Source: Saccharopolyspora gloriosae (GTDB taxonomy: Bacteria > Actinomycetota > Actinomycetes > Mycobacteriales > Pseudonocardiaceae). Taken from it: a stretch of DNA of 64,000 nucleotides. Below, one piece after another: positions 1 through 64,000 of this stretch; the first letter of the stretch is position 1, and each line of letters starts with the position of its first letter. The notes beneath the pieces are model-generated. The model was not told the origin of the DNA. It saw only the letters and a list, made by a program, of their open reading frames with translations, and searched no databases. A program made the position numbers and the translations under genes. Location of the stretch: positions 6,263,501-6,327,500 of the forward strand of contig NZ_JACHIV010000001.1 in NCBI RefSeq assembly GCF_014203325.1, in the 5' to 3' direction.

Positions 1-480
1 TTCCGGTCGCACCTGGTCGATTCCGTGTCGGCGATCGTGCGGGAGTTCGGCGTGGACGCGGCGTTCTTCGACACCGTCGGCTACTGGTTCAACGATCCGC
101 GGTACGAGCTGGTGGACGGCTACCGGCGGCTCGCGGGGGAACTCCGGCGGCGGCACCCGGAGCTGCTGCTGGCGGCGGAGGGCTGGTGGGACGCGTTGTC
201 AGGCCTCTTCCCGCTGAGCCAGCAGTGGTTCGGCGTGGACCGGGACCTGCGCACGCCGCAGGTGCTGACGCGGTACGCGCGCACCACCGGCCACCTCGCG
301 GAGGGCACTCCGGGGCCGGGCAGCACCGGGGTGCACGAGAAGGGGTTCGTGCCGCGGCCCGCGGACGTGGCGCGTCCCGGCCACATCCCCGTCGTGAGCA
401 TCGCCGGGGACACCCTCCCCGACCACGCCCCCGAGGTGGCCGCCATCGCCCGCTGGGCCCGCGAGCACGGCGCACCCTGA
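1..480 (+). CDS. Glycoside-hydrolase-like protein, 3' fragment
   Basis: The frame is open from the first base, so this is the C-terminal 159 residues of a gene that starts upstream. The GTG at 25 is internal to that frame and is not taken as the start. The fragment contains 'DAAFFDTVGYW' and 'LLAAEGWWDAL', strings typical of late strands of a TIM-barrel sugar hydrolase. The tail 'ARPGHIPVVSIAGDTL' could be a barrel end. No catalytic acid can be assigned from the fragment. The fold class is an inference from these motifs and the family is not identified. Confidence 0.5.
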   Translation, partial: FRSHLVDSVSAIVREFGVDAAFFDTVGYWFNDPRYELVDGYRRLAGELRRRHPELLLAAEGWWDALSGLFPLSQQWFGVDRDLRTPQVLTRYARTTGHLAEGTPGPGSTGVHEKGFVPRPADVARPGHIPVVSIAGDTLPDHAPEVAAIARWAREHGAP

Positions 481-506
481 TCCGCGACCGCGCTCGGGTG
501 ACCCCG

Positions 507-643
507 CAATTTCGCGAGAAATTGAACACCCCCGCGTGCCGGACCGACCACCAGGCAGAAGATCACCCCAGCTCAGAAGCGAAACCTCGGCTTCGGTGAG
601 CGGCGGCGCCGCGTTCGGGTGATTCGACTTCTCGCGAAATCTC
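507..643. repeat. Pair of TTTCGCGAGAA hairpins in inverted orientation
   Basis: The 183-base gap between the first gene and the LysR gene holds two related short palindromes. CAATTTC-GCGA-GAAATTG lies at 507-524. A similar motif in opposite orientation, ATTTCGCGAGAAGT on the minus strand, lies around 629-642. Each is preceded by CGGGTGA, near 494 and 615. They could terminate the two convergent genes or be a small dispersed repeat. The sequence does not decide between these. Confidence 0.4.
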
Positions 644-662
644 GCGACTCGTCCCCAGCCGT

Positions 663-1559
663 TCAGGTGGTGATGGCCGTGGATTCGGCGCGGAGGGCCG
701 CGAGGACCGCGTGCACGGCGGGACGGCCGGAGCCACCTCGGCGGGTGAGGGCCTCGACGTTGCGACCGGCGCGCACGCCCGCGAGCGGGCGCATCACCAG
801 GTTCGGGTTCTCCACCAGGTAGCGCGGCAGCAGGGCCACGCCGTGTCCGGCGGCCACCAGCGCCTCGGTGATGCGGAAGTCGTTGACCCGTTGCACCACC
901 TCCGGCCGCGTCCCGGTGCGCACCGCGAGCGAACGCAGCACGTCGTCCACGGGGAACCCGACGTTGACGCCGATCCACGGCTCCCCCGCCAGTTCCGTGA
1001 GCTCCACCCGCGCGTTCCCGGACAACCGGTGTCCCGGCGGCAGCGCCACGTCCAGCGGTTCGCGGTAGAGCGAAGTGATCTCCGCGCGCCCCGCGTCGAA
1101 CGGCGGCGCGTGATCATCCCGGTGGGTCACGACCACGTCGAAGTCCGCGAGCAGCCCCGGAACCTCGGCCGAGGTCATGTCGACGTCGCGGAACTCCAGG
1201 CGCAGCTGCGGCTCGGCCGCGAGCCGCCGCAGCAGTCCGGGCAGCACCAGCAGCGCGCCGGACGGGAACATCGCCAGCCGCACCGTGCCGCGCGGCGCGG
1301 ACCGGAAGCTGTTGAGCTCCGCGTCCATCCGGTCCATCGCGGCGAGCACCTCGTCGGCCCTGGTCACCAGCGCCCAGCCCGCGTCGGTGAGCCGCAGCCC
1401 CCGCCCGGCGGGTTCGGTCAGCGGCACGCCCGCCTCCGCCTGCAGCGCCCTGATCTGCTGGGAGACGGCGGAGGGCGTGTAGTCCAGCGCCTTCGCGACC
1501 GCGGTCACCGTTCCCCGATCGGCCAGCTCGCGCAGCAACCGCAACCTCCGCACTTCCAT
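663..1559 (-). CDS. LysR-family transcriptional regulator
   Basis: A 298-residue protein of normal LysR length. The N-terminal winged HTH spans about residues 1-60 ('TVTAVAKALDYTPSAVSQQI' region), followed by a periplasmic-binding-protein-like effector domain. The ATG at 1559 lies 72 bases from the GTG of the divergent EamA transporter. This is the classic arrangement in which a LysR protein controls the adjacent exporter and itself. The effector is unknown. Family assignment is secure and the target is inferred from layout. Confidence 0.9.
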   Translation of the reverse strand: MEVRRLRLLRELADRGTVTAVAKALDYTPSAVSQQIRALQAEAGVPLTEPAGRGLRLTDAGWALVTRADEVLAAMDRMDAELNSFRSAPRGTVRLAMFPSGALLVLPGLLRRLAAEPQLRLEFRDVDMTSAEVPGLLADFDVVVTHRDDHAPPFDAGRAEITSLYREPLDVALPPGHRLSGNARVELTELAGEPWIGVNVGFPVDDVLRSLAVRTGTRPEVVQRVNDFRITEALVAAGHGVALLPRYLVENPNLVMRPLAGVRAGRNVEALTRRGGSGRPAVHAVLAALRAESTAITT

Positions 1560-1631
1560 GAAGCAAAGCTACATGGATGGTGCAGACAATATTGCTTGTC
1601 CTTCACAGAACAGCCGAGCACGCTCGCAAGC
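1560..1631. promoter_or_regulatory. Divergent LysR/EamA control region with dyad
   Basis: The 72-base gap between the divergent starts contains GACAA-TATTGC-TTGTC at 1585-1600, with an 8-base palindrome CAATATTG at 1587-1594. A/T-rich dyads of this kind are usual LysR boxes, and this one is the least GC-rich stretch nearby. Binding by the adjacent LysR protein is inferred. Confidence 0.45.
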
Positions 1632-2561
1632 GTGAACGCCAGAGACCGTCTCCTCGCCGTGTTCGTGGCCGTGCTGTGGGGGATCAACTTCATCGCCATC
1701 GACTTCTCGCTGCGGTGGTTCCCGCCGATGTTCTTCGCCGGGCTGCGCTTCGCGGTGATCGCGGTCCCGACGCTGCTGCTGGTGCCGCGTCCCGACGTGC
1801 GGTGGCGGTGGCTGCTGGGCTACGGGCTCGGCTTCGGCACCTTGCAGTTCGCGTTCCTGTTCCTCGCACTGGAATCGGGGATGCCGACCGGGCTCGCGTC
1901 GCTGGTGCTGCAGGCGTCGGCTCCGTTCACCGTGCTGCTGGGCGGAATCCTGCTGCGGGAGAAGATCCGCGCGACGCAGGCCGTCGGCATCGTCGTGGCG
2001 GTGCTCGGCATGGCGGTGATCGGCTGGCACCGGGCGCAGGCGGCGGCGCTGCTGCCGGTGGTGCTCACGCTGTGCGGAGCGCTCGGCTGGGCGTTCGGCA
2101 ACCTCTGCAACCGCCAGGCGAAGGCGTCGGACCCGCTGCGCCTGACGCTGTGGATGTCGATCGTGCCGCCGCTGCCGATGTTCGCGCTCTCCGCGCTGGT
2201 CGAGGGTCCGAGCCTCGGGTGGCGCGCGCTCGCCGGTTCGTTCACCTCCGCCACGGGCTGGGCCGCCCTGGGCGGACTGGCGTTCACCGCGGTGCTGGCG
2301 ACGGTGCTCGGTTCGGGGATCTGGACGGCGCTGATGGCGCGGCACCCGGCGAGCACGGTCGCCCCGTTCTCGCTGCTGGTGCCGGTCGTGGGGGTCAGCT
2401 CGGCCTGGCTCGTCCTGGGCGAGCGGCCACATCCCGTCGAGCTCCTCGCGGGCGCGGTCGTCATCGCCGGGGTCCTGCTCGGCAGCCTCCCGCCCCGCTC
2501 CACCCCCACCCCCTTGCAACCGACCGGCACCACCGAACCGGAACCCGCACGCCCCGCATGA
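1632..2561 (+). CDS. EamA/DMT-family membrane transporter
   Basis: A 309-residue protein with about ten hydrophobic helices in two homologous halves, beginning 'NARDRLLAVFVAVLWGINFI'. That opening and 'GLASLVLQASAPFTVLLGG' are typical of drug/metabolite transporters of the EamA (RhaT/YdcZ-like) group that export amino acids or other metabolites. The GTG at 1632 is chosen because the long upstream open frame is antisense to the LysR gene. It is transcribed divergently from that regulator, which probably controls it. The substrate cannot be read from sequence. Confidence 0.88.
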   Translation: MNARDRLLAVFVAVLWGINFIAIDFSLRWFPPMFFAGLRFAVIAVPTLLLVPRPDVRWRWLLGYGLGFGTLQFAFLFLALESGMPTGLASLVLQASAPFTVLLGGILLREKIRATQAVGIVVAVLGMAVIGWHRAQAAALLPVVLTLCGALGWAFGNLCNRQAKASDPLRLTLWMSIVPPLPMFALSALVEGPSLGWRALAGSFTSATGWAALGGLAFTAVLATVLGSGIWTALMARHPASTVAPFSLLVPVVGVSSAWLVLGERPHPVELLAGAVVIAGVLLGSLPPRSTPTPLQPTGTTEPEPARPA

Positions 2562-2636
2562 GCCCCACGACGCCCGGAAAGTGGAATTGCAGATGCTGCA
2601 GATAGCAGTAAGCTGGCAGTGGGCAGAGGAGGCACC

Positions 2637-3107
2637 ATGACCCTGATGTTCGAGCTGGCACGGCCGGACGCCTCAACCCGCGAAGCCTCGTCGAGGCTGC
2701 AGCGGGGCGTCGAGGAGGTGGTCGACTCCCGGCAACAGCATTCCGCCACGCTGGTCTTCGTCGTCGACGGACGGCAGGTGCACTACGAGGTGCCTGCAGC
2801 AGTGCTCGACGCGCTGCTGCACACCGCTCGCGAGCAAGCCGAAGGACATCGCGTCCGCATCATCGCGCCCGACGCCGAATCCGAGATGACGCCGAACGAA
2901 GCGGCCGGCTACCTCGGGATCTCCCGCCCGCTGCTGGTCAAGTTGCTGGACAGGGGGACGATTCCCGCTCGCAACAAACCAGGGAGCTCGCACCGCATGA
3001 TCGCGGTCGCGGACCTCGACGCTTACCTGGAGAACAAGACGTCCAGGCAGAACAGGCTCTCCGACGCGATGGACACCATTGCCGAGCAGGACCTCTACCT
3101 GCCGTAG
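2637..3107 (+). CDS. Excisionase-type HTH protein, probable antitoxin of a PIN toxin
   Basis: A 156-residue protein. The ATG at 2637 is preceded by GAGGAGG and is preferred over the in-frame start at 2619. The C-terminal half carries an excisionase/MerR-like HTH ('MTPNEAAGYLGISRPLLVKL', then 'GTIPARNKPGSSHR'). The N-terminal half resembles a dimerisation or neutralising region. It ends 20 bases before a PIN-domain gene, the usual order of antitoxin then VapC-like toxin. Its role as DNA-binding antitoxin and autorepressor is inferred from the pairing. Confidence 0.75.
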   Translation: MTLMFELARPDASTREASSRLQRGVEEVVDSRQQHSATLVFVVDGRQVHYEVPAAVLDALLHTAREQAEGHRVRIIAPDAESEMTPNEAAGYLGISRPLLVKLLDRGTIPARNKPGSSHRMIAVADLDAYLENKTSRQNRLSDAMDTIAEQDLYLP

Positions 3108-3126
3108 CAAAGAACGACGGTAAACC

Positions 3127-3698
3127 GTGGCCGACGACGAACGGGTGTTCCCCGATACGAACACCCTGTACCCCTATTACATCTGCGACCTGCTGCTGCG
3201 GTGCGATGTCGAGGGCCTGTTCGAGATCAGGTGGACCGAGGACCTCTTGGCCGAGATGATCCGGGTACTGCCCCGCTCCGGGCGCAAGAGCGAGACTGCG
3301 GTCAAGCGGCTCTGCCAGGCGATTCGTGAGGCGTTCCCGGACCGGGAAGTGCCTCGGGGCGAGTACGAACATCTGATCAACGACATGCCCGGCGCCGATC
3401 CCGACGACCGGGTGCACTCGGCAGCTGCCATCGCGGGCAGCGCGACGGTACTGCCGACCAGGGACCGCAGAGGATTCCCACACGATCAGCTCGTGCTGTG
3501 GGGACTACGGGTCACCGGCGTCGACGAGTTCCTGTGCGAGCAGTTCGATCAGTTCCCCTACGACCTCGTACGCGTGCTAGACGCTCAGGTGGCGAGTTTG
3601 ACCAGGTCTCGGCTCAGCCGTCCGCAACTGCTGAGCGCCTTGCGGATGAACGCACCGCGATCGCCGACCGCGTCCAGCACCACCTCGCAACGAGCTAG
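3127..3698 (+). CDS. PIN-domain (VapC-like) ribonuclease toxin with apparent C-terminal frameshift
   Basis: Starts with GTG at 3127. Early 'VFPDTNTLYP' supplies the first PIN acidic residue and 'DPDDRVHSAAAIAGSATVLPT' the later acidic cluster and strand, so a Mg-dependent RNase fold is well supported. The frame loses coding character near 3659 and would otherwise run to 4125 antisense to the ABC ATPase gene. The frame beginning at 3660 reads 'IADRVQHHLATS' then stops at 3698, a natural PIN C-terminus. One extra T after 3660 would give 'APRFADRVQHHL'. Either the gene is mutated or the base was lost in sequencing. The catalytic part is intact either way. Confidence 0.7.
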
Positions 3699-3794
3699 CG
3701 AATCCTCGCGAGGTGGCTCGTCGAGCGGAACCTCGGCGACGCCGAAGCCGCCGACGTCCGCCCGAACCGGCCTGGAGCCGTCGAGAGCGCCACG

Positions 3795-4895
3795 TCAGGT
3801 CGCTGGTTCGGTGGTGGGGAGGGGGGTCACGTCGGGGGTCTGCTCGGTGGCGGGGTGCAGGAGGCCGTCGCGGATGGCTTCGGCGTGGTGGCAGGCGACG
3901 CGGTGGCCGCCGCTGATCGTGCGCAGCTCGGGGCGTTGCGAACCGCAGCGGTCCGGGTTGCTCCACGGGCAGCGGGTGTGGAACCGGCAGCCCGCCGGTG
4001 GCGCGGCGGGTGAGGGCAGGTCGCCGGAGAGCAGGATCTGCTCGCGGCGGTCCTCCACCTCCGGATCCGGCACGGGCACCGCCGACAGCAGCGCGCGGGT
4101 GTACGGGTGCAGCGGCTCGGCGTAGAGGTCGTCCGAGGCCGCCTCCTCCACGAGCCCGCCGAGGTACATCACGCCGACCCGGTCGGCGATGTGGCGCACC
4201 ACGGCGAGGTCGTGCGCGATGACCAGGTAGGTGAGGCCGAACTCGCCCTGCAGGTCTTCGAGCAGGTTGACGACCTGCGCCTGCACGGACACGTCGAGCG
4301 CCGAGACCGGTTCGTCGGCGACGATCAGCTCCGGGCCCACCGCGAGCGCCCGCGCGATGCCGATGCGCTGGCGCTGGCCGCCGGAGAACTCGTGCGGATA
4401 CTTGCGCAGCGCGGAGACGGGCATGCCGACGGCGGTGAGCAGTTCGCGGAGCCTCGTCGCCGTCGCCTCCCGGCCGCGGTCGAGCCCGTGCGCGCGCATC
4501 CCCTCCACCAGCAGCGCCTCCACGGATTGCCGCGGATCCAGCGAGGACAGCGGGTCCTGGAAGACCATCTGCATCCGGCGGCGCATCCGGCGCAGCGGTT
4601 CGCCCTTCATCGCGGACAGGTCGGTGCCGTCGAACACGACGCTGCCCGCGGTGGGCCGCTCCAGGCGCAGCAGCGCTCTGCCCAAAGTGGACTTCCCGCA
4701 GCCGGATTCCCCGACCAGGCCGTAGGTCTCGCCGCGCCGGATGCTCAGCGACACCCCGTCGACGGCGTAGACGTGGCCCACGGTGCGGTCCAGCACGACG
4801 CCGCGCTTGATCGGGAAGTGCACGGCGAGGCCGGTGACCTCGACCAGCACCTCGGGGTCCGGCCCGGCGTCGCTCCCGGTGGATTCGTTCGTCAT
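3795..4895 (-). CDS. Oligopeptide/dipeptide ABC transporter ATP-binding protein (DppF/OppF type)
   Basis: A 366-residue ATPase. Walker A is GESGCGKST at about residues 62-70, the Q-loop lies in '[11 protein letters not shown]', the signature is FSGGQ at about 170-174 and Walker B is 'LIVADEP' at about 190-196. The C-terminal '[15 protein letters not shown]' cysteine cluster is characteristic of peptide/nickel importer ATPases. ATG at 4895 overlaps the stop of the preceding ATPase gene (ATGA), indicating translational coupling. It is the last gene of a five-gene importer operon. Substrate specificity cannot be assigned. Confidence 0.93.
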
Positions 4896-5890
4896 GACAG
4901 CTCCGCAGTGCTCACGGCGTTCTCCCGGACCGGGTTGTGGCAGCGCAGCAACCGCGCCCCCACGTCCACGCTCACGTCCGGCGGCTCCTGTTCGCAGATC
5001 TCCAGCGCGTTCGGGCAGCGCGGGCAGAACGCGCAGCCGGTGTCCCACGGGATGTTGTCGCTCACCGACCCGCGGATCGGCGAAAGCCGTTGCCCCCGCG
5101 GCGAATCCAGCCGGGGCACCGAGGCCAGCAGCCCGGCGGTGTAGGGGTGGCGCGGCCGGGCGAACAGCTCGTGGCGGGTAGCCCGTTCCACGACGCGGCC
5201 CGCGTAGAGCACGTTGACCTCGTCGCACAACCCGGCCACCACGCCCAGGTCGTGCGTGATCATGATCAGCGCCGTGTCGGTGTCGGCGACGAGCTTCGCC
5301 AGCAGGTTCAGGATCTGCGCCTGGATCGTCACGTCCAGCGCGGTCGTCGGCTCGTCGGCGATGAGCAACCGCGGCCGGCACGCCAGCGCCATCGCGATCA
5401 GCGCGCGCTGCCGCATGCCGCCGGAGAGCTGGTGCGGGTACTCCTTGAGCCGCCGGGTCGGGTCCGGGATGCCCACGCGGCGCAGCAGGTCCGACGCCTC
5501 CGGCATCGCCTGCTTGCGGCTGAGGCCGCGGTGGCGCTCGATCACCTCGGAGACCTGCAACCCGATTGGCACCACCGGGTTCAGCGAGCTCAGCGGGTCC
5601 TGGAACACCATGCTCAGGTCCCGCCCGCGCCGCCGGTCGAGCTCCTTCTTGCCGAGCGCCAGCAGGTCCGTCCCGTCGAACCGCACCGAGCCGGTCACCT
5701 CCGCGCCGCGCTGCGGCAGCAGGCCCATGATCGCCAGCGAGGTGACGGACTTGCCGCACCCGGACTCCCCGACCAGGCCGACGGTGCGGCCCGGTTCGAC
5801 GTCGAAGGAGATGCCGTCGACCGCCGTCATCGGCGGCTCACCCCGGCGCGCGAACACCACCGACAGGTCGCGGACTTCCAGCAATGCCAT
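4892..5890 (-). CDS. Oligopeptide/dipeptide ABC transporter ATP-binding protein (DppD/OppD type)
   Basis: A 332-residue ATPase starting '[13 protein letters not shown]' at 5890. Walker A is GESGCGKSV at about 41-49, signature LSGGM at 155-159, Walker B 'LLIADEP' at 175-181. The C-terminal '[16 protein letters not shown]' is the family cysteine motif. It forms the ATPase heterodimer with the downstream DppF-type subunit, with which it overlaps by four bases. In-frame codons upstream of 5890 belong to the antisense side of the permease gene, so that extension is not used. Confidence 0.93.
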
Positions 5891-5921
5891 ATCCGAGGTC
5901 CTCACACGGGAAGGTCGGCGA

Positions 5922-6854
5922 TCAACGTCGCCGCTTCGGGTCCAGGGCGTCCCGCAACGACTCGCCGACCAGGGTGAACCCGAGGGCGACGAGGATGATG
6001 CAGCCCGCGGGCCAGAACGCCAGCTGCGGATGCGAGTCGATGACGTCCTGCGCACCGCCCAGCATCTGGCCCCACTCGGGAACCGAGTCGTCGGCCGCGC
6101 CGAGCCCCAGGAACGACAGCGCGGCGGCGTCGATGATCGCCACCGCCAGCACCAGCGTGGCCTGCACGACGACCGGTCCGAGCGCGTTGGGCAGCATGTG
6201 CCGGAACACGATGGCGCTCTCCCGCACGCCCAGCGCCCGCGCGGCGAGCACGTGATCGCTGGCGCGCTGCGCGAGCATCGTGCCCCGCAGCAACCTGCCG
6301 AAGATCGGCACCTGCACGATCGCCACGGCCAGGATCACCGTGAACTGGCTCTGCTGCGCGAACAACGCCCCGATGGACACCGCCAGCAGCAGCGACGGCA
6401 CCGACAGCAGCACGTCCACGGCGCGCATCACCAGCGCGTCCACCCAGCCGCCGAACGCGCCCGCCAACAGCCCGAGCACCAGCCCGCCGCCGAGCCCGAT
6501 CACGGTGGCCAGCAGCGCCACCAGCAGCGTCTGCTGCGAGCCGAGCAGCAACCGGGAGAACAGGTCCCGGCCGTACTGGTCGCCGCCGAGCGGATGTCCG
6601 GGCTGCGCGGGCGGAATCGTGTTGTCCGCGCGCGACACCTGGTTCTCCAGCAGGTGCAGTCCCGGGTCGTGCGGCGCCAGCAGCGGTGCCAGCAGCGCCA
6701 GCAGCACGAACAGGCCGATGATGGTGGCTCCGACGAGGAACACCGGGCTGCGCCGCACCCGCCGCCACGCGGAGGCGACCAGGCTGACTCCGATGTCGGG
6801 CGCCGCTCCGGCGAGCTCGTCGATGCGCGTCTTGCGCGTGGTGGGGGTCGTCAT
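5922..6854 (-). CDS. Peptide ABC transporter permease (DppC type)
   Basis: A 310-residue membrane protein with an N-terminal cytoplasmic stretch, a helix near residues 35-60, then the BPD_transp_1 region. The EAA-type loop is 'LAQRASDHVLAARALGVRES' followed by 'RHMLPNALGPV'. It matches DppC/OppC by length and by the extracytoplasmic insert 'HPLGGDQYGRDLFSRLL'. The ATG at 6854 lies 3 bases from the stop of the DppB-type gene, so the two permeases are coupled. Confidence 0.92.
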   Translation of the reverse strand: MTTPTTRKTRIDELAGAAPDIGVSLVASAWRRVRRSPVFLVGATIIGLFVLLALLAPLLAPHDPGLHLLENQVSRADNTIPPAQPGHPLGGDQYGRDLFSRLLLGSQQTLLVALLATVIGLGGGLVLGLLAGAFGGWVDALVMRAVDVLLSVPSLLLAVSIGALFAQQSQFTVILAVAIVQVPIFGRLLRGTMLAQRASDHVLAARALGVRESAIVFRHMLPNALGPVVVQATLVLAVAIIDAAALSFLGLGAADDSVPEWGQMLGGAQDVIDSHPQLAFWPAGCIILVALGFTLVGESLRDALDPKRRR

Positions 6855-6856
6855 GG

Positions 6857-7867
6857 TCACCTCGCCCGCAATCTGGGGTCGATCAGCGCGTACGAGAGGT
6901 CGACGAGCAGGTTGACCAGCACGTACACCATCGCCGCCGCGAGGATCACCACTTGCAGCACCGGGAAGTCCTTGCGTTCGAAGCCGACGGCGACGGCTTG
7001 GCCGATGCCCGCGATGTTGAACACCCGCTCGGTCAGCACCGCGCCCGCCAGCAGCGCCCCGGTCTGCAGGCCGATGGTGGTGACCACCGGGAGCATCGCG
7101 TTGTGCAGCACGTGCCTGCCGCGGATCACCATGGCGCTGAGGCCCTTCGCGCGGGCGGTGCGCACGTAGTCCTCGTCGAGCACGTCGAGCACCGCCGCCC
7201 TGGTGATCCGGAAGATCACCGCGAACGGGATGGTGGACAGCGCGATCGCCGGCAGGATCAGGTGCACGAACGCGTTCCACGACGCGTCCCACTCGCGGGT
7301 CAGCAGCCCGTCGAGGATGTAGAAGCCGGTGACGTGGGTGGCCTGGATCCCGGTGTCCTGCCTGCCCGACGCGGGCAGCACGCCCAGCTGCACGGCGAAC
7401 ACGAACTTCAGCAGGAACGCCAGGAAGAACACCGGCACCGCGACGCCGACCAGCGACCAGGTGATGCTGATGTTGTCCCACCAGCCGCCGCGGCGCCGCG
7501 CCGCGAGGTAGCCGAGCGGAATGCCCACGGCCACCGCCAGCAGCAGCGCGAACAGCGAGAGCTCGATGGTCGCGGGGAACCGGGTCAGGAAGACCTCCAG
7601 CGCCGGCGCGCCCCGCTCCACCCCGGTGGAGGTGCCGAAGTCACCGGTGAACGCGCGCAGCAGGAACTTCCCGTACTGCACCCAGATCGGCTGGTCCAGG
7701 CCGAGCTGCGACTCCAGCTGGGCGCGGGCCTCCGGGGTGGCCCGGTCGCCGAGCAGCGCCGAAACGGGCCCGCCGGGCAGCATGCGCAACCAGCCGAACA
7801 GCAACATGGACAGGACGAAGACGACGAGCACCAGCTGTGCCAGTCGCCGGATCGTGTAGCGGAGCAA
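6857..7867 (-). CDS. Peptide ABC transporter permease (DppB type)
   Basis: A 336-residue protein starting 'MLRYTIRRLAQLVLVVFVLS'. It has the hallmark first helix and 'LPGGPVSALLGDRATPEA' periplasmic region of DppB/OppB permeases. The EAA loop is 'DYVRTARAKGLSAMVIRGRH' with 'LHNAMLPVVTTIGLQTG' after it. It pairs with the DppC-type subunit to form the membrane channel. About 100 bases separate it from the binding-protein gene upstream. Confidence 0.92.
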   Translation of the reverse strand: MLRYTIRRLAQLVLVVFVLSMLLFGWLRMLPGGPVSALLGDRATPEARAQLESQLGLDQPIWVQYGKFLLRAFTGDFGTSTGVERGAPALEVFLTRFPATIELSLFALLLAVAVGIPLGYLAARRRGGWWDNISITWSLVGVAVPVFFLAFLLKFVFAVQLGVLPASGRQDTGIQATHVTGFYILDGLLTREWDASWNAFVHLILPAIALSTIPFAVIFRITRAAVLDVLDEDYVRTARAKGLSAMVIRGRHVLHNAMLPVVTTIGLQTGALLAGAVLTERVFNIAGIGQAVAVGFERKDFPVLQVVILAAAMVYVLVNLLVDLSYALIDPRLRAR

Positions 7868-7969
7868 GCGTCCCCCGTTGAGCGGTCGTGAACTGCGGAG
7901 CGGGGGCCGGACGCGACCGCGGGACCCGCGCGGTCACCTGCGGACGGGTGCGCGTCCGACCCCACCTGG

Positions 7970-9658
7970 TCACCCGGTGACGCTGACCCCGGCGAACTCC
8001 TCAGCGGTCAGCGGCGAGGGGACCAGGCCCTGCACCCGCTCGCTGACCACGATCGCCGGCGGCGAGTGCGACAGCGGCACGGCGGGCAGGTAGTCGCTGA
8101 GCAGCTTGCGGTTGACCTCCTGGTAGAGCGCCTCGCGGCGCGCGTCGTCGGGTTCCGCGTCGGCGGTCCGCAGCTCCGTCGCGAGCTGCTCGCCCCACGG
8201 GGACGCCGCGGTGTAGAAGCGGTTGTCCGGGGTGCCGAAGAACGTGCCGATGAAGTTGTCCGGCGTGTTGTAGTCGCCGGTCCAGCCCAGCAGGAACACG
8301 TCGGCGCGGGCGTTGTCCACGTCGTCGATGTAGCCGCCGTTCCACGGCTTGCTCACCGCGTTCACCGTGATCCCGGCTTCGCGGAGGTCCTCGGCGAGCG
8401 CGTTGAAGATGCCCTGCGGGTCCGGCATGTACGGCCGGGTGACCTCGGCGGGCCAGTAGAAGTTCAACGTCAGGTCCGACGCCCCCGCCTCGGCGAGCAG
8501 CTGCTTGGCTCGTGCCGGGTCGTGCGGGTACTGCTGCACGTCGTCGGCGTAGCCGTCGACGGTGTCCGGGTAGAACTCCTTCGCGACCTCGGCGCCTTCC
8601 GGCAGGTTCGCCTTGACCAGGTTCTCCCGGTCCACCGCGTGCGCCAGCGCCTGGCGGACCCGCAGGTCCCGCAGCGCCGGGTTGTTCTTCTGCGTGATGC
8701 CCAGGTACATGATGTTGAACGGGTCGCGGACCTCGACCTTGTTTCCCGCGTCGCGCAACGCCTTCAGGTCGGCGGCGTTGGGGAAGTCGTAGGCGTCGAT
8801 GCCGCCGGATTCGAGTTCCTGCTTGCGCGTCGTCTCGTCCGGGATGATCCGGAACGTGAGGTCGTTGAGCTTGGCCTTCTCGCCCCAGTACTCGTCGTTG
8901 CGCTCCAACCGGATCGCGGCGTTGCCCGAGTCGTAGGAGGCGAACTTGAACGGCCCGGTGCCCGTGGGGTGCGCGCTGGCGTACTCGGGGTAGGCGAAGC
9001 TGTCGCCCACGGCCCGCACGTCGTTGGCCTTGTAGCGCTCCATCGCCGTCGGCGACTGCATGCTGAACGACGGAAGTCCCAGCAGGTCGGGGAACTTCGA
9101 GGTCGCGCGCGTCAGGTGCACCGTGGCGGTGGTGGCGTCCGGGGACTCGCACGACGCGTACAGCGAAGGCTTCGCGCCGTCGGAGAAGCCGCCGAAGTTC
9201 TCGATCCAGTAGTACGACAGCGCGTTGTTCTGGCCCGCGCCGGTCTGGTCGTACCAGCGCTCGAAGTTCTTGCAGACGGCCTCGCCGTTGAAGTCGGTGC
9301 CGTCGTGGAACTTCACGCCCTGGCGCAGGTGGAACGTCCAGGTCTTGCCGTCGGGGCTGTGCTCCCAGCGCTCCGCGAGTTCGGGTTCGACGTCCGCGGT
9401 GCCCTCCTTGAACCCGACGAGACCCTCCATGATCTGGCGGGTCACCCGGAACGTCTCCCCGTCGGACGCGTAGAACGGGTCGAAGAGGTCCGGGGCGCCG
9501 GCGGCGCCGAAGGTGAGGCTGCCGCCTTCACCACCGCCTTCGCCGCGCTGCGATTCGGCGCATCCTGCCGCTGCGACCGCTAATGCGCAGGTGAATCCCA
9601 CTACGGCGGTCCGACGCCGGACGCTGGTCGAACGGAGCGGCCTCGACGGAGCTCTCAT
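7970..9658 (-). CDS. Peptide ABC transporter substrate-binding lipoprotein (SBP family 5)
   Basis: A 562-residue extracytoplasmic binding protein. The signal peptide ends in lipobox AAGC with the lipidated Cys at about residue 33, followed by a Gly/Ser-rich tether. Family 5 hallmarks include 'AERWEHSPDGKTWTFHLRQG' and 'VKFHDGTDFNGEAV'. ATG at 9658 has a GAGGTG ribosome site five bases upstream. It is the first gene of the importer operon, and the promoter should lie in the preceding gap. It captures peptides or related solutes outside the membrane. The exact ligand is unknown. Confidence 0.92.
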   Translation of the reverse strand: MRAPSRPLRSTSVRRRTAVVGFTCALAVAAAGCAESQRGEGGGEGGSLTFGAAGAPDLFDPFYASDGETFRVTRQIMEGLVGFKEGTADVEPELAERWEHSPDGKTWTFHLRQGVKFHDGTDFNGEAVCKNFERWYDQTGAGQNNALSYYWIENFGGFSDGAKPSLYASCESPDATTATVHLTRATSKFPDLLGLPSFSMQSPTAMERYKANDVRAVGDSFAYPEYASAHPTGTGPFKFASYDSGNAAIRLERNDEYWGEKAKLNDLTFRIIPDETTRKQELESGGIDAYDFPNAADLKALRDAGNKVEVRDPFNIMYLGITQKNNPALRDLRVRQALAHAVDRENLVKANLPEGAEVAKEFYPDTVDGYADDVQQYPHDPARAKQLLAEAGASDLTLNFYWPAEVTRPYMPDPQGIFNALAEDLREAGITVNAVSKPWNGGYIDDVDNARADVFLLGWTGDYNTPDNFIGTFFGTPDNRFYTAASPWGEQLATELRTADAEPDDARREALYQEVNRKLLSDYLPAVPLSHSPPAIVVSERVQGLVPSPLTAEEFAGVSVTG

Positions 9659-10015
9659 CTAAGCACCTCGATGTGTCTCAAGTCTCACATTGTCGAGAAC
9701 AGTAGTCCGCCGCGCCGCCCCTTTGGAGTAGTTGAGGTTACGATCTCGCTACTCGCGCGGGCTTCGCGCACTTCTTTTTCCCGCGAGTTCCCGAAATACT
9801 GGGAATTCGGCCGCCGCTCTCGCAGCGCGTCCTCATTTCGGACCGATCACGTCCGCTGACCTCGAAAGATCCTCGATGACCCCGGCAGATGATCCGAGGA
9901 CGATCAATTAACCCGGACGGCGCAACGAATTGTGGACCGTTCACCTGAACCGCGATGCTCGGCGAGAAGCCGGAAACGAGCACCGGCGAAGATCGAATTG
10001 CGTCCCGTCGCGGGA
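9659..10015. other. Gap upstream of the peptide importer operon
   Basis: About 357 bases without a convincing gene. It separates the minus-strand P-loop kinase (stop at 10016) from the minus-strand importer operon (start at 9658), so it should contain the importer promoter. No clear -35/-10 pair, operator or hairpin was recognised. Base composition is slightly less GC-rich than the flanking genes. Confidence 0.5.
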
Positions 10016-10594
10016 TCAGCCCGGCGGACGGGCGTGGACGTCGGCGCGGGCTCGGGTGCCGTCCGCGGCGAACCACTCGCGCTCGAAGCGCTGCCAGCGG
10101 CGCAGTTCACGACGGGAACCTTCACCGTCGCGGGCCACGGCGCGCTCCAGCCGCAGCGACTCCGCCGCCTCCACCCAGACCGCCGTGGACAGATCGGGTG
10201 CTACCTCAGCGCGAGCAGCGGAAACCCCTTCCAGCACCAGGATTCGCGGCACCGCCACCTCGACGCGAGCCCCGAGCACCGGCCGCCCGCCCGGCCACTC
10301 CGTGCGCCGGTAGCTCCCGGCGCGCCCCGCCCGCAGCGGTTCGAGCACGCCGTCCCGCAACCGGGGCCACCACTGCACGGGCTCGTCCCACGTGGCGAAG
10401 TCATCGGTGCGGATCAGCCGCACCCGGCCGGATTCGGCGCCGCCGTCCAGGCGGGCCACCAGCAGGTCGGCGAACGTGGACTTGCCGGAACCCGACGGCC
10501 CGTCCACCGCCACGAGCCGCACCCCGCCGAGCCGGGCCGGAGCCGCCCGGGCGTGCTCGGCCGCCGCGACGACGGCCGCCGCGAAGTCGCTCAT
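10016..10594 (-). CDS. Uridine-kinase-like P-loop NTPase
   Basis: A 192-residue protein with Walker A GPSGSGKST at about residues 32-40, then 'LIRTDDFATWDEPVQWWPRL', the DD-F acceptor-site strand seen in uridine kinase/phosphoribulokinase-like enzymes. 'PRILVLEGVSAARAEV' is a typical third strand. It probably phosphorylates a nucleoside or similar small molecule. The family is an actinobacterial kinase group without a firm substrate. The start at 10594 ('MSDFAAAVV') fits the domain better than the upstream start at 10615. A strong hairpin separates it from recR. Confidence 0.75.
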   Translation of the reverse strand: MSDFAAAVVAAAEHARAAPARLGGVRLVAVDGPSGSGKSTFADLLVARLDGGAESGRVRLIRTDDFATWDEPVQWWPRLRDGVLEPLRAGRAGSYRRTEWPGGRPVLGARVEVAVPRILVLEGVSAARAEVAPDLSTAVWVEAAESLRLERAVARDGEGSRRELRRWQRFEREWFAADGTRARADVHARPPG

Positions 10595-10614
10595 CGCGCA
10601 CCACGCGGCGAGCA

Positions 10615-10647
10615 CCGCGCGGGCGGGCGCACGTCCCGCCCGCGCGG
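10615..10647 (-). terminator. Hairpin terminator after recR
   Basis: A perfect 13-bp stem, CCGCGCGGGCGGG at 10615-10627 pairing with 10635-10647, with a 7-base loop. It lies 3 bases beyond the recR stop on the minus strand. There is no U-tract, as is common in high-GC actinobacteria. Confidence 0.7.
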
Positions 10648-10649
10648 GC

Positions 10650-11246
10650 TCACATCGACCGGCGCCCCGACAGGGCGCGCCCCAGCGTCAGCTCGTCCGC
10701 GAACTCCAGGTCACCGCCCATCGGGAGCCCCGAAGCCAGTCGCGTCACGTTCAAACCGGGGAAGTCCCGCAGCATCCGCACCAGGTACGTCGCCGTGGCC
10801 TCCCCCTCGGTGTTCGGGTCCGTCGCGATGATCACCTCGGTGATCTCGTCGGTGCCGATGCGCGTCAGCAGCTGCCGCACCCGGAGCTGGTCCGGCCCGA
10901 TTCCCGACAACGGATCCAGCGCCCCGCCGAGCACGTGGTAGCGGCCCTTGAACTCGCGGGTGCGCTCCACCGCGAGCACGTCCTTGGGCTCCTCCACCAC
11001 GCACACCAACGACACGTCGCGGCGCGCGTCCTGGCAGATCCGGCACTTCTCCTGCTCGGAGACGTTGCCGCAGACCTCGCAGAACATCACGCCTTCCTTG
11101 ACCTTCTGCAGCACCTCCTGCAGCCGGGTCACGTCCGCCGGTTCCGCCGCCAGCAGGTGGAAGGCGAGGCGCTGGGCGCTCTTCGGACCGATGCCGGGCA
11201 GCCTGCCCAGCTCGTCGATCAAGTCCTGGACCGGACCTTCGTACAC
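10650..11246 (-). CDS. recR: Recombination mediator RecR
   Basis: A 198-residue protein of standard RecR length. It has an N-terminal HhH segment ('[17 protein letters not shown]'), a four-cysteine zinc finger ('[16 protein letters not shown]') and a Toprim domain ('[15 protein letters not shown]', later '[15 protein letters not shown]'). With RecF and RecO it loads RecA at gaps. It lies directly downstream of ybaB on the same strand with a 13-base gap, the conserved ybaB-recR pair, and probably shares its promoter. Confidence 0.97.
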
Positions 11247-11259
11247 TGTGGACGCTCCG

Positions 11260-11607
11260 TCACATGCCGGGCAGGCCGAGGCCGCCCAGTCCCTGACCGC
11301 CCAGCGCGCCGGTCACCGGACCCATCTTCTCGGCCTGCAGCTCCTGCGCCGCGCGGTTCGCGTCGCGCACCGCGGCCACCACCAGGTCCGAGAGGGTCTC
11401 GGTGTCCTCGGGGTCGGCGGCCTTCGGGTCGATGTCGACCGACTTCAGCTCGCCCGTGCCGCTGACGACCGCCGTCACCAGGCCGCCGCCCGCGGTGCCG
11501 GTGGCCTCCGCGTCGGCGAGTTCCTGCTGCGCGGTCATCAGCTGCTGCTGCATCTGCTGCGCCTGTTCCATGATCTGCTGCATGTTCGGCTGGCCACCCG
11601 GTTGCAC
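11260..11607 (-). CDS. ybaB: YbaB/EbfC nucleoid-associated protein
   Basis: A 115-residue DNA-binding protein. The GTG at 11607 is chosen because GGGAGG precedes it by about eight bases. The internal ATG at 11583 ('[14 protein letters not shown]') is the alternative. A Gln/Met-rich N-terminal helix is followed by the EbfC core ('[14 protein letters not shown]', '[14 protein letters not shown]') and a Gly-rich tail. The homodimer coats DNA and is normally co-transcribed with recR, as here. Its upstream region holds four 47-bp palindromic repeats. Confidence 0.95.
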
Positions 11608-11803
11608 CGTGGTCCTCCCAGAGCTGTTCTTGGTCACCGCTGGAGTTCGCCGCGTGGCGTTCGCACCCGGCGTTCCGGTCGCGTGACCGGTCCGAACCCA
11701 GCGTGGGCACGTGCCCGAACCGGGCACACCACCAGGGTAGTCGTGCCCCGCCGCCACCCGGCGCAACCACCCAGCATGTCCCCCACGCCGCCCACCGACC
11801 GCG

Positions 11804-12141
11804 GTGAACGGACCGCTTGTCCAACGGGATCGGACGAACGGGCCGTTCACCGCACCACGCACCCTGCACCTCGGAGATGCAGTGAACGGACCGTCCGTCC
11901 AACGGGATTGGGCGAACGGTCCGTTCACCCGGACCCGCAGCCCGGGGCGACGGCTCGGTTGAGCTTCCGAGGCCCTGGCAGGGGTGGAGTGAACGGACCG
12001 CTTGTCCAACGGGATCGGACGAACGGGCCGTTCACTCGAAACCGGCGCGGCCCCAGCGGACGGCACCTCCGCGTCGTGGTGTGGAGCGGATGGGGTGAAC
12101 GGACCGTTCGTCCAACGGGATTGGGCAAGCGGTCCGTTCAC
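11804..12141. repeat. Array 1: four 47-bp palindromic repeats
   Basis: Four units of exactly 47 bases occupy 11804-11850, 11882-11928, 11989-12035 and 12095-12141, separated by 31, 60 and 59 bases. Each has two 21-base arms around a 5-base centre. The left arm is close to GTGAACGGACCGTTCGTCC plus AA and the right arm is its near inverse. Each arm contains the smaller palindrome GAACGG-N-CCGTTC. The centre reads CGGGA on the plus strand in all four. Units 1 and 3 carry CGCTTGTCC in the left arm, and unit 4 has GCAAGCGG in the right arm. They fill the divergent gap between ybaB and the S9 peptidase gene. Confidence 0.95.
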
Positions 12142-12287
12142 TCACGGGGCCGTGCGCTGCCGGTTCCGCTGCGCGCCGGAATCCGCCATCGGGATGCCGA
12201 GGCGCCGCCGACCACCGTAACGATCGAGGTGTTGATCATCACCTACCGGTCGATCACCGCGGCGGGTGTGCGTGACAAGGTGAGCGC

Positions 12288-14093
12288 ATGGCGGTGGACA
12301 TGGTGCGGTTGCTGGAACTGGCGAGCTGGCGGGCGTTCGACGTGGACGAGGCGGGACGAGTGCTCGCCGGGTCAGACGAATCGGGCTCCACCCAGCTCGT
12401 GGAGCTGTCCCCGAACGGCCGCGTCACGGCGCTCACCGCCCTGTCCGGTGCCGTCACCGGCCGCTACCTGCCCGGTGAGCGGGCGGCGATCATCCAGCAC
12501 GACACCGGCGGCAACGAACGCGGCCAGCTCTCCCTGATGCGCCTGGACCGCCGCCGCACCCGGCCCGCCGAACTCGGCGACCTCCAGCCGCTGGTGCGCG
12601 ACCCGAGGTACGTCCACCGGCTGCTCGACGTGCTGCCCGGCCGGCTCGTGTACTCCACGAACAGGCGCAACGGGGTCGACTTCGACGTCGTCATCCGCAG
12701 CGCCGTCACCGGCGAGGAAATCGTCGTCTACGACGGCGGCGGCATGGTGCAGGAGGTCGTCGCCTCCCCCGACAGCCACTACCTGGCGCTGACGCTGCCC
12801 GGCGCGCAACCGATGTCCGACCGGATCCTGCTGGTCGACACGATGCCCGCCACCGCCGACGAGCGGTTCCGGCCCCTCACCGGCCTCGGCGAGCACACCC
12901 GCAGCACCCACATCCGCTGGCTGCCCGACGACTCCGGGCTGATCGTGAGCACCAACGCCGACCGGGACCGCACCGGTGTCGCCCGCCTCGACGCGCGCAC
13001 CGGGCAGCGCACGTGGCTGGTGACCTCCGAGGAGCACGACCTGCTGGGCTGGTTGTCCCCGGACGGGCGCACGCTGCTGGTGCAGACCAACGAGGACGGC
13101 GCCGCGAGGCTCGCGCTGCACGACGCGCGGACCGGGGAGCTGCGCCGCTCGGTGCCGCTGCCCGGCGACGGGTGGTGTTCGTTCCCGCTGCCCGCACCGG
13201 TGTGGTCGCCGGATTCGCGGCTCATCGCCCTCTCGTTCAGCTCGCCGGAGGTGCCCGGCGACGTGCTGGTGATCGACGCCGAGCAGGAGGCGCCGCCGAT
13301 CACGATGACCGACTCCGCCGCCGCGCTCGCCGGTGAACGGCTCGCGACGCCGACCGCGCACCGGGTGCCCGGCGCCGAGGTGCCCTGCTTCGTCTACGAA
13401 CCCGCCGAGCCGACCGGCTCCTCCGTGCTGATGATCCACGGCGGCCCGGAAGGCCAATCGGTGCGCACGTTCAACCCCGTCGTGCAAGGACTCGCCGCGC
13501 AAGGGCACACCGTGCTGGTGCCGAACGTGCGCGGCTCCACCGGCTACGGCAAGAGCTGGTACAGCGCCGACGACGGGCGCAAGCGGCTGGACTCGGTGCA
13601 GGACTTGGCGGCGTTGCACGAGTGGCTCCCGCAACTCGGCCTCGACCCGGCCCGGTCGGCGTTGTGGGGCGGTTCGTACGGCGGGTACATGGTGCTGGCG
13701 GGCCTGGCCTTCCAGCCGCGGCGGTGGGCGGCCGGGGTCGACATCGTGGGCATCTCGTCGCTGGTGACGTTCCTGGAGAACACCTCGCCGTACCGTCGGG
13801 CGCACCGGGAGCGGGAGTACGGATCGCTGGCCGACGACGCCGATTTCCTGCGCGAGGCGTCGCCGCTGACGCACGTGGACGAGATCTCCGCGCCGCTGTT
13901 CGTGATCCACGGGGCGAACGACCCGCGGGTGCCGCTGTCGGAGGCGGAGCAGCTCGCGGAGGCGGTGCGCCGCAACGGCGTCGAGTGCGAACTGCTCGTG
14001 TTCGACGACGAGGGCCACGGCTTGGCGAAGCGCTCCAACCGCTTGAACGCCTACCCCCGCGCCCTGGCGTTCCTCACCCGCCACCTCATCTGA
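12288..14093 (+). CDS. S9-family prolyl oligopeptidase-like serine peptidase
   Basis: A 601-residue cytosolic protein with no signal peptide. Residues about 1-340 look like a beta-propeller with repeated 'SPDG/SPDS' turns. The C-terminal alpha/beta-hydrolase domain carries the triad: Ser463 in GGSYGGY, Asp545 in 'ANDPRVP' and His577 in 'DEGHGL'. 'VLMIHGGPEGQ' supplies the oxyanion region. Such acylaminoacyl/prolyl oligopeptidases cut short peptides. The gene runs opposite to ybaB-recR and dnaX and is flanked on both sides by 47-bp repeat arrays, which sets it apart as a module. ATG at 12288 is followed by a second Met at codon 5. Confidence 0.92.
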   Translation: MAVDMVRLLELASWRAFDVDEAGRVLAGSDESGSTQLVELSPNGRVTALTALSGAVTGRYLPGERAAIIQHDTGGNERGQLSLMRLDRRRTRPAELGDLQPLVRDPRYVHRLLDVLPGRLVYSTNRRNGVDFDVVIRSAVTGEEIVVYDGGGMVQEVVASPDSHYLALTLPGAQPMSDRILLVDTMPATADERFRPLTGLGEHTRSTHIRWLPDDSGLIVSTNADRDRTGVARLDARTGQRTWLVTSEEHDLLGWLSPDGRTLLVQTNEDGAARLALHDARTGELRRSVPLPGDGWCSFPLPAPVWSPDSRLIALSFSSPEVPGDVLVIDAEQEAPPITMTDSAAALAGERLATPTAHRVPGAEVPCFVYEPAEPTGSSVLMIHGGPEGQSVRTFNPVVQGLAAQGHTVLVPNVRGSTGYGKSWYSADDGRKRLDSVQDLAALHEWLPQLGLDPARSALWGGSYGGYMVLAGLAFQPRRWAAGVDIVGISSLVTFLENTSPYRRAHREREYGSLADDADFLREASPLTHVDEISAPLFVIHGANDPRVPLSEAEQLAEAVRRNGVECELLVFDDEGHGLAKRSNRLNAYPRALAFLTRHLI

Positions 14094-14115
14094 CCCCCGC
14101 GCGCCCACTCCCGGA

Positions 14116-14529
14116 GTGAACGGCCCGTTCGTCCCATCCCGTTGGACGAACGGTCCGTTGCCCTGCCCAAAGCACCCTCCCGACGCAGACCCGATGAGAG
14201 TGAACGGACCGTTCGCCCAATCCCATTGGACGAACAGGCCGTTCACCCCGCCCAGAGCACTCGCCCGCGCCGTCGGGACCCACTGGTGCGTGAGTGAACG
14301 GACCGTTCGCCCAAACCCGTTGGACAAGCGGCCCGTTCACTCCGTCGACCTTGAGCCGCGCCGGAACGCCGATCGCGGCGGCAGCGCCTCGGTTCGGAGT
14401 GAACGGACCCTTCGCCCAATCCCGTTGGACGAACAGGCCGTTCACCCTGCCCAAAGCCCGTCCCGACGCAGACCCGATGAGAGTGAACGGCCTGTTCGTC
14501 CAATCCCGTTGGACGAACGGGCCGTTCAC
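14116..14529. repeat. Array 2: five 47-bp palindromic repeats
   Basis: Five units of 47 bases lie at 14116-14162, 14200-14246, 14294-14340, 14399-14445 and 14483-14529. They share arms with array 1, but the centre reads TCCCG (or TCCCA/ACCCG) on the plus strand, so the array is inverted relative to array 1. The first unit has lost its terminal TTCAC. The 37-base spacers after units 1 and 4 are nearly identical (both end CGACGCAGACCCGATGAGA), showing that unit plus spacer (84 bases) was duplicated. The array lies between the convergent S9 peptidase and dnaX genes. Confidence 0.95.
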
Positions 14530-14586
14530 TCAGTCGCGAGCGTGGTGGCGGCGGTGTGCTCGGGAGCTGCGGTTCCGCGCACGAGA

Positions 14587-14620
14587 AACGGCGCACGCCC
14601 GGATCCGGGCGTGCGCCGTT
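14587..14620. terminator. Perfect 34-base palindrome, bidirectional terminator
   Basis: AACGGCGCACGCCCGGA and its exact inverse form a palindrome at 14587-14620, followed on the plus strand by TTCTTCTTG. It lies 28 bases past the dnaX stop and beyond array 2, so it can end transcription from both convergent genes. Confidence 0.75.
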
Positions 14621-14648
14621 CTTCTTGCTGCTGCGGGATGTGCCCCGG

Positions 14649-17030
14649 TCAGTCGTCGATCTTGCGGGCGCCGAGTTCGGCGGCGAAGAGCTCGACGGCC
14701 TCCTCCTCGCGGTCGCGGCGCGGAGCCGCTTCGGCCTCCGAGGCCGGGGAGGAGCCCGCGATCATGGCTTCCTCGTCCTCGTCGTCCGGCGGCGGTGCGG
14801 GCGGGAGGGCGTCTTCCGGTGGCGGCTCGTCGTCCGGCGGCGGCTCCGGCGGCGGCGGGATGTCGTCGGAAGACGACCGCGCACGGCCGTTGGCCCCGGA
14901 CGGCCGCGCGGGGCGCTCCGGGGCGGATTTGCGCTGGCCACCGTTGCCGGAGTCCGGCGCGGGCTGCTGCGCCTGCGCTTGCTGCCGGGCGGCGCTCGGG
15001 CGGCTGTAGGTCGGCGGAGCGGCGGGCGGCGGCGGTTCCTTCTTCGCACCGTTGCCGGCCGAGCCCGCACCGGCGGGGCGCTGCGGAGCGGGCGCGGACC
15101 CTGCTTCGACGCACCGCACCTCGTAGTCCGGCCCCGCGCCGAGCACCTCGCTCATCGCCTCGCGCACGAAGTCGATGCGGCGCTGCTGCGCGAACTGCTT
15201 CACCAACCCGGAGGTGGGCATCGTCAGCACCAGCGCGCCGTCGACGTAGTCGTGCACCGTGGCGTTGAGCAGCAACGCCTGCGTCGGCCGATTGCGCTGC
15301 GCCACGGCCCGCAGCAGGTCCGCCCACACCCGGCGCACGTCGGCGGCGCCGAAGCCTGCGGAGTGCGCGGCGCCCGGTTCGGCGACGGCGGGCTCGGACG
15401 GTTCGGACTGCGGGGGCGCGGCAGCGGGGCGAGCCGGTTCCTGCGACGCGGCGGGAGCGCTCGGGCGTCGATCCGCGTCGCCGTTCGCGGCGGGCGCCGG
15501 GGCGGCGGGCTGTTCAGCGGGAGCGGCGGGTTGCTGCTGCGCGACCGGCTGCTCGGGCTCCGGTTCGCGCTGCTCGTTCGCGGGCCGCTGCTCGGCCGCC
15601 GGCCGTTCGACCGCAGGCCGTTGCTCGGCGGGCTGCTCGGCGGCGGGCCGCTGCTCGGCGGCGGGTTCGCTCGCGGCCTTCGGCGCGGCGGCCGGCGCCT
15701 GCCGGTCCGCGCCGTCGGAGCCGCCGGACGCCTGCCGGTCGCTGGGCCGCTGGAACACCCGCCGACCACCTGCCGGAGCCGCCTCCGCAGCGGGAGCGGC
15801 AGTGGCAGCGGGAGCGGGAGCGGGAGCCGAGGGAGCAGCGCCGGATTCGGCCGGAGCCGCCGGGGGCGCCAGCGTCATCCGCCGCTCGACCTGCTCGACG
15901 CGTTGCAGCAGCGCGCTTTCCGCCTCGGACACGGCGGGCAGCATCATCCGAGCGCACAGCAGTTCCAGCAGCAACCGAGGAGCGGTCGCCCCGCGCATGT
16001 CCTGCAGCCCGGTGTGCACGATCTCCGCGTACCGGGACAGCGTGGCCGCGCCGAGCTGCTCGGTCTGGCTCTGCATCTTGGTGAGCTCGTCGCCCGCCGT
16101 GTCGATGAGCCCGCGGGTGCCCGCGTCGGGCACGGCGTGCAGCAGCACGAGGTCGCGGAGCCGGTCGAGCAGGTCGGCGGCGAAGCGGCGCGGGTCGTGC
16201 CCGGCTTCGACGAGCTTGTCCACGGTGCCGTACACCGATCCGCCGTCGCCTGCGGCGAGCGCGTCGACCATGTCGTCGATCAGCGCCACGTCGGTGACGC
16301 CGAGCAGCGCCACGGCCCGCTCGTAGGTGACGCCTTCGTCCCCGGCCCCGGCGAGCAGCTGGTCGAGCACGCTGAGCGTGTCGCGCGCCGAGCCGCCGCC
16401 CGCGCGGATCACCAGCGGGTACACGGCCGGTTCGACCTGCACGCCTTCGTCGCCGCAGATGCGTTCGAGCAGGTCGCGCATGACGCCGGGCGGCATCAGC
16501 CGGAACGGGTAGTGGTGCGTCCGGGACCGGATGGTGGTGAGCACCTTGTCCGGTTCGGTCGTGGCGAACACGAAGATGAGGTGTTCCGGAGGTTCCTCGA
16601 CGATCTTCAGCAGGGCGTTGAAGCCCTGCGTGGTGACCATGTGGGCCTCGTCGATGATGAAGATCCGGTACCGCGACTGGGCGGGCGCGAAGAACGCCCG
16701 ATCGCGCAGTTCGCGGGTGTCGTCGACGCCACCGTGGCTGGCCGCGTCGAGTTCCACGACGTCGACGCTGCCGGACCCTTCCGGGGCCAGCGCCACGCAC
16801 GAGTCGCACTCACCGCACGGGTCCGGCGTCGGGCCTTGGGCGCAGTTCAACGACCGGGCGAGGATGCGCGCGCTGGAGGTCTTGCCGCAGCCGCGAGGCC
16901 CGGAGAACAGGTAAGCGTGGTTGATGCGCTGCGCCGACAGTGCGGTGCGCAGCGGTTCGGTGACGTGCTCTTGGCCGACGACCTCTGCGAAGGTCGCCGG
17001 ACGGTACTTGCGGTAGAGGGCGAGCGCCAC
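14649..17030 (-). CDS. dnaX: DNA polymerase III subunit gamma/tau
   Basis: A 793-residue clamp-loader ATPase. The GTG at 17030 gives 'MALALYRKYRPATFAEVVGQ', the conserved DnaX start. Walker A GPRGCGKT lies at about 44-51, zinc cysteines at about 63, 72, 75 and 78, DEAH at 127-130 and 'TTEPDKVLTTIRSR' (sensor/arginine region) further on. Domain III follows to about residue 370. Then comes a roughly 180-residue Ala/Pro/Glu/Gln-rich linker, a tau-like domain ('GFGAADVRRVWADLLRAVAQ') and another Pro-rich acidic tail. The linker is low-complexity, as in other actinobacteria. It lies just downstream of the SRP RNA gene. Confidence 0.97.
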   Translation of the reverse strand: MALALYRKYRPATFAEVVGQEHVTEPLRTALSAQRINHAYLFSGPRGCGKTSSARILARSLNCAQGPTPDPCGECDSCVALAPEGSGSVDVVELDAASHGGVDDTRELRDRAFFAPAQSRYRIFIIDEAHMVTTQGFNALLKIVEEPPEHLIFVFATTEPDKVLTTIRSRTHHYPFRLMPPGVMRDLLERICGDEGVQVEPAVYPLVIRAGGGSARDTLSVLDQLLAGAGDEGVTYERAVALLGVTDVALIDDMVDALAAGDGGSVYGTVDKLVEAGHDPRRFAADLLDRLRDLVLLHAVPDAGTRGLIDTAGDELTKMQSQTEQLGAATLSRYAEIVHTGLQDMRGATAPRLLLELLCARMMLPAVSEAESALLQRVEQVERRMTLAPPAAPAESGAAPSAPAPAPAATAAPAAEAAPAGGRRVFQRPSDRQASGGSDGADRQAPAAAPKAASEPAAEQRPAAEQPAEQRPAVERPAAEQRPANEQREPEPEQPVAQQQPAAPAEQPAAPAPAANGDADRRPSAPAASQEPARPAAAPPQSEPSEPAVAEPGAAHSAGFGAADVRRVWADLLRAVAQRNRPTQALLLNATVHDYVDGALVLTMPTSGLVKQFAQQRRIDFVREAMSEVLGAGPDYEVRCVEAGSAPAPQRPAGAGSAGNGAKKEPPPPAAPPTYSRPSAARQQAQAQQPAPDSGNGGQRKSAPERPARPSGANGRARSSSDDIPPPPEPPPDDEPPPEDALPPAPPPDDEDEEAMIAGSSPASEAEAAPRRDREEEAVELFAAELGARKIDD

Positions 17031-17117
17031 GGTCGAGACCCTACGCGGTGGCACCGACAGCCCGGATCGGGGCGGACCAGGATCGGGACGCGGGTGCGGC
17101 GGCCGGGGAAAAGTAAG

Positions 17118-17205
17118 CGGGACCCCGCGCACCCGCCAGAGCCCGCTTACCCTTGCTGCCTTCCGGCCCTGGGGGAGTTCACAGGATGGACGTCGCACGG
17201 AGTCC
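17118..17205 (-). ncRNA. ffs: Signal recognition particle 4.5S RNA (small bacterial type)
   Basis: The minus strand carries the near-invariant SRP domain IV core: CAGGGCCGGAAGGCAGCAAG around 17151-17171, followed by GGTAAGCGGG. Outer stem strands GGGAC (17205-17201) and GTCCC (near 17118) close the hairpin. A T-rich run (TTACTTTTCCCC) follows the 3' end. It binds Ffh for co-translational membrane targeting. Location immediately upstream of dnaX matches the conserved SRP RNA-dnaX-ybaB-recR order of other Gram-positive bacteria. Exact ends are approximate. Confidence 0.9.
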
Positions 17206-17325
17206 CACCAAGAGTCTAACGCGTCCGCTCCGAGGCTGTGAACGCTCCCCCATCGGGGTCGCTGTCACGCTCACCACCTGGGCCGGTGATCGCCTGTTTC
17301 GCCTGTTTCGGGCATGATCTGCGGC

Positions 17326-17991
17326 ATGTCTCAGCGGATCACTTTTGCCGGTCGCCGGGTCCTCGTCCTCGGCAGCGCGGTCGCGGCCCTCGCGCTGACC
17401 GCGTGCACGCCCCCTGGCGAGCCGTCCTCCCAGCCGCCCGGTCCGGGCACGCCTCCGCCGCCGGCGGAGCAGACGCAAACCGGTGGCGGCGACGCGAAGA
17501 CCGGTTCGTTCGAAGGCACGCTGGCGCAGCCCGGCGGCCAGGGTTCGGCCTTCACCTACAACCCGGCGCTCGCGCCGGCGGGGGCGAAGGTCAAGGCCAC
17601 CGTCGAGGGCTCCGAGCAGTCCACGGTGGTGGACTTCGAGGTCACCGGCTTGCAGCCGAACCGCGGTTACGCGGTGCACGCGCACGTCAACGCCTGCGGC
17701 CCGACGGGCGACGCGGCGGGACCGCACTTCCAGAACAAGCAGGACCCGGCCGCCTCGCCGCAGAGCCCGTCCGCGGACCCGGCGTACGCCAACCCGCAGA
17801 ACGAGATCTGGCTCGACCTGCAGACGGACGCGCAGGGCGCGGGGCAGGCTTCGGCGAACGTGCCGTTCGGCATCACCGGCGAGCGCGCGCCCAAGTCGAT
17901 CGTGATCCACGAGGAGTCCAACACGAACACCGCCGCCGGCCAGGCCGGCAAGGCCGGTGGCCGCGCGGCCTGCTTGAACATCGAGTCCTGA
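17326..17991 (+). CDS. sodC: Cu(/Zn) superoxide dismutase-like lipoprotein
   Basis: A 221-residue lipoprotein with signal peptide ending LTAC (Cys27) and a Pro-rich tether at about residues 28-60. The SodC beta-barrel follows. The four copper ligands can be placed: 'VHAHV' gives two, 'AGPHF' the bridging His and 'IVIHEE' the fourth. Near the C-terminus 'GGRAACL' matches the active-site Arg and disulfide Cys. The zinc loop is unusual: the segment after GPHF ('QNKQDPAASPQSPSADP') has no His, so a copper-only enzyme is likely. It dismutates extracellular superoxide. The ATG at 17326 is preferred over 17314. Confidence 0.85.
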   Translation: MSQRITFAGRRVLVLGSAVAALALTACTPPGEPSSQPPGPGTPPPPAEQTQTGGGDAKTGSFEGTLAQPGGQGSAFTYNPALAPAGAKVKATVEGSEQSTVVDFEVTGLQPNRGYAVHAHVNACGPTGDAAGPHFQNKQDPAASPQSPSADPAYANPQNEIWLDLQTDAQGAGQASANVPFGITGERAPKSIVIHEESNTNTAAGQAGKAGGRAACLNIES

Positions 17992-17998
17992 GCCCGGA

Positions 17999-18034
17999 GG
18001 CCGGTCGGCGCGGGGGAACTCGCGCCGACCGGCC
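17999..18034 (+). terminator. Hairpin terminator after sodC
   Basis: A perfect 14-bp stem, GGCCGGTCGGCGCG at 17999-18012 pairing with 18021-18034 across an 8-base loop, begins 8 bases after the sodC stop. Confidence 0.75.
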
Positions 18035-18160
18035 CGCACGCTCCGGCGGCCGCCTCGCCGTCGCGGGATGCGGCGGGACATCGCGGGTATCCGATGAGTT
18101 CCACGTCCGCCGGGGGTCTACCCGGTGGAACGTGAGCCAGAGCTCTCCAGGAGGCCCGCC

Positions 18161-18547
18161 ATGCGCATGATCTTCGTGAACCTGCCGGTCAAGGACGTGC
18201 AGCGTTCGAAGGCGTTCTTCGCCGAACTCGGCTTCGGCTTCAACGACGAGTTCTCCGACGAGAAGACGATCTGCATGGTCGTCGAGGAGAACATCATGGT
18301 GATGATGCTGGAGCACGACCGCTTCGCCGAGTTCGTCAACGGCGACATCAGCGACGCCACGACGACGACCGAGGTCCTCAACTGCCTCAGCGTCGAGACC
18401 CGCGACCAGGTCGACGACCTCGTCGCCAAGGCCATCGAGGCGGGCGGCAAGCCGTGGAAGCCGAGCTCCGAGATGGGGCCGATGTACGGCGGGAGCTTCC
18501 AGGACGTCGACGGCCACGTGTGGGAGCTGATGTACGCCGGGAGCTGA
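18161..18547 (+). CDS. VOC-superfamily (glyoxalase/bleomycin-resistance fold) protein
   Basis: A 128-residue single-domain protein. ATG at 18161 follows AGGAGG at the right spacing, so the upstream in-frame start at 18125 is rejected. It begins 'MRMIFVNLPVKDVQRSKAFF', the first beta-alpha unit of the VOC fold, and ends 'GGSFQDVDGHVWELMYAG', carrying the usual C-terminal Glu. Members are metal-dependent lyases, dioxygenases or binding proteins, and small stand-alone ones like this mostly lack a known substrate. It appears monocistronic. Confidence 0.88.
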   Translation: MRMIFVNLPVKDVQRSKAFFAELGFGFNDEFSDEKTICMVVEENIMVMMLEHDRFAEFVNGDISDATTTTEVLNCLSVETRDQVDDLVAKAIEAGGKPWKPSSEMGPMYGGSFQDVDGHVWELMYAGS

Positions 18548-18656
18548 ACCTCTCGTGACCGGGCGTTTCCCCGTTCAGCGGTGGGCGGAACCGGCGGAGA
18601 TCGTCGGTGGTGGCGGCTAGCCTCGGCCTGGACTCCGATCGGAAGCCGAGGACCCC

Positions 18657-19595
18657 GTGCCGCTCGAACTGGACCCCGAACTGAAACCGGCGATGGAGGC
18701 GTACTTCGCGAACCGCCCCGCGCCCGAGGCCCGCGGCGACGCGCTCGCGATCCGACGCCAGATCGAGACGGCGATGAGCGCGGCCGCCGCGCTGCCGCCG
18801 GTGCCGGGCGTGTCCAGGAGCGACTTCACCGCGACCAGCGCCGACGGCGCCGAGATCGCGCTGCGGTGGCTCGCCCCGGACGGCGAACGGTCCGGCTCGG
18901 CGGTGGTGTGGCTGCACGGCGGCGGGATGGTCTTCGGCGACGTCGATCCGTGCCTGCCGCAGGCCGCCCGGCTCGCCGCCGCCTCCGGGGTCCCGGTGCT
19001 CGCCGTGGACTACCGGTGCGCGCCCGAGCACCCCCACCCCGCGCCCGTCGAGGACGCCTACGCGGCTTCGGCCTGGCTGCACGAGCACGCCGCCGAGCTG
19101 GGGGTCGACCCCGCGCGCATCGCGATCATGGGTGAGAGCGCGGGCGGCGGTCTCGCCGCGGGCGTCACGCTCCTGGCGCGGGAACGCGGGTTGCCGCTGG
19201 CCCGACAGGTCTTGATCTACCCGATGCTCGACGACCGCAACATCGAACCGGACCCCGAGCTGGAATCGCTGGCGACCTGGTCCTACGACCGCAACTTCAC
19301 CGGCTGGCACGCGCTGCTCGGCGACCTCGCGGGCACCGCGGACGTCCCCGCGATCGCAGCGCCCGCCCGCGCCGACGATCTCAGCGGCCTGCCCCCGGCC
19401 TACGTGGACGTCGGCGACCTCGACATCTTCCGGGACGAGGACATCGAGTACGCCCGCAGGCTCGCCGCCGCGGGCACGCCGGTGGAACTGCACGTGCGGC
19501 CGGGGTGCCCGCACGCGTTCGAGAGCGCCGTCCCGGAGGCGGCCGTGGCGCAGCGCTCGCAGCAGGATCGGATCCGGGTGCTGCGCGCGCTCTGA
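18657..19595 (+). CDS. Alpha/beta hydrolase, hormone-sensitive-lipase-like esterase
   Basis: A 312-residue protein starting with GTG at 18657. The HGGG oxyanion motif occurs in 'VVWLHGGGMVFGD', nucleophile Ser in 'IMGESAGGGLAAG', Asp in 'VDVGDLDIFRDED' and His in 'RPGCPHAFES'. 'DYRCAPEHPHPAPVEDAY' is the family IV (HSL) signature. It probably hydrolyses short-chain esters in the cytoplasm, as no signal peptide is present. Neighbours give no pathway clue. Confidence 0.92.
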   Translation: MPLELDPELKPAMEAYFANRPAPEARGDALAIRRQIETAMSAAAALPPVPGVSRSDFTATSADGAEIALRWLAPDGERSGSAVVWLHGGGMVFGDVDPCLPQAARLAAASGVPVLAVDYRCAPEHPHPAPVEDAYAASAWLHEHAAELGVDPARIAIMGESAGGGLAAGVTLLARERGLPLARQVLIYPMLDDRNIEPDPELESLATWSYDRNFTGWHALLGDLAGTADVPAIAAPARADDLSGLPPAYVDVGDLDIFRDEDIEYARRLAAAGTPVELHVRPGCPHAFESAVPEAAVAQRSQQDRIRVLRAL

Positions 19596-19693
19596 GCGGT
19601 GTCGCGCCCGCGCGGTCGATCTTCGCCGCCGCTGGTCAGCACGCGGGGGACCCCTGCACGAGCTGATCATCGGCCTCACGTACACTTCCGCGT

Positions 19694-19779
19694 GGAGGAT
19701 TGGCCGAGCGGCCTAAGGCGCACGATTGGAAATCGTGTTGGGTTAATAGCCCTCACGGGTTCGAATCCCGTATCCTCCG
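19694..19779 (+). tRNA. tRNA-Ser (anticodon GGA)
   Basis: Acceptor GGAGGAT pairs with ATCCTCC, followed by discriminator G. The D-arm contains GGCCGAGCGGCCTAAGG. The anticodon stem CACGA/TCGTG encloses loop TTGGAAA (anticodon GGA). A long class II variable arm precedes GGGTTCGAATCCC. CCA is not encoded. A TACACT -10-like hexamer lies just upstream (around 19681-19686). Confidence 0.97.
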
Positions 19780-19785
19780 CCGATC

Positions 19786-19820
19786 GGAAGGCCCGGTGCT
19801 CAGCGAGCACCGGGCCTTCC
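19786..19820 (+). terminator. Hairpin terminator after tRNA-Ser(GGA)
   Basis: A perfect 16-bp stem, GGAAGGCCCGGTGCTC at 19786-19801 with its inverse at 19805-19820 and a 3-base loop, begins 6 bases after the tRNA. Confidence 0.85.
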
Positions 19821-20156
19821 GCGTTTCGCGGACCCGGATCCGCACGACCCCGGCGCCCACCGAACGCCGTGGCGCGACCTCGGCTCGGGCCGCTGCGGCA
19901 TCGCCCGCGCCGCTAGGCCGAATCGCCCAGCTCCTGCACTTCACCTTTCGACGCGTCCCGCTGCGGTTGCCCCATAACTCCCCCCTTCGTCACCCAGTGA
20001 CCACAGCGTACTCACTTTGAGTGACCCCTAGTAGAGGAAGTTCCCAGGAGCGGTGAACCAGTCGAAGATCGTCTTGCCCAGCGGGGACGGCCTCGCACAA
20101 CATCGAGCCCCGGAGCGGACGAAGGCGCACCGGGGCTCGGCTCACCCGAACTCTGA
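19821..20156. other. Gap between tRNA-Ser and hicB, no gene seen
   Basis: About 336 bases without a supported gene. It contains TCACT-TTG-AGTGA near 20004-20016, a 13-base palindrome with A/T content unlike the surroundings that could be an operator. Otherwise nothing was recognised. Confidence 0.4.
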
Positions 20157-20375
20157 TCAGGCCGCTTCGATGGTCACCGCACCGACCACGGTCGGCGTCG
20201 GGACCACGTCACCGTCCTCGCGAATCCCTTCCAAGTGGAATTCGACGGCCTCGCGCATGAGCAAGACGCATTCCTGATAAGTGGCGGCCGCTGCGGCGAC
20301 TCCGGGGAGGTCAGGAGCCCAGGAGCTGAAGCCCCCCTCGTCGTCCCGCTCGACGAGCACGAGATATTCGCTCAC
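20157..20375 (-). CDS. hicB: HicB-family antitoxin
   Basis: A 72-residue protein beginning 'SEYLVLVERDDEGGFSSWAP' and continuing 'DLPGVAAAAATYQECVLLMR', the partial RNase-H fold of HicB, with 'AVEFHLEGIREDGDVVPTP' following. The GTG at 20375 shares one base with the TAG stop of hicA, so the pair is translationally coupled. HicB neutralises HicA and usually represses the operon. This copy lacks an obvious C-terminal DNA-binding extension. Confidence 0.85.
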   Translation of the reverse strand: MSEYLVLVERDDEGGFSSWAPDLPGVAAAAATYQECVLLMREAVEFHLEGIREDGDVVPTPTVVGAVTIEAA

Positions 20376-20575
20376 TACGGCCTCCGATCGAGTCCAGCCT
20401 GCTTCAGGATGCTCGCCTCGGTGCGCGGGTGCAACGTATCGCTGGGCTTTCCGGCTACCGTCACCTTCCCCGGCTTGACCGGGTGCTGATACTGGCGATG
20501 ACTGCCACGGGTTCGTTTCAGCACCCAACCGTCCGCCTCGATCCACTTGAGCAACTCCCCCACTTTGAACGGCAA
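20375..20575 (-). CDS. hicA: HicA-family mRNA interferase toxin
   Basis: A 66-residue dsRBD-like protein: 'MPFKVGELLKWIEADGWVLK' then 'RTRGSHRQYQHPVKPGKVTV', carrying the HicA catalytic His in the GSHRQY motif. The start is a TTG at 20575, preceded by GAGAGGA at about 6 bases. A GTG five codons later would cut the first helix. The toxin gene precedes the antitoxin, the usual hicAB order. It cleaves mRNA on ribosomes when freed from HicB. Confidence 0.85.
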   Translation of the reverse strand: MPFKVGELLKWIEADGWVLKRTRGSHRQYQHPVKPGKVTVAGKPSDTLHPRTEASILKQAGLDRRP

Positions 20576-20723
20576 CGGCGATCCTCTCGCTCGCGGTGAG
20601 ATACTCGAATCTCCGCGAAACTCTGATCACCCTTGTATCGGGTCTCACCTCCCGGAACCTGAGCGGCGCCACCTGATCGAAGTCCTTCTTTTCCTTGCGT
20701 TCCAAGGAAAACCAAGCGGCGGA

Positions 20724-22520
20724 TCACCGCATGCGGATGAGTTGGGGGTCGTGGTCGCTGGCCTGGTCGGCGAACTCGGCGTTGATGTGCACGACGTCGT
20801 AGTCGACCTCGCCGACGCCGGGGGTGATCAGGACGTGGTCGAGGGCTTGGGCGTTGCCCTCGTAGACGTAGCTGTAGCGCTCGGTCGGCGGCAGCGACGC
20901 CGCGGGCGACGACAGCAGCCCTCCGTCGGTCAGCGCGGACACCGCCGGGGAGAAACCGAAGTCGTTGAGGTCGCCGGTGACCAGTACCTTCGCCTGCGGG
21001 TCGATCGCCACCAGGTCGGCGACGAACCCACGCACCAACCGGGCCTGCGCGATCCGCTGCTGTTCCGAACCGCGCACCGGCGGCTGCACACGACCGTGCA
21101 GCGGCTGGTCGCCGCCCTTGGAGGTGAAGTGGTTCGCGACCACGAACACCTGCTCGCCGCGGAAGGTGAACTCGCCGACGAGCGGCTTGCGACTGGCCCG
21201 CCACGCGTCGTCGGCCGGCGCGATCCGGCCGGGTGAGGCGCTCAGTGCCGCGCGCTCACCGGATTCGACGGCCTCCACGGGAGTTCCCGCGTCCCCGCCG
21301 GGACGGTCCACGAAGGACACCCGCGCCGGGTCGAACAGGAACGCCACCCGGATGTTGCCGCCCGGTTCGCCGCCGTCGGCCCCGTCGACCGGGTCGATCT
21401 GCCGCCACTCGTAGTGCGGCCCGCCGGCCGCTTCGATCGCGTCGGCGAACCGGCCCAAGGTCCGGTCCGCGGTGACCACGCCGTCGTCGGTGGCTCCGGT
21501 GTCGTCCTGCACCTCCTCCAGCGAGATCACGTCGGGGGCGGCGAGGTTCGTGGTCACGCCGTGGGCGAGCCGGTCGAACTTGCCCTGCTCGTCGGTCGCG
21601 GAGAGGTTCTCGACGTTGTAGGTCGCCACCGCCAGCTCGTCCTCGCCCGGCGGGCGGGTGACCTCCGGGCGCACCCCGACGGGCCGGTGCTCGCCCAGCG
21701 CCGTCGCCGCCAGCAGATAGCCGCCGAAGCGGCTGTAGTCCAGCGGGCCTTCGGTGCGCCCGGCGAGCTGATCGCCGACGTTCGCCGCCGGAGCGGGCGC
21801 GCCGATCGGTTCCACCTTCAACCGCCCCGAGTTCTGCTGGTCGTAGCCGGTGTAGGTGGTGGTGCCGCGCTCGCCCGCGTTCTGCCCGGGCTTCGAGGTG
21901 ACGGTGAGCGCGCCGTAGGAATCCGCTGGCCCGACGACGCGGGCGTCCTCGACGGCGATGGCCATGTGCTCGCGGGACTCGTAGAAGTCCAGCGCGAACC
22001 GGGCCGGGTCCAGCGGTAGCGCGTCCAGCTCGCCGTCCGGCGCGTACGCCTCCGGCACCGAATCCGGGGTGATCGGTTCCGCCGCGGGGACCGGCGCGGT
22101 GCCGGTGACCTGCCACGTCGCACCGGCGAGCTCGGTGACCGACTGGTTCGGCGTGGTCTCCGGCTGCTCGCCGTCACCGACCGCGTAGTACTCGGCGACG
22201 GTGCCGGACACCGACACCGCGTCGCCCACCGCGACCCGCGGCGCCTCGTCGGGGGTGTAGACGAACAGGCCCTCGCTGGTGCGCGGATCACCGTCCGGAT
22301 TCGGGTCCTGGAACCAGAAACCCGGCGAATTCCCCTCCGGGCGCACCGCCGTGACGACACCCCGGACCCCCGCGACCTCCTGGCCCAACAGCGGGGAAAC
22401 CCGGCCCGCGCCTTGGACGTCGTGGATCCGGATCTCGGCGGCAGCCGCCGAACCCGGCAGCACCACCAGCACTCCGCACGCGGCCAACGCTCCGGCCAGC
22501 GCCTTCGACGATCCGTACAC
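20724..22520 (-). CDS. Secreted endonuclease/exonuclease/phosphatase-family nuclease (ExeM/NucH-like)
   Basis: About 598 residues with an N-terminal signal peptide ending 'LPGSAAAAEIR'. Residues about 30-260 form an OB-fold-like region seen in large extracellular nucleases ('GVRGVVTAVRPEGNSPGFWF'). The EEP domain follows: 'VATYNVENLSA', 'ISLEEVQDD', 'VFVVANHFTSKGG', 'VLVTGDLNDFG' and C-terminal 'ASDHDPQLI' supply metal and catalytic residues. It probably degrades extracellular DNA. The GTG at 22520 follows a G-rich ribosome site, while an in-frame GTG at 22547 lacks one. Confidence 0.87.
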   Translation of the reverse strand: MYGSSKALAGALAACGVLVVLPGSAAAAEIRIHDVQGAGRVSPLLGQEVAGVRGVVTAVRPEGNSPGFWFQDPNPDGDPRTSEGLFVYTPDEAPRVAVGDAVSVSGTVAEYYAVGDGEQPETTPNQSVTELAGATWQVTGTAPVPAAEPITPDSVPEAYAPDGELDALPLDPARFALDFYESREHMAIAVEDARVVGPADSYGALTVTSKPGQNAGERGTTTYTGYDQQNSGRLKVEPIGAPAPAANVGDQLAGRTEGPLDYSRFGGYLLAATALGEHRPVGVRPEVTRPPGEDELAVATYNVENLSATDEQGKFDRLAHGVTTNLAAPDVISLEEVQDDTGATDDGVVTADRTLGRFADAIEAAGGPHYEWRQIDPVDGADGGEPGGNIRVAFLFDPARVSFVDRPGGDAGTPVEAVESGERAALSASPGRIAPADDAWRASRKPLVGEFTFRGEQVFVVANHFTSKGGDQPLHGRVQPPVRGSEQQRIAQARLVRGFVADLVAIDPQAKVLVTGDLNDFGFSPAVSALTDGGLLSSPAASLPPTERYSYVYEGNAQALDHVLITPGVGEVDYDVVHINAEFADQASDHDPQLIRMR

Positions 22521-22651
22521 GCCCCACCCCCAGCAGTCGACGATCACAACGCGGCGACGCTACCGGCCGGGGATGACGTTCGTCCCCTTTTCCGGTGGCC
22601 GAACGGGAAACCCGCGCGGCGTCGGCGAGCTCCACCAGGCACGGGGCGGAC

Positions 22652-22677
22652 GCCGGTGGCGGATTCCCGCCACCGGC
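22652..22677 (-). terminator. Hairpin terminator after asnB
   Basis: An 11-bp perfect stem, GCCGGTGGCGG with its inverse across a 4-base loop, begins about 10 bases beyond the asnB stop on the minus strand. Confidence 0.7.
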
Positions 22678-22687
22678 ACCGGCCGCC

Positions 22688-24550
22688 CTACGGCACCCGG
22701 ATCTGCGGGCGGTAGACGTCGAACCAGGTGGCGATGTCCAGGGCGCGGTCGAGCTTCTCGCGCTCGTAGTCGGGCAGCACCGCCGGCGGCGTGTTCACCG
22801 TGACCTCGAACCACTTGCGGTAGATCACCTGGAACATCGGGTGGTCCTGGGCGAGCAGTTCACGGCCCATCGCCTGCAACTTGCCCGCGTAGCCGGGGTC
22901 CTGAGTGGACGGGTACGGGCTCTTCACCCGCTTCAGCACCGACTGCGGCAGCACGTCCCGCGTCGCCGCGCGCAGCAGGCTCTTCTCCCTGCCGTCGAAG
23001 CTCTTCATCGCCCACGGCGCGTTGTAGACGTACTCGACCAGGCGGTGGTCGCAGAACGGGACCCGCACCTCCAGGCCGACGGCCATGCTGATGCGGTCCT
23101 TGCGGTCCAGCAGCGCCCGCAGGAACCGGGTGAGGTGCACGTGGCTGATGACGCGCATCCGCGCCTCGTGCGCGCCCTCCCCCGGCAGCGGCTCGACCTC
23201 GGCGACCGCGTCGCGGTAGCGGTCCTTCAGGTACGTCATCAGGTCGATCCCGCGGTCCAGATCCGGGTCGAAGAACTCCGAGACGGCGGGCCCGCCATCG
23301 TCCTCGGAGGCCTCACCCGCTGCCAGCACCGGCACCATCCACGGGAAGATGTCGGCCTGCTGCGCCACGGGGTCGTGGAACCACGGGTAGCCGCCGAACA
23401 GCTCGTCGGCGGTCTCCCCGGACAGCGCGACCGTGGAGTGCTCGCGAACGCCCTGGAACAGCAGGTACAACGACACGTCGGTGTCGGCGGCTCCGACCGC
23501 GAAGTCCTTCGCCGCGATCACCCGCCGCCGGGTGGCCGGGTCGGCCAGCGCCGCGTCGGAGAGCACGATGTCCCGGTGCACCGACCCGACGTGGTTCGCC
23601 ACGTCGTGCACGAACGGCGAGTCCGGGGTGGCGCGCATGTCGTCGGGCTGGAAGTTGTCGGCGAGCCCGACGAAGTCCACCGAGAAGCTGCGCACCTTCT
23701 CCCCCTGCGCGGCCAGCTGCTGCGCGGACAGGGCGGTGAGCGCGCTGGAGTCCAACCCGCCGGACAGCAGCACCCCGAGCGGCACGTCGGCGGTGAGCTG
23801 GCGCCGCACCGTGTCGTCGAGCAGCCCGCGGATGCTGCTGATCGTCGTGTCCAGGTCGTCGGGGTGCTCCGCGGTGCGCAGCTTCCAGTACGTGCGCTCG
23901 CGCAGGCCCGCGCGGTCCACGACCACGAGCGTGCCCGGCACCACCTCGCGCATCCCGGCCCAGATCGCGTGCCCCGGTGTCTTGACGCCGCCGAGCAGTT
24001 CGCTGACGCCGTCGGCCTCCACGACGGGCTCGACGTCGGGGTGGGCCAGGATCGCCTTCGGCTCCGAGCCGAACAGCACGCCGTCCCCGGTCTCCTGGAA
24101 GTAGAACGGCTTGATGCCCATCCGGTCGCGCACCATGACGAGCTTCTCGTCCCGCGCGTCCCAGATCGCGAAGGCGTACATGCCGTTGAGCCGGTCGACG
24201 AGCGCCTCGCCCCATTCGAGGTAGGCGTGCAGCACCACCTCGGTATCGCTGGAGGTCCGGAAGCGGTGCCCGCGAACGCGGAGTTCTTCGCGCAATTCCG
24301 CGAAGTTGTACGCCTCACCGCTGTAGGTCAGCACGACCGATCCGTCGGGGGTGTCGACCCGCATCGGCTGCGCACCGCCTTCGAGGTCGATCACCGCCAG
24401 CCTGCGGTGGCCCAACGCGACGTGCCGGTCCAGCCAGATCCCCGCCGCGTCCGGTCCGCGGCAGGCCATCGTTTCGGTCATCGCCTCGACGACGTGCCTC
24501 TTCCGGTTCAAGTCGTCGCCGAACGACACCATTCCCGCGATTCCACACAT
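22688..24550 (-). CDS. asnB: Asparagine synthetase, glutamine-hydrolysing
   Basis: A 620-residue class B asparagine synthetase. Met1 is followed by the Cys2 nucleophile (MCGIAGMVSF), and the N-terminal glutaminase domain carries 'ACRGPDAAG' and 'GHRRLAVIDLEGGAQPM'. The C-terminal synthetase domain has the pyrophosphate loop SGGLDSS at about 263-269 and 'ALSGETADELFGGYPWF'. It makes Asn from Asp, Gln and ATP. The usual oxyanion Asn in 'NGEIYN' is Ser here ('TYSGEAYNF'). A GGAGGAG ribosome site precedes the ATG. It stands alone between terminators. Confidence 0.95.
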   Translation of the reverse strand: MCGIAGMVSFGDDLNRKRHVVEAMTETMACRGPDAAGIWLDRHVALGHRRLAVIDLEGGAQPMRVDTPDGSVVLTYSGEAYNFAELREELRVRGHRFRTSSDTEVVLHAYLEWGEALVDRLNGMYAFAIWDARDEKLVMVRDRMGIKPFYFQETGDGVLFGSEPKAILAHPDVEPVVEADGVSELLGGVKTPGHAIWAGMREVVPGTLVVVDRAGLRERTYWKLRTAEHPDDLDTTISSIRGLLDDTVRRQLTADVPLGVLLSGGLDSSALTALSAQQLAAQGEKVRSFSVDFVGLADNFQPDDMRATPDSPFVHDVANHVGSVHRDIVLSDAALADPATRRRVIAAKDFAVGAADTDVSLYLLFQGVREHSTVALSGETADELFGGYPWFHDPVAQQADIFPWMVPVLAAGEASEDDGGPAVSEFFDPDLDRGIDLMTYLKDRYRDAVAEVEPLPGEGAHEARMRVISHVHLTRFLRALLDRKDRISMAVGLEVRVPFCDHRLVEYVYNAPWAMKSFDGREKSLLRAATRDVLPQSVLKRVKSPYPSTQDPGYAGKLQAMGRELLAQDHPMFQVIYRKWFEVTVNTPPAVLPDYEREKLDRALDIATWFDVYRPQIRVP

Positions 24551-24888
24551 GTTCCGCGCTCCTCCGCCGATGGAGCCTGCTCACCGGCCCCCTCCCGGAG
24601 CATTCCGCTTCCATTCTCGGAATTTCACCAAATATCGGCCTCGAGTTCGCGCGGGATTTCCCTGCGCCAGTCGCGATTCCTCGGAATCGGCAGCGCGGAC
24701 ACGCCCGAACGGCGCATCGGACGTTCCACCCGGAAATGCGAGAGCGACCTTCTCGCGGACGCGGAAGCAGATCCGGACGCGCACCCGGCGCCGGGACGCT
24801 GCGGCCGGACAGCCGTTCGCCCTCCGCTCGAGCGCCCCGTCCGGGGCACGCGCGCGAAGGGCGACGTCCGCGAGGGATCAGCGACGAC
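24551..24888. other. Gap between asnB and a small secreted-protein gene
   Basis: About 338 bases that should hold the asnB promoter on the minus strand and the 3' region of the next gene. Open frames here are antisense-like and lack ribosome sites. No operator or riboswitch was recognised. Confidence 0.4.
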
Positions 24889-25107
24889 TCACGCGACCCA
24901 CAGCTGAACAGGCGGATTCGGACCGGGCTCCGCGGGACGGTAGCTGCAGCTCGTCCACCGGCCTTCCTTCTTCCCGACCTCGCACGCCTTGGCGGCCAGG
25001 TCGTGCGACGGGTAGGTGCGGTAGTACGACGGGGCGGCCGAGGCCGGTCCGGCGAGCGTGAGCATGCCGACCACCACCGACGCCACGAGCAGAGCGCTGC
25101 GCTTCAT
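24889..25107 (-). CDS. Small secreted protein of unknown function
   Basis: A 72-residue protein. Residues 1-24 ('MKRSALLVASVVVGMLTLAG' then PASA) form a clear signal peptide with an AxA-like cleavage site. The mature part of about 47 residues starts 'APSYYRTYPSHDLAAKACEV' and has two cysteines, which could form a disulfide. Small secreted proteins of this shape are common in actinomycetes and have no assigned function. ATG at 25107 is preceded by AGAGGA. An in-frame start at 25203 would bury the signal peptide and is rejected. Confidence 0.75.
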   Translation of the reverse strand: MKRSALLVASVVVGMLTLAGPASAAPSYYRTYPSHDLAAKACEVGKKEGRWTSCSYRPAEPGPNPPVQLWVA

Positions 25108-25528
25108 CGAGAAGAGTCCTCTCAGTTCCGGGAAGTGCTTCGCCACCGAACCTAGGACGCCGCGAACCTCGCCCCCGAAAGGATGACGGCTCCACCCGAA
25201 CAATTAGGGAATCCCTCCGACCAGCCGTTTCTCCACAGCGCCGAAGTATGCCGCTACGGCCGGGCTTCAGCCCCTTTCCCAGCCTGATGAATCGACGAAT
25301 TGCCTGAACGGGCAAACCTTTTTCCCCGATTTCCTCCGTTCGATTCGCATTGCCGCTCAGTTGCGAATCGCGAGTTCCGCCGCGCCCGTCGCCACCCCGG
25401 CGAACCACGGCACGGGCACGGGCACGGAAGATCCTCTGCCCGACCCGACCAACCGCCCCTGGCGCGGCACCGGGCTCACCCCGCTCGGCGACATCGCCGC
25501 GAACGGCCGCGACCTGGGCTCGAACGCC
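25108..25528. other. Gap upstream of the small secreted-protein gene
   Basis: About 420 bases without a supported gene. It holds the upstream region of the small secreted-protein gene and the region downstream of tRNA-Ser(CGA). The open frames present have no ribosome site or recognisable domain. Confidence 0.4.
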
Positions 25529-25565
25529 GAAGAGCCGGTCCCCTCGCGGAGGGAACCGGCTCTTC
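25529..25565 (-). terminator. Hairpin terminator after tRNA-Ser(CGA)
   Basis: A 16-bp stem with one mismatch (25529-25544 with 25550-25565, 5-base loop) lies 6 bases past the 3' end of the minus-strand tRNA. Confidence 0.8.
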
Positions 25566-25570
25566 GCTGG

Positions 25571-25655
25571 CGGTAGCGGTGGGATTCGAACCCACGGAGG
25601 CTCTCACCTCACGCGCTTTCGAGGCGCGCTCCTTCGGCCGCTCGGACACGCTACC
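25571..25655 (-). tRNA. tRNA-Ser (anticodon CGA)
   Basis: On the minus strand the acceptor GGTAGCG pairs with CGCTACC, followed by discriminator G. The anticodon stem CGCGC/GCGCG encloses loop CTCGAAA (anticodon CGA). A long variable arm precedes GGGTTCGAATCCC. CCA is not encoded. Confidence 0.97.
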
Positions 25656-25699
25656 GCCGATAAGGCTACTGGACGCCTGTTCGGCATCCGCAGACGGGG

Positions 25700-25939
25700 T
25701 CAGCGATCAGCGGAACCGCCGGTCCCACCGCCGGAACCCTTGAACTTGTCCTGGACGTCCTGCACGGCGCCGGCCGCCTTGTCCTTCACGTCCTGGCCGG
25801 TCTCCTTCACCTTGCCCTCGACCTGGTCGCGCTTGCCGGCGTCGCGGAGCTCGTCGTTGCCGGTCGCGCTGCCCGTGGCCTCCTTGGCCCGGCCGGTCAG
25901 CTGCTGAGCTTGGTGCTTGACCTTGTCGAACACACCCAT
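25700..25939 (-). CDS. CsbD-family stress-response protein
   Basis: A 79-residue hydrophilic, helical protein rich in Lys, Asp, Gln and Gly: 'MGVFDKVKHQAQQLTGRAKE', then 'AGKRDQVEGKVKETGQDVKD'. This matches the CsbD pattern of small general-stress proteins. AAGGAG lies upstream of ATG 25939. The Gly-rich tail ends the protein. Function is unknown beyond stress induction in other bacteria. Confidence 0.85.
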   Translation of the reverse strand: MGVFDKVKHQAQQLTGRAKEATGSATGNDELRDAGKRDQVEGKVKETGQDVKDKAAGAVQDVQDKFKGSGGGTGGSADR

Positions 25940-26014
25940 GGGTGACTCCTTCCGCAGGGTTCGTCACCGTGGGAGTACCCCACTTGATCCGCCATCACGC
26001 ACAGGTGAGGCAGG

Positions 26015-26473
26015 TCACCGCCTGCCGTCGAAGAACTCCTCCAGCAGCGCGGCGCAGTCCGCGGCGAGCACGCCGCCGACGACCTCCGGGCGGTGGTTGC
26101 TGCGGCGATCCCGCACCACGTCCCACAACGAGCCGACGGCGCCCGTGCGCGGCTCCCACACGCCGAACACGACGCGGCTCACCCGCGACAGCACCAGCGC
26201 GCCGGCGCACATCGTGCACGGCTCCACGGTGACCGCCAGGGTGCATTCGGAGAGCCGCCAGCCGTCGCCCCACGCGCGGGCGGCGGCGCGCAGCGCCAAG
26301 ATCTCCGCGTGCGCCGTCGGGTCGGCAGCGGCTTCCCGCCGGTTGTGCTCGCGAGCGAGGATCGTCCCGTCCGGGGCCGCCACGACCGCGCCGATCGGCA
26401 CGTCACCGGTGCTCAACGCACCGGGAGCGACCTCCAGCGCCGCGCGCACCAGCTCGGTGTCGCGGGCCGTCAC
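26015..26473 (-). CDS. tadA: tRNA-specific adenosine deaminase
   Basis: A 152-residue deaminase that converts A34 to inosine in tRNA-Arg(ACG). Zinc and catalytic motifs are 'AHAEILAL' (His and Glu) and 'VEPCTMCAGAL' (two Cys). The GTG at 26473 overlaps the TGA of the preceding gene (GTGA), showing coupling. Upstream frame extension would overlap that gene fully and is rejected. It is paired with the actinobacterial TadA-associated protein. Confidence 0.95.
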   Translation of the reverse strand: MTARDTELVRAALEVAPGALSTGDVPIGAVVAAPDGTILAREHNRREAAADPTAHAEILALRAAARAWGDGWRLSECTLAVTVEPCTMCAGALVLSRVSRVVFGVWEPRTGAVGSLWDVVRDRRSNHRPEVVGGVLAADCAALLEEFFDGRR

Positions 26474-26958
26474 TGGTCCAGCTTCTCCAGCACGCCCGCG
26501 AACTGCTCCCCGAAGCCGCAGCGCTGAGCGATCATCTCCAGCTGCTCGTCCGGGTACAGGTCGACCTCTTCGATGATCACCAGGAGTTCGCCCTCGGGCA
26601 GACCGATGTCGGAGAGGATCGAGAGGTTGCCCTCCGGCCACACCTCGTCGTCGTCCTCATCCGGGGCGTCCGCGCGCAGCAGGTCGAGCACGTCGGCGGC
26701 GATGTCGTAGTCCAGCGCCGCCGCGGCATCCGAGAGCAGCAGGTCCACCCCGCCGGGGATCGGGCGGATCAGGACGAAGAACTCGTCGTCCACATTGCAC
26801 ATGCCGAACACCGCGCCGGTGGAGCGCAAGTCGCGCAGCGCCGTGATCGTGGTGTCGAGCCCACCCAATACCGAGCCGTCCAACGCGCTGCACCGCCACC
26901 GGCCGTCCTCACGAACAACGGCAACGGCGAAGCCCGCGACCGGCTCCTGCCCTGTCAT
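26470..26958 (-). CDS. Putative tRNA adenosine deaminase-associated protein
   Basis: A 162-residue protein starting 'MTGQEPVAGFAVAVVREDGR'. It is an acidic, beta-rich protein family found next to tadA in actinobacteria, and it ends 'RCGFGEQFAGVLEKLDQ'. Its stop overlaps the tadA start by four bases. A role in assisting TadA is suggested by this fixed pairing and is not shown by any catalytic motif. The start at 26958 is taken over an in-frame one at 26988. Confidence 0.85.
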   Translation of the reverse strand: MTGQEPVAGFAVAVVREDGRWRCSALDGSVLGGLDTTITALRDLRSTGAVFGMCNVDDEFFVLIRPIPGGVDLLLSDAAAALDYDIAADVLDLLRADAPDEDDDEVWPEGNLSILSDIGLPEGELLVIIEEVDLYPDEQLEMIAQRCGFGEQFAGVLEKLDQ

Positions 26959-27094
26959 GCGCCCAACCGTAGAGCGTGCCGGTGCCACCCGAAAGCACTA
27001 TTGCGCGCTCGTGACCTTCAGCACCGCGATCGGGGGTGCACAACCGCACGACCGGGTGGCCCGCGCACGCACCGGAGTGGGGCAGGATGTGGTC

Positions 27095-28069
27095 ATGCGT
27101 GCCGTGTGCGTGATCGGACTGGGATTGATCGGTGGCTCGGTGCTGCGCGCCGCCACCGCCGCCGGACGCCCTGGTTGGGGTGCCACCGCGGGGGCGGACG
27201 ACGCCGTCAGAGCCGGTGACGACGGCTACGAGGTCACCGGCATCGAGGACGCGCTGCGCCGCGCGGCGACCGAGGACGCCCTGATCGTCATCGCCACTCC
27301 GGTGACCGCCGTGCGCGACGTGCTGCGCAAGATCGCGTGGCACGCGCCGGAGGCCCGGCTCACCGACGTGATCAGCGTGAAGGACGCCGTCGACGCCGAG
27401 GTGCGCAGCCTGCTGCCCGGCGCCCGCTACGCCGGTGGGCACCCGATGGCGGGCACCGCGTCGTCCGGGTGGGCCGCCGGCGGAGCCGACCTGTTCCGGG
27501 GTTCGCCGTGGGCCGTCGCCGTCGAGGAGGGCACCACGCTCGACGCGTGGCGCGACGCGGCCGCGCTCGCGCTGGACTGCGGCGCCCACGTCGTGGCGGT
27601 CTCCGCCGCCGAGCACGACTCGGCGGTCGCCCGCATCTCGCACCTGCCGCACGTGTTCGCGAACATCCTCGCCGCCGTCGGCGCCGACGGCGGGCCGCTC
27701 GCGCTGTCGCTGGCGGCCGGTTCCTTCCGGGACTCCACCCGCGTCGCCGCGTCCGAACCGGAGCTGGTGCGGGCCATGACCGAGGGGAACCGGGTGGCGC
27801 TGCTCGACGCCGTCGACGACGCGCTCGGCAGGCTCGGCGCGGCGCGCGGCTCGCTCGCCTCTTCCGGGGCGTTGAAGACGACCGTCGACGGCGGTCACGC
27901 CGCCCGCGGCGAACTCGACCGGCTCAGCGACGGCGAGTGGACGCGCAGCACGGTGCCGCTGCGCGGCGACCGCGATCTGCGCAAGCTGCGCGACCTCGGC
28001 GCCCGCGGCGGACGGGTCACCGCGCTCACCGAGAAGGCCGCCGAGGTGGAACTCCCCGCGACCGAATAG
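27095..28069 (+). CDS. tyrA: Prephenate dehydrogenase
   Basis: A 324-residue NAD(P)-dependent enzyme of tyrosine biosynthesis. The N-terminal Rossmann motif GLGLIGGS follows 'MRAVCVI'. 'GGHPMAGTASSGW' is the TyrA active-site segment with conserved His, and 'EHDSAVARISHLPH' supplies the second His region. The C-terminal domain is all-helical. It is divergent from the tadA-partner gene with 136 bases between starts. The same neighbours occur around Rv3752c-Rv3754 of M. tuberculosis. Confidence 0.93.
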   Translation: MRAVCVIGLGLIGGSVLRAATAAGRPGWGATAGADDAVRAGDDGYEVTGIEDALRRAATEDALIVIATPVTAVRDVLRKIAWHAPEARLTDVISVKDAVDAEVRSLLPGARYAGGHPMAGTASSGWAAGGADLFRGSPWAVAVEEGTTLDAWRDAAALALDCGAHVVAVSAAEHDSAVARISHLPHVFANILAAVGADGGPLALSLAAGSFRDSTRVAASEPELVRAMTEGNRVALLDAVDDALGRLGAARGSLASSGALKTTVDGGHAARGELDRLSDGEWTRSTVPLRGDRDLRKLRDLGARGGRVTALTEKAAEVELPATE

Positions 28070-28118
28070 GCCCCGCGCGGACCTTTAACGACGCCACCCG
28101 TTCGGTCAGCATGGGGCC

Positions 28119-29318
28119 ATGGCCCGCGCCTACGTCCTCGACGCCGCCCGCACCCCGTTCGGCCGATACCGGGGGGCGCTGTCCGGGATCCGCGTCGACG
28201 ATCTCGCCGCGCTGCCACTCACCGAACTGCTGCGCAGGCACGGGCCCGCGGGCAGCGGACGGCTGGACCCGGCGCGGGTCGAGGACGTGCTCTACGGCAA
28301 CACCAACGGCGCGGGCGAGGAGAACCGCAACGTGGCGCGGATGGCCGCGCTGCTGGCGGGGCTGCCCACGACCGTCCCCGGCGTCACCGTGAACAGGCTG
28401 TGCGCCTCCGGCGGGGAAACCCTGGTGCAGGCGGCACGAGCGGTGAAGGCCGACGAGGCCGAGCTGCTCATCGCGGGCGGGGTGGAAGGCATGAGCCGCG
28501 CGCCGTTCGTGGTACCGCGCGCCGACCGCGCCATGCCGGACCGGATGGAGACGGCGTCGACCGCCGCGGGCTGGCGGCTGGTGAACCCGCGGATGCCGTC
28601 GGCGTGGACGGTGCCGCTGGGGCACGCCGCGGAGCGGACCGCACTCGACCTGAGCATCACCCGCGACCAGCTCGACGGGTGCGCGCTGCGCTCGCACCGC
28701 CGGGCCGCCGCCGCGTGGGACGCCGGACTGCACGACGGCTTCACGTTCCCCGTGACCACGCCGGACGGCACGGTGGTGCGTCGGGACGAATCGGTGCGCC
28801 CCGACACCGACCTGCGCAAGCTCGGCAGGCTCGGCCCCGCGTTCTCCCCCGACGGTCCCGTCACGGTGGGGAACTCGGCTCCGCTCTCGGACGGGGCGCT
28901 GGCCGCGCTGATCGGCACCGAGCAGCAGGCGGAGCGGCTGGGCGTGCGGCCGTGGGGCGAGCTGGTGGGCTCGGTGAGCACCGGTACCGATCCGCACCAC
29001 TTCGCGCTGTCCGCGGTCCCCGCGATCCGAGCGCTGCTGCGCAAGCTCGACGTCACCGCGGCCGACGTGGACCTGTGGGAGATCAACGAGACGTTCGCCG
29101 CGGTCGTGCTCGCCGTCCTCGAACACCTGCCGGGCGTGGACCGGGAACGCGTCAACGTGCACGGCGGCGCCCTCGCCTACGGCCACCCGCTGGGAGCCTC
29201 GATGCCCCGCATCGTCCTCGACCTCTGCCGCCACCTCCGCCACCGCGGCGGCGGCCTGGGCATAGCGGCGGCCTCGGTGGGAGTAGGCCAAGGAATGGCC
29301 ATCGCCATCAGGGCTTGA
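28119..29318 (+). CDS. Thiolase-family acetyl-CoA acyltransferase with altered catalytic site
   Basis: A 399-residue protein of thiolase length. Nucleophile Cys95 is in 'VNRLCASGGETLVQ', the 'NETFA' loop and the 'AYGHPLGAS' His motif are present. The second catalytic cysteine, normally in C-x-G-G-G-Q-G, is replaced: the sequence reads 'ASVGVGQG' with Ser386 at that place. Canonical thiolases use this Cys as general base, so activity may be reduced or redirected. It follows tyrA by 49 bases on the same strand. Degradative thiolase or a specialised condensing enzyme are both possible. Confidence 0.85.
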   Translation: MARAYVLDAARTPFGRYRGALSGIRVDDLAALPLTELLRRHGPAGSGRLDPARVEDVLYGNTNGAGEENRNVARMAALLAGLPTTVPGVTVNRLCASGGETLVQAARAVKADEAELLIAGGVEGMSRAPFVVPRADRAMPDRMETASTAAGWRLVNPRMPSAWTVPLGHAAERTALDLSITRDQLDGCALRSHRRAAAAWDAGLHDGFTFPVTTPDGTVVRRDESVRPDTDLRKLGRLGPAFSPDGPVTVGNSAPLSDGALAALIGTEQQAERLGVRPWGELVGSVSTGTDPHHFALSAVPAIRALLRKLDVTAADVDLWEINETFAAVVLAVLEHLPGVDRERVNVHGGALAYGHPLGASMPRIVLDLCRHLRHRGGGLGIAAASVGVGQGMAIAIRA

Positions 29319-29360
29319 GGCCTTCTGCCTGGCCTTCGTAGGTGGTCGTTCTGCGGAACC

Positions 29361-29501
29361 TCAGGTGTCTTCTCGCTGCGGGATCTTTTTCCCAAGTGGC
29401 TCCGCCACGAGGGAAAAAGCCGTCCTCGCGAGAAGACACCTGAGAACCCGCGGGTGGTCGACTTGCTCAAGCTGGTCACTGCTCAGCGGCTTCGCCGCTG
29501 A
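29361..29501. repeat. Nested palindromes in the gap after the thiolase gene
   Basis: An outer perfect 15-base inverted repeat, TCAGGTGTCTTCTCG at 29361-29375 and its inverse at 29429-29443, encloses TTTTTCCC (29386-29393) with GGGAAAAA (29411-29418). Those enclose GTGGC-TCC-GCCAC (29396-29408). A separate perfect hairpin, TCAGCGGC-TTC-GCCGCTGA, lies at 29483-29501, followed by an A-rich run. The nesting and the runs of T and A are unlike the neighbours. It could be a compound terminator or a dispersed palindromic repeat. Confidence 0.75.
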
Positions 29502-29592
29502 CAAAATCAAAAGAGGGCCAGGCGCCCTGCGGCGATCGCCACAGACATCGGCTGCGGGTTTTCAGCCGTTCCGTTCCCGCCGTCGGACACAG

Positions 29593-29627
29593 GGAAAGGG
29601 GCCGTCCATCACGGACGACCCCTTTCC
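29593..29627 (-). terminator. Hairpin terminator
   Basis: A 15-bp stem with one mismatch (29593-29607 with 29613-29627, 5-base loop). It lies about 84 bases downstream of the minus-strand small antitoxin-like gene. Confidence 0.6.
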
Positions 29628-29710
29628 AGGGAGCTGCCGGCCACCACCAGGTTCAGGACCACCCTCGCCAGGTCCCGCCGGTCGGCTTCGGCCGAGCAGC
29701 GGAGCGGTGA

Positions 29711-29899
29711 CTACTGCTGCGGCCCTGAGTCCTGATTGCGGAAGTAGTCCTTGCCCTTCTCGGCGGCCTGATCGACCTGCTGCTCGTGGCCGAACTTCTT
29801 CTTGGCTGCGTCACTTCCCTTGTCGATGCCTTGTTCGACCTTGTCGCTGTGCTGCTTGCCCATGTTCATCAGCTTGTCCTTGAGGCTGCCGAGTCCCAT
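29711..29899 (-). CDS. Small helical protein resembling MT0933/Rv0909-type antitoxins
   Basis: A 62-residue, Lys/Asp/Gln-rich protein: 'MGLGSLKDKLMNMGKQHSDK', then 'VEQGIDKGSDAAKKKFGHEQ'. ATG at 29899 is preceded by AAGGGAG. The pattern of short amphipathic helices with GIDKG and AAKKKFG matches actinobacterial antitoxins of the Rv0909 type. The normal SRPBCC-type toxin is not adjacent, so antitoxin function is uncertain. A general stress or membrane-associated helical protein is the alternative. Confidence 0.6.
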   Translation of the reverse strand: MGLGSLKDKLMNMGKQHSDKVEQGIDKGSDAAKKKFGHEQQVDQAAEKGKDYFRNQDSGPQQ

Positions 29900-30194
29900 G
29901 ACGGCTCCCTTCTCGCGACATCTCAGGTGACCCTCGAAGTTAGTCCTCCTGCCGGGCGAATGCGCGCCGGTCAAGAGCTTCCAGGCAGGTCAGCCACTAC
30001 GAAGCTGCACTTTCGAGTGACGAGGAGCGGCACCGGAACCGCAGCCGTGACGCACCGTCGCCGACGCCCCGCGGCCCACCGCGCGGAGCACGCGGTCGAA
30101 GGCTCTCAGCGAAATCGCTCGACGGGGCTGAGCCGTCTCCGTACTGCTGGAACGGGAAGCGGTACGACTCCTCGACCACGACGGGGGACGATTC

Positions 30195-31364
30195 ATGATC
30201 GCGAGCGAGCGTTGGGGACTGCCGGAATCGCAGTTCTGGTTGCGCGGCGAACGACCGGCGACCGCCGTCCAGCGGGACCCCGACACCGGAGGCGCGCACG
30301 TGTACGGCCACGCGGAGGCGGTGCGCGTGCTCGGCGACCCGCGGTCCTATTCGTCGAACACGAGCAGGCTGCAGCCCCAGATGCAGGAGTTCGTCGAGGG
30401 CGACCTGCTGCAGTGGGATCCGCCGGAGCACACGAAGTTGCGCAGGCTCGTCAGCCGCGCCTTCACTCCGAAAGTCGTCGCCGGACTCGAACCACGCATC
30501 ACCGAGATCACCCGCGAACTGCTCGACCGCGCGGGCGACCGGCTCGACCTGGTGGCCGACGTCGCCCACCCCCTCCCGTCGATCGTCATCGCCGAATTGC
30601 TGGGTGTGCCCGCCGACGAACGCGACCTGTTCACGGGATGGGTCGACGTGGCCCTCGGCGGGACGGAACCCGGAGGTTCCGACTCGGATCCGGAGCAGCG
30701 GACGCGGACGGCGGTCGCCATGTTCCGGAAGCTGCGCGACTACCTGACCGAGCACGCCGACGAGCGGCGCGCGCACCCGCGGGAGGACCTGCTCACGCGG
30801 CTCGTCGAAGCCGAGGTGGACGACGTGCGGCTGACGCGCGCCGAGGTGGCCCACTTCGCGACCTCGTTGCTCATCGCGGGCCACCTCACCACCACGATGC
30901 TGCTGGGCAACACCGTGCTCTGCCTCGACGCCCACCCCGAGCACCAGGCCCGCGCCCGCACCGATCGCCGCGCGCTGCCCGCCGTGATCGAGGAGTCGTT
31001 GCGCTTGCTGAGCCCGTTCGCCTCGGTCGCGCGGGTGACGACCGCGGAGGTGGAGCTGGGCGGTCAGCGGATTCCGGCCGACCGGCCGGTGTCGGTGTGG
31101 CTCGGCGCCGCCAACCGCGATCCGCGGCGGTTCCCGGACCCGGACGTGTTCGACCCGGCCCGCGACCCGAATCCGCACCTCGGTTTCGGCCGGGGCGTCC
31201 ACTTCTGCCTCGGCGCCCCGCTGGCCCGGTTGGAGGGCGAGGTGGTGCTCGGTCAGCTGCTCGACCGGTTCCCGGGTTTCGGCACGGTCCCGGAGGACCC
31301 GCCCCGCTTCCGCGGGCACCCGAGCTTGACCGGCGTGCAGCGGCTTCCGTTGCGCGCGGTGTGA
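30195..31364 (+). CDS. Cytochrome P450 (first of two paralogues)
   Basis: A 389-residue bacterial class I P450. The I-helix oxygen-binding motif is 'IAGHLTTTM', the ExxR motif 'EESLR', and heme ligand Cys338 lies in FGRGVHFCLG. GGGGGA precedes ATG 30195. It is about two-thirds identical by eye to the second P450 downstream, so the two arose by duplication. No ferredoxin or reductase gene is adjacent. The substrate is unknown. Confidence 0.95.
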   Translation: MIASERWGLPESQFWLRGERPATAVQRDPDTGGAHVYGHAEAVRVLGDPRSYSSNTSRLQPQMQEFVEGDLLQWDPPEHTKLRRLVSRAFTPKVVAGLEPRITEITRELLDRAGDRLDLVADVAHPLPSIVIAELLGVPADERDLFTGWVDVALGGTEPGGSDSDPEQRTRTAVAMFRKLRDYLTEHADERRAHPREDLLTRLVEAEVDDVRLTRAEVAHFATSLLIAGHLTTTMLLGNTVLCLDAHPEHQARARTDRRALPAVIEESLRLLSPFASVARVTTAEVELGGQRIPADRPVSVWLGAANRDPRRFPDPDVFDPARDPNPHLGFGRGVHFCLGAPLARLEGEVVLGQLLDRFPGFGTVPEDPPRFRGHPSLTGVQRLPLRAV

Positions 31365-31409
31365 GCGCTCGGCCACCGCAGGTGCGATCCGCTGCTCGGC
31401 GGAAACCGC

Positions 31410-31463
31410 TTGTCAGCGGGGTGGACGCGGGCTAGCGTGACCAGATGAGCGAATCCGGTCACG
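31410..31463 (+). promoter_or_regulatory. Candidate promoter and operator for the TetR-P450 operon
   Basis: TTGTCA at 31410-31415 and TAGCGT at 31433-31438 are 17 bases apart, a good sigma-70-like spacing. Overlapping the start region is the dyad CGTGACC (31436-31442) / GGTCACG (31457-31463), 14 bases between arms. A TetR-family operator controlling its own gene and the downstream P450 would fit. This is inference from position. Confidence 0.5.
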
Positions 31464-31509
31464 TGGACACGACGGTCGGGCCCGCGGCCCGCGCAGGGAA
31501 GGACACCGA

Positions 31510-32202
31510 GTGCCCCGCAACACCGATCGAGCCGACCGGATCCTCGACGCGGCAGGAGAGCTGCTGCTGCGCCACGGCTACCGGAAGGTGACCATCGACG
31601 ACGTCGCCCGCCAGGCCGGCGTCGGGAAGGGCACCGTCTACCTGCACTGGAAGACCAAGGTCGCGCTGTTCCAGAGCCTGCTCGTCCGCGAGTCGGTCGC
31701 GCTGGTCGAGGACGTGCTGGGGGCGCTGCGCGCCGACCCGAACGAGGTCCGCCCGCACCGGTTGCTGCGGCTGGCCTACCTCGTGACCTTCCGCCGGCCG
31801 CTGGCGCTGGCGCTGGTCACCGGGGACACCGAGATGCTGGGGGCGCTCCGGGAGCGCGCCGGCTCCGATCGGATGCAGGAGACCAACGAGCGCTTCTACT
31901 CGGTGCTCGCCGAGTCCGGACTGCTGCGCGCGGACGTGCCCGACCTCGCCTACACGCTCAACGCCGCCGCGCTCGGGTTCTTCCTGGCCGACGACTACAA
32001 GCCCGCGGTCTCCGGCATCGACCGGGAGCTCAAGGCCGATGCACTCGCCCACACCATCCGGCACGCCTTCGAACCGCCGGAACGACCGGACCCGGCCGTG
32101 GTGCGCGCGGTCGCGGACCGGATCGACGCGCTGCTCACCGAACTGATCACCGGCTACCGGGAGCTGTTCGACGCGTTGGACGCGGCGAACGCCTCCCGGT
32201 GA
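31510..32202 (+). CDS. TetR-family transcriptional regulator
   Basis: A 230-residue protein starting with GTG at 31510 behind GGAAGGA. The N-terminal HTH is 'ILDAAGELLLRHGYRKVTID' then 'DVARQAGVGKGTVYLHWKTK', textbook TetR. The remaining residues form the ligand-binding and dimer domain. It lies between two P450 paralogues and ends 30 bases before the second, so it probably regulates that gene and possibly both. The ligand is unknown. Confidence 0.93.
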   Translation: MPRNTDRADRILDAAGELLLRHGYRKVTIDDVARQAGVGKGTVYLHWKTKVALFQSLLVRESVALVEDVLGALRADPNEVRPHRLLRLAYLVTFRRPLALALVTGDTEMLGALRERAGSDRMQETNERFYSVLAESGLLRADVPDLAYTLNAAALGFFLADDYKPAVSGIDRELKADALAHTIRHAFEPPERPDPAVVRAVADRIDALLTELITGYRELFDALDAANASR

Positions 32203-32232
32203 TACCCGTCGACGCTTGATGAAGGGGACATC

Positions 32233-33492
32233 ATGACCGCGATCGAGAACTGGGGATTACCGACATCGCAGTTCTGGCTGCACGGCGAACGGCCCCGCGA
32301 CCCGGTGCAGCACGACGAGGCGACCGGGCTGTGGAACGTCTACGGGCACCCGGAAGCCGTCCAGCTGCTCGGCGACCCGGTGCAGCACGACGAGGCGACC
32401 GGGCTGTGGAACGTCTACGGGCACCCGGAAGCCGTCCAGCTGCTCGGCGACCCGGCGACGTTCTCCTCCGACACCAGCAGGTTGTTCCCGCAGGGCGACG
32501 AGTTCGCCGACGGCAACCTGGTGCGGATGGACCCGCCGGAGCACAACAAGCTGCGCAAGCTCGTCAGCCACGCCTTCACCCCGAAGGTCGTCGCCGGGCT
32601 CGAACCGCGCATCGCCGGACTCACCGACGAACTGCTCGACGCCGTCGACGGCGCGGACCGGCTGGAGCTCGTCGCCGACCTCGCCTATCCGCTGCCGGTG
32701 ATCGTCATCGCCGAGCTGCTGGGCGTGCCCGCGAGCGACCGCGAGCTGTTCAAGGAGTGGGTGGACGCGATGTTCACCCGCGACGCGACGCCGTCGCTCA
32801 AGGAGCAGACGCCGGAGCAGCAGCGCGAGCTCGACGCGGTGCTCGCCCAGGTCCGCAACCTCACCGAGTACTTGGGCGGGCACGTCGACGAACGCCGCGC
32901 GCACCCGCGCGAGGACCTGCTCAGCAAGCTCGTCGAAGCCGAGGTGGACGGCGAGCGGCTCACCCGCGCGGAAGTCGTCAACTTCGCGAACGTGCTGCTC
33001 ATCGCCGGGCACATCACGACCACGATGCTGCTGGGCAACACCGTGCTGTGCCTCGACGCGCACCCCGAGCACCAGGCCCGCGCCCGCGCGGAGAGGTCCT
33101 CGCTGCCCGCCGTGATCGAGGAATCGCTGCGGTTCCTCAGCCCGTTCGCCACGCTCGGGCGGGTCACCAGCACCGAGGCGGAGCTCGGCGGTCAGCGCAT
33201 TCCCGCCGATCAGTTGCTGATGGTGTGGGCCGCCGCCGCGAACCGGGATCCGCGGCGGTTCTCGAACCCGGACGTCTTCGACCCGACCCGCGACCCCAAT
33301 CCGCACCTCGGGTTCGGGCGCGGCGTCCACTTCTGCCTCGGCGCGCCGCTGGCTCGGCTCGAAGGGCGCGTCGCGCTCGGCAAGCTGTTCGACCGGTTCC
33401 CCGTCCTCGCCACCGATCCGGCCGATCCGCCGGAGTTCCAGCCGAACCCGAACATGACCGGCGTCCGCAAGCTCCCGCTGCGCACCGGCTGA
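32233..33492 (+). CDS. Cytochrome P450 (second paralogue) with internal tandem duplication
   Basis: A 419-residue P450, 30 residues longer than its upstream paralogue. I-helix motif 'IAGHITTTM', ExxR 'EESLR', heme Cys368 in FGRGVHFCLG. An exact 75-base direct repeat at 32299-32373 and 32374-32448 doubles a 25-residue segment (starting DPVQHDEATG, ending HPEAVQLLG) that is single in the paralogue. This places an extra strand/helix B element near the N-terminus. AAGGGGA precedes ATG 32233. Either the protein tolerates the insert or the gene is newly damaged. An assembly artefact is also possible. Confidence 0.93.
   Translation: MTAIENWGLPTSQFWLHGERPRDPVQHDEATGLWNVYGHPEAVQLLGDPVQHDEATGLWNVYGHPEAVQLLGDPATFSSDTSRLFPQGDEFADGNLVRMDPPEHNKLRKLVSHAFTPKVVAGLEPRIAGLTDELLDAVDGADRLELVADLAYPLPVIVIAELLGVPASDRELFKEWVDAMFTRDATPSLKEQTPEQQRELDAVLAQVRNLTEYLGGHVDERRAHPREDLLSKLVEAEVDGERLTRAEVVNFANVLLIAGHITTTMLLGNTVLCLDAHPEHQARARAERSSLPAVIEESLRFLSPFATLGRVTSTEAELGGQRIPADQLLMVWAAAANRDPRRFSNPDVFDPTRDPNPHLGFGRGVHFCLGAPLARLEGRVALGKLFDRFPVLATDPADPPEFQPNPNMTGVRKLPLRTG
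32299..32448 (+). repeat. Perfect 75-bp tandem duplication inside a P450 gene
   Basis: Bases 32299-32373 are repeated without mismatch at 32374-32448, and seven further bases (GACCCGG) continue the match. The length is a multiple of three, so the frame is kept. The lack of any third-position differences indicates a very recent event. Confidence 0.97.
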
Positions 33493-33567
33493 CCGGCCGC
33501 ACCGTTCCCGTCGCGTGCGGCGCCAATCGGGTTGCCGTGCCGAACCGGACCGCGCCAGAGTGCGGAG

Positions 33568-34050
33568 ATGACCGACATCATCAACGCCTTCAGCGCACGA
33601 CTCCGGGAACTCGACGTGCCGGGAGAGGTCGTCGAGTTCGCCGAACCGGTGCCGACCGCGGCGGCGGCCGCGGAACGCCTCGGCTGCACCGCCGCGGCCA
33701 TCGCGAACAGCCTGGTGTTCGCGGTGGACGACGAGCCGCTGCTGGTGATCGCGAGCGGCGCGCACCGGGTGGACACCGCGCACGTCGCGCGGGAGCTCGG
33801 GATCGGGTGGATCCGCCGCGCCACACCGGAGTTCGTGCTCGACGCGACCGGTCAGCCGGTGGGCGGCGTCGGCCCGGTCGGTCACCCCCGGCGGATCCGC
33901 ACGGTCGTGGACCGGGCGTTGGCCGAGCACCCGACCGTGTGGGCGGGAGCGGGCAGCGAGCACGCCATGTTCCCGAGCACGTTCGCGGAGCTCCTGCGCA
34001 TCACCGGGGGAACTCCGCTGCTGGTCGCCGGGCCGGCTGACCGGGCATGA
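33568..34050 (+). CDS. YbaK/ProX-family aminoacyl-tRNA deacylase-like protein
   Basis: A 160-residue protein: 'MTDIINAFSARLRELDVPGE', with 'CTAAAIANSLVFAVDDEPLL' and 'RRATPEFVLDATGQPVGGVG' then 'PVGHP', the YbaK core and active-site loop. Such proteins hydrolyse mischarged aa-tRNAs (Cys-tRNA-Pro and others) or act as relatives of ProRS editing domains. ATG 33568 is chosen over an upstream start at 33532. It follows the P450 gene by 75 bases and ends at a strong bidirectional terminator. Confidence 0.88.
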   Translation: MTDIINAFSARLRELDVPGEVVEFAEPVPTAAAAAERLGCTAAAIANSLVFAVDDEPLLVIASGAHRVDTAHVARELGIGWIRRATPEFVLDATGQPVGGVGPVGHPRRIRTVVDRALAEHPTVWAGAGSEHAMFPSTFAELLRITGGTPLLVAGPADRA

Positions 34051-34052
34051 GA

Positions 34053-34081
34053 AAGGGCCGCCGGTTCGCCCGGCGGCCCTT
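34053..34081. terminator. Bidirectional hairpin terminator
   Basis: A perfect 12-bp stem, AAGGGCCGCCGG at 34053-34064 and its inverse at 34070-34081, loop TTCGC, between the convergent YbaK-like and dprE2 genes. Both strands end the stem with TT. Confidence 0.85.
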
Positions 34082-34098
34082 CGCTCACGCGTCGCGGA

Positions 34099-34860
34099 TC
34101 AGAACGACAGGCGGCGGAAGATCACCCGCGGCAGGTGCCGCAGCACGACCATCACCCAGCGCATCTGCCCCGGGACCCAGATGGACTCCTTGCCCTTGCG
34201 GACCGCGTCGATGATCGCGGCGCCGACCTGCTCGGGCGTCTGCGCCATCGGGGCGGGCTTCATGCCGGCGGTGAGCTTCGTCTTCACGAAGTTCGGCCGC
34301 ACGACCGTGACCTTCACGCCCGAGCCTTCCAGGGCGTAGGTCAGGCCGGAGTAGAACAGGTCGATGCCGCCCTTGGCGGAGCCGTAGACGAAGTTCGTCC
34401 GGCGGGCGCGCTCACCGGCGGGCGAGGCCATCATCACCAGGTGCCCGTGGCCCTGCTTGCGCAGCTTGTTCGCCAGGTGCACGCCCAGCGACATCGGCGC
34501 CACGTAGTTGACCTCGGCGGTCAGCCGCGCCGCGGCCGGGTCGGTCCAGCACTTCTCGTTGTCGAGCTGCACGCCGAAGGCGACCAGGGTGACGTCGATG
34601 TCGCCGTCGGCGAAGGCCTTCTCGACGACCTCGCCGTGCGTCTCCGGGTCGGTGGCCTCGAACTCGATGGTGCTGACCGTGCTGCCGGTCTTGCGCAGCC
34701 GCTCCGCGGCGGCCTCGACCAGGTCGGCTTCCTCCGGGCGCGCGGCCAGCACGATCCGCAGCGGGCGCTGGTTCGCGTACTGCTCCGCGGTCGCCAGCGC
34801 GATGTCGGACGTACCACCGAGGATGAACAGGGACTGCGGGTTTCCAACGGCGTCGATCAC
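34099..34860 (-). CDS. dprE2: Decaprenylphospho-2-keto-erythro-pentose reductase DprE2
   Basis: A 253-residue short-chain dehydrogenase. The N-terminal '[20 protein letters not shown]' is the NAD-binding motif, Ser in '[12 protein letters not shown]' and 'YGSAKGG' supply the Ser-Tyr-Lys triad. It reduces the DprE1 product to decaprenyl-phospho-arabinose, the arabinose donor for the cell wall. GTG at 34860 overlaps the dprE1 stop (GTGA). The C-terminal '[19 protein letters not shown]' is a hydrophobic/basic segment typical of DprE2. Confidence 0.95.
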
Positions 34861-36221
34861 AGGGCCAACCTTCGGGACAGATCGGAGTGGAAGATTCCTT
34901 GCGGGTCGACGGCGGCGCGCACCTTGCGCCACTCGTCGAGACGGGGGTACATCTGCTGGATCATCTCCGGCGTGGTGCGCGAATCCTTCGCGAAGTACAG
35001 GCGACCGCCCGCACCCAGCACCAGGTCGTCGAGCTCCTGGCAGAACCGGCTGAGCCCGTCCTTGATCGGGAAGTCGACGGTGATCGTCCAGCCCGGCATC
35101 GCGAACGACAGCGGCGCGCGGCTGCTGTCGCCCATCCGCTTGAGCACGTTCAGGAACGACACGTGCCCGGACTCCGCGATGCGCTTCACCAGCGTGCGCA
35201 GCGCTTCGTGCTGGTCGAACGGCAGGATGAACTGGTACTGCAGGAACCCCTTGGAGCCGTAGGCGCGGTTCCACTCGCCGAACATGTCCAGCGGGTGGTA
35301 GAAGGCCGTCAGGTTCTGCACCTGACCACGGCCCGCCTTCGGCGTCTTGCGGTACCAGACCTCGCTGAGCGTGCTGAACGTCAGCTTGTTGGCCAGGCCG
35401 TTCGGGAAGACGTCCGGGAAGGTCAGCAGCTGCGGGGCGTCGAACTTCAACGGGTCCGCGCGCAGCTTCGGCGGCAGCTCGTCGAGCTTGGCCAGCGAGC
35501 CACGGGAGAACGCCGAGCGGCCCAGCTTCGGGCCGGTGGAGATCGCGTCGAACCACGCCATCGAGTAGTCGTAGTTCATGTCGGACCCGTTGGAGAACAG
35601 CTCCAGCGTCTCGTCCAGGTCCTTCGTGCGGTCGGCGTCGACGATGAAGTACGCGCTCTCGGTGCGCTTCATCTTCACCTTGGCGCGCAGCACGATGCCG
35701 GTCAGCCCGACACCGCCCACCGTCGCCCAGAACAGCTCGGAGCCCTCCCCGTCCGGGGTCAGGGTGCGGACCTCGCCGTCCGCGGTGAGCAGGTCCATCG
35801 ACACCACGTGGTTGCCGAAGCTCCCGTGCGAGTGGTGGTTCTTGCCGTGGATGTCGCAGCCGATGGCACCGCCGATGGTGACCTGGCGGGTGCCCGGCAG
35901 CACCGGCACCCACAGGCCGTGCGGCAGCGCCGCCTTCATCAGCTGGTCCAGGCTCACGCCCGCGTCCACGTCGACCACGGCGTTGTCCGGGTCGATGTCG
36001 TGGATGCGGTTCAGCGCGGTCATGTCGATGACGGTGCCGCCCGCGTTCTGCGACACGTCGCCGTAGCTGCGGCCGAGGCCGCGGGCGATCACGCCGCGCT
36101 CGTCCGCCTCGCGGACGGCGCGGGCGATGGCGTCGACGTCAGGGGTGCTCAGCACCTGGGCGTGGGTCGGCGCGGTGCGCGCCCAGCCCATCAGCTTCCG
36201 GTTCTGCAACGCTGCGGTCAC
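34857..36221 (-). CDS. dprE1: Decaprenylphosphoryl-ribose oxidase DprE1 (canonical copy)
   Basis: A 454-residue VAO-type FAD oxidase. It begins '[19 protein letters not shown]' and carries '[11 protein letters not shown]', '[20 protein letters not shown]' (FAD and active-site region), '[11 protein letters not shown]' and the catalytic Lys in '[10 protein letters not shown]'. It oxidises the ribose 2'-OH of decaprenyl-phospho-ribose. The position equal to M. tuberculosis Cys387 (in GWNICVDFPI) is Thr here ('[10 protein letters not shown]'). GTG at 36221 overlaps the stop of the upstream paralogue. It is coupled to dprE2 downstream. Confidence 0.93.
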
Positions 36222-37600
36222 AGGCTCAACCTCCGGGACAGGTCGGAATGGAACACGCCCTCGGGGTCGACCGAGGCGCGGATCTTGCGCCACTCGTGGA
36301 TGCGCGGGTACATCCGCTCGATCATCTCCGCCGACGTCCGCGACTCCTTGGCGAGGTAGAGCCTGCCGCCCGCGTCGAGCACCAGCTCGTCGAGCTCCTG
36401 GCACAACCGGTCGAGGCCGGGCGTGATCGGGATGTCGACGGTCAGCGTCCAGCCCTCGCTGGGGAAGGACATCGGGGCGTCGTTGCCCTTGCCGAAGGTC
36501 TTGAGCACGTTCAGGAACGACGCGTGCCCGCTGGCGCTGATCTTGTCGATGGACCGGCGGAACATCGCCTCCTGCCCGAACGGCACCATGAACTGGTACT
36601 GCAGGAAACCGTTCGGACCGTAGATCCGGTTCCACTCGCCGACCAGGTCGAGCGGGTGGAAGAACTGGGTGATGTTCTGCACGGCCCCGAACTTCGTCGG
36701 CGCCTTGCGGTACCAGACCTCGTTGAAGGCGGTGATCGTGTACTTGTTCACCAGCCCGTTCGGGAAGATCGGCGGCGCCGTCATCAGCTGCGGGGCGTTG
36801 AACTTCAACGGGTCCTTGCGCAGCTTCTTCGGCAGGTCCTCCAGCGTCGCGGAGTTGCCCCTGGTCAACAGCGCGCGACCCAGGTTCTCGCCACGCGCCA
36901 GCGAGTCGAACCAGGCCACGGAGTAGATGTAGTTGCCGTCGGAGCCGTCGGTGAAGTGCTCGATCAGCTCGTCGAGGTTCTTCGTCTGCACGTTGTCGAC
37001 CAGGAAGTACGCCGTTTCGACGCGCTTGAGCCGGATCGTGGCCTTCAGGATGATGCCGGTCAGCCCCATGCCGCCGACCGTCGCCCAGAACAGCTCGGAG
37101 CCGGTGCCCTGCGGCGACAGGGTCCGCACCGAACCGTCGGCGGTGAGCAGGTCCAGCGACAGCACGTGGCTGCCGAACGAACCCTGCGAGTGGTGGTTCT
37201 TGCCGTGGATGTCGGAACCGATGGCGCCGCCGACGGTGACCTGGCGGGTCCCCGGCAGCACCGGGATCCACAGGCCGTACGGCAGCAGGCGGCGCATCAG
37301 CGTGTCCAGCGAGACGCCCGCGTCGACCACGACCGTCGCCTCGTCCGCGTCGACCTGGTGCACGCGGTTCAGCGCGGTCATGTCGATGACGGTGCCGCCC
37401 GCGTTCTGCGACGGGTCGCCGTAGCTGCGGCCGAGGCCGCGGGCGATGACGCCGCGCGGGCCCGCTTCGCGGACCGCTCGCGCGATCACGTCGACGTCCG
37501 GGGTGCTCACGACTCGAGCCGAGGTCGGCGCCGTGCGCCCCCACCCGGCCAGTCGCTGAACCCGTTCGCTGGTCGCATGGTCGTGCTGTCCCGATCCCAC
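36218..37600 (-). CDS. DprE1 paralogue (second FAD-dependent oxidase)
   Basis: A 460-residue homologue of the adjacent DprE1, with the same landmarks: '[20 protein letters not shown]', '[18 protein letters not shown]', '[20 protein letters not shown]', '[10 protein letters not shown]'. The Cys387-equivalent is again Thr ('[10 protein letters not shown]'). It is the first gene of a coupled dprE1'-dprE1-dprE2 operon, divergent from gtrA. Paralogue divergence suggests either redundancy or a second polyprenyl-phospho-sugar substrate. GTG 37600 is the best start available, as no strong ribosome site is seen. Confidence 0.9.
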
Positions 37601-37771
37601 CCAGCCGAGTCTATCCGCGGCGCGTCCCCGAGTACGGGCGGGTAGCGCCCCGCTAGCACAGGTGCACCAGGGGGCGCAGAGGTTCACCGCTACACTTTTC
37701 GGGGCGACTTGCGGGGCGTTCGCCTCCGGGCCTGCCGTACCGACGCTGTTGCCGACACTTGGGGTGAACCA

Positions 37772-38209
37772 GTGGCCGTGGCCGAATCCGGCGCAGACGC
37801 CGAGCTCAAGAAGCTCGGGCTGTTCCAGCAGCTCTTCCGCTTCGTGGCCATCGGCGGGTTCTGCGCCCTGATCGACGCGGGTACGTACTCGGTGCTGCTG
37901 GGCGTGCTCGGGTGGCCGACGTGGCTGTCGAAGTCGATCTCGTTCATCCTCGGCACCACCGCGTCGTACCTGATCAACCGGAAGTTCACCTTCAGCGGTG
38001 CCAGCTCCGGCAACTCCACGGCCAAGGCCGGGGCCTTCGCGATCGTCTACACGACCACGTTCTTCGTGAACATGGGTTCGAACGAGCTGCTGTGCTTCCT
38101 GTTCGACGCGCGCGAGGCCTGGCAGTTCGGGCTGTTCTGGGTGATCGCCCAGGGCCTCGGCACGCTGATCAACTTCGTGATGCTGAAGTGGGTCGTCTTC
38201 CGCGACTGA
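37772..38209 (+). CDS. GtrA-family polyprenyl-phosphate-linked sugar membrane protein
   Basis: A 145-residue protein with four membrane helices: '[20 protein letters not shown]', '[20 protein letters not shown]', then two more. The pattern and 'YLINRKFTF' are diagnostic of GtrA. In M. tuberculosis the equivalent (Rv3789) lies beside dprE1/dprE2 and acts in arabinan precursor or anchoring steps. Here it is divergent from the dprE operon with 171 bases between. GTG at 37772 follows GGGGTGA, and the longer TTG start at 37709 is less likely. Confidence 0.9.
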
Positions 38210-38222
38210 CACCGCGCGAACA

Positions 38223-38277
38223 GGGCGCGAACGCCCCACCCGCCCGGTGCCGCCGGGCGCACGGGCCGTTCGCGCCC
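38223..38277. terminator. Compound hairpin between gtrA and a convergent gene
   Basis: GGGCGCGAACG at 38223-38233 pairs with CGTTCGCGCCC at 38267-38277. An inner GCCCGG/CCGGGC hairpin sits between. Both flanking genes converge on it. Confidence 0.65.
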
Positions 38278-38282
38278 GGCGC

Positions 38283-38549
38283 TCAGCTCCCGAAGCCGGT
38301 GGCCCGGTCGGGCGCCCCGTAGGCGTTGCTGTCGGAGCGGGTGCTCTCCACGTGCGCGGTGGCGACGTGGGCGAAGTTCACCGCGAACTTGCCGCCGTCC
38401 GCCGTCGTCAGCAACGTCGTACCGCCGGAACCCATCAGCTCCGCCAGCCGCCCGTCGAGCGTTTCCGCTTCGGTGGCGTCCAACGCGATGTGCAGGGGCT
38501 GGGACACGCCCGCCAAGTGCAGGATCAATCCTGGTCGCTTCTCACTCAT
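38283..38549 (-). CDS. Small hypothetical protein
   Basis: An 88-residue soluble protein starting '[20 protein letters not shown]' with a G-rich ribosome site before ATG 38549. The sequence alternates short strands and a helix ('[12 protein letters not shown]', then '[17 protein letters not shown]') and contains no cysteine or known motif. It lies between gtrA (convergent) and the 3' end of the Emb gene. I do not recognise the family. Confidence 0.7.
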
Positions 38550-38643
38550 GCCCCCCAGCGCACCACCGCCCGCGCCCCGGCGGCAGGCGCTTTCACCCTC
38601 GGCGGACGCCCGGCGCCCCGTTTTCACCCTGGGCGGACGCGAA

Positions 38644-38679
38644 GCGGCCCGCCCGACCTGATCCGGTCGAGCGGGCCGC
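38644..38679 (-). terminator. Hairpin terminator after the Emb gene
   Basis: A 15-bp stem with one mismatch (38644-38658 with 38665-38679) and a 6-base loop begins 12 bases past the Emb stop on the minus strand. Confidence 0.8.
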
Positions 38680-38691
38680 GTCGGACTGCTC

Positions 38692-41600
38692 CTACTGCTG
38701 CGGTTCGTCACCGCCGAGCTGCTTGACGTCGTTGCGGTCGTCGGAGCTGGGCACGTCGCCCGGCAGCTCCACCGTCTTCGTCAGCGGCCCCGGCGTCCAC
38801 AGGCCCGAATGGGTCTCCTTGCGCACGTCCATCGCGGTCTCCGCGGGCAACGCGTCCGGCTGGTACGGGTCCACCTCGTAGAGCGAACCCCAGTCCCGCG
38901 TCAGGTCCCCGCGCATGTACGTCGGCAGTTCCCGCACGCTGGAGCTGACGTTCATCCAGCCGAACGGACCGCCCGCGTCCGGCGAGGACCAGCCCGCGCC
39001 GATGTCGCGCACCTCGGCGCCGGCCGAGACCCGGAACCGCGGCATCTCGGCGACGCCGTTGCGGATCCCGGAGATCTGCAGGCAGGGGTGCACCAGCGCC
39101 GCCGTCCACTCCACGAACGTGGGGGCGTCGCCGACGACGTCGGTCATGTTCTGCAGCTGCGGCGCGCGCGGCGCGCTCACCGCGAGCCAGCCGTTCGGCG
39201 AGACCGCCTGGTCGACACCGACGACGCGCATCTTCGTGGCGCCCTCGGCCTCACCGCCGACGGTGAACCGGTAGTCCCGCCACTGCGGAGCCGGGCCCTG
39301 GCCGACGAACTGCCGGTGCATCATCTCGAAGCCCTGCGGGGTGTCCCGGCCGAACTCCAGCACCAGCGCGTTCGCGCCGCCCTCGGCACCCGCGAGGCTC
39401 AGCACCACCGGCACCTCGCCCGTCGCCGCGCGCTCCGGCAGGTCGTACCACTGGGTGCGCAGCTCACCGGTGCCGGTGCCCGCCTCGTCGTAGCTGCCCC
39501 ACACCGGGGCCTTGTCGTCGCCGAACTGGTGCGGCGGGCGCCAGTCCGGCTCCTCCGGGTCGGAACCGTCGCCGACGGGCAGGCCCGGCTTGCGGAAGCC
39601 CTCCATCTTCGGCGCCAAGTACTGCTCGGCGTTCTCCTTGTCGGCGTTGCGCTTGGGCACCTCGAAGTCCGGCACGGGCTTGGACGGCTGCTGCCCGGCG
39701 ACCGGCAACATGCCCGCCTTCGGATCGGGCTCCACGTACACGTAGTCGGACAGGCCGCAGCTGGAACCGGCGAGCTGCTTGATGTTGTCCATGCCCAGGC
39801 TGTAGGTGCCCGCCTGCTTCTGGATGACCTTGCCGAAGGTCGCGAGCTCGCCCAGCACCAGCAGCGCGCAGATGATCGCCAGCGGTGCCGTGCCGAGCCG
39901 CAGCGCGCGGCTGCGCTTCTCCATGCCGGTCCGGCCGGGTTCGACGCTCTCGACGACCTTCGGGTTCTTCTCGTCCAGCCTCAAGTGCTCGACGAACGCC
40001 ACGATGCCCGCGATGGCCGCGATGCCCAGCAGCAGCGTGCTCGCGTTGCGGCCGTCGATCGACGGGGCCTTGTCGAACCACGGCACGCCCCAACCGGAGA
40101 CGTACCACCACGCGTTCGGCCCGGTCGAGGCGAACGCGCAGATCACCATGAGCCCGGAGAAGAACGCCGCCCGGTTGCGCCGCGATCGCAGCACCGTGCT
40201 GCTCGTGGCCAGCGCCGTCAACGCGGCGAGCGCCCCGCCGACGGCGGCGAAGATGCCGAAGTGGTGCGACCACTTGGTGGGGGTCAGGGCCAGCGCCACG
40301 AACGACAGCGCGGCCACGGCCAGCAGGCGGCGGCTCGGGCCGAGCGCCGCACCGCGGATGCGACCGCGGCGCAGCAGCATCACCGCGCACGTCGCCAGGC
40401 ACAGCATCACCAGCAGCACCGGGAACCGGCGCACCAGCGAACCGTCCGGGGTGGGGCTGAACAGCAGGTTGTAGCGGTTGAGCTCCTGGTACCAGTCCTC
40501 GCTCGGGCCGATCTCGGTGCGCAGGTCCGTGGCGTCCATGATCGACTGCCAGGTCTGGTCCGCGAACACGGCGGCCAGGATGATGAAGCCGCACGCCGCG
40601 ATCGGCGCCAGCACCGGTACCCAGCCGTAGTCCTTGGCCCGCTGCCGCACCAACCGCAGCAGCGGCTTGAGCGCCGCGATGTAGGGCAGCACCGCGACCA
40701 GGCCGTGCGGACCGGCGCCCAGCGCGAGCGCGGCCACGACGAGGCCCAGCGCGGCGGGCATCAGGCGGCCGGTGGCGACCGCGCGCTCCACGGCGCACAG
40801 CGCCAGCAGCGAGAACAGCGCGATGACCGGCTCGGCGCGCAGGCCGTTGTTGTAGGGCAGCCAGAACGCGAGGAACACGGCCGCGGCGGCCCAGCCCGCG
40901 GCGTTGCTGCGCCGGACCTGCTGGCCCAGCCTCGGCAGCACTTCGCGGCTGATCAGCAGCCAGCTGACCGAGCCCATCAGCAACGCGGGCAGCCGCACCC
41001 ACGGCGTGGCCGTGGAGATCTGCACCCACATCGAGTACAGCTCGTAGAACCAGCCGAACGGCGCTTCCGGCACCGCGAACCAGCGGTAGTAGTTGCTGAT
41101 GTAGCCGGCGCTCTCGCGCGCTCGCGCGATGGTGAGGATGTAGCCGTCATCGGAGGTCATCGCGCCCGCGATCCACCAGATGATCAGCGCGCCGAACACC
41201 GAGACGTCCCGCAGCGTCGGCTTCCACCAGCCGCGCGGCACCAGCCGGGGCGGGCGTCGTCCCGCGCGCACGTCCAGGCGCCGCAGGCACACGACGGAGC
41301 CGATGAAGGCCAGCACCGCCAGGCCGATCACGGTGAGCTTGATCGGCGTCGCGCTGCTCTCGTAGCGGTTGTCGACGCGGGCCTCGAAGGACAGGCCGTC
41401 GATGTTGTCGCGGGTCGAGTCGATGTCGGAGAAGATGCCGGTCAGCTGCGGGCGCTGGTCGCCGCGCAGGTTCGCCAGCGTCTCGTCACCGAGCTTCACC
41501 TTGGTGCCGGCGACGTCGGAGCGCACCGTGATGGCGCAGTCGCCCGCCGGGACCGGCACCGTGCCGACCTGCTGGCCTTTGGACAGCAAGGTGACCTGGC

Positions 41601-42015
41601 CGTTGTCGGCCTGCAGGGTCATGCCGGTGAGGTTGCCGTAGTCCGAGTTCGGCGGGTTCGTGCTCAGCAGGTTCGCCGGACCGTTGGTGCGCGCGTCGAC
41701 GCTGCGCACCGATTCGCACGGCACGTTCGCGTTCATCCACAGCGGCGAGAAGCTCACCAGCGGCGCGGAGACCGACTTGGTGCCCTCGGCGGTGGGCCAT
41801 CTCAGGGTGTTGATGTTGTGGTCGACCGGCAGGAAGGGCACCGCGATCGCCAGTACGGCGCCCAGCAACCCCAGCACGGAGGCGAACCACCTCAGCTGCT
41901 TGGCGGACGGGTCGCGCCGGCTCGCCGCCGGGCGTGCCGGAGAGTCCGCCGCCTGATCCGAGGACGACTCCGATGGGTCGTCCTTGCGACTGCTGTCTTC
42001 CTGCCCCTTAAGCAC
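38692..42015 (-). CDS. Emb-type arabinosyltransferase (EmbA/B/C family)
   Basis: A 1107-residue GT-C membrane enzyme of normal Emb length. A hydrophilic start, first helix near residues 42-62 and a large periplasmic loop are followed by about a dozen helices. The catalytic loop has 'GAMTSDDGYILTIARARES', with the DD metal/donor motif. A C-terminal periplasmic carbohydrate-binding-like domain of about 400 residues follows. It extends arabinan using decaprenyl-phospho-arabinose made by the neighbouring DprE1/DprE2. Only one Emb is present in the window. Start is GTG at 42015. Confidence 0.93.
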   Translation of the reverse strand: MLKGQEDSSRKDDPSESSSDQAADSPARPAASRRDPSAKQLRWFASVLGLLGAVLAIAVPFLPVDHNINTLRWPTAEGTKSVSAPLVSFSPLWMNANVPCESVRSVDARTNGPANLLSTNPPNSDYGNLTGMTLQADNGQVTLLSKGQQVGTVPVPAGDCAITVRSDVAGTKVKLGDETLANLRGDQRPQLTGIFSDIDSTRDNIDGLSFEARVDNRYESSATPIKLTVIGLAVLAFIGSVVCLRRLDVRAGRRPPRLVPRGWWKPTLRDVSVFGALIIWWIAGAMTSDDGYILTIARARESAGYISNYYRWFAVPEAPFGWFYELYSMWVQISTATPWVRLPALLMGSVSWLLISREVLPRLGQQVRRSNAAGWAAAAVFLAFWLPYNNGLRAEPVIALFSLLALCAVERAVATGRLMPAALGLVVAALALGAGPHGLVAVLPYIAALKPLLRLVRQRAKDYGWVPVLAPIAACGFIILAAVFADQTWQSIMDATDLRTEIGPSEDWYQELNRYNLLFSPTPDGSLVRRFPVLLVMLCLATCAVMLLRRGRIRGAALGPSRRLLAVAALSFVALALTPTKWSHHFGIFAAVGGALAALTALATSSTVLRSRRNRAAFFSGLMVICAFASTGPNAWWYVSGWGVPWFDKAPSIDGRNASTLLLGIAAIAGIVAFVEHLRLDEKNPKVVESVEPGRTGMEKRSRALRLGTAPLAIICALLVLGELATFGKVIQKQAGTYSLGMDNIKQLAGSSCGLSDYVYVEPDPKAGMLPVAGQQPSKPVPDFEVPKRNADKENAEQYLAPKMEGFRKPGLPVGDGSDPEEPDWRPPHQFGDDKAPVWGSYDEAGTGTGELRTQWYDLPERAATGEVPVVLSLAGAEGGANALVLEFGRDTPQGFEMMHRQFVGQGPAPQWRDYRFTVGGEAEGATKMRVVGVDQAVSPNGWLAVSAPRAPQLQNMTDVVGDAPTFVEWTAALVHPCLQISGIRNGVAEMPRFRVSAGAEVRDIGAGWSSPDAGGPFGWMNVSSSVRELPTYMRGDLTRDWGSLYEVDPYQPDALPAETAMDVRKETHSGLWTPGPLTKTVELPGDVPSSDDRNDVKQLGGDEPQQ

Positions 42016-42181
42016 GCCAGGAGAATAGTAGTCCCTGGTCCTGGGACTTCCGGCGCGTTCGACGCGGCCGGAACCGAGATGTTTGCCGACGCTATGAGCA
42101 GCCTCGATCGAGTGATTCTCAGGTGTCTCTCAGCGTCCCGTGATCCCCCGTGACCGATCGGTGACCGTCGCAACGGACGGT

Positions 42182-42583
42182 TCAGGACGCCTCCGCCATC
42201 AGTTGAGCGACCCGCTGGTGCGAAGTTCCGATCACCTCGGCGATCACCCGCTGGCTCAAGCCCGCGGAGCGCAACGTCGTGATGATCTCCAAGCGCGCCC
42301 GCTCGGCGTTCGCCGCCGCCCGCTTGGACTCGGCCGTCCAGTGCCGCAACTCTTCGACGGGCCGGGTGTACTCGACATCGCCTTGCAGGTACCGCCAGTC
42401 GATGCGGAAGGAGTCCGGCTCTCGGTCGGCGAGCCCGGCGATGAGGTCTCGCACCTCAAGGTCGAGCTCCTCGAGGTGATCCACTTCAGTGGCCCCGGCG
42501 GGCAGGCCCTGGACGTGCACCACCCAGCTTCGATCCTGCCTGCTCACGTCCACTCGGTAGCTGCCCAGCTGCTCGGAGCTCAT
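42182..42583 (-). CDS. HicB-like antitoxin with C-terminal HTH
   Basis: A 133-residue protein. Residues about 8-45 ('YRVDVSRQDRSWVVHVQGLP', AGATEVDHLEE) look like the partial RNase-H fold of HicB. A central region containing 'FRIDWRYLQ' follows, and the C-terminus ends with an HTH ('LRSAGLSQRVIAEVIGTSHQ' RVAQLM). ATG 42583 overlaps the stop of the HicA-like gene. It would bind the toxin through the N-terminal domain and DNA through the HTH. Assignment is by architecture and pairing. Confidence 0.65.
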   Translation of the reverse strand: MSSEQLGSYRVDVSRQDRSWVVHVQGLPAGATEVDHLEELDLEVRDLIAGLADREPDSFRIDWRYLQGDVEYTRPVEELRHWTAESKRAAANAERARLEIITTLRSAGLSQRVIAEVIGTSHQRVAQLMAEAS

Positions 42584-42840
42584 CGGTCCTCCAGCCACTT
42601 GTCGCCGAAAATGGGAGCCAAACCGGTCTCGATGTGCGTGAGCACGTACCAAGAGATCTCTTTGTTGTGCCCGGTTAAACCGAACCGGGCCACTTCGGCG
42701 CCTTCTCGGTCGTAGACCGCGAAGATCCGATGCGAGCCCTTACCTCTGCCCGGGATCTCTTGGATCGTCGTCTTCGCATTTCGGGCCGCGCGCCGCGCGA
42801 GACTCAGCACCTTGGCCGGCTTCAGCTTCTTGTTGACCAC
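42580..42840 (-). CDS. HicA-like toxin
   Basis: An 86-residue basic protein: 'MVNKKLKPAKVLSLARRAAR', then 'IQEIPGRGKGSHRIFAVYD' and 'GHNKEISWYVLTHIETGLAP'. The GKGSHRIF strand with a His and the later HxKEIS segment match HicA dsRBD-like toxins, although the protein is longer and diverged. It is followed by an overlapping antitoxin-like gene (ATGA), the standard toxin-first order. The predicted role is an mRNA interferase. Confidence 0.65.
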   Translation of the reverse strand: MVNKKLKPAKVLSLARRAARNAKTTIQEIPGRGKGSHRIFAVYDREGAEVARFGLTGHNKEISWYVLTHIETGLAPIFGDKWLEDR

Positions 42841-42929
42841 AGCATACTTCTATCGCAGTGGACACTCAAGTGGCAAACCAACTAGACGCGATCGGGTGAC
42901 CTTGATCGGCGGAAGATGAACCGTCCCGT

Positions 42930-43862
42930 TCAGCGGCGGAAGAACTGCTCCCGGCGCCCCTGCCGGACCAGGCGGAGCCACTCGCGGAACGCCTTCAGAT
43001 CACGGCGCTGGCCGACGAAGTACAGCCCGAACCGCAGGAACTCCAGCGCCCCGATCTTGCGCATCCCCGGCTGCGAGAGCAGATAACCGCGGTTGCGGTA
43101 GGTGTAGTAGCGCTTGTTCTCGTCCGACGGGTCCTGCGCGTGGAACCGGCCGCCGAGCATCGGCTTGAACTCGTCCGAACCGTCCGGGTGCACGAACCGC
43201 GTCTTGAGCGAGGTGCCGAACGGCAGCCCCGAGCGCACCACGCGGCGGTGCAGCTCCACCTCGTCGCCGCGGACGAACAGCCGGTAGTCCGGCACGCCCA
43301 CCACGTCCAGCGTGGCCGCGCGGAACAGCGCGCCGTTGAAGAACGACGCGATCCCCGGCAGGAAGTCGGCGTCCCCGCCGGGAGCGCTGAGCTCCTCCGG
43401 GCGCCGCTTCCAGGTGAGGCCGCGGCGCAGCGGGAACGCCAGCTTGTCCGGCCGGTTGATGTTCACCACGACCGGCGAGACCGCGGCGAGCTTGCGGGTG
43501 CGCGCCACGTCGAGCAGCGTCGCCAGCGCCTGGTCGTCAGCGGGCCGGCCGTCGTCGTCGCCGAGCCACACCCACTCCGCGCCGAGCGCCAGCGCGTGCA
43601 GCATGCCCAGCGCGAACCCGCCCGCGCCGCCGAGGTTGTGCCGCGAGGGCAGGTACGTCGACGGGATCGGGCAGTCCTCGACGACCTGCCGCGCCGGTTG
43701 GTCCGGCCCGTTGTCGACGACCACCAGGTGATCCGGCACCCGCGTCTGGGTGGCGATCACCTTGAGCGACTCCGCGAGCAGCTCGCGGCGATGCCTGGTG
43801 ACGATCACCGCGACGACGGAATCTGCGGGAAGTTGCGGCTGCTCGGCGGAGTCGGCGCTCAT
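42930..43862 (-). CDS. glfT1: Galactofuranosyltransferase GlfT1-like glycosyltransferase (GT2)
   Basis: A 310-residue GT2 enzyme. The donor motif is 'WVWLGDDDGRPADD', and the acceptor-side 'RLFVRGDEVELHRRVVRSG' has the catalytic acidic residue. GlfT1 adds the first galactofuranose residues to the lipid-linked wall linker. The gene sits immediately after wzt-like and wzm-like genes (ATG overlaps the wzt stop), as Rv3782 lies with Rv3781 and Rv3783 in M. tuberculosis, which supports the assignment. Confidence 0.9.
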   Translation of the reverse strand: MSADSAEQPQLPADSVVAVIVTRHRRELLAESLKVIATQTRVPDHLVVVDNGPDQPARQVVEDCPIPSTYLPSRHNLGGAGGFALGMLHALALGAEWVWLGDDDGRPADDQALATLLDVARTRKLAAVSPVVVNINRPDKLAFPLRRGLTWKRRPEELSAPGGDADFLPGIASFFNGALFRAATLDVVGVPDYRLFVRGDEVELHRRVVRSGLPFGTSLKTRFVHPDGSDEFKPMLGGRFHAQDPSDENKRYYTYRNRGYLLSQPGMRKIGALEFLRFGLYFVGQRRDLKAFREWLRLVRQGRREQFFRR

Positions 43863-44680
43863 GGTGCTTTGTCGCTCCCGATCGTGGCGGTGGCCGTGTC
43901 ACTGACCTGCGCCAGCATTTCCGGACTGAGGTTTTCGAACGGGTCTTTGCCCTTGTAGGACGTCAGCACGCTGCGCAGCGAACCGTGCTCGCGGATCCCG
44001 CCCTTGTCCATCCACACGGCCGAGTTGCACAGCTCCATCAGGAACTCGTCCGAGTGCGAGGCGAAGATCAGGATGCCGGAGCGCTTCACGAGCTCCTTGA
44101 GCCGGTCGCGCACCTTCTCCAGGAAGTCCGCGTCGACCGCGCCGATGCCCTCGTCGAGCACCAGGATCTCGGGGTCGATGGAGGTGACCACGCCGATGGC
44201 GAGGCGCACCCGCATGCCCGTCGAGTAGGTGCGCAGCGGCATGTCCAGGTAGTCGCCGAGTTCGGTGAACTCGGCGATCTCGTCCATCCGCTTTTCCATC
44301 TGCTTGCGGTTCATGCCGAGGAACAGACCGCGGATGACGATGTTCTCGTACCCGGAGATCTCCGGGTCCATGCCGACGCCGAGGTCGAACACCGGCGCGA
44401 CCTTGCCGACGACGCGGGCGCTGCCGCGGGTCGGCTCGTAGATGCCCGCCAGCAGCCGCAGCAGCGTGGACTTGCCCGCACCGTTGTGGCCGACCAGCGC
44501 GAGCCGGTCGCCGTGGCTGAGGTGCAGGTCGATGTCGTGCAGTGCCTCGATGATCGGCACCTTGCTGTCGGTGCCGATCTTGCCGCCGGCCTTGCCGAGC
44601 ACGGCCTTCTTCAGCGAGCGGGACTTCGCGTCGAAGATCGGGAAGTCGACCGCGGCGTTCCAGACGTCGATGCTGACCAT
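43859..44680 (-). CDS. wzt: Polysaccharide ABC exporter ATP-binding protein (Wzt/RfbE type)
   Basis: A 273-residue ATPase. Walker A is GHNGAGKST, the signature is in 'RTYSTGMRVRLAIGVVTSID', and Walker B is 'ILVLDEGIGAVDADF', all typical of Wzt/TagH-like exporters. It lacks a long C-terminal carbohydrate-binding domain. With the Wzm-like permease it flips lipid-linked galactan across the membrane (Rv3781 equivalent). AGGGAG precedes ATG 44680. Confidence 0.93.
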   Translation of the reverse strand: MVSIDVWNAAVDFPIFDAKSRSLKKAVLGKAGGKIGTDSKVPIIEALHDIDLHLSHGDRLALVGHNGAGKSTLLRLLAGIYEPTRGSARVVGKVAPVFDLGVGMDPEISGYENIVIRGLFLGMNRKQMEKRMDEIAEFTELGDYLDMPLRTYSTGMRVRLAIGVVTSIDPEILVLDEGIGAVDADFLEKVRDRLKELVKRSGILIFASHSDEFLMELCNSAVWMDKGGIREHGSLRSVLTSYKGKDPFENLSPEMLAQVSDTATATIGSDKAP

Positions 44681-44693
44681 CGTTCGATCTCCC

Positions 44694-45566
44694 TCAGACC
44701 CAGTAGGGGACGCGGGCGCGGTAGTTGCGCAGGACCACGGCTGCCAGCAGGAAGCCGACGACGGTGCAGCCCAGGACCCAGTACCAGTGGTACAGGTGCT
44801 GGTCGAACCCGATCAACGGGTCGCGGAAGATCGCGATGTAGTGCGACAGCGGGTTGCCGTCGACGAAGATCTGCCGCCACGCGTTCTGGTCGTTGTGCTC
44901 GAACTCGAACATGCCCCAGGTGATCGGGGACATGAACAGCGCCATCGTCATGATGCTCTGGATCACCGGCGGGATGTCCCGGAAGCGGGTGGCGATCACG
45001 CCGAACAGGGTGGCCACCCAGATGCCGTTGATCATGATCAGCAGCAGCGCCGGGATCGCGACGATGATCGTCCAGTTCACCGGGATCGGCGTCCCGGCCA
45101 GCGCGAAGATGGCCAGCAGCAGGAAGTAGATGATCAGGTTGTGCAGGAAGAACAGCGTCTGCCGCCATACCAGCCGGTAGATGTGCACGCTCAGCGGAGC
45201 GGGGAGCTGCTTCATCAGCCCCTCGTTCTTGATGAACACCTCGGTGCCCTCGGTCACGCAGTTGCGGATGAACTCCCAGATGATGAAGCCGACCGCGAGG
45301 TGCGGCAGCTTCTCCCGCAGGTCCGTGCCGAACAGGCTCCCGTAGAGGATGCCCAGCCCGGTCACCATCACGCCCATGCTGATGGTGATCCACAGCGGTC
45401 CGATCACCGAACGGCGGTACCGCTGCTTGATGTCCTGCCAGCCGAGATGCGCCCACAGCTGACGCTGCTTGGCGCCCTCGACGAGGTCGTTGAACGCTTT
45501 GGACCAGGTCCGCGACGAAGTCTCGGGCGGAGCCGCTGGTCTCTCGATCGTGCTCGTGGCCTGCAC
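44694..45566 (-). CDS. wzm: Polysaccharide ABC exporter permease (Wzm/RfbD type)
   Basis: A 290-residue ABC-2 type permease with a cytoplasmic N-terminus ('WAHLGWQDIKQRYRRSVIGP'), then six helices and 'MSPITWGMFEFEHNDQNAW' near the C-terminal half. It pairs with the Wzt-like ATPase 13 bases downstream (Rv3783 equivalent). The GTG at 45566 gives the normal family length. The frame extends further but has no better start. Confidence 0.92.
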   Translation of the reverse strand: MQATSTIERPAAPPETSSRTWSKAFNDLVEGAKQRQLWAHLGWQDIKQRYRRSVIGPLWITISMGVMVTGLGILYGSLFGTDLREKLPHLAVGFIIWEFIRNCVTEGTEVFIKNEGLMKQLPAPLSVHIYRLVWRQTLFFLHNLIIYFLLLAIFALAGTPIPVNWTIIVAIPALLLIMINGIWVATLFGVIATRFRDIPPVIQSIMTMALFMSPITWGMFEFEHNDQNAWRQIFVDGNPLSHYIAIFRDPLIGFDQHLYHWYWVLGCTVVGFLLAAVVLRNYRARVPYWV

Positions 45567-45739
45567 GGTGCGTAAGAGTACCGACAGCGCCCTGGTCACC
45601 GGGGAGAGGGAGGCACCCACGCCGACCGGGGCGCACATTCCGGACAGCTCGGGCGCGCCCACCCTCGCTCGCCCGTTCGGGCGCGCGTGCGCCCGCGCAG
45701 GCCGTCACCGTTGCGTGAACCCCCGGACGTGCGCGGCCG

Positions 45740-46273
45740 TCACAGGTACTGGCCGGTCCCCCTCGACTGCGGGGACTGCTCCGCCTCGCCGCCGCTGCCC
45801 GCGGGCAGTCCGCGGCGCATCTGCTCCAGCTGCGCCCGCGCCGCCATCTGCTGCGCGAACAGCGCCGTCTGCAGGCCGTGGAACAGCCCCTCCAGCCAGC
45901 CCACCAGCTGGGCCTGCGCGATGCGCAGCTCCGACTCCGAGGGCGTCGACTCCTGCGCGAACGGCAGCGACAGGCGTTCCAGCTCCTCGATGAGCTCCGG
46001 CGCCAGGCCCTCCTCCAGCTCCCGGATGGAGGACTGGTGGATCTCCTTGAGCCTGCTGCGGCTGGCCTCGTCCAGCGGCGCGGCCCGCACCTCCTCCAGC
46101 AGCTGCTTGATCATCGTGCCGATCCGCATCACCTTCGCGGGCTGCTCGACGAGCTCTCCGACGTTCTCCCGCTCGCCCATGCCCTCGGCGGAGGGGTCCA
46201 CGCCCGAACCGAGCGGTGTGCCCTCCCCCACCACGAAGATCTCGCGCTGCGGGTCCTGTTCGTTCTGGTTCAT
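45740..46273 (-). CDS. bpa: Bacterial proteasome activator Bpa/PafE
   Basis: A 177-residue helical protein with the C-terminus GTGQYL, the HbYX-like motif that docks into the 20S proteasome alpha-ring. The central four-helix core is 'VMRIGTMIKQLLEEVRAAPL' through 'LVGWLEGLFHGLQTALFAQQ'. It makes an ATP-independent dodecameric ring that opens the proteasome to unfolded proteins. It corresponds to Rv3780, which also neighbours the galactan exporter genes. A purine-rich ribosome site precedes ATG 46273. Confidence 0.93.
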   Translation of the reverse strand: MNQNEQDPQREIFVVGEGTPLGSGVDPSAEGMGERENVGELVEQPAKVMRIGTMIKQLLEEVRAAPLDEASRSRLKEIHQSSIRELEEGLAPELIEELERLSLPFAQESTPSESELRIAQAQLVGWLEGLFHGLQTALFAQQMAARAQLEQMRRGLPAGSGGEAEQSPQSRGTGQYL

Positions 46274-46372
46274 GCCCCCATCCTGACGCCTGGCGCGCGC
46301 ATCGGGCGCACGAGGAGCCGGAATGGGCCACCCGGCGGTCATCAAGTCCGGCCCGCTCACTACGGTGTGACC

Positions 46373-47572
46373 ATGGCGTTCGACGTCGCTGCTGTTCGCG
46401 GGCTTTTCCCCGCGCTGGGCGACGGCTGGGTGCACCTGGACGCCCCGGCGGGCATGCAGGTTCCCGAGCAGGTCGCGACCGCGGTCTCCACCGCGTTGCG
46501 CGCCCCCGTCTCCGGGCCTGGCGGGATCTTCCCCGCCTCGCAGCGCGCCGAGGCCATCGTGGACGCAGCTCGTCGCGCACTGGCCGATCTCGTGGGTGCC
46601 GACCCTGCCGGGGTGGTGCTCGGGCCGAACTCCGCCGTGCTGCTGCAACGGCTCGCCGACGGGCTCGGCGACGGCTGGATGATCGGCGACGACGTCGTCG
46701 TGTCCCGGCTCGACCACCCGTCCAACGTGATGTGCTGGCAGCGCGCCGCGCAGCGCTCCGGCTGCCAGGTGCGGTGGGCCGAGGTGGACATCGAGACCTG
46801 CGAACTGCCCGCGTGGCAGTACCGCGACCTGGTCAACGAGCGCACCAAGGTCGTCGCCGTCACCGCCGCGTCCGGTGCCGTGGGCACCCGCCCGGACGTG
46901 CACCAGATCGCCGAGATCGCCGCCGAGCACGACGCGCTGGTGGTCGTCGACGCCTCCGCCGCCGCACCGTTCCTGCCGCTGGACATCACCGCGATGGGCG
47001 CCGACGTGCTCGCGCTCAACGCCTCCGCGTGGGGCGGGCCGCCGGTGGGCGCGCTGGTGTTCCGGGACCCGGCGATGATCGACCAGTTGCCGTCGGCGGC
47101 GCTGGAACCCGGCTGGCGCGGACCGGACCGCCTGGAGCTCGGCCCGCACGCCTACCCGCTGCTGGCGGGGCTGGTGTCGTCCATCGACTACTTGGCGGGC
47201 CTGGACGACGCGGCGATCGGACCGCGGCGGGAGCGGCTGCTCACCTCGCTGAGCTCGGCGAAGGCCTACCAGGCGGGTCTGCTGGCGAACCTCACCGGCG
47301 GGCTGCGCAGGCTGCGGCACGTGATGGTCATCGGCGACGCGATGCGCCGGGTGCCGTCGATGGCGTTCACCGTCAACGGCGTGAAGGCCGTCGACGCCAT
47401 CGAGCACCTCGCCGACCAGGGCGTGTGCGCGTTCGCCGACCCCGGCACGCACGGCGTGTTCGCGGTGCTCGGCGTCGGTGAAGTGGGCGGTGCCGTCCGC
47501 GTCGGCCTCACCCACTACACGAACACCTACGAGGTCGATCAGCTCCTGCGGGCGGTCGCCGCGCTCGACTGA
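46373..47572 (+). CDS. Class V aminotransferase/cysteine-desulfurase-like protein
   Basis: A 399-residue fold-type I PLP-family protein: 'DGWVHLDAPAGMQVPEQVAT', 'VSRLDHPSNVMCWQRAA' and 'ALVVVDASAAAPFLPLDI' match the SufS/CsdA fold. The segment where the Schiff-base lysine is expected (normally SAHK-x-GGP) reads 'LNASAWGGPPVGALVF' and has no Lys. Catalysis by the normal PLP mechanism is therefore doubtful. It corresponds to Rv3778c by position, divergent from bpa. ATG 46373 is chosen. Confidence 0.85.
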   Translation: MAFDVAAVRGLFPALGDGWVHLDAPAGMQVPEQVATAVSTALRAPVSGPGGIFPASQRAEAIVDAARRALADLVGADPAGVVLGPNSAVLLQRLADGLGDGWMIGDDVVVSRLDHPSNVMCWQRAAQRSGCQVRWAEVDIETCELPAWQYRDLVNERTKVVAVTAASGAVGTRPDVHQIAEIAAEHDALVVVDASAAAPFLPLDITAMGADVLALNASAWGGPPVGALVFRDPAMIDQLPSAALEPGWRGPDRLELGPHAYPLLAGLVSSIDYLAGLDDAAIGPRRERLLTSLSSAKAYQAGLLANLTGGLRRLRHVMVIGDAMRRVPSMAFTVNGVKAVDAIEHLADQGVCAFADPGTHGVFAVLGVGEVGGAVRVGLTHYTNTYEVDQLLRAVAALD

Positions 47573-47582
47573 TCCGCGCCGT

Positions 47583-48563
47583 TCAGGAGCGGGTGAGCAG
47601 GATCTTGCCGTGCACGCCGCCCGATTCCAGCAGCGAGTGCGCGCGGGACGCCTCCGGCAACGGGATGCGGCTGTGCACGATCGGCCGGACCCGCCCGGCG
47701 GCGACGTGCGGCCACAGCTTCTCCCGCACGTCGGCGACGATGGCGGCCTTGCCCGTCGGCCCGTCCAGCGGACGTCCGCGCAGGCCCAGCACGGAGATGT
47801 GCAGCCGCTTCACCAGCATCCGCCCCAGGTCCAGCTCGGCCTTGCGACCGCCCTGCATGCCGATCACCGCGAGATGCCCGTCCGGCGCCAGCGCCGAGAG
47901 GTTCCGGTCCAGGTAGGACGCGCCCATGTTGTCCAGGACCACGTCGGCCCCGCCGAGCCCCTTGACCACCTCGACGAAGTCCTCGTCGCGGTAGCTGATC
48001 ACCGGGTCGGCGCCGAGCTCCCGGCAGAACTCCCGGCTCTCGGCCGCGCCCGCGGTCGCGGCGACCCGGGCGCCCAGCGCCCGCCCGATCTGGATGGCGC
48101 TGGTGCCGATGCCGCCGGAACCGCCGTGCACCAGCAGCAGCTTCCCTTCGGTGAGGCCGCCTTCCATGACCACGTTCGACCACACCGTGCAGGACACCTC
48201 GGCCAGTCCCGCCGCGTCGACCAGGTCCACGCCGTCGGGCACCGGCAACAGCTGAGCGGCGGGCACCACGACCCGCTCCGCGTAGCCCCCACCGGCGAGC
48301 AGCGCGCACACCTCGTCGCCGACCTGCCAGCCGGTGACGCCCTCGCCCAGTTCGGCGACCGTGCCGGAGCATTCGAGGCCGAGGATCTCGCTGGCGCCCT
48401 TCGGCGGCGGGTAGTTGCCCTGCCGCTGGGACAGGTCGGCCCGGTTCACGCCGGCCGCCGCGACGTCCACGAGCACTTCACCGGGACCGGGCCGCGGATC
48501 GGCCTGCTCGGTCCACTCCAGCACTTCCGGGTCACCCGGCTCACGGATCGCGATGGCGTACAT
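47583..48563 (-). CDS. NAD(P)H:quinone oxidoreductase (zeta-crystallin/PIG3-like MDR)
   Basis: A 326-residue medium-chain reductase without structural zinc cysteines. N-terminal 'MYAIAIREPGDPEVLEWTEQ', substrate-domain 'VNRADLSQRQGNYPPPKGAS' and Rossmann 'LLVHGGSGGIGTSAIQIGRA' identify the PIG3/QOR group. It reduces quinones with NADPH. It is convergent with the aminotransferase-like gene (stops 10 bases apart), matching Rv3777/Rv3778c. GTG at 48569 is an alternative start two codons earlier. Confidence 0.92.
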   Translation of the reverse strand: MYAIAIREPGDPEVLEWTEQADPRPGPGEVLVDVAAAGVNRADLSQRQGNYPPPKGASEILGLECSGTVAELGEGVTGWQVGDEVCALLAGGGYAERVVVPAAQLLPVPDGVDLVDAAGLAEVSCTVWSNVVMEGGLTEGKLLLVHGGSGGIGTSAIQIGRALGARVAATAGAAESREFCRELGADPVISYRDEDFVEVVKGLGGADVVLDNMGASYLDRNLSALAPDGHLAVIGMQGGRKAELDLGRMLVKRLHISVLGLRGRPLDGPTGKAAIVADVREKLWPHVAAGRVRPIVHSRIPLPEASRAHSLLESGGVHGKILLTRS

Positions 48564-48707
48564 GGTCACGACCGTAGTCGTTGCCGCCGATCCGGCAATA
48601 CCGGGAAAAACCGTTCCGCTGTAACCATTATCCGGACAATCTTGACTTCACCGGTGAGAGCTGTCGAAGCTGACCACCACACACTCACCCTTGGGGAGCA
48701 GAACGAG

Positions 48708-50183
48708 ATGACTGCTGTGAGATCGGGCCGCCGCTTCGCGGCCGTGTCCGCCGCCTTCGCCGCGGCCCTGGTCGCCGCCGCCCCCGCGTCCGCCGCGCCG
48801 ACCGATCTGGGGGCTCAGGTCGAGGTCGACGCCGTGCACCGGCACCTCGTCGCGCTGCAGCGCATCGCCGACGGCCACGACGGCAACCGCGCGTCCGGCC
48901 GCGAGGGGTACGAGGCCAGCGTGGACTACGTGGCGGGCAAGCTGCGCGGCGCCGGATTCGACGTCACCACGCCGGAATTCGACTACCAGGCCTACTTCCT
49001 CGACTCGTTCGCGCTGGCCGTGGCCGGTGCGCCGGTCGACGGGGACGCGCTGGAGTACTCGCCCGCGACCCCGCAGGGCGGCTTGACCGCGCCGCTGTCG
49101 GTCGCCGCCGTCGACGACACCCCCGGCTGCGAGGCGGCCGATTTCCCCGCCGACGTCGCCGGATCGGTGGCGCTCGTGCAGCGCGGCTCCTGCACTTTCG
49201 CGGAGAAGCAGCAGATCGCCGCGGACCTCGGTGCCGTGGGCACGATCATCTACAACAACGTCGAAGGCCCGGTCAACGGCACCCTCGGCGACCCCGCCGA
49301 CGCGCGGATCCCGAGCGCGGGCGTGGACCAGGCCACCGGGCAGCGGCTCGCCGAGCAGGCGGGCGCGGAGGTCCACCTGGACGTGCAGTCCCGGTTGCAG
49401 GACATCACCACCCGCAACGTCGTCGCCCAGACCCGCACCGGGCGCACCGACAACGTGGTGACCGCCGGGGCGCACCTGGACAGCGTCGCCGAAGGCGCCG
49501 GGATCAACGACAACGGCAGCGGCACCGCGGGCCTGCTGGAGACCGCGCTCGCCCTCGGCGGCGCTCCGGACGCGCCGAACGCGGTGCGCTTCGCGTTCTG
49601 GGGTGCGGAGGAGTCCGGCCTCGTCGGGTCCACGAAGTACGTGCAGAGCCTCAGCTTCGAGCAGCAGCTCGACATCGCGCTGTACCTGAACTTCGACATG
49701 ATCGGTTCGCCGAACGCCGGGTACTTCGCCTACGACGGGGACGACTCCGACGGCGTCGGCGCCGGTCCCGGCCCGCACGGCTCGGGCGTCATCGAGCGCG
49801 ACCTGGGCGCGGCGCTGCTGGCCCAGGGCGTGGAGGTCGAGGGCACCGACTTCGACGGGCGCTCGGACTACGGCGAGTTCATCGCCAACGGCATTCCCGC
49901 GGGCGGGCTGTTCACCGGCGGCGACGGCACCAAGACCGAGGAGCAGGCCGCGAAGTGGGGCGGCACGGCCGGGGTGAACTTCGACCCGAACTACCACACC
50001 CCGCAGGACAACCTGTCCAATGTGGACAAGGTTGCGCTGGAGCGGAACGCGAAGGCGCTGGCCACCACGATCGGCCAGTACGCGCAGAGCACCGAAGGCG
50101 TCAACGGCACCCGCGCCGACCGCGCCGGGCTCCGTACCGCGCAGGCCCCGTTGCCCGCTCTCGGCGACCACGACCGCATCTGA
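48708..50183 (+). CDS. Secreted M28-family zinc aminopeptidase with PA domain
   Basis: A 491-residue protein. The signal peptide spans residues 1-33, ending in 'APASAAPTD'. A protease-associated insert follows ('SVALVQRGSCTFAEKQQIAA'). The M28 core has zinc ligands in 'AGAHLDSV', 'GINDNGSGTAGLLE', 'WGAEESGLVG', 'LNFDMIG' and 'YHTPQDN'. It resembles the Streptomyces griseus aminopeptidase. GGGGAG precedes ATG 48708. A single 47-bp palindromic repeat begins 6 bases after its stop. Confidence 0.94.
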   Translation: MTAVRSGRRFAAVSAAFAAALVAAAPASAAPTDLGAQVEVDAVHRHLVALQRIADGHDGNRASGREGYEASVDYVAGKLRGAGFDVTTPEFDYQAYFLDSFALAVAGAPVDGDALEYSPATPQGGLTAPLSVAAVDDTPGCEAADFPADVAGSVALVQRGSCTFAEKQQIAADLGAVGTIIYNNVEGPVNGTLGDPADARIPSAGVDQATGQRLAEQAGAEVHLDVQSRLQDITTRNVVAQTRTGRTDNVVTAGAHLDSVAEGAGINDNGSGTAGLLETALALGGAPDAPNAVRFAFWGAEESGLVGSTKYVQSLSFEQQLDIALYLNFDMIGSPNAGYFAYDGDDSDGVGAGPGPHGSGVIERDLGAALLAQGVEVEGTDFDGRSDYGEFIANGIPAGGLFTGGDGTKTEEQAAKWGGTAGVNFDPNYHTPQDNLSNVDKVALERNAKALATTIGQYAQSTEGVNGTRADRAGLRTAQAPLPALGDHDRI

Positions 50184-50188
50184 GGCTG

Positions 50189-50235
50189 GTGAACGGACCG
50201 TTCGTCCCGTCCCGTCGGGCGAACGGTCCGTTCAA
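50189..50235. repeat. Solitary 47-bp palindromic repeat
   Basis: This has the same length and arms as the arrays at 11.8-12.1 and 14.1-14.5 kb. The centre reads TCCCG, so the orientation matches array 2. The arm tips next to the centre have changed to CCCG and TCGGG, and the last base is A instead of C. It lies between the M28 peptidase and the next gene, both on the plus strand. Confidence 0.93.
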
Positions 50236-50299
50236 TTCCCGGCGTTCACCTGCGCGTCGCCGAGACCTGTGAGAGTGGCGCCGACACCGGGAGGACTCC

Positions 50300-51493
50300 G
50301 TGAACCGACGCTGCACCACGTTCGCCGCCATCGGCGCCGTCGTCGCCGGCACCGCGCTCACCACCCCCGCGACCGCCGCCGGCGGCGAACCCGCGGTCCG
50401 CTTCGCCACGTTCAACGCCTCGCTGAACCGCCCCGCCGCGGGCGACCTGCTCGCCGACCTGTCCACACCGGACGATCCGCAGGCCGCGAAGGTCGCCGAG
50501 GTCGTGCAGCGGGCCCGGCCGGACGTGCTGCTGCTCAACGAGTTCGACCACGTCGAAGGCGGCGCGGCCGTGGACGCGTTCCGGGACAACTACCTCGCCG
50601 TCGGCCACCACGGCGCCCGGCCCATCGACTACCCGTACAGCTACACGGCTCCCGTGAACACCGGCGTCCCGTCCGGCATGGACCTGGACCACGACGGCGT
50701 CGTCGGCGGTCCCGGCGACGCCCACGGCTTCGGCGAATTTCCCGGCCAGTACGGCATGGTCGTGCTCTCGAAGCACCCCATCGACGAGGACGCGGTGCGC
50801 ACCTTCCAGGGGTTCCGCTGGGCCGACATGCCCGGTGCGCTGCTGCCCGACGACCCCGCCACGCCCGAACCGGCCGACTGGTACTCGCCGGAGGAGCTGC
50901 GCGAGGTGCGGCTGTCGTCGAAGTCGCACTGGGACGTCCCCGTCGAGGTCGGCGGCCGCCGGATCCACCTGCTCGCCGCGCACCCCACTCCCCCGAACTT
51001 CGACGGCCCCGAGGACCGCAACGGCCTGCGCAACCACGACGAGATCCGCTTCTGGTCCGACTACGTGCACCCGGCGCGCGGCGACTACCTCTACGATGAC
51101 GCGGGCCGCAGCGGCGGTTTGGCCCCCGGAGCGCGGTTCGTCATCGCGGGCGACCACAACTCCGATCCCGTCGACGGCGACAGCGTTCCCGGCGCCGCGG
51201 ACCGCCTGCTCGACGCGCACCGGGTGCGCGACCCGGAACCCGCCAGCGCGGGCGCGGTCCAGGCGGCGCACGACCAGGGCGGCGCCAACGCCGAGCACCG
51301 CGGACCGGCCCGGCTGGACACCGCCGACTTCAGCGACGACGCCCCCGGCAACCTGCGCGTGGACTACGTGCTGCCGTCCTGGCCGCTGCGCCCCACCGGA
51401 AGTGGCGTCTTCTGGCCAGCCCCGCAGGACCCGACGGCACGCCTCAACGACGCCTCCGACCACCACCTCACCTGGGTGGACCTGCGGCCGTGA
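50300..51493 (+). CDS. Secreted endonuclease/exonuclease/phosphatase-family protein
   Basis: A 397-residue protein with GTG start. The signal peptide is residues 1-28 ('AGTALTTPATAAGGEPAVR'). The EEP fold is shown by 'VRFATFNASLNR', 'LLLNEFDHVEGG', 'IHLLAAHPTPPNF', 'VIAGDHNSDPVDGD' and terminal 'ASDHHLTWVDL', giving the metal-binding Asn/Glu and catalytic His/Asp. The substrate (nucleic acid or a phosphoester) is not evident. It follows the secreted M28 peptidase, so the two may serve scavenging. Confidence 0.9.
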   Translation: MNRRCTTFAAIGAVVAGTALTTPATAAGGEPAVRFATFNASLNRPAAGDLLADLSTPDDPQAAKVAEVVQRARPDVLLLNEFDHVEGGAAVDAFRDNYLAVGHHGARPIDYPYSYTAPVNTGVPSGMDLDHDGVVGGPGDAHGFGEFPGQYGMVVLSKHPIDEDAVRTFQGFRWADMPGALLPDDPATPEPADWYSPEELREVRLSSKSHWDVPVEVGGRRIHLLAAHPTPPNFDGPEDRNGLRNHDEIRFWSDYVHPARGDYLYDDAGRSGGLAPGARFVIAGDHNSDPVDGDSVPGAADRLLDAHRVRDPEPASAGAVQAAHDQGGANAEHRGPARLDTADFSDDAPGNLRVDYVLPSWPLRPTGSGVFWPAPQDPTARLNDASDHHLTWVDLRP

Positions 51494-51593
51494 CAGGAGA
51501 TCGGCCCCGCCGGACGACTGCCGCCCCGGCGCGGCCACGCCTCGACCTGACGGATCGAACCGGTTCCGGCACGAACCCGACTAACCTGGCGGC

Positions 51594-52076
51594 GTGATCG
51601 ATGGGAGCGAAGAACGAGTCCGCTGGCTCGACGACGAGGAGATGGCGGCGTGGCGCTCCTACACCGAGGGCAGCGCCCTGCTGGAGCACCGCCTCAACCG
51701 GGAGCTGCACGCGGCGCACGACCTGTCCATCGCCGACTACGAGATCCTCGTCCGCCTGTCGGAGCAGCCCGACCGGCAACAGCGGATGAGCGAACTCGCC
51801 AAGGACGTGGCGCACTCCAAGAGCCGCATATCGCACCAGATCCGCAGGTTGGAGAACGCGGAACTGGTGCGCCGCAACGATTGCCCCGACGACGGCCGCG
51901 GCGTCCTGGCCGTGCTCACCGACCGCGGCGAGGAAGTCCTGCGCGCCGCCGCCCCCTCCCACGTCGCCAGCGTCCGCGAGCACCTGATCGACCTCCTGGA
52001 GCCCGCGGAGAAGCAGGTCCTGGCCGCCGTGTTCGAACGAGTCAGAACCCGCCTGCGCGACCACGCCGAGCCCTGA
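51594..52076 (+). CDS. MarR-family transcriptional regulator
   Basis: A 160-residue winged-HTH protein starting with GTG at 51594. The recognition region is 'RMSELAKDVAHSKSRISHQI' and the wing is 'DCPDDGRGVLAVLTDRGEE'. It is flanked by a nuclease gene and a tRNA, so it has no clear target next to it. It may control its own promoter. Confidence 0.92.
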   Translation: MIDGSEERVRWLDDEEMAAWRSYTEGSALLEHRLNRELHAAHDLSIADYEILVRLSEQPDRQQRMSELAKDVAHSKSRISHQIRRLENAELVRRNDCPDDGRGVLAVLTDRGEEVLRAAAPSHVASVREHLIDLLEPAEKQVLAAVFERVRTRLRDHAEP

Positions 52077-52131
52077 CCCGGCCCCCTCCCCGATGTCCTC
52101 GCGCCCGCCCGGAGGGCTAGGCTCCCGCCTT

Positions 52132-52216
52132 GGAAGCGTGGCAGAGCGGCCGAATGCACTCGCCTTGAAAGCGAGCGTCCCGAGAGGGACCGGGGGTTCG
52201 AATCCCCCCGCTTCCG
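52132..52216 (+). tRNA. tRNA-Ser (anticodon TGA)
   Basis: Acceptor GGAAGCG pairs with CGCTTCC, then discriminator G. Anticodon stem CTCGC/GCGAG has loop CTTGAAA (anticodon TGA). Variable arm CGTCCCGAGAGGGACCG and T-arm GGGGGTTCGAATCCCCC follow. CCA is not encoded. Confidence 0.97.
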
Positions 52217-52238
52217 CAACGTTTGACCAGCACGAACA

Positions 52239-52269
52239 GAGCCCGGCGAGGATGAACCCCGCCGGGCTC
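52239..52269 (+). terminator. Hairpin terminator after tRNA-Ser(TGA)
   Basis: GAGCCCGGCG at 52239-52248 pairs with its inverse at 52260-52269. The same stem sequence recurs at 54867-54896. It is 22 bases past the tRNA. Confidence 0.75.
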
Positions 52270-52314
52270 CGTTGCGCTTGAGCGTCGGTGCGACTGGTTC
52301 CGGTCCCGGTTTCC

Positions 52315-53253
52315 TCACAGCCTCGTCGGACGGGCCCGCGCGGTCGTAGAGCCGTGTCGGCGGGTGGTTGCGAAGACTGCGGCTGTCGTGGCGATCGTGG
52401 GTACGGTGAGGAGCAGCAGCGCCGGTTCGCCCGTGCCGCCGAGCAGGTCGGTGTGCAGCACCAGCGCGAAGGTGAAGCTGACGGTGTTGTTCAGAGCGTG
52501 GAGGACCACAGCCGTCTCTAGCCCACCGGTGCGCCAGGTGATGAGCGCCGCGCCGACGCCGAGGGTCAGGTAGTTCAGGTTCAGCCACAGGTTGCCTTGG
52601 AAGTGGATCGCGCCGAACAACGCTGCCGAGACCACCACGCCGACGACCAGTGCGGTGCGCGGGTTCCGGTTCCAGCTGCTCGCGACGCGCAGGACGAGAC
52701 CGCGGAACCCGAACTCCTCCCCCGCTGCCTGCAGCGGGGTCAGCAGCAGGGTGACGGCGAGGAGACCGATCAGATCCGCGCTGTTGAACTGCGCGGGCTC
52801 GACCGGGGTCACGAGCGAGACGATGGCGATGCAGAGGACCGACAGCGGGCCGGCGAACAGGAACGCCCATCCGAACCGGTCGAACCGGAACCGGGAGACG
52901 ACCGAGATCAGCGAGCGTCCTCGGACTCCGTAGAGCCAGCGCTGCACGAGCATGCTCCACGGGATGAGCAACGCGATCGAGGCGGCCCCGGCGGCCTGGA
53001 AGAGGACCGTGACGTCGTCACCGCCGAGCGTCGGGTTGACCCGCCCCATGGCCAGGTCGGCTTGGGCCGCCAGCCAGGTGATCACCGATCCGAACCCGAA
53101 CAGCCCGACGACCACCAGCACGATGGCGGCGACGCCACGTCCCACCCGTCGCCGGTCGTGGACCAGGGCCCGGTGGTAGGGGACGCCACCCACGCGGTCG
53201 GTGCCGGTCTCCGCGGGGTCGACCGCCCACGGTGCAGCGGTGCTACCTGCCAT
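52315..53253 (-). CDS. CPBP-family intramembrane metalloprotease
   Basis: A 312-residue membrane protein with about eight helices. The CPBP (Abi) motifs are 'AAGEEFGFRGLVLR' (EExxxR), 'ALFGAIHFQGN' (second-motif His) and 'VVLHALNNTV' (third-motif His/Asn). Family members cleave membrane proteins or confer bacteriocin self-immunity. It is divergent from a MerR-type gene 157 bases away, which probably regulates it. ATG 53253 is chosen for its GGAG spacing, with GTG 53265 possible. Confidence 0.9.
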   Translation of the reverse strand: MAGSTAAPWAVDPAETGTDRVGGVPYHRALVHDRRRVGRGVAAIVLVVVGLFGFGSVITWLAAQADLAMGRVNPTLGGDDVTVLFQAAGAASIALLIPWSMLVQRWLYGVRGRSLISVVSRFRFDRFGWAFLFAGPLSVLCIAIVSLVTPVEPAQFNSADLIGLLAVTLLLTPLQAAGEEFGFRGLVLRVASSWNRNPRTALVVGVVVSAALFGAIHFQGNLWLNLNYLTLGVGAALITWRTGGLETAVVLHALNNTVSFTFALVLHTDLLGGTGEPALLLLTVPTIATTAAVFATTRRHGSTTARARPTRL

Positions 53254-53315
53254 GCTGTTCTCCACTCCTCGGTCGTCGGTGGCGCGTACGTGTTCGCCGC
53301 GACCAAGTGGACACG

Positions 53316-53336
53316 TTGACGTGACGTCACACTCAA
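53316..53336. promoter_or_regulatory. Candidate MerR operator between the CPBP and MerR genes
   Basis: A 21-base dyad centred on the palindrome GTGACGTCAC, flanked by TTGAC on the left and ACTCAA on the right. It lies between divergent genes whose rightward member encodes a MerR regulator. MerR operators are dyads set in a promoter spacer. Binding is inferred. Confidence 0.5.
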
Positions 53337-53409
53337 GCCCTGGCTGCGAGGTGATCACCGGCGCAGCGGCCAGCGGAGCGACGGACACGAGTGGCCGGGA
53401 GGGCCGGTA

Positions 53410-54180
53410 ATGGCGTGGAGCACCAGGGAACTCGCCGAGTTGGCGGGGACGACCGCGCGCACTGTTCGCCACTACCACCAGATCGGGCTGTTGCCCGAGC
53501 CGGAACGACGCAGCAACGGCTACAAGCAGTACGGCGTGACCCACCTGATCCGGCTGCTGCGGATCAAGCGACTCGCCGAGCTCGGTGTCGGTCTGCACAC
53601 CATCGCCGAGCTGGGCAATGACGAGCATCCGGTGGAGGCGTTGCGAGCCCTGGACGCCGAGCTCGGCGAACAGATGAGCCGGTTGAGCAAGGCACGCGCC
53701 GAAGTCACGATGATGCTGGAGGAGCAGCTCGCCACGGATCTGCCGTCGGAGTTCGCGGTGACCGCGGCCGTGCCGATGTCCGACGCGGACAAGCGCCTGA
53801 CCTCGGTCCTGGGCAGGCTGCTCGATCGCGACGACCGCCAGGTATACGCGGACCTGGTCGCTTCCGATGCGCGCAGTCATGTCGACGACGATTTCGAGGG
53901 CCTTGCCGCCGACGCCGGAGAAGCCGTCCGGCACGACCTCGCCGTGCGCATGGCGGCGCACCTGGAGACGCTGCGCGAGCAGCACCCCGGTGTCTTCGAG
54001 CTGGGCGCGTCGGATCCTCGACGCTTCCACTCAACCGTGGAGCAGGTCTCTAAGGAGATCTACAACCCGGCTCAACTCGACGTGCTGCGCCGGACGACGG
54101 CACTGTTCTGGCGGGGCAAGGATCACGCAGCGACGTCCCACGCCGCACCCCGTCCGGCACGACCGGCCGTCGACGAGTGA
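53410..54180 (+). CDS. MerR-family transcriptional regulator
   Basis: A 256-residue protein. The N-terminal HTH is 'MAWSTRELAELAGTTARTVR', followed by 'HYHQIGLLPEPERRSNGYKQ' and wing, typical of MerR. The coiled region is at about residues 75-110. The long C-terminal domain of about 140 residues, rich in Asp and Arg, has no metal-binding cysteines, so it senses something other than thiophilic metals. It is divergent from the CPBP protease gene with a shared dyad. Confidence 0.92.
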   Translation: MAWSTRELAELAGTTARTVRHYHQIGLLPEPERRSNGYKQYGVTHLIRLLRIKRLAELGVGLHTIAELGNDEHPVEALRALDAELGEQMSRLSKARAEVTMMLEEQLATDLPSEFAVTAAVPMSDADKRLTSVLGRLLDRDDRQVYADLVASDARSHVDDDFEGLAADAGEAVRHDLAVRMAAHLETLREQHPGVFELGASDPRRFHSTVEQVSKEIYNPAQLDVLRRTTALFWRGKDHAATSHAAPRPARPAVDE

Positions 54181-54329
54181 TCCCGGTGGCCGGCCCGGCT
54201 CCGTTGCGTTCGGCCCGGTGCTGGTCTCGGTCGCGACCGCCCGCCAGAGCCGCGGAACCTGCTCGCGTTCGACGGGGATGAGTACTTTCACGGATCCCTG
54301 GTGCGGGGTGCGGGTGCCACCATCGCTCA

Positions 54330-54761
54330 ATGATCAACGAAAGGCACGTGCGGCGACCTGCCGAACGCTCGGGGCTCAGCGTGGTGCTAGCGGTGCTGAC
54401 CGCGTCCTGCTGGTGGGCCTGGATGGCCTGGGACCAGGGGTATCAGACCGACCCGGCGACGGGGGCGGCCAGCGGTCCCTACCAGGCGTGGCAAGTGGTC
54501 GGCTGCGTCGTCTGCCTCGTCGCGCTGGGTGTGGGCGCGAGCGTTCGGCTGCCCGCGTGGCTCGTCGTCCCGATCATGCCCGTCGCGTTCACCGCGGCTT
54601 GGACTTGGACCGCCGCAGGAGCGGACGACAGCGGTCTCTGGGCCGTCGGTGCGGTGCTGGTCTTCGCCGGCATGCTCGTCGGAACCGGAGTGGTCAGCGG
54701 AATCACCGCCTTCGCGCGCGGCGCGGCAGGACGGCGAGGGCGAGCGGTCCCGGCAGGCTGA
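54330..54761 (+). CDS. Small integral membrane protein, unknown function
   Basis: A 143-residue protein with four predicted helices (about residues 16-35, 53-70, 76-95 and 104-125) and a basic C-terminus. 'LTASCWWAWMAWDQGYQTDP' is a Trp-rich first helix. I recognise no family. It follows the MerR gene by 149 bases on the same strand and ends at a strong hairpin. Confidence 0.65.
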   Translation: MINERHVRRPAERSGLSVVLAVLTASCWWAWMAWDQGYQTDPATGAASGPYQAWQVVGCVVCLVALGVGASVRLPAWLVVPIMPVAFTAAWTWTAAGADDSGLWAVGAVLVFAGMLVGTGVVSGITAFARGAAGRRGRAVPAG

Positions 54762-54863
54762 GAGCGGCCAACCCGCTTGAACTACCCGGAGTCGCCCCGC
54801 ACATGACCTTGCGAGCGGGACCGGAGCGTCGACTCCCCGCTTCCGCTCCGGTGAACAGCACGA

Positions 54864-54899
54864 GAAGAGCCCGGCGAGGACGACCCCGCCGGGCTCTTC
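54864..54899. terminator. Bidirectional hairpin terminator
   Basis: A perfect 13-bp stem, GAAGAGCCCGGCG at 54864-54876 with its inverse at 54887-54899, between convergent genes. It shares its core with the tRNA-Ser(TGA) terminator. Confidence 0.8.
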
Positions 54900-54925
54900 C
54901 GCGCCCCCGCCTCCGCCCGCAGACC

Positions 54926-55684
54926 TCAGCGCGCGGTGGTCCGCTCGATCCAGTCGCGGTGGGCGGTGAGGTCGGTGTAGATGCCGGGGCCGGTGGCGCA
55001 CGTCGGGTCGGCGTCGCCGTCGCGGCTGGTCGCGCCGATCAGCCGCCAGTCACCGGGGCGACCCTTGAGCTGCGGGCCGCCGGAGTCGAGGATGCACGCC
55101 TGCGCGTTCTCGGTGGGGCTGTCGGTGCACAGCTCGTTGTCCGGGTCGTAGTTCTCGGTGCACCGGTCGTCCGGGACGAGTTCGCTGTCCAGCTCCTGCA
55201 GCGTGCTCGGCGGGTCCGGGCATTCGCTGCCGTCCTCGCAGGTCATCCCCCAGCCGAGGAGGCGGGTGCCGGTGCCGATCGGGCCGGGTTCCGCGGCGAT
55301 CTCGACGGGCTGCGCGTCCACGGGATGGTCCAGCTTCATCACGGCGACGTCGGCGCGGAACGGCTCGTAGGAGAAGTCCGGGTGCGCGATGACCTCGGTG
55401 ACCTGGGCTTCGGCGCCCTTCGTGCGGTCGTGGTCCCCGATCCGCACGGACAGCTGCTCGGGCTCGACGTTCACCGTGCAGTGCCCGGCGGTCACGATCC
55501 AATCCGGTTCGATCAGCGTCGCCCCGCAGTAGTGGTGGCCGTCCTTCTGCACGCTCACCATGAACGGGTAGTCCGCGGTGGCGTCATGACCTCCGATGAT
55601 CGCCGAAGCGGGTGGCGCCAACACCGCCGTGAGCGCGACCGCTCCCACCGCCGCGAACAGTGCCGCTGTGCCGGGCTTGCCCAT
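54926..55684 (-). CDS. Secreted chymotrypsin-fold (S1) serine protease
   Basis: A 252-residue protein. The signal peptide ends 'LAPPASA', immediately followed by IIGGHDA, so no propeptide separates signal cleavage from the Ile16-like mature end. Triad: His68 in 'VTAGHC', Asp112 in 'FRADVAVMKL' and Ser201 in 'ACILDSGGPQ'. The usual GDSGGP is LDSGGP (Leu199 at the oxyanion Gly193 place). The S1-base residue (trypsin Asp189) is Gln195, arguing against Arg/Lys preference. GGAGG precedes ATG 55684. Confidence 0.92.
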   Translation of the reverse strand: MGKPGTAALFAAVGAVALTAVLAPPASAIIGGHDATADYPFMVSVQKDGHHYCGATLIEPDWIVTAGHCTVNVEPEQLSVRIGDHDRTKGAEAQVTEVIAHPDFSYEPFRADVAVMKLDHPVDAQPVEIAAEPGPIGTGTRLLGWGMTCEDGSECPDPPSTLQELDSELVPDDRCTENYDPDNELCTDSPTENAQACILDSGGPQLKGRPGDWRLIGATSRDGDADPTCATGPGIYTDLTAHRDWIERTTAR

Positions 55685-56339
55685 CAAATCCTCCTGCGTG
55701 CTCCGCGATTCGGTCACACGCAAAGCTAAAGATCCGCCGCGGAAGCGGAATCACCTTCACAGCCAACGTGATCTACTACTTTCGGCCAGCGCGGCGAACG
55801 ACGGGGAACGGCACGCGACTCGGTGCGAGGTCGTTCTCGTCGCGGCGCGCTTCGCGCGTGGGCCGCAGCGGTGATCGAGCCGGACGGGCCGCCGTGCTCG
55901 TCGGACGGCGCCGCAGAGCCGGTGCCCTCGGGGAGCGAGCCCGTCGGTCCGCACGAATGCGGCTTTCCTTTCGATGCGCGGCGCCGCCCGCGGCTCCGCA
56001 CTGCCGGGCGACTCGCATTCGAATGTCACTCGAAACGGTGAAGTTATGCACCTGAAAGTGGGGCAACCCATTTCCGGCGAATTCGGCGAATCCGCCTGAA
56101 TCGACGGTTTTCGCTGCTCAGGAACCGGTTCTCGGCATCGGCACCGACACGTACGCGCGTACCTTTCCGTTTGGACTGATCCTCTCGGTGGGTTAGCGTC
56201 CGCCAGACACCTGATCGGCGGTATCCGGCGATTCGGTGTCACCCCCGATCGTTCTGCACTTCCCCGAATGCCGTTCCGGCATTCCCTCACCGCATCGCCG
56301 CAGCCCGGCATGGCCGGGTCAGGAACCGAGGAACGAGTC
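55685..56339. other. Long gap between the serine protease and L,D-transpeptidase genes
   Basis: About 655 bases between divergent genes with no supported gene. Open frames present lack ribosome sites and codon bias. A/T content rises from about 56000 to 56200, where promoters for the rightward gene probably lie. No riboswitch or strong dyad was recognised. Confidence 0.4.
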
Positions 56340-57191
56340 ATGACAGCGCGAACCCGATCCGCCCGCACCACCCCGGCGCCACGCCGGGTGCTCGGCTGCG
56401 CGCGATCGTCGCTGCTGGCCGGTGGCCTCGCGGCGTTGCTCGCCGGGTGCGGGGGCGGTGCGCTGCCACCTGCTCCGGCAGCGGAATCCGCCGCCCCCGC
56501 ACCGGTTGGACAAGCCGACCGGGTCGACCTCACCGGACTTCCCGCGGCCAGCACCTTCGGCGACATCGACAGCGCGGGGACCGACCCCGCGCCGGACGCC
56601 GCCACCGACGGCGTCGTGCTGCGCGTCGAGCGGGACGTGGCCGTGCACGGCACGCCCGGCGGACCTGCTTTCGCCAAACTGCCCGCGATGCAGCTCGGCA
56701 ATCCCACCTGGGTTCCGGTGATCGCCCGGCATGCCGACTGGGCGCAGGTCCTGCTCCCCTCCCGCCCGAACAGCAGCAGCGGCTGGATCCGCGTCGGCCC
56801 GGCGAACCCGGTCACCCAGGCCCGCACGCCGTACCGCGTCGACGTCGACGTCGACGCGAAGCGGCTGGTGGTGCGGGAAGGCGACCGCGAGATCGGCGCC
56901 TGGACCGTCGGGGTGGGCTCGCCGGACTCCCCGACACCGCGCGGGCGCACCTACCTGATGGCCGCGATCGAAGAGACGGTCACGGACTTCAGCCCCATCA
57001 TCCTTCCCCTCGGCACCCACTCCGAGACCTTCAACAGTTACGGAGGCGGACCGGGAACCGTCGCACTGCACGGCTGGCCGGATCCGGCCGTGTTCGGCGA
57101 AGAAGCCAGCGACGGCTGTGTGCGAGTACCGCCGGACGCATTACGGCTGCTGAGCACACTGCCGCTGGGAACGCTCGTGTTGCTGCAGTGA
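56340..57191 (+). CDS. L,D-transpeptidase (YkuD-family) lipoprotein
   Basis: A 283-residue protein. The signal peptide ends with lipobox LAGC (Cys37). An Ala/Pro-rich tether follows, then a region at about 95-155 with SH3-like character ('WVPVIARHADWAQVLLP'). The YkuD catalytic domain starts near 160 with 'YRVDVDVDAKRLVVREGDRE' and carries the His in 'VALHGWPDP' and the active Cys in 'ASDGCVRV'. It forms 3-3 peptidoglycan cross-links. ATG 56340 follows GAGGAACGAG, and an upstream in-frame start at 56268 would displace the signal. Confidence 0.92.
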   Translation: MTARTRSARTTPAPRRVLGCARSSLLAGGLAALLAGCGGGALPPAPAAESAAPAPVGQADRVDLTGLPAASTFGDIDSAGTDPAPDAATDGVVLRVERDVAVHGTPGGPAFAKLPAMQLGNPTWVPVIARHADWAQVLLPSRPNSSSGWIRVGPANPVTQARTPYRVDVDVDAKRLVVREGDREIGAWTVGVGSPDSPTPRGRTYLMAAIEETVTDFSPIILPLGTHSETFNSYGGGPGTVALHGWPDPAVFGEEASDGCVRVPPDALRLLSTLPLGTLVLLQ

Positions 57192-57343
57192 CGACACGTC
57201 GTAGGACCAGCGGAGACGGAACGCGGCGGGAAGGCGGCAGGGACCACGCAACAACCCTGTCGCGACGATGAGCCCGGCCTGACCGGACGACGGAAAGCCG
57301 GCCCCACAGTAATCCCGGAAATCGAAACGAAGGAAGTGCGACA

Positions 57344-57838
57344 GTGCACAACAAAGCACGCTTCGCCGGTGTCATCACGGCGACCGCTGGATTGTTGCTG
57401 GCAGGCGCTCCGGCGTTCGCCGACAGCGCGGACAACGACGGGATCAACGTCGGCAACGACAACAACGTGAGCCTGGTTCCGATCCAGCTGTGCGGCAACA
57501 ACGTCGCGGTCGCCGGAGCCGTCGTCTCCCTGCTCTCCCCGCAGACCAGTGAATGCGTCAACGCGCCGGTCGTCGACCACCCGTCGCACAAGCCGGAGAA
57601 GCCCGACCACGAGAAGCCCGAGAAGCCGCACAAGCCGCACAAGCCCGGTCACGGCGGCGGTCACGGCGGCGGCCACGGCGGGGGTCACGGCGGGGGCCCC
57701 GGCCCCGGACCGGCGCCCGCTCCCGCTCCGGCACCCGGACCGGCGCCGAGCGCTCCGGCCCAGCAGGTGTCGCCGGCCGAGCTGCCCACCGCGCCCAGCC
57801 CGGTGGCCGTCGCGGGCCACGCGGCCGTGACCGGCTGA
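57344..57838 (+). CDS. Chaplin-like secreted protein with His/Gly/Pro-rich tail
   Basis: A 164-residue protein with GTG start behind AAGGAAG. Signal peptide at about 1-26 ('AGAPAFADS'). Residues about 30-72 ('GINVGNDNNVSLVPIQLCGN', NVAVAGAVVSLL, ending SECVN) resemble the short hydrophobic chaplin domain with two cysteines. The rest is a Lys/Pro/His stretch, then GHG-G repeats (five HGGG units) and Pro/Ala repeats. The chaplin-like part could self-assemble on the surface. The His-rich tail could bind metal or wall. No LPxTG anchor is present. Confidence 0.72.
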   Translation: MHNKARFAGVITATAGLLLAGAPAFADSADNDGINVGNDNNVSLVPIQLCGNNVAVAGAVVSLLSPQTSECVNAPVVDHPSHKPEKPDHEKPEKPHKPHKPGHGGGHGGGHGGGHGGGPGPGPAPAPAPAPGPAPSAPAQQVSPAELPTAPSPVAVAGHAAVTG

Positions 57839-57926
57839 CGCGTTTCGTCCCGTTTCGCACCGTGCCCGTGCCCCGTTCCGACCCTCGCTGTGGTCGACGG
57901 GGCACGGGCACGTGCACAGTGGTGAC

Positions 57927-58682
57927 ATGTTGATCCGCATCCCCACGCCCGGCGACGTACTCGGAATGGCCCGCTCCACGGTCGGCTGGGCGGTGGAATC
58001 CGCGACGACGGTCGCCGCGGCACCGGCTCGGGTGCTGGGTCTGGTGGACGGCGTGGAGGCGCTGCTGGCCAGGGTGAACACCGTCGTCGACGGGGCCGAG
58101 GAGATCCTCGCCCGCACCGGCCGCACCGTCGACGAGGTCGAAGAGGTGCTGCGGGAGGCCAAGACCGTGGCCGCCGCCGCGAGCGCCACCGTCGAAGCAG
58201 CGGGCGCCATCTCCGCCGAGGCGCGCACCATCGTCGAGAGCGCCGGTTCGGTGAGCGACACCGCCGCGAACACCGTCGCCGACGTGCAGAAGACCGCGGC
58301 GATGGCCGACGAGCTCCTGGCGACCTACGAACCCCTCGCCCGGAAAGCGGCGCCGATGGCGCAGCTGTTCGTCGACGAGCTCTCGCAGAAGGAGGTCGAC
58401 GCGGCGATCCGCCTGGTCGACGAACTGCCGGTGCTCACCGAACACGTGCTCTCCGACGTGCTGCCGATCCTGCGCACCTTGGACAAGGTCGGGCCCGAGA
58501 TCCACGAACTGCTCGAGGTCACCCACGACGTGCGCCGCGCCATCGTCGGCATTCCCGGCTTCCAGTTCTTCCGACGCCGCGGTGGGGAGAAGGTCGAGGA
58601 GGAGTCCGACGAGCGCTCCGAACCGCGCCCGATCGAGGCGATGCGGACCGGCGGCGATGAGACCGGCTCAGGCTCGCGCTGA
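57927..58682 (+). CDS. Helical coiled-coil-rich hypothetical protein
   Basis: A 251-residue protein made mainly of amphipathic helix: 'ALLARVNTVVDGAEEILART', 'EVLREAKTVAAAASATVEAA' and similar heptad-like stretches occupy residues about 40-190. A weakly hydrophobic N-terminus and charged C-terminal tail flank it. No signal peptide or catalytic motif is seen. A GTG at 57912 is an alternative start. It resembles apolipoprotein-like or phasin-like scaffolds in composition, which is not evidence of function. Confidence 0.7.
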   Translation: MLIRIPTPGDVLGMARSTVGWAVESATTVAAAPARVLGLVDGVEALLARVNTVVDGAEEILARTGRTVDEVEEVLREAKTVAAAASATVEAAGAISAEARTIVESAGSVSDTAANTVADVQKTAAMADELLATYEPLARKAAPMAQLFVDELSQKEVDAAIRLVDELPVLTEHVLSDVLPILRTLDKVGPEIHELLEVTHDVRRAIVGIPGFQFFRRRGGEKVEEESDERSEPRPIEAMRTGGDETGSGSR

Positions 58683-58827
58683 ACCAGCTGGATCTACCAC
58701 TCGAAAGTGCGATCATGGCGGCTGCGCACGGCGGAATTTCCCACTGCACGGCTAGATTCGCGTGCGGCGTAGTTCACTACGCAGTCGGCGTGGTCGCCCC
58801 GGTCCGACCGGCGGTCACTCCTCTCGG

Positions 58828-58867
58828 GATGTCCGGCGGAGTACTCCCCCTCTCTTCGCCGGACATC
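58828..58867. terminator. Inverted repeat after the helical protein gene
   Basis: GATGTCCGGCG at 58828-58838 pairs with its exact inverse at 58857-58867 across 18 bases. It is about 145 bases past the upstream stop, so it may be a terminator or operator. Confidence 0.45.
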
Positions 58868-58924
58868 ACCGTTTCCCGCCGCACGCGGCGAATCTCCTGC
58901 GGTGACGGCGTTCCAGCGCGCCAC

Positions 58925-58954
58925 CGGTGAGATCCCGTTCCCGCGATCTCACCG
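58925..58954 (-). terminator. Hairpin terminator after the serine hydrolase gene
   Basis: CGGTGAGATC at 58925-58934 pairs with 58945-58954 across a 10-base loop, 28 bases past the minus-strand stop at 58983. Confidence 0.6.
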
Positions 58955-58982
58955 ATTCTCGTTGCGCCGCAACGGTTTCCAC

Positions 58983-59729
58983 TCAGTCAAGCATGCCGCC
59001 GGCGAGTTCGGTGAGCCGGTTCGCCGCGGTCTCCCACTCGGTTCCGGCGAGTTGCACGGTGCAGAGCGCGACGATCAGCACCCGGCCGCCGCGGCGGACC
59101 AGGCCGGTCGTGTGCATCGCGGGGCGGTCCAGGTCGACCCGGTCGTCCGGGACCGTGCGGCGACCGCTCGCGGGTTCGGCCGGGGCGGGCTCGTTCGGGC
59201 CCGGCCCGAAACCGGACCAGCCCTGCTTCACCGCTTCCGGAGCCCGCTCCACCGACGGGATGCCGAAGGACTGGTCGAACCCGTCGGACGCGAACGTCTT
59301 GAAGCGGCGCAGCTCGTCGAGCACGTACGCGCCGGGAGCTCCCGCCGCGCGCAGGTGGCGGTAGGTCAGGACCACGTCGGCGGCGGTGAACACGGCGTAG
59401 CCCCACATGTCCGGGTCGCGGGGCGGTTCGGTGTCTGCGAGTCCGATCTCGGCGACCATCCGGTGGATGATCTCCTCCCGCCCGCCGCGGTCCCAGAGCT
59501 CGCTGGCCGCGTCGTCGTCGCTGGCGCGCAGCATCGGTTCGAGCAGCGCGCGGTCGGCCTCGGTGGGTTCACCGCGGCGCAGCAGGTGGTCCAGCGCGAT
59601 CAGCGGCTTCACCAGCGACGCCGAGCGGAAGCGGTGCCGCGAGTCGCGTCGCCGCAGCACCTCCGAGGTCTCCGCGTCCACGACGAGGTAGCCGGTGCGT
59701 TCGCCGTCCGGTCCGTGTTCCGCCGCCAT
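58983..59729 (-). CDS. Serine beta-lactamase-like hydrolase (cytoplasmic)
   Basis: A 248-residue protein starting 'MAAEHGPDGERTGYLVVDAE'. A Ser-x-x-Lys motif is present in 'FRSASLVKPLIALDHLL'. 'RASDDDAASELW' may take the place of SDN, and 'EAVKQGWSGFG' the place of KTG. The match to class A beta-lactamases is partial and no signal peptide is found. The frame continues upstream but is antisense to hisC. It could be an esterase or peptidase. Its stop is near a hairpin. Confidence 0.7.
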   Translation of the reverse strand: MAAEHGPDGERTGYLVVDAETSEVLRRRDSRHRFRSASLVKPLIALDHLLRRGEPTEADRALLEPMLRASDDDAASELWDRGGREEIIHRMVAEIGLADTEPPRDPDMWGYAVFTAADVVLTYRHLRAAGAPGAYVLDELRRFKTFASDGFDQSFGIPSVERAPEAVKQGWSGFGPGPNEPAPAEPASGRRTVPDDRVDLDRPAMHTTGLVRRGGRVLIVALCTVQLAGTEWETAANRLTELAGGMLD

Positions 59730-59796
59730 CGCAGGCCCCCGATCTCCACCGCCGTCCGGGCACCGTAGCAACGCGGTCGACCCGTGATCGACGTTC

Positions 59797-60855
59797 TCAG
59801 CCCGCCGGGTGGAAGGTCTTGGCCGCGGCGAGCAGGGTGTCGTTCTCGCCGGTGTCGCCGATGGTGATGCGCACGCCGGAACCGGCGAACGCGCGCACCA
59901 CGACGCGCTCGGTGAGGCAGTGCTCGCTGAACTCGGCGGCGCGGTCACCCAGCGGCAGCCACACGAAGTTGGCCTGCGTCTCGGGCACCTCGAAGCCGAG
60001 GGCCAGCAGCTCGTCCCGGACCCGCACCCGCTCGGAGGCGATCGCGGCGCAACGCGCCCGCAGCTCGTCCTGCGCGTCGAGGGAGGCCAGCGCGGCGGCC
60101 TGGCCGACCGCGTTGACGCTGAACGGGACGCACACCTTGCGCAGCGCCTCCGCCACGTGCGCCGGGCCGATGGCGTAACCGATGCGCAGGCCCGCGAGGC
60201 CGTAGGCCTTGGAGAAGGTCCGCAGCACGAGCACGTTGTCGTAGCGGGCGGCCAGCTCGACGCCGTCGGGCACGTCCGGGTCGGTGACGAACTCGCGGTA
60301 GGCCTCGTCCAGCACGACGAGCACGTCGGAGCGGACCGAGTCGAGGAACCGCTCCAGTTCCGCGCGGCGCACGGCGGGGCCGGTGGGGTTGTTCGGGCTG
60401 CACACGAAGACGAGCCGGGTGTCCGGGGTGATCGCGGCGGCCATCGCGTCGAGGTCGAGCGCGTGCTCGGCGGTCAGCGGCACCTGGATCTGGGTGGCGC
60501 CGACGATGTGGCTCATGATCGGGTACGCCTCGAACGACCGCCACGGGTAGACGACGGAGTCCTCGGTGGTGCAGGTGATCTGCACGAGCTGCTCGCACAG
60601 GCCGACCGAGCCGCAGCCGACCGCGATCCGCGCCGGGTCGACGTCGAGGCGGGTGGCGAGCGCGTCGGTGAGGCGGGTGGCGCCCATGTCCGGGTAGCGG
60701 TGCACCTCGCCGGCGGCTCGCGCGATGGCCTCGGTGACGCTGGGCAGCGGGCCCGCCGAGACTTCGTTGCTGGCCAGCTTCAGCGATCCGGCGACGGTGC
60801 GTCCGGCGACGTAGGCGGGCAGCTGGTCGAGGTCGGCGCGGATGCGGACGGTCAT
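59797..60855 (-). CDS. hisC: Histidinol-phosphate/aromatic aminotransferase (HisC2-like)
   Basis: A 352-residue class I/II PLP aminotransferase: 'LKLASNEVSAGPLPSVTEAI', 'VFVCSPNNPTGPAVRRAELE', 'VVLDEAYREFV' and the PLP Lys in 'LRTFSKAYGLAGLRIGYAIG'. It transaminates imidazole-acetol phosphate and/or phenylpyruvate-type acids. It is not in a his operon here, matching the stand-alone Rv3772 (hisC2/pat). AAGGAG precedes ATG 60855. Confidence 0.93.
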   Translation of the reverse strand: MTVRIRADLDQLPAYVAGRTVAGSLKLASNEVSAGPLPSVTEAIARAAGEVHRYPDMGATRLTDALATRLDVDPARIAVGCGSVGLCEQLVQITCTTEDSVVYPWRSFEAYPIMSHIVGATQIQVPLTAEHALDLDAMAAAITPDTRLVFVCSPNNPTGPAVRRAELERFLDSVRSDVLVVLDEAYREFVTDPDVPDGVELAARYDNVLVLRTFSKAYGLAGLRIGYAIGPAHVAEALRKVCVPFSVNAVGQAAALASLDAQDELRARCAAIASERVRVRDELLALGFEVPETQANFVWLPLGDRAAEFSEHCLTERVVVRAFAGSGVRITIGDTGENDTLLAAAKTFHPAG

Positions 60856-61441
60856 GCACGGCTCCTTGGTTCGGGCGGCACCACCGCTTCGCCGCTGGAA
60901 GTGCCGCCCGACCACTGTAGAACCGGCCGGGGGGCGCAACGCCGCTGGATCGGGCGGGGAGGCGCAGAATCCGTGGGGCCGAGCCCGACTTCCCCGGAGT
61001 GATCGCGCACTGCCGACCGGCCACCACTGCTTGTGGACAACTTCGGGATGACTGTGGACAACTCGGTCCGACCCGGTCTTGCCCGACGTGGGAGCGACTG
61101 CCGGGACCGCGGTCCGTTGACCTGCCCGATGTCCGCATCGGCCTTGCCCGACGTCGGTACCCGGGTGGCGCCGATCGGGTGTAATACCGCGCACATCCAC
61201 GGCGGCCCCGCGGCGCTGTTCGGCTGCCGCCCGACCTGGCGCCCGGGACGTTCCGGTCCGCCGCGTCGAGCGCATCACCGCACGTGACGTGTGCACCGCG
61301 GGGCGGATCGGAGATCGGCTCGGCGACCTCCGCGAGCTGCGGCGAGGGCCTCCGGGCGGTGGCGACGGTCTGTCAACCGCCCTCCGCCATCCGGATGATC
61401 ACGTTGACTGCTGTTCACCCATTCCTGGTTACCTGAACGAC
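60856..61441. other. 586-base gap with DnaA boxes and short direct repeats
   Basis: No supported gene. TGTGGACAA, the inverse of the actinobacterial DnaA box TTGTCCACA, occurs at 61032-61040 and 61053-61061, 21 bases apart and in the same orientation. Three related segments (TTGCCCGACGT near 61079 and 61145, CTGCCCGATGT near 61122) form imperfect direct repeats. The region is between divergent hisC and the dienelactone-hydrolase-like gene. Confidence 0.55.
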
Positions 61442-62146
61442 ATGACCGAAACCCGGACCGAGACGCTCGCGCTCACGGACGGCACCGAGCTCCGGCTGAC
61501 CGTCGCCGAGCCGGAGAACGTCGTGCGCGGCGGGCTGGTGGTGCTGCACGAGGCGCGCGGCGTCACCGACCGGGTGCGCACCCTGGTCGGCGCCCTCGCC
61601 GACGAGGGCTGGCTGACCGTGGCGCCGCACCTGTACCACCGCGAGGGCACCGACGAGTTCTCCGACGACCACGCCGAGGAACAAGTGCTCGACCAGGTGC
61701 AACGACTATCGGGCGAGTCGATCCTGGCCGATTCCGACGCCTCCTTCGTGTGGCTGACCGACCAGGGCGTGCCCGGCGACCGCCAAGGCGTGATCGGCTT
61801 CGACATCGGCGGCTCGGCCGCGCTGGTGGTGGCGGCGAGCCGGAGCCTGGGCGCCGCGGTGACCGTGGCGGGCGGCGGCATCCTGAGCCCGCTGTCCGAC
61901 GGCCTGCCCCCGCTGGTGGAGATCGCCGGGGAGCTGGCCGGACCGTGGCTGGGCATCTACGGCGCCGCCGACTCCCGCATCCCGTCGGACGAGGTGAACA
62001 AGCTGCGCGACGCCGCGGCGACGGCCCGTGTGGCGACCGACGTGGTGCACTTCAGCAGCGGCGAGCACCGCTTCGACACCGATCTGGACGCGGCGGTGGA
62101 GGCCTGGCAGCGGGCGCGCAACTGGTTCGACACGCACCTCCGCTGA
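61442..62146 (+). CDS. Dienelactone-hydrolase-like alpha/beta hydrolase with Asp at the nucleophile elbow
   Basis: A 234-residue protein of DLH size. 'GGLVVLHEARGVTDRVRTLV' is the family N-terminal strand and oxyanion region, 'EGWLTVAPHLYHREG' is typical, and the acid/His parts are 'GAADSRIPSDEV' and 'SSGEHRFDTD'. The nucleophile elbow, normally G-x-C-x-G-G, reads 'GFDIGGSAAL' with Asp121 in place of Cys. It may use an Asp nucleophile or be non-canonical. It is followed by a DnaA-box palindrome. Confidence 0.85.
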   Translation: MTETRTETLALTDGTELRLTVAEPENVVRGGLVVLHEARGVTDRVRTLVGALADEGWLTVAPHLYHREGTDEFSDDHAEEQVLDQVQRLSGESILADSDASFVWLTDQGVPGDRQGVIGFDIGGSAALVVAASRSLGAAVTVAGGGILSPLSDGLPPLVEIAGELAGPWLGIYGAADSRIPSDEVNKLRDAAATARVATDVVHFSSGEHRFDTDLDAAVEAWQRARNWFDTHLR

Positions 62147-62163
62147 GCCGCGGCAGGACCCGA

Positions 62164-62208
62164 GTTGCACACAGGCTGTGGATAAGTTGTCCACAGCCTG
62201 TGTGCAAC
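62164..62208. repeat. 45-base palindrome containing two inverted DnaA boxes
   Basis: A perfect 19-bp inverted repeat, GTTGCACACAGGCTGTGGA at 62164-62182 and its inverse at 62190-62208, with a 7-base loop. TGTGGATAA (inverse of the perfect box TTATCCACA) lies at 62177-62185 and TTGTCCACA at 62187-62195, head to head across the centre. It begins 18 bases after the upstream stop. It could be a terminator, a DnaA-binding site, or both. Confidence 0.85.
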
Positions 62209-62275
62209 CTGTTTGCGGTGCGCACGAAGGGTGCACTATGGCGTCGAGGCGGTGTCGTGAGTTAGGAAGCTAGTC

Positions 62276-64000
62276 ATGACCTCGAGCACCCACACCGGCC
62301 AGCCGCCCGAGCTCCTGTGGAACCCCGCTCCGGAGCACGTGGCGGGCACCCGCATCGCCGAGTTCGGCGAGTGGCTGCGCACCGAGCGCGGCCACGACCT
62401 GCCCGACTACCGGGCGCTGTGGAACTGGTCGGTCTCGGACCTGACGGGCTTCTGGGGAGCCCTCGCGGACTTCTTCGACGTCGCCTTCCACGACCGGCCC
62501 GATCAGGTGCTCGAAGCCGAGGTCATGCCCGGAGCGCGGTGGTTCCCGGGTGCGACGCTGAACTACGCGGAGCACGCGCTGCGCGGTGGTCCCGGCAAGG
62601 CCGACGACGACGTCGCGGTGGTCTTCGCCAGGGAGGACGGGCACGGCTCGGAGCTCACCTTCGGCGAGCTGCGCTCCCGCGTCGCCGCGATGCGCGCGGC
62701 GTTCGCGGAGCTCGGCGTGCGCCGCGGGGACCGGGTGGCGGCGCTGGCACCGAACTGCCCGGAGACGCTGATCGCCTTCCTCGCCGCCGCCAGCCTCGGC
62801 GCCACCTGGTCGTCGTGCTCGCCGGACTTCGGCGTGCGCGCGGTCGCCGACCGCTTCGTGCAGATCGAGCCGACGGTGTTCGTGGCCGTCGACGGCTACG
62901 TCTACGGCGGCCGCACCTTCGACATCAGGTCCACTGTGGACGAACTGCGCGCGGAGCTGCCCGGCTTGGCGGGGACCGTGCTCGTCGACTACGTCGGAGC
63001 GGGCGAGCTCGCCGGGACGCACGACTGGTCGGCGCTGCTGGAACGCCACCGCGGCGCCGAGCTCGCCTTCGACCCGGTGCCGTTCGACCACCCGCTGTGG
63101 GTGCTGTACTCCTCCGGCACCACCGGCCTGCCGAAGGGCATCGTGCACGGCCACGGCGGCATGGTCCTCGAGCAGTTCAAGATGATCGGCCTGCACGCCG
63201 ACCTCGGCCCCGGCGACACGTTCTTCTGGTTCACCACCACCGGCTGGATGATGTGGAACTTCCTGCTCGGCGGTCTGCTCACCGGCACCCGGCTGCTGCT
63301 GTTCGACGGCAGCCCCGGGCACCCCTCGCTGGACGCGCTGTGGGAACTGGCCGCGCGCCACCGGGTCACCTACTTCGGCACCTCCGCGCCGTTCATCCAG
63401 AGCTGCCTGAAGAAGGAGCTGCGGCCCGGCGACGCCCACGACCTGAGCGCGCTGCGCACCGTCGGCTCGACCGGTTCGCCGCTGAGCACCGACGGATTCC
63501 GCTGGATCGCCGACGCCGTGGGCGCCGACGTGCAGATCGCCAGCGTGTCCGGCGGCACCGACCTGTGCACCGCCATCGTCGGCGCCGCGCCGACCGTGCC
63601 GGTGTGGCTCGGTGAGATCTCCTGCCCGATGCTCGGCGCCTCGGTGCGGTCCTACTCGGAGGACGGCGCCGAACTGCGCGGCGAGGTCGGCGAACTGGTC
63701 CTCACAAAGCCGATGCCGACGATGCCGGTGTTCTTCTGGAACGACCCCGACGGCTCGCGCCTGCACGAGGCGTACTTCGACACCTATCCCGGGATCTGGC
63801 GCCACGGCGACTGGATCGAGGTCACCGACCGCGGCACCCTGGTGATCCACGGCCGCAGCGACTCGACGCTCAACCGCGGCGGCATCCGGATGGGAACCGC
63901 CGAGTTCTACCGCGTGGTGGAGGCGTTCGACGAGGTCGCGGATTCGCTCGTCATCGACACCTCGGGCGCGACGGGCGAAGGCGAACTGCTCTGCTTCCTG
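62276..64000 (+). CDS. Acetoacetyl-CoA synthetase, 5' part
   Basis: The frame runs open from ATG 62276 to the window end (575 codons). The complete enzyme is about 650 residues, so about 75 are missing. It starts 'MTSSTHTGQPPELLWNPAPE'. The AMP-binding P-loop-like motif is 'LWVLYSSGTTGLPKGIVHGH', and 'ATWSSCSPDFG' and 'TTTGWMMWNF' are acetoacetyl-CoA synthetase hallmarks. 'WRHGDWIEVTDRGTLVIHGR' is the hinge region. It activates acetoacetate with ATP and CoA. AGGAAG precedes the ATG. A DnaA-box palindrome lies in its upstream region. Confidence 0.9.
   Translation, partial: MTSSTHTGQPPELLWNPAPEHVAGTRIAEFGEWLRTERGHDLPDYRALWNWSVSDLTGFWGALADFFDVAFHDRPDQVLEAEVMPGARWFPGATLNYAEHALRGGPGKADDDVAVVFAREDGHGSELTFGELRSRVAAMRAAFAELGVRRGDRVAALAPNCPETLIAFLAAASLGATWSSCSPDFGVRAVADRFVQIEPTVFVAVDGYVYGGRTFDIRSTVDELRAELPGLAGTVLVDYVGAGELAGTHDWSALLERHRGAELAFDPVPFDHPLWVLYSSGTTGLPKGIVHGHGGMVLEQFKMIGLHADLGPGDTFFWFTTTGWMMWNFLLGGLLTGTRLLLFDGSPGHPSLDALWELAARHRVTYFGTSAPFIQSCLKKELRPGDAHDLSALRTVGSTGSPLSTDGFRWIADAVGADVQIASVSGGTDLCTAIVGAAPTVPVWLGEISCPMLGASVRSYSEDGAELRGEVGELVLTKPMPTMPVFFWNDPDGSRLHEAYFDTYPGIWRHGDWIEVTDRGTLVIHGRSDSTLNRGGIRMGTAEFYRVVEAFDEVADSLVIDTSGATGEGELLCFL

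Follow-up and report, generated by a model that had tools for sequence, protein, structure and literature searches.

A dispersed 47-bp dyad element of Pseudonocardiaceae forms intergenic arrays near stop codons with a preferred helical spacing

The array at 11804-12141 of the window (the whole 64,000-nucleotide stretch of Saccharopolyspora gloriosae that was analysed) is one local cluster of copies of a non-coding DNA element, a 47-bp dyad that occurs dispersed in Pseudonocardiaceae. The analysis showed for this family a high copy number, a strict length and an intergenic place near stop codons, as well as copy numbers that vary from species to species at a given gap, recently duplicated units in some arrays, and a preferred helical spacing of neighbouring copies.

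The array consists of four units on the plus strand at 11804-11850 (core CGGGA on the plus strand), 11882-11928, 11989-12035 and 12095-12141, each exactly 47 bp long with two 21-base arms around a 5-base centre, which confirmed the coordinates and layout given by the sequence-only reading. The palindromes had been called strict and are in fact imperfect, with 17, 19, 17 and 18 of the 21 arm pairs being Watson-Crick in units 1 to 4. The 13-base palindrome GAACGG-N-CCGTTC, said to be contained in every arm, is exact in four of the eight arms and carries one mismatch in one arm and two mismatches in three, and the box centres lie 30 bp apart as claimed. The left-arm variant of units 1 and 3, which are identical to each other, and the right-arm variant of unit 4 were present as described. 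The 21+5+21 layout with at most four mispairs was fitted at 15 places in the window (neighbouring registers counted), and the same scan of ten Markov-1 sequences gave 0, 1, 0, 0, 0, 0, 0, 1, 0 and 0 places, which excludes a chance origin of the palindromes.

All ten copies reported for the window are real. A second array of five units on the minus strand, with a core orientation opposite to that of the first, is located at 14116-14162 (two end mismatches), 14200-14246, 14294-14340, 14399-14445 and 14483-14529, and a single copy with one end mismatch is located at 50189-50235 on the minus strand, with a predicted stop codon 6 bp before it. The first array lies in the divergent gap between a YbaB/EbfC gene (11260-11607, minus strand; PF02575, 5.2e-33) and an S9 peptidase gene of the prolyl-oligopeptidase family (12288-14093, plus strand; PF00326, 4.6e-44), the Pfam profiles agreeing with the earlier assignment of both genes, and the second lies in the convergent gap between the S9 gene and a dnaX-like gene (14649-17030, minus strand; PF13177, PF12169). 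The S9 protein of Saccharopolyspora sp. NFXS83 shows 98% identity to that of the window, and no 47-bp element was found in the 11.8-kb S9 locus of Saccharopolyspora flava (S9 protein 72%).

Other features were observed beside these copies. A hairpin of 47 bp at 38227-38273, between two convergent predicted genes, has three mismatches at its ends; it was a doubtful eleventh copy that was dropped, and it is probably an unrelated terminator. At about 14565-14620, between the second array and dnaX, lies another strong hairpin, GC-rich and with a T-rich stretch after it, which is also present in the congener G005 and is a candidate ordinary terminator. The ybaB frame remains open across the whole first array up to a GTG at 12141 (window 11260-12141, minus strand; 293 aa), and this extended frame encodes repeated peptides. 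Automatic annotation could over-extend ybaB or call the array repeat peptides as genes.

For counting, an exact-ended copy was defined as GTGAACGG-N31-CCGTTCAC, with the reversed pattern as control. The source genome (G000; 6.83 Mb, one contig) holds 163 such copies and its five congeners (G001-G005) hold 70, 72, 125, 84 and 120, while the control pattern gave none in any of these six genomes. The family thus reaches beyond the locus as proposed, and confinement to the locus, which the sequence-only reading had named as evidence against itself, does not hold. Matches were observed in 15 of 150 Pseudonocardiaceae genomes and 8 of 46 genera, and at class level in 4 of 296 genomes, namely G000 and three single matches in one other genus. 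Decayed copies also exist, and 464 kb of G000 contained 105 exact-ended copies, 32 with one end mismatch and 9 with two. When the inner gap was allowed to range from 16 to 46 in G000, the total rose only from 163 to 166, with 163 of the 166 at 47 bp. The 47-bp share in ten other genomes was 70/77 (G001), 72/80, 125/133, 84/92, 120/125, 24/26 (G010), 4/5, 31/31 (G040), 11/13 and 2/4 (G114), so the earlier claim of fixed length is upheld outside the source genome as well.

In the column counts of 147 copies, the only conspicuous positions outside the 47 bp are -1/0 (G/A) and 48/49 (C/T), and the two ends behave alike. With A/G at 0, T/C at 48 and then G and C further out, the element extends to 51 bp through these looser R..Y and G..C pairs, and the outer flank pairs are uncoupled (71 AT, 35 GT, 33 AC and 7 GC). 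The core is CGGG in G000 and G005, CTAG in G004, and CTAG or ATAG among the copies listed for G001 and G002; the commonest core is AACGGGATT in G000, and GATCTAGTT and AACTAGATC in G004. By eye, a TCTA motif recurs at the centre of many copies in G001, G004, G040, G073 and G114; G000 mostly has CCCG/CGGG instead.

Placement was determined on 464 kb of G000, in regions chosen for holding copies, with gene calls from a purpose-made simple codon-usage caller. These regions contain 148 elements (one doubtful and later dropped) in 47 arrays of 1 to 6 units, and no element lies inside a called gene. Arrays occupy 22 of the 72 convergent gaps, 18 of the 267 tandem gaps and 7 of the 70 divergent gaps, an excess in convergent gaps over all other gaps (p = 6e-7). 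The median distance from array edge to codon in the same regions is 19 bp for stop codons (62 edges) and 132.5 bp for start codons (32 edges). Elsewhere, the 15 elements of G040 gave 6 convergent, 7 tandem and 1 divergent array, with one element in or over a called gene, and the median distance to the stop codon was 17 bp in G040 (19 edges), 22 bp for the 28 elements of G001 and G002 (35 edges) and a looser 51 bp for the 10 elements of G010 (14 edges). Copies are concentrated in a dense region, where 64 of the 163 exact-ended copies of G000 fall within 240 kb, and the matching 260 kb holds 40 of 125 copies in G003 and 52 of 84 in G004. The dense region sits roughly 1 Mb from the origin, as judged from the gene, read by eye as dnaA, with which G003 begins. 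A common gene function beside the arrays was considered and rejected, since ten flanking proteins of the dense region belong to unrelated Pfam families.

The start-to-start distances of neighbouring copies cluster near 63, 74, 85, 96, 108, 119 and 131 bp. The best period was 11.05 bp with R = 0.40 (G000, G003, G004 and G005 pooled, alike spacers removed, n = 176), and a fit with zero offset gave 10.73 bp per turn. After jittering by up to 8 bp, none of 1000 sets reached the observed value in G000, G003 or G004, and G005 alone was weak, with 155 of 1000 jittered sets as high (n = 8). When like spacings were collapsed per gap across species, the signal remained (n = 125, R = 0.38, 0/2000; by genome 0, 1 and 0 of 1000). 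At a given gap, one species mostly has other spacings than the next, so shared ancestry is no simple source of the period. For strict copies beyond the first regions the mean cosine was 0.22 +/- 0.12 (n = 37), and held-out arrays, with period and phase fixed beforehand, gave 0.308 +/- 0.098 (z = 3.1, 52 collapsed spacings). With the 10.73 fit this held-out set had a mean cosine of 0.24 (z = 2.4), and with the period left free 36 of 2000 sets were as high. By genome, the held-out z was 2.6 in G000 and 1.8 or 1.2 in G005 (n = 21), part of whose held-out gaps are shared with the training region of G000.

The period was observed in both neighbour orientations (same, 76 pairs, R 0.38; opposite, 10 pairs, R 0.58). 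Over two steps, R at 10.7 was 0.107 versus 0.152 expected for independent sums, indicating that phase is lost and there is no long-range register. Spacers are 16-85 nt long with a median of 50, unlike the near-constant spacer length of a CRISPR. Two tight arrays in G000, L231 from 2966 and L232 from 3022, have 5 and 6 units at a near-constant spacing of 62-64 bp, unlike most arrays, which are spaced 84-120 bp. The tendency of neighbours to lie about whole turns apart suggests, without proving, side-by-side protein binding, and keeps the earlier idea of paired binding sites as a possibility.

The alternative offered by the sequence-only reading, selection on the fold, found no support among the G000 copies, where 1575 paired cells were counted versus 1577.8 +/- 8.2 in shuffles. 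No coupling of the arms among copies was observed in G003 (712 vs 711.2) or G004 (647 vs 662.1) either, as is expected for independent half-sites, and the arms do vary independently in the source genome, as had been claimed. Fold selection was rejected on the uncoupled arms of these three genomes, whereas in G073 the inner seven pairs are coupled within the genome (69/77; 2 of 2000 shuffles) because several stem types occur there. No such coupling was seen in G010 and G040 (262 and 165 of 2000 shuffles). Between genera the arms are coupled, with 368 of 406 paired versus a shuffle mean of 282 and maximum of 312, in a set of 58 copies made up of every exact-ended copy listed for eight genomes plus 13 of G040's 31; this coupling reflects few independent changes, since relatedness is kept in the counts. 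One example of the change between genera is a paired shift of the arms from ACCGTTC/GAACGGT to AACTTTC/GAAAGTT, by which the 13-bp box is lost. A palindrome of palindromes is accordingly not the general design, as other genera often have the AACTTTC-like inner arm with the box broken and the arms still complementary. Half-sites that are free in each copy, with a preferred sequence that shifts on both sides between lineages, fit the arm data, and a fold that needs pairing in every copy fits them poorly.

The gaps that hold arrays are largely kept from species to species. Among 138 gaps compared between G000 and G003, 17 array-bearing gaps were shared, 1 was found only in G000, 1 only in G003 and 119 were without arrays; between G000 and G004 the numbers were 15, 2, 2 and 116 (135 compared). 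In smaller regions the gaps shared, in G000 only and in the other genome only were 2/0/0 for G003 (18), 2/0/0 for G005 (21), 1/1/0 for G004 (16), 0/2/0 for G002 (5 gaps) and 2/1/0 for a second contig of G005 (12 gaps). Within one gap the number of units differs. Between the S9 gene and dnaX, G002 has 12 bp and no unit, G004 has 64 bp and one unit, G003 has 229 bp and one decayed unit, G005 has 381 bp and three units, and G000 has 555 bp and five. An origin of the spacers as captured DNA was considered and rejected. Of 97 spacers searched against the fetched stretches of G000 and its relatives, 13 resemble a second spacer within their array, one matches elsewhere in G000 and four match rows in relatives; some array units are recent duplicates and other spacers are unique in the searched DNA. 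The likeness of elements at the same gap, compared with that of any pair, was 0.853 vs 0.851 for G003, 0.842 vs 0.843 for G004 and 0.884 vs 0.867 for G005. Since same-gap copies are no more alike than any two and the core varies between species, turnover of the elements is indicated.

At a shorter distance, G001 and G002, the closest pair, are about 99% identical. Among the 20 elements found in 160 kb of G001, 18 were matched by a G002 copy, one is absent there and one lies beyond the aligned part. The absent copy is missing together with about 100 bp of flank, and no clean 47- or 51-bp gap was found. Changed sites between the two genomes numbered 15/915 in elements and 31/2030 in flanks within 120 bp (p = 0.87), compared to 145/16363 in far intergenic DNA and 724/124106 in coding DNA, so the elements change at the flank rate and sequence constraint is weak. 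The outer 8+8 bp seem slower (1/288 vs 13/558, p = 0.04), in one post hoc split on ends that had been used to pick the elements.

Enteric REPs lie near gene 3' ends, and iterons and looping operators are phased protein-binding arrays. Intrinsic terminators of actinobacteria can lack a U-tract and occur singly or in tandem. In PMC3733652, REP palindromes are described as about 20-40 bp long, of high copy number and outside genes, and most of the dispersed palindromes studied in bacteria are interpreted either as mobile REPs that depend on a RAYT or as hairpins of RNA; there and in PMC2817692, REP families are tagged GTAG or CGTC at one end, and in the latter the neighbouring units of BIMEs alternate in orientation. 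As far as these descriptions go, the present family resembles REPs and BIMEs in consisting of short dispersed palindromes with more than 100 copies per genome that are extragenic, clustered and near gene 3' ends. It differs from them in its length of 47-51 bp rather than 20-40, in its near-symmetry and helical spacing, in the missing GTAG/CGTC tag (147 copies), in the absence of a Y1/RAYT gene from four of the six congeners, and in the core orientation of neighbours, which is mostly shared (76 of 86 scorable pairs) instead of alternating. The element was not found described in a limited search of the open-licence PMC literature, which agrees with the earlier statement that no described element has this layout. 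Its kind, the dispersed intergenic palindromes of the REP/BIME type, is well known, although the family has neither the REP tag nor a consistent RAYT partner. The helical spacing is not described as far as this search reached. A fixed-length family without REP tag, without Y1 transposase in most congeners examined and without sign of RNA-strand selection, yet with a helical spacing signal, departs from the usual readings of bacterial palindromes.

The reading that we favour, held tentatively and at somewhat less than an even chance, is that the family is REP/BIME-like and consists of double-stranded sites which a putative protein bridges. It is favoured since it alone accounts for length, dyad and spacing together. 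The element would act as double-stranded DNA, a putative symmetric protein would bind the dyad and touch the protein on the next copy, and this contact would be easiest with copies separated by roughly a whole number of turns, from 6 to 12. Arrays would become longer or shorter through unequal recombination among their repeats. The likely use would be architectural, with the arrays serving as bridged sites for boundaries or topology downstream of genes and in convergent gaps, in the manner of BIMEs in enteric bacteria. Like iterons and looping operators, the family has dyad sites about whole helical turns apart, with the spacing signal weak in G005 alone; unlike them, it is genome-wide, lies past genes and not at an origin or promoter, and is weakly constrained in one species pair. 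That weak constraint in G001/G002 is the main point against bridged sites, and no binding protein, ChIP record or structure was found for the element.

The strongest rival, unlikely in our estimate but well worth weighing, is a mobile non-autonomous element (REPIN- or MITE-like), its transposase present or lost, that was afterwards inherited vertically, with arrays and spacing as by-products of insertion, for example of insertion next to an older copy by way of a small DNA loop. Many copies that are alike yet decaying, one sequence type per lineage, arms symmetric between genera and uncoupled within G000, G003 and G004, copies as variable as their flanks, and the turnover indicated by same-gap copies of G000 versus G003 and G004 would all be expected from it. 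However, a search for the Y1 family (PF01797) gave no Y1/IS200-type transposase in G000, G003, G004 and G005, which carry 84-163 copies; it gave one Y1 transposase gene in G001 and two in G002 (L139, L140, L141), so PF01797 is present in two of the six congeners including G000. A RAYT as driver was rejected because Y1_Tnp is missing from G000 and three of the five other congeners, though a RAYT may have been lost. Typical MITEs are longer than the 47-bp element, which shares with MITEs and other TIR-derived miniature elements its inverted-repeat, non-coding and dispersed nature, but the flank columns show no target-site duplication, and neither a partner transposon nor an intact larger element with such ends was found in 464 kb of G000, where half-elements are few and isolated. 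The one copy seen to differ between G001 and G002 is missing with about 100 bp of flank and leaves no clean gap of 47 or 51 bp. A phage or plasmid origin was rejected, as nothing matched in either collection, and this also speaks against mobility.

A hairpin acting at the RNA level at gene 3' ends, as a U-tract-less intrinsic terminator or mRNA 3'-end stabiliser and often in tandem, ranks below mobility and appears quite unlikely. The place 10-25 bp past stop codons, the convergent-gap excess, a placement that is alike in G040 and G001+G002 and looser in G010, and the strong hairpin potential of the consensus (-39 kcal/mol as RNA) are shared with such terminators. Unlike them, the element is a fixed-length sequence family with no sign of RNA-strand selection. 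Along transcription, GT and AC mispairs numbered 129 and 134 in all (tandem 60/51, convergent 43/73, divergent 26/10), and this indifference to transcription direction, together with arms uncoupled in three genomes, leaves little support for a selected RNA hairpin. The U-tract of a standard intrinsic terminator is missing, as no T-run was found beyond position 47 in the column counts. Moreover, unit 1 retains only -25 kcal/mol, 7 of the 47 arrays lie in divergent gaps, the array at 11804-12141 among them, and the spacing period would be left unexplained. Two related candidates were rejected: other hairpins seemed scarce in array gaps, as if terminators had been replaced (9 of 21 vs 77% of 35), but length-matched fragments explain this (mean 7.1 of 21); and the nine matches listed for Rfam were all far below gathering scores. 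Least probable of all is an old repeat family without present role, left in tolerant places and shuffled by recombination, its period an accident of ancestry. Neutral-like divergence in G001/G002, the unequal duplication of units (13/97 spacers) and spacers that are otherwise unique are consistent with such leftovers, but the period outlasts the cross-species collapsing of like spacings, is present in held-out arrays, and comes with same-gap spacings that usually differ between species.

Under the favoured reading of bridged double-stranded sites, a further and rather doubtful step would make the arrays genome-wide boundary (insulator-like) sites in Pseudonocardiaceae, located past genes and in convergent gaps, with a putative symmetric protein bridging dyads at 6-12 turns and the rich stretch of about 250 kb perhaps forming a structured domain. 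If the spacing reflects a bridging protein, the arrays would be a countable and testable mark of chromosome organisation in this antibiotic-rich group.
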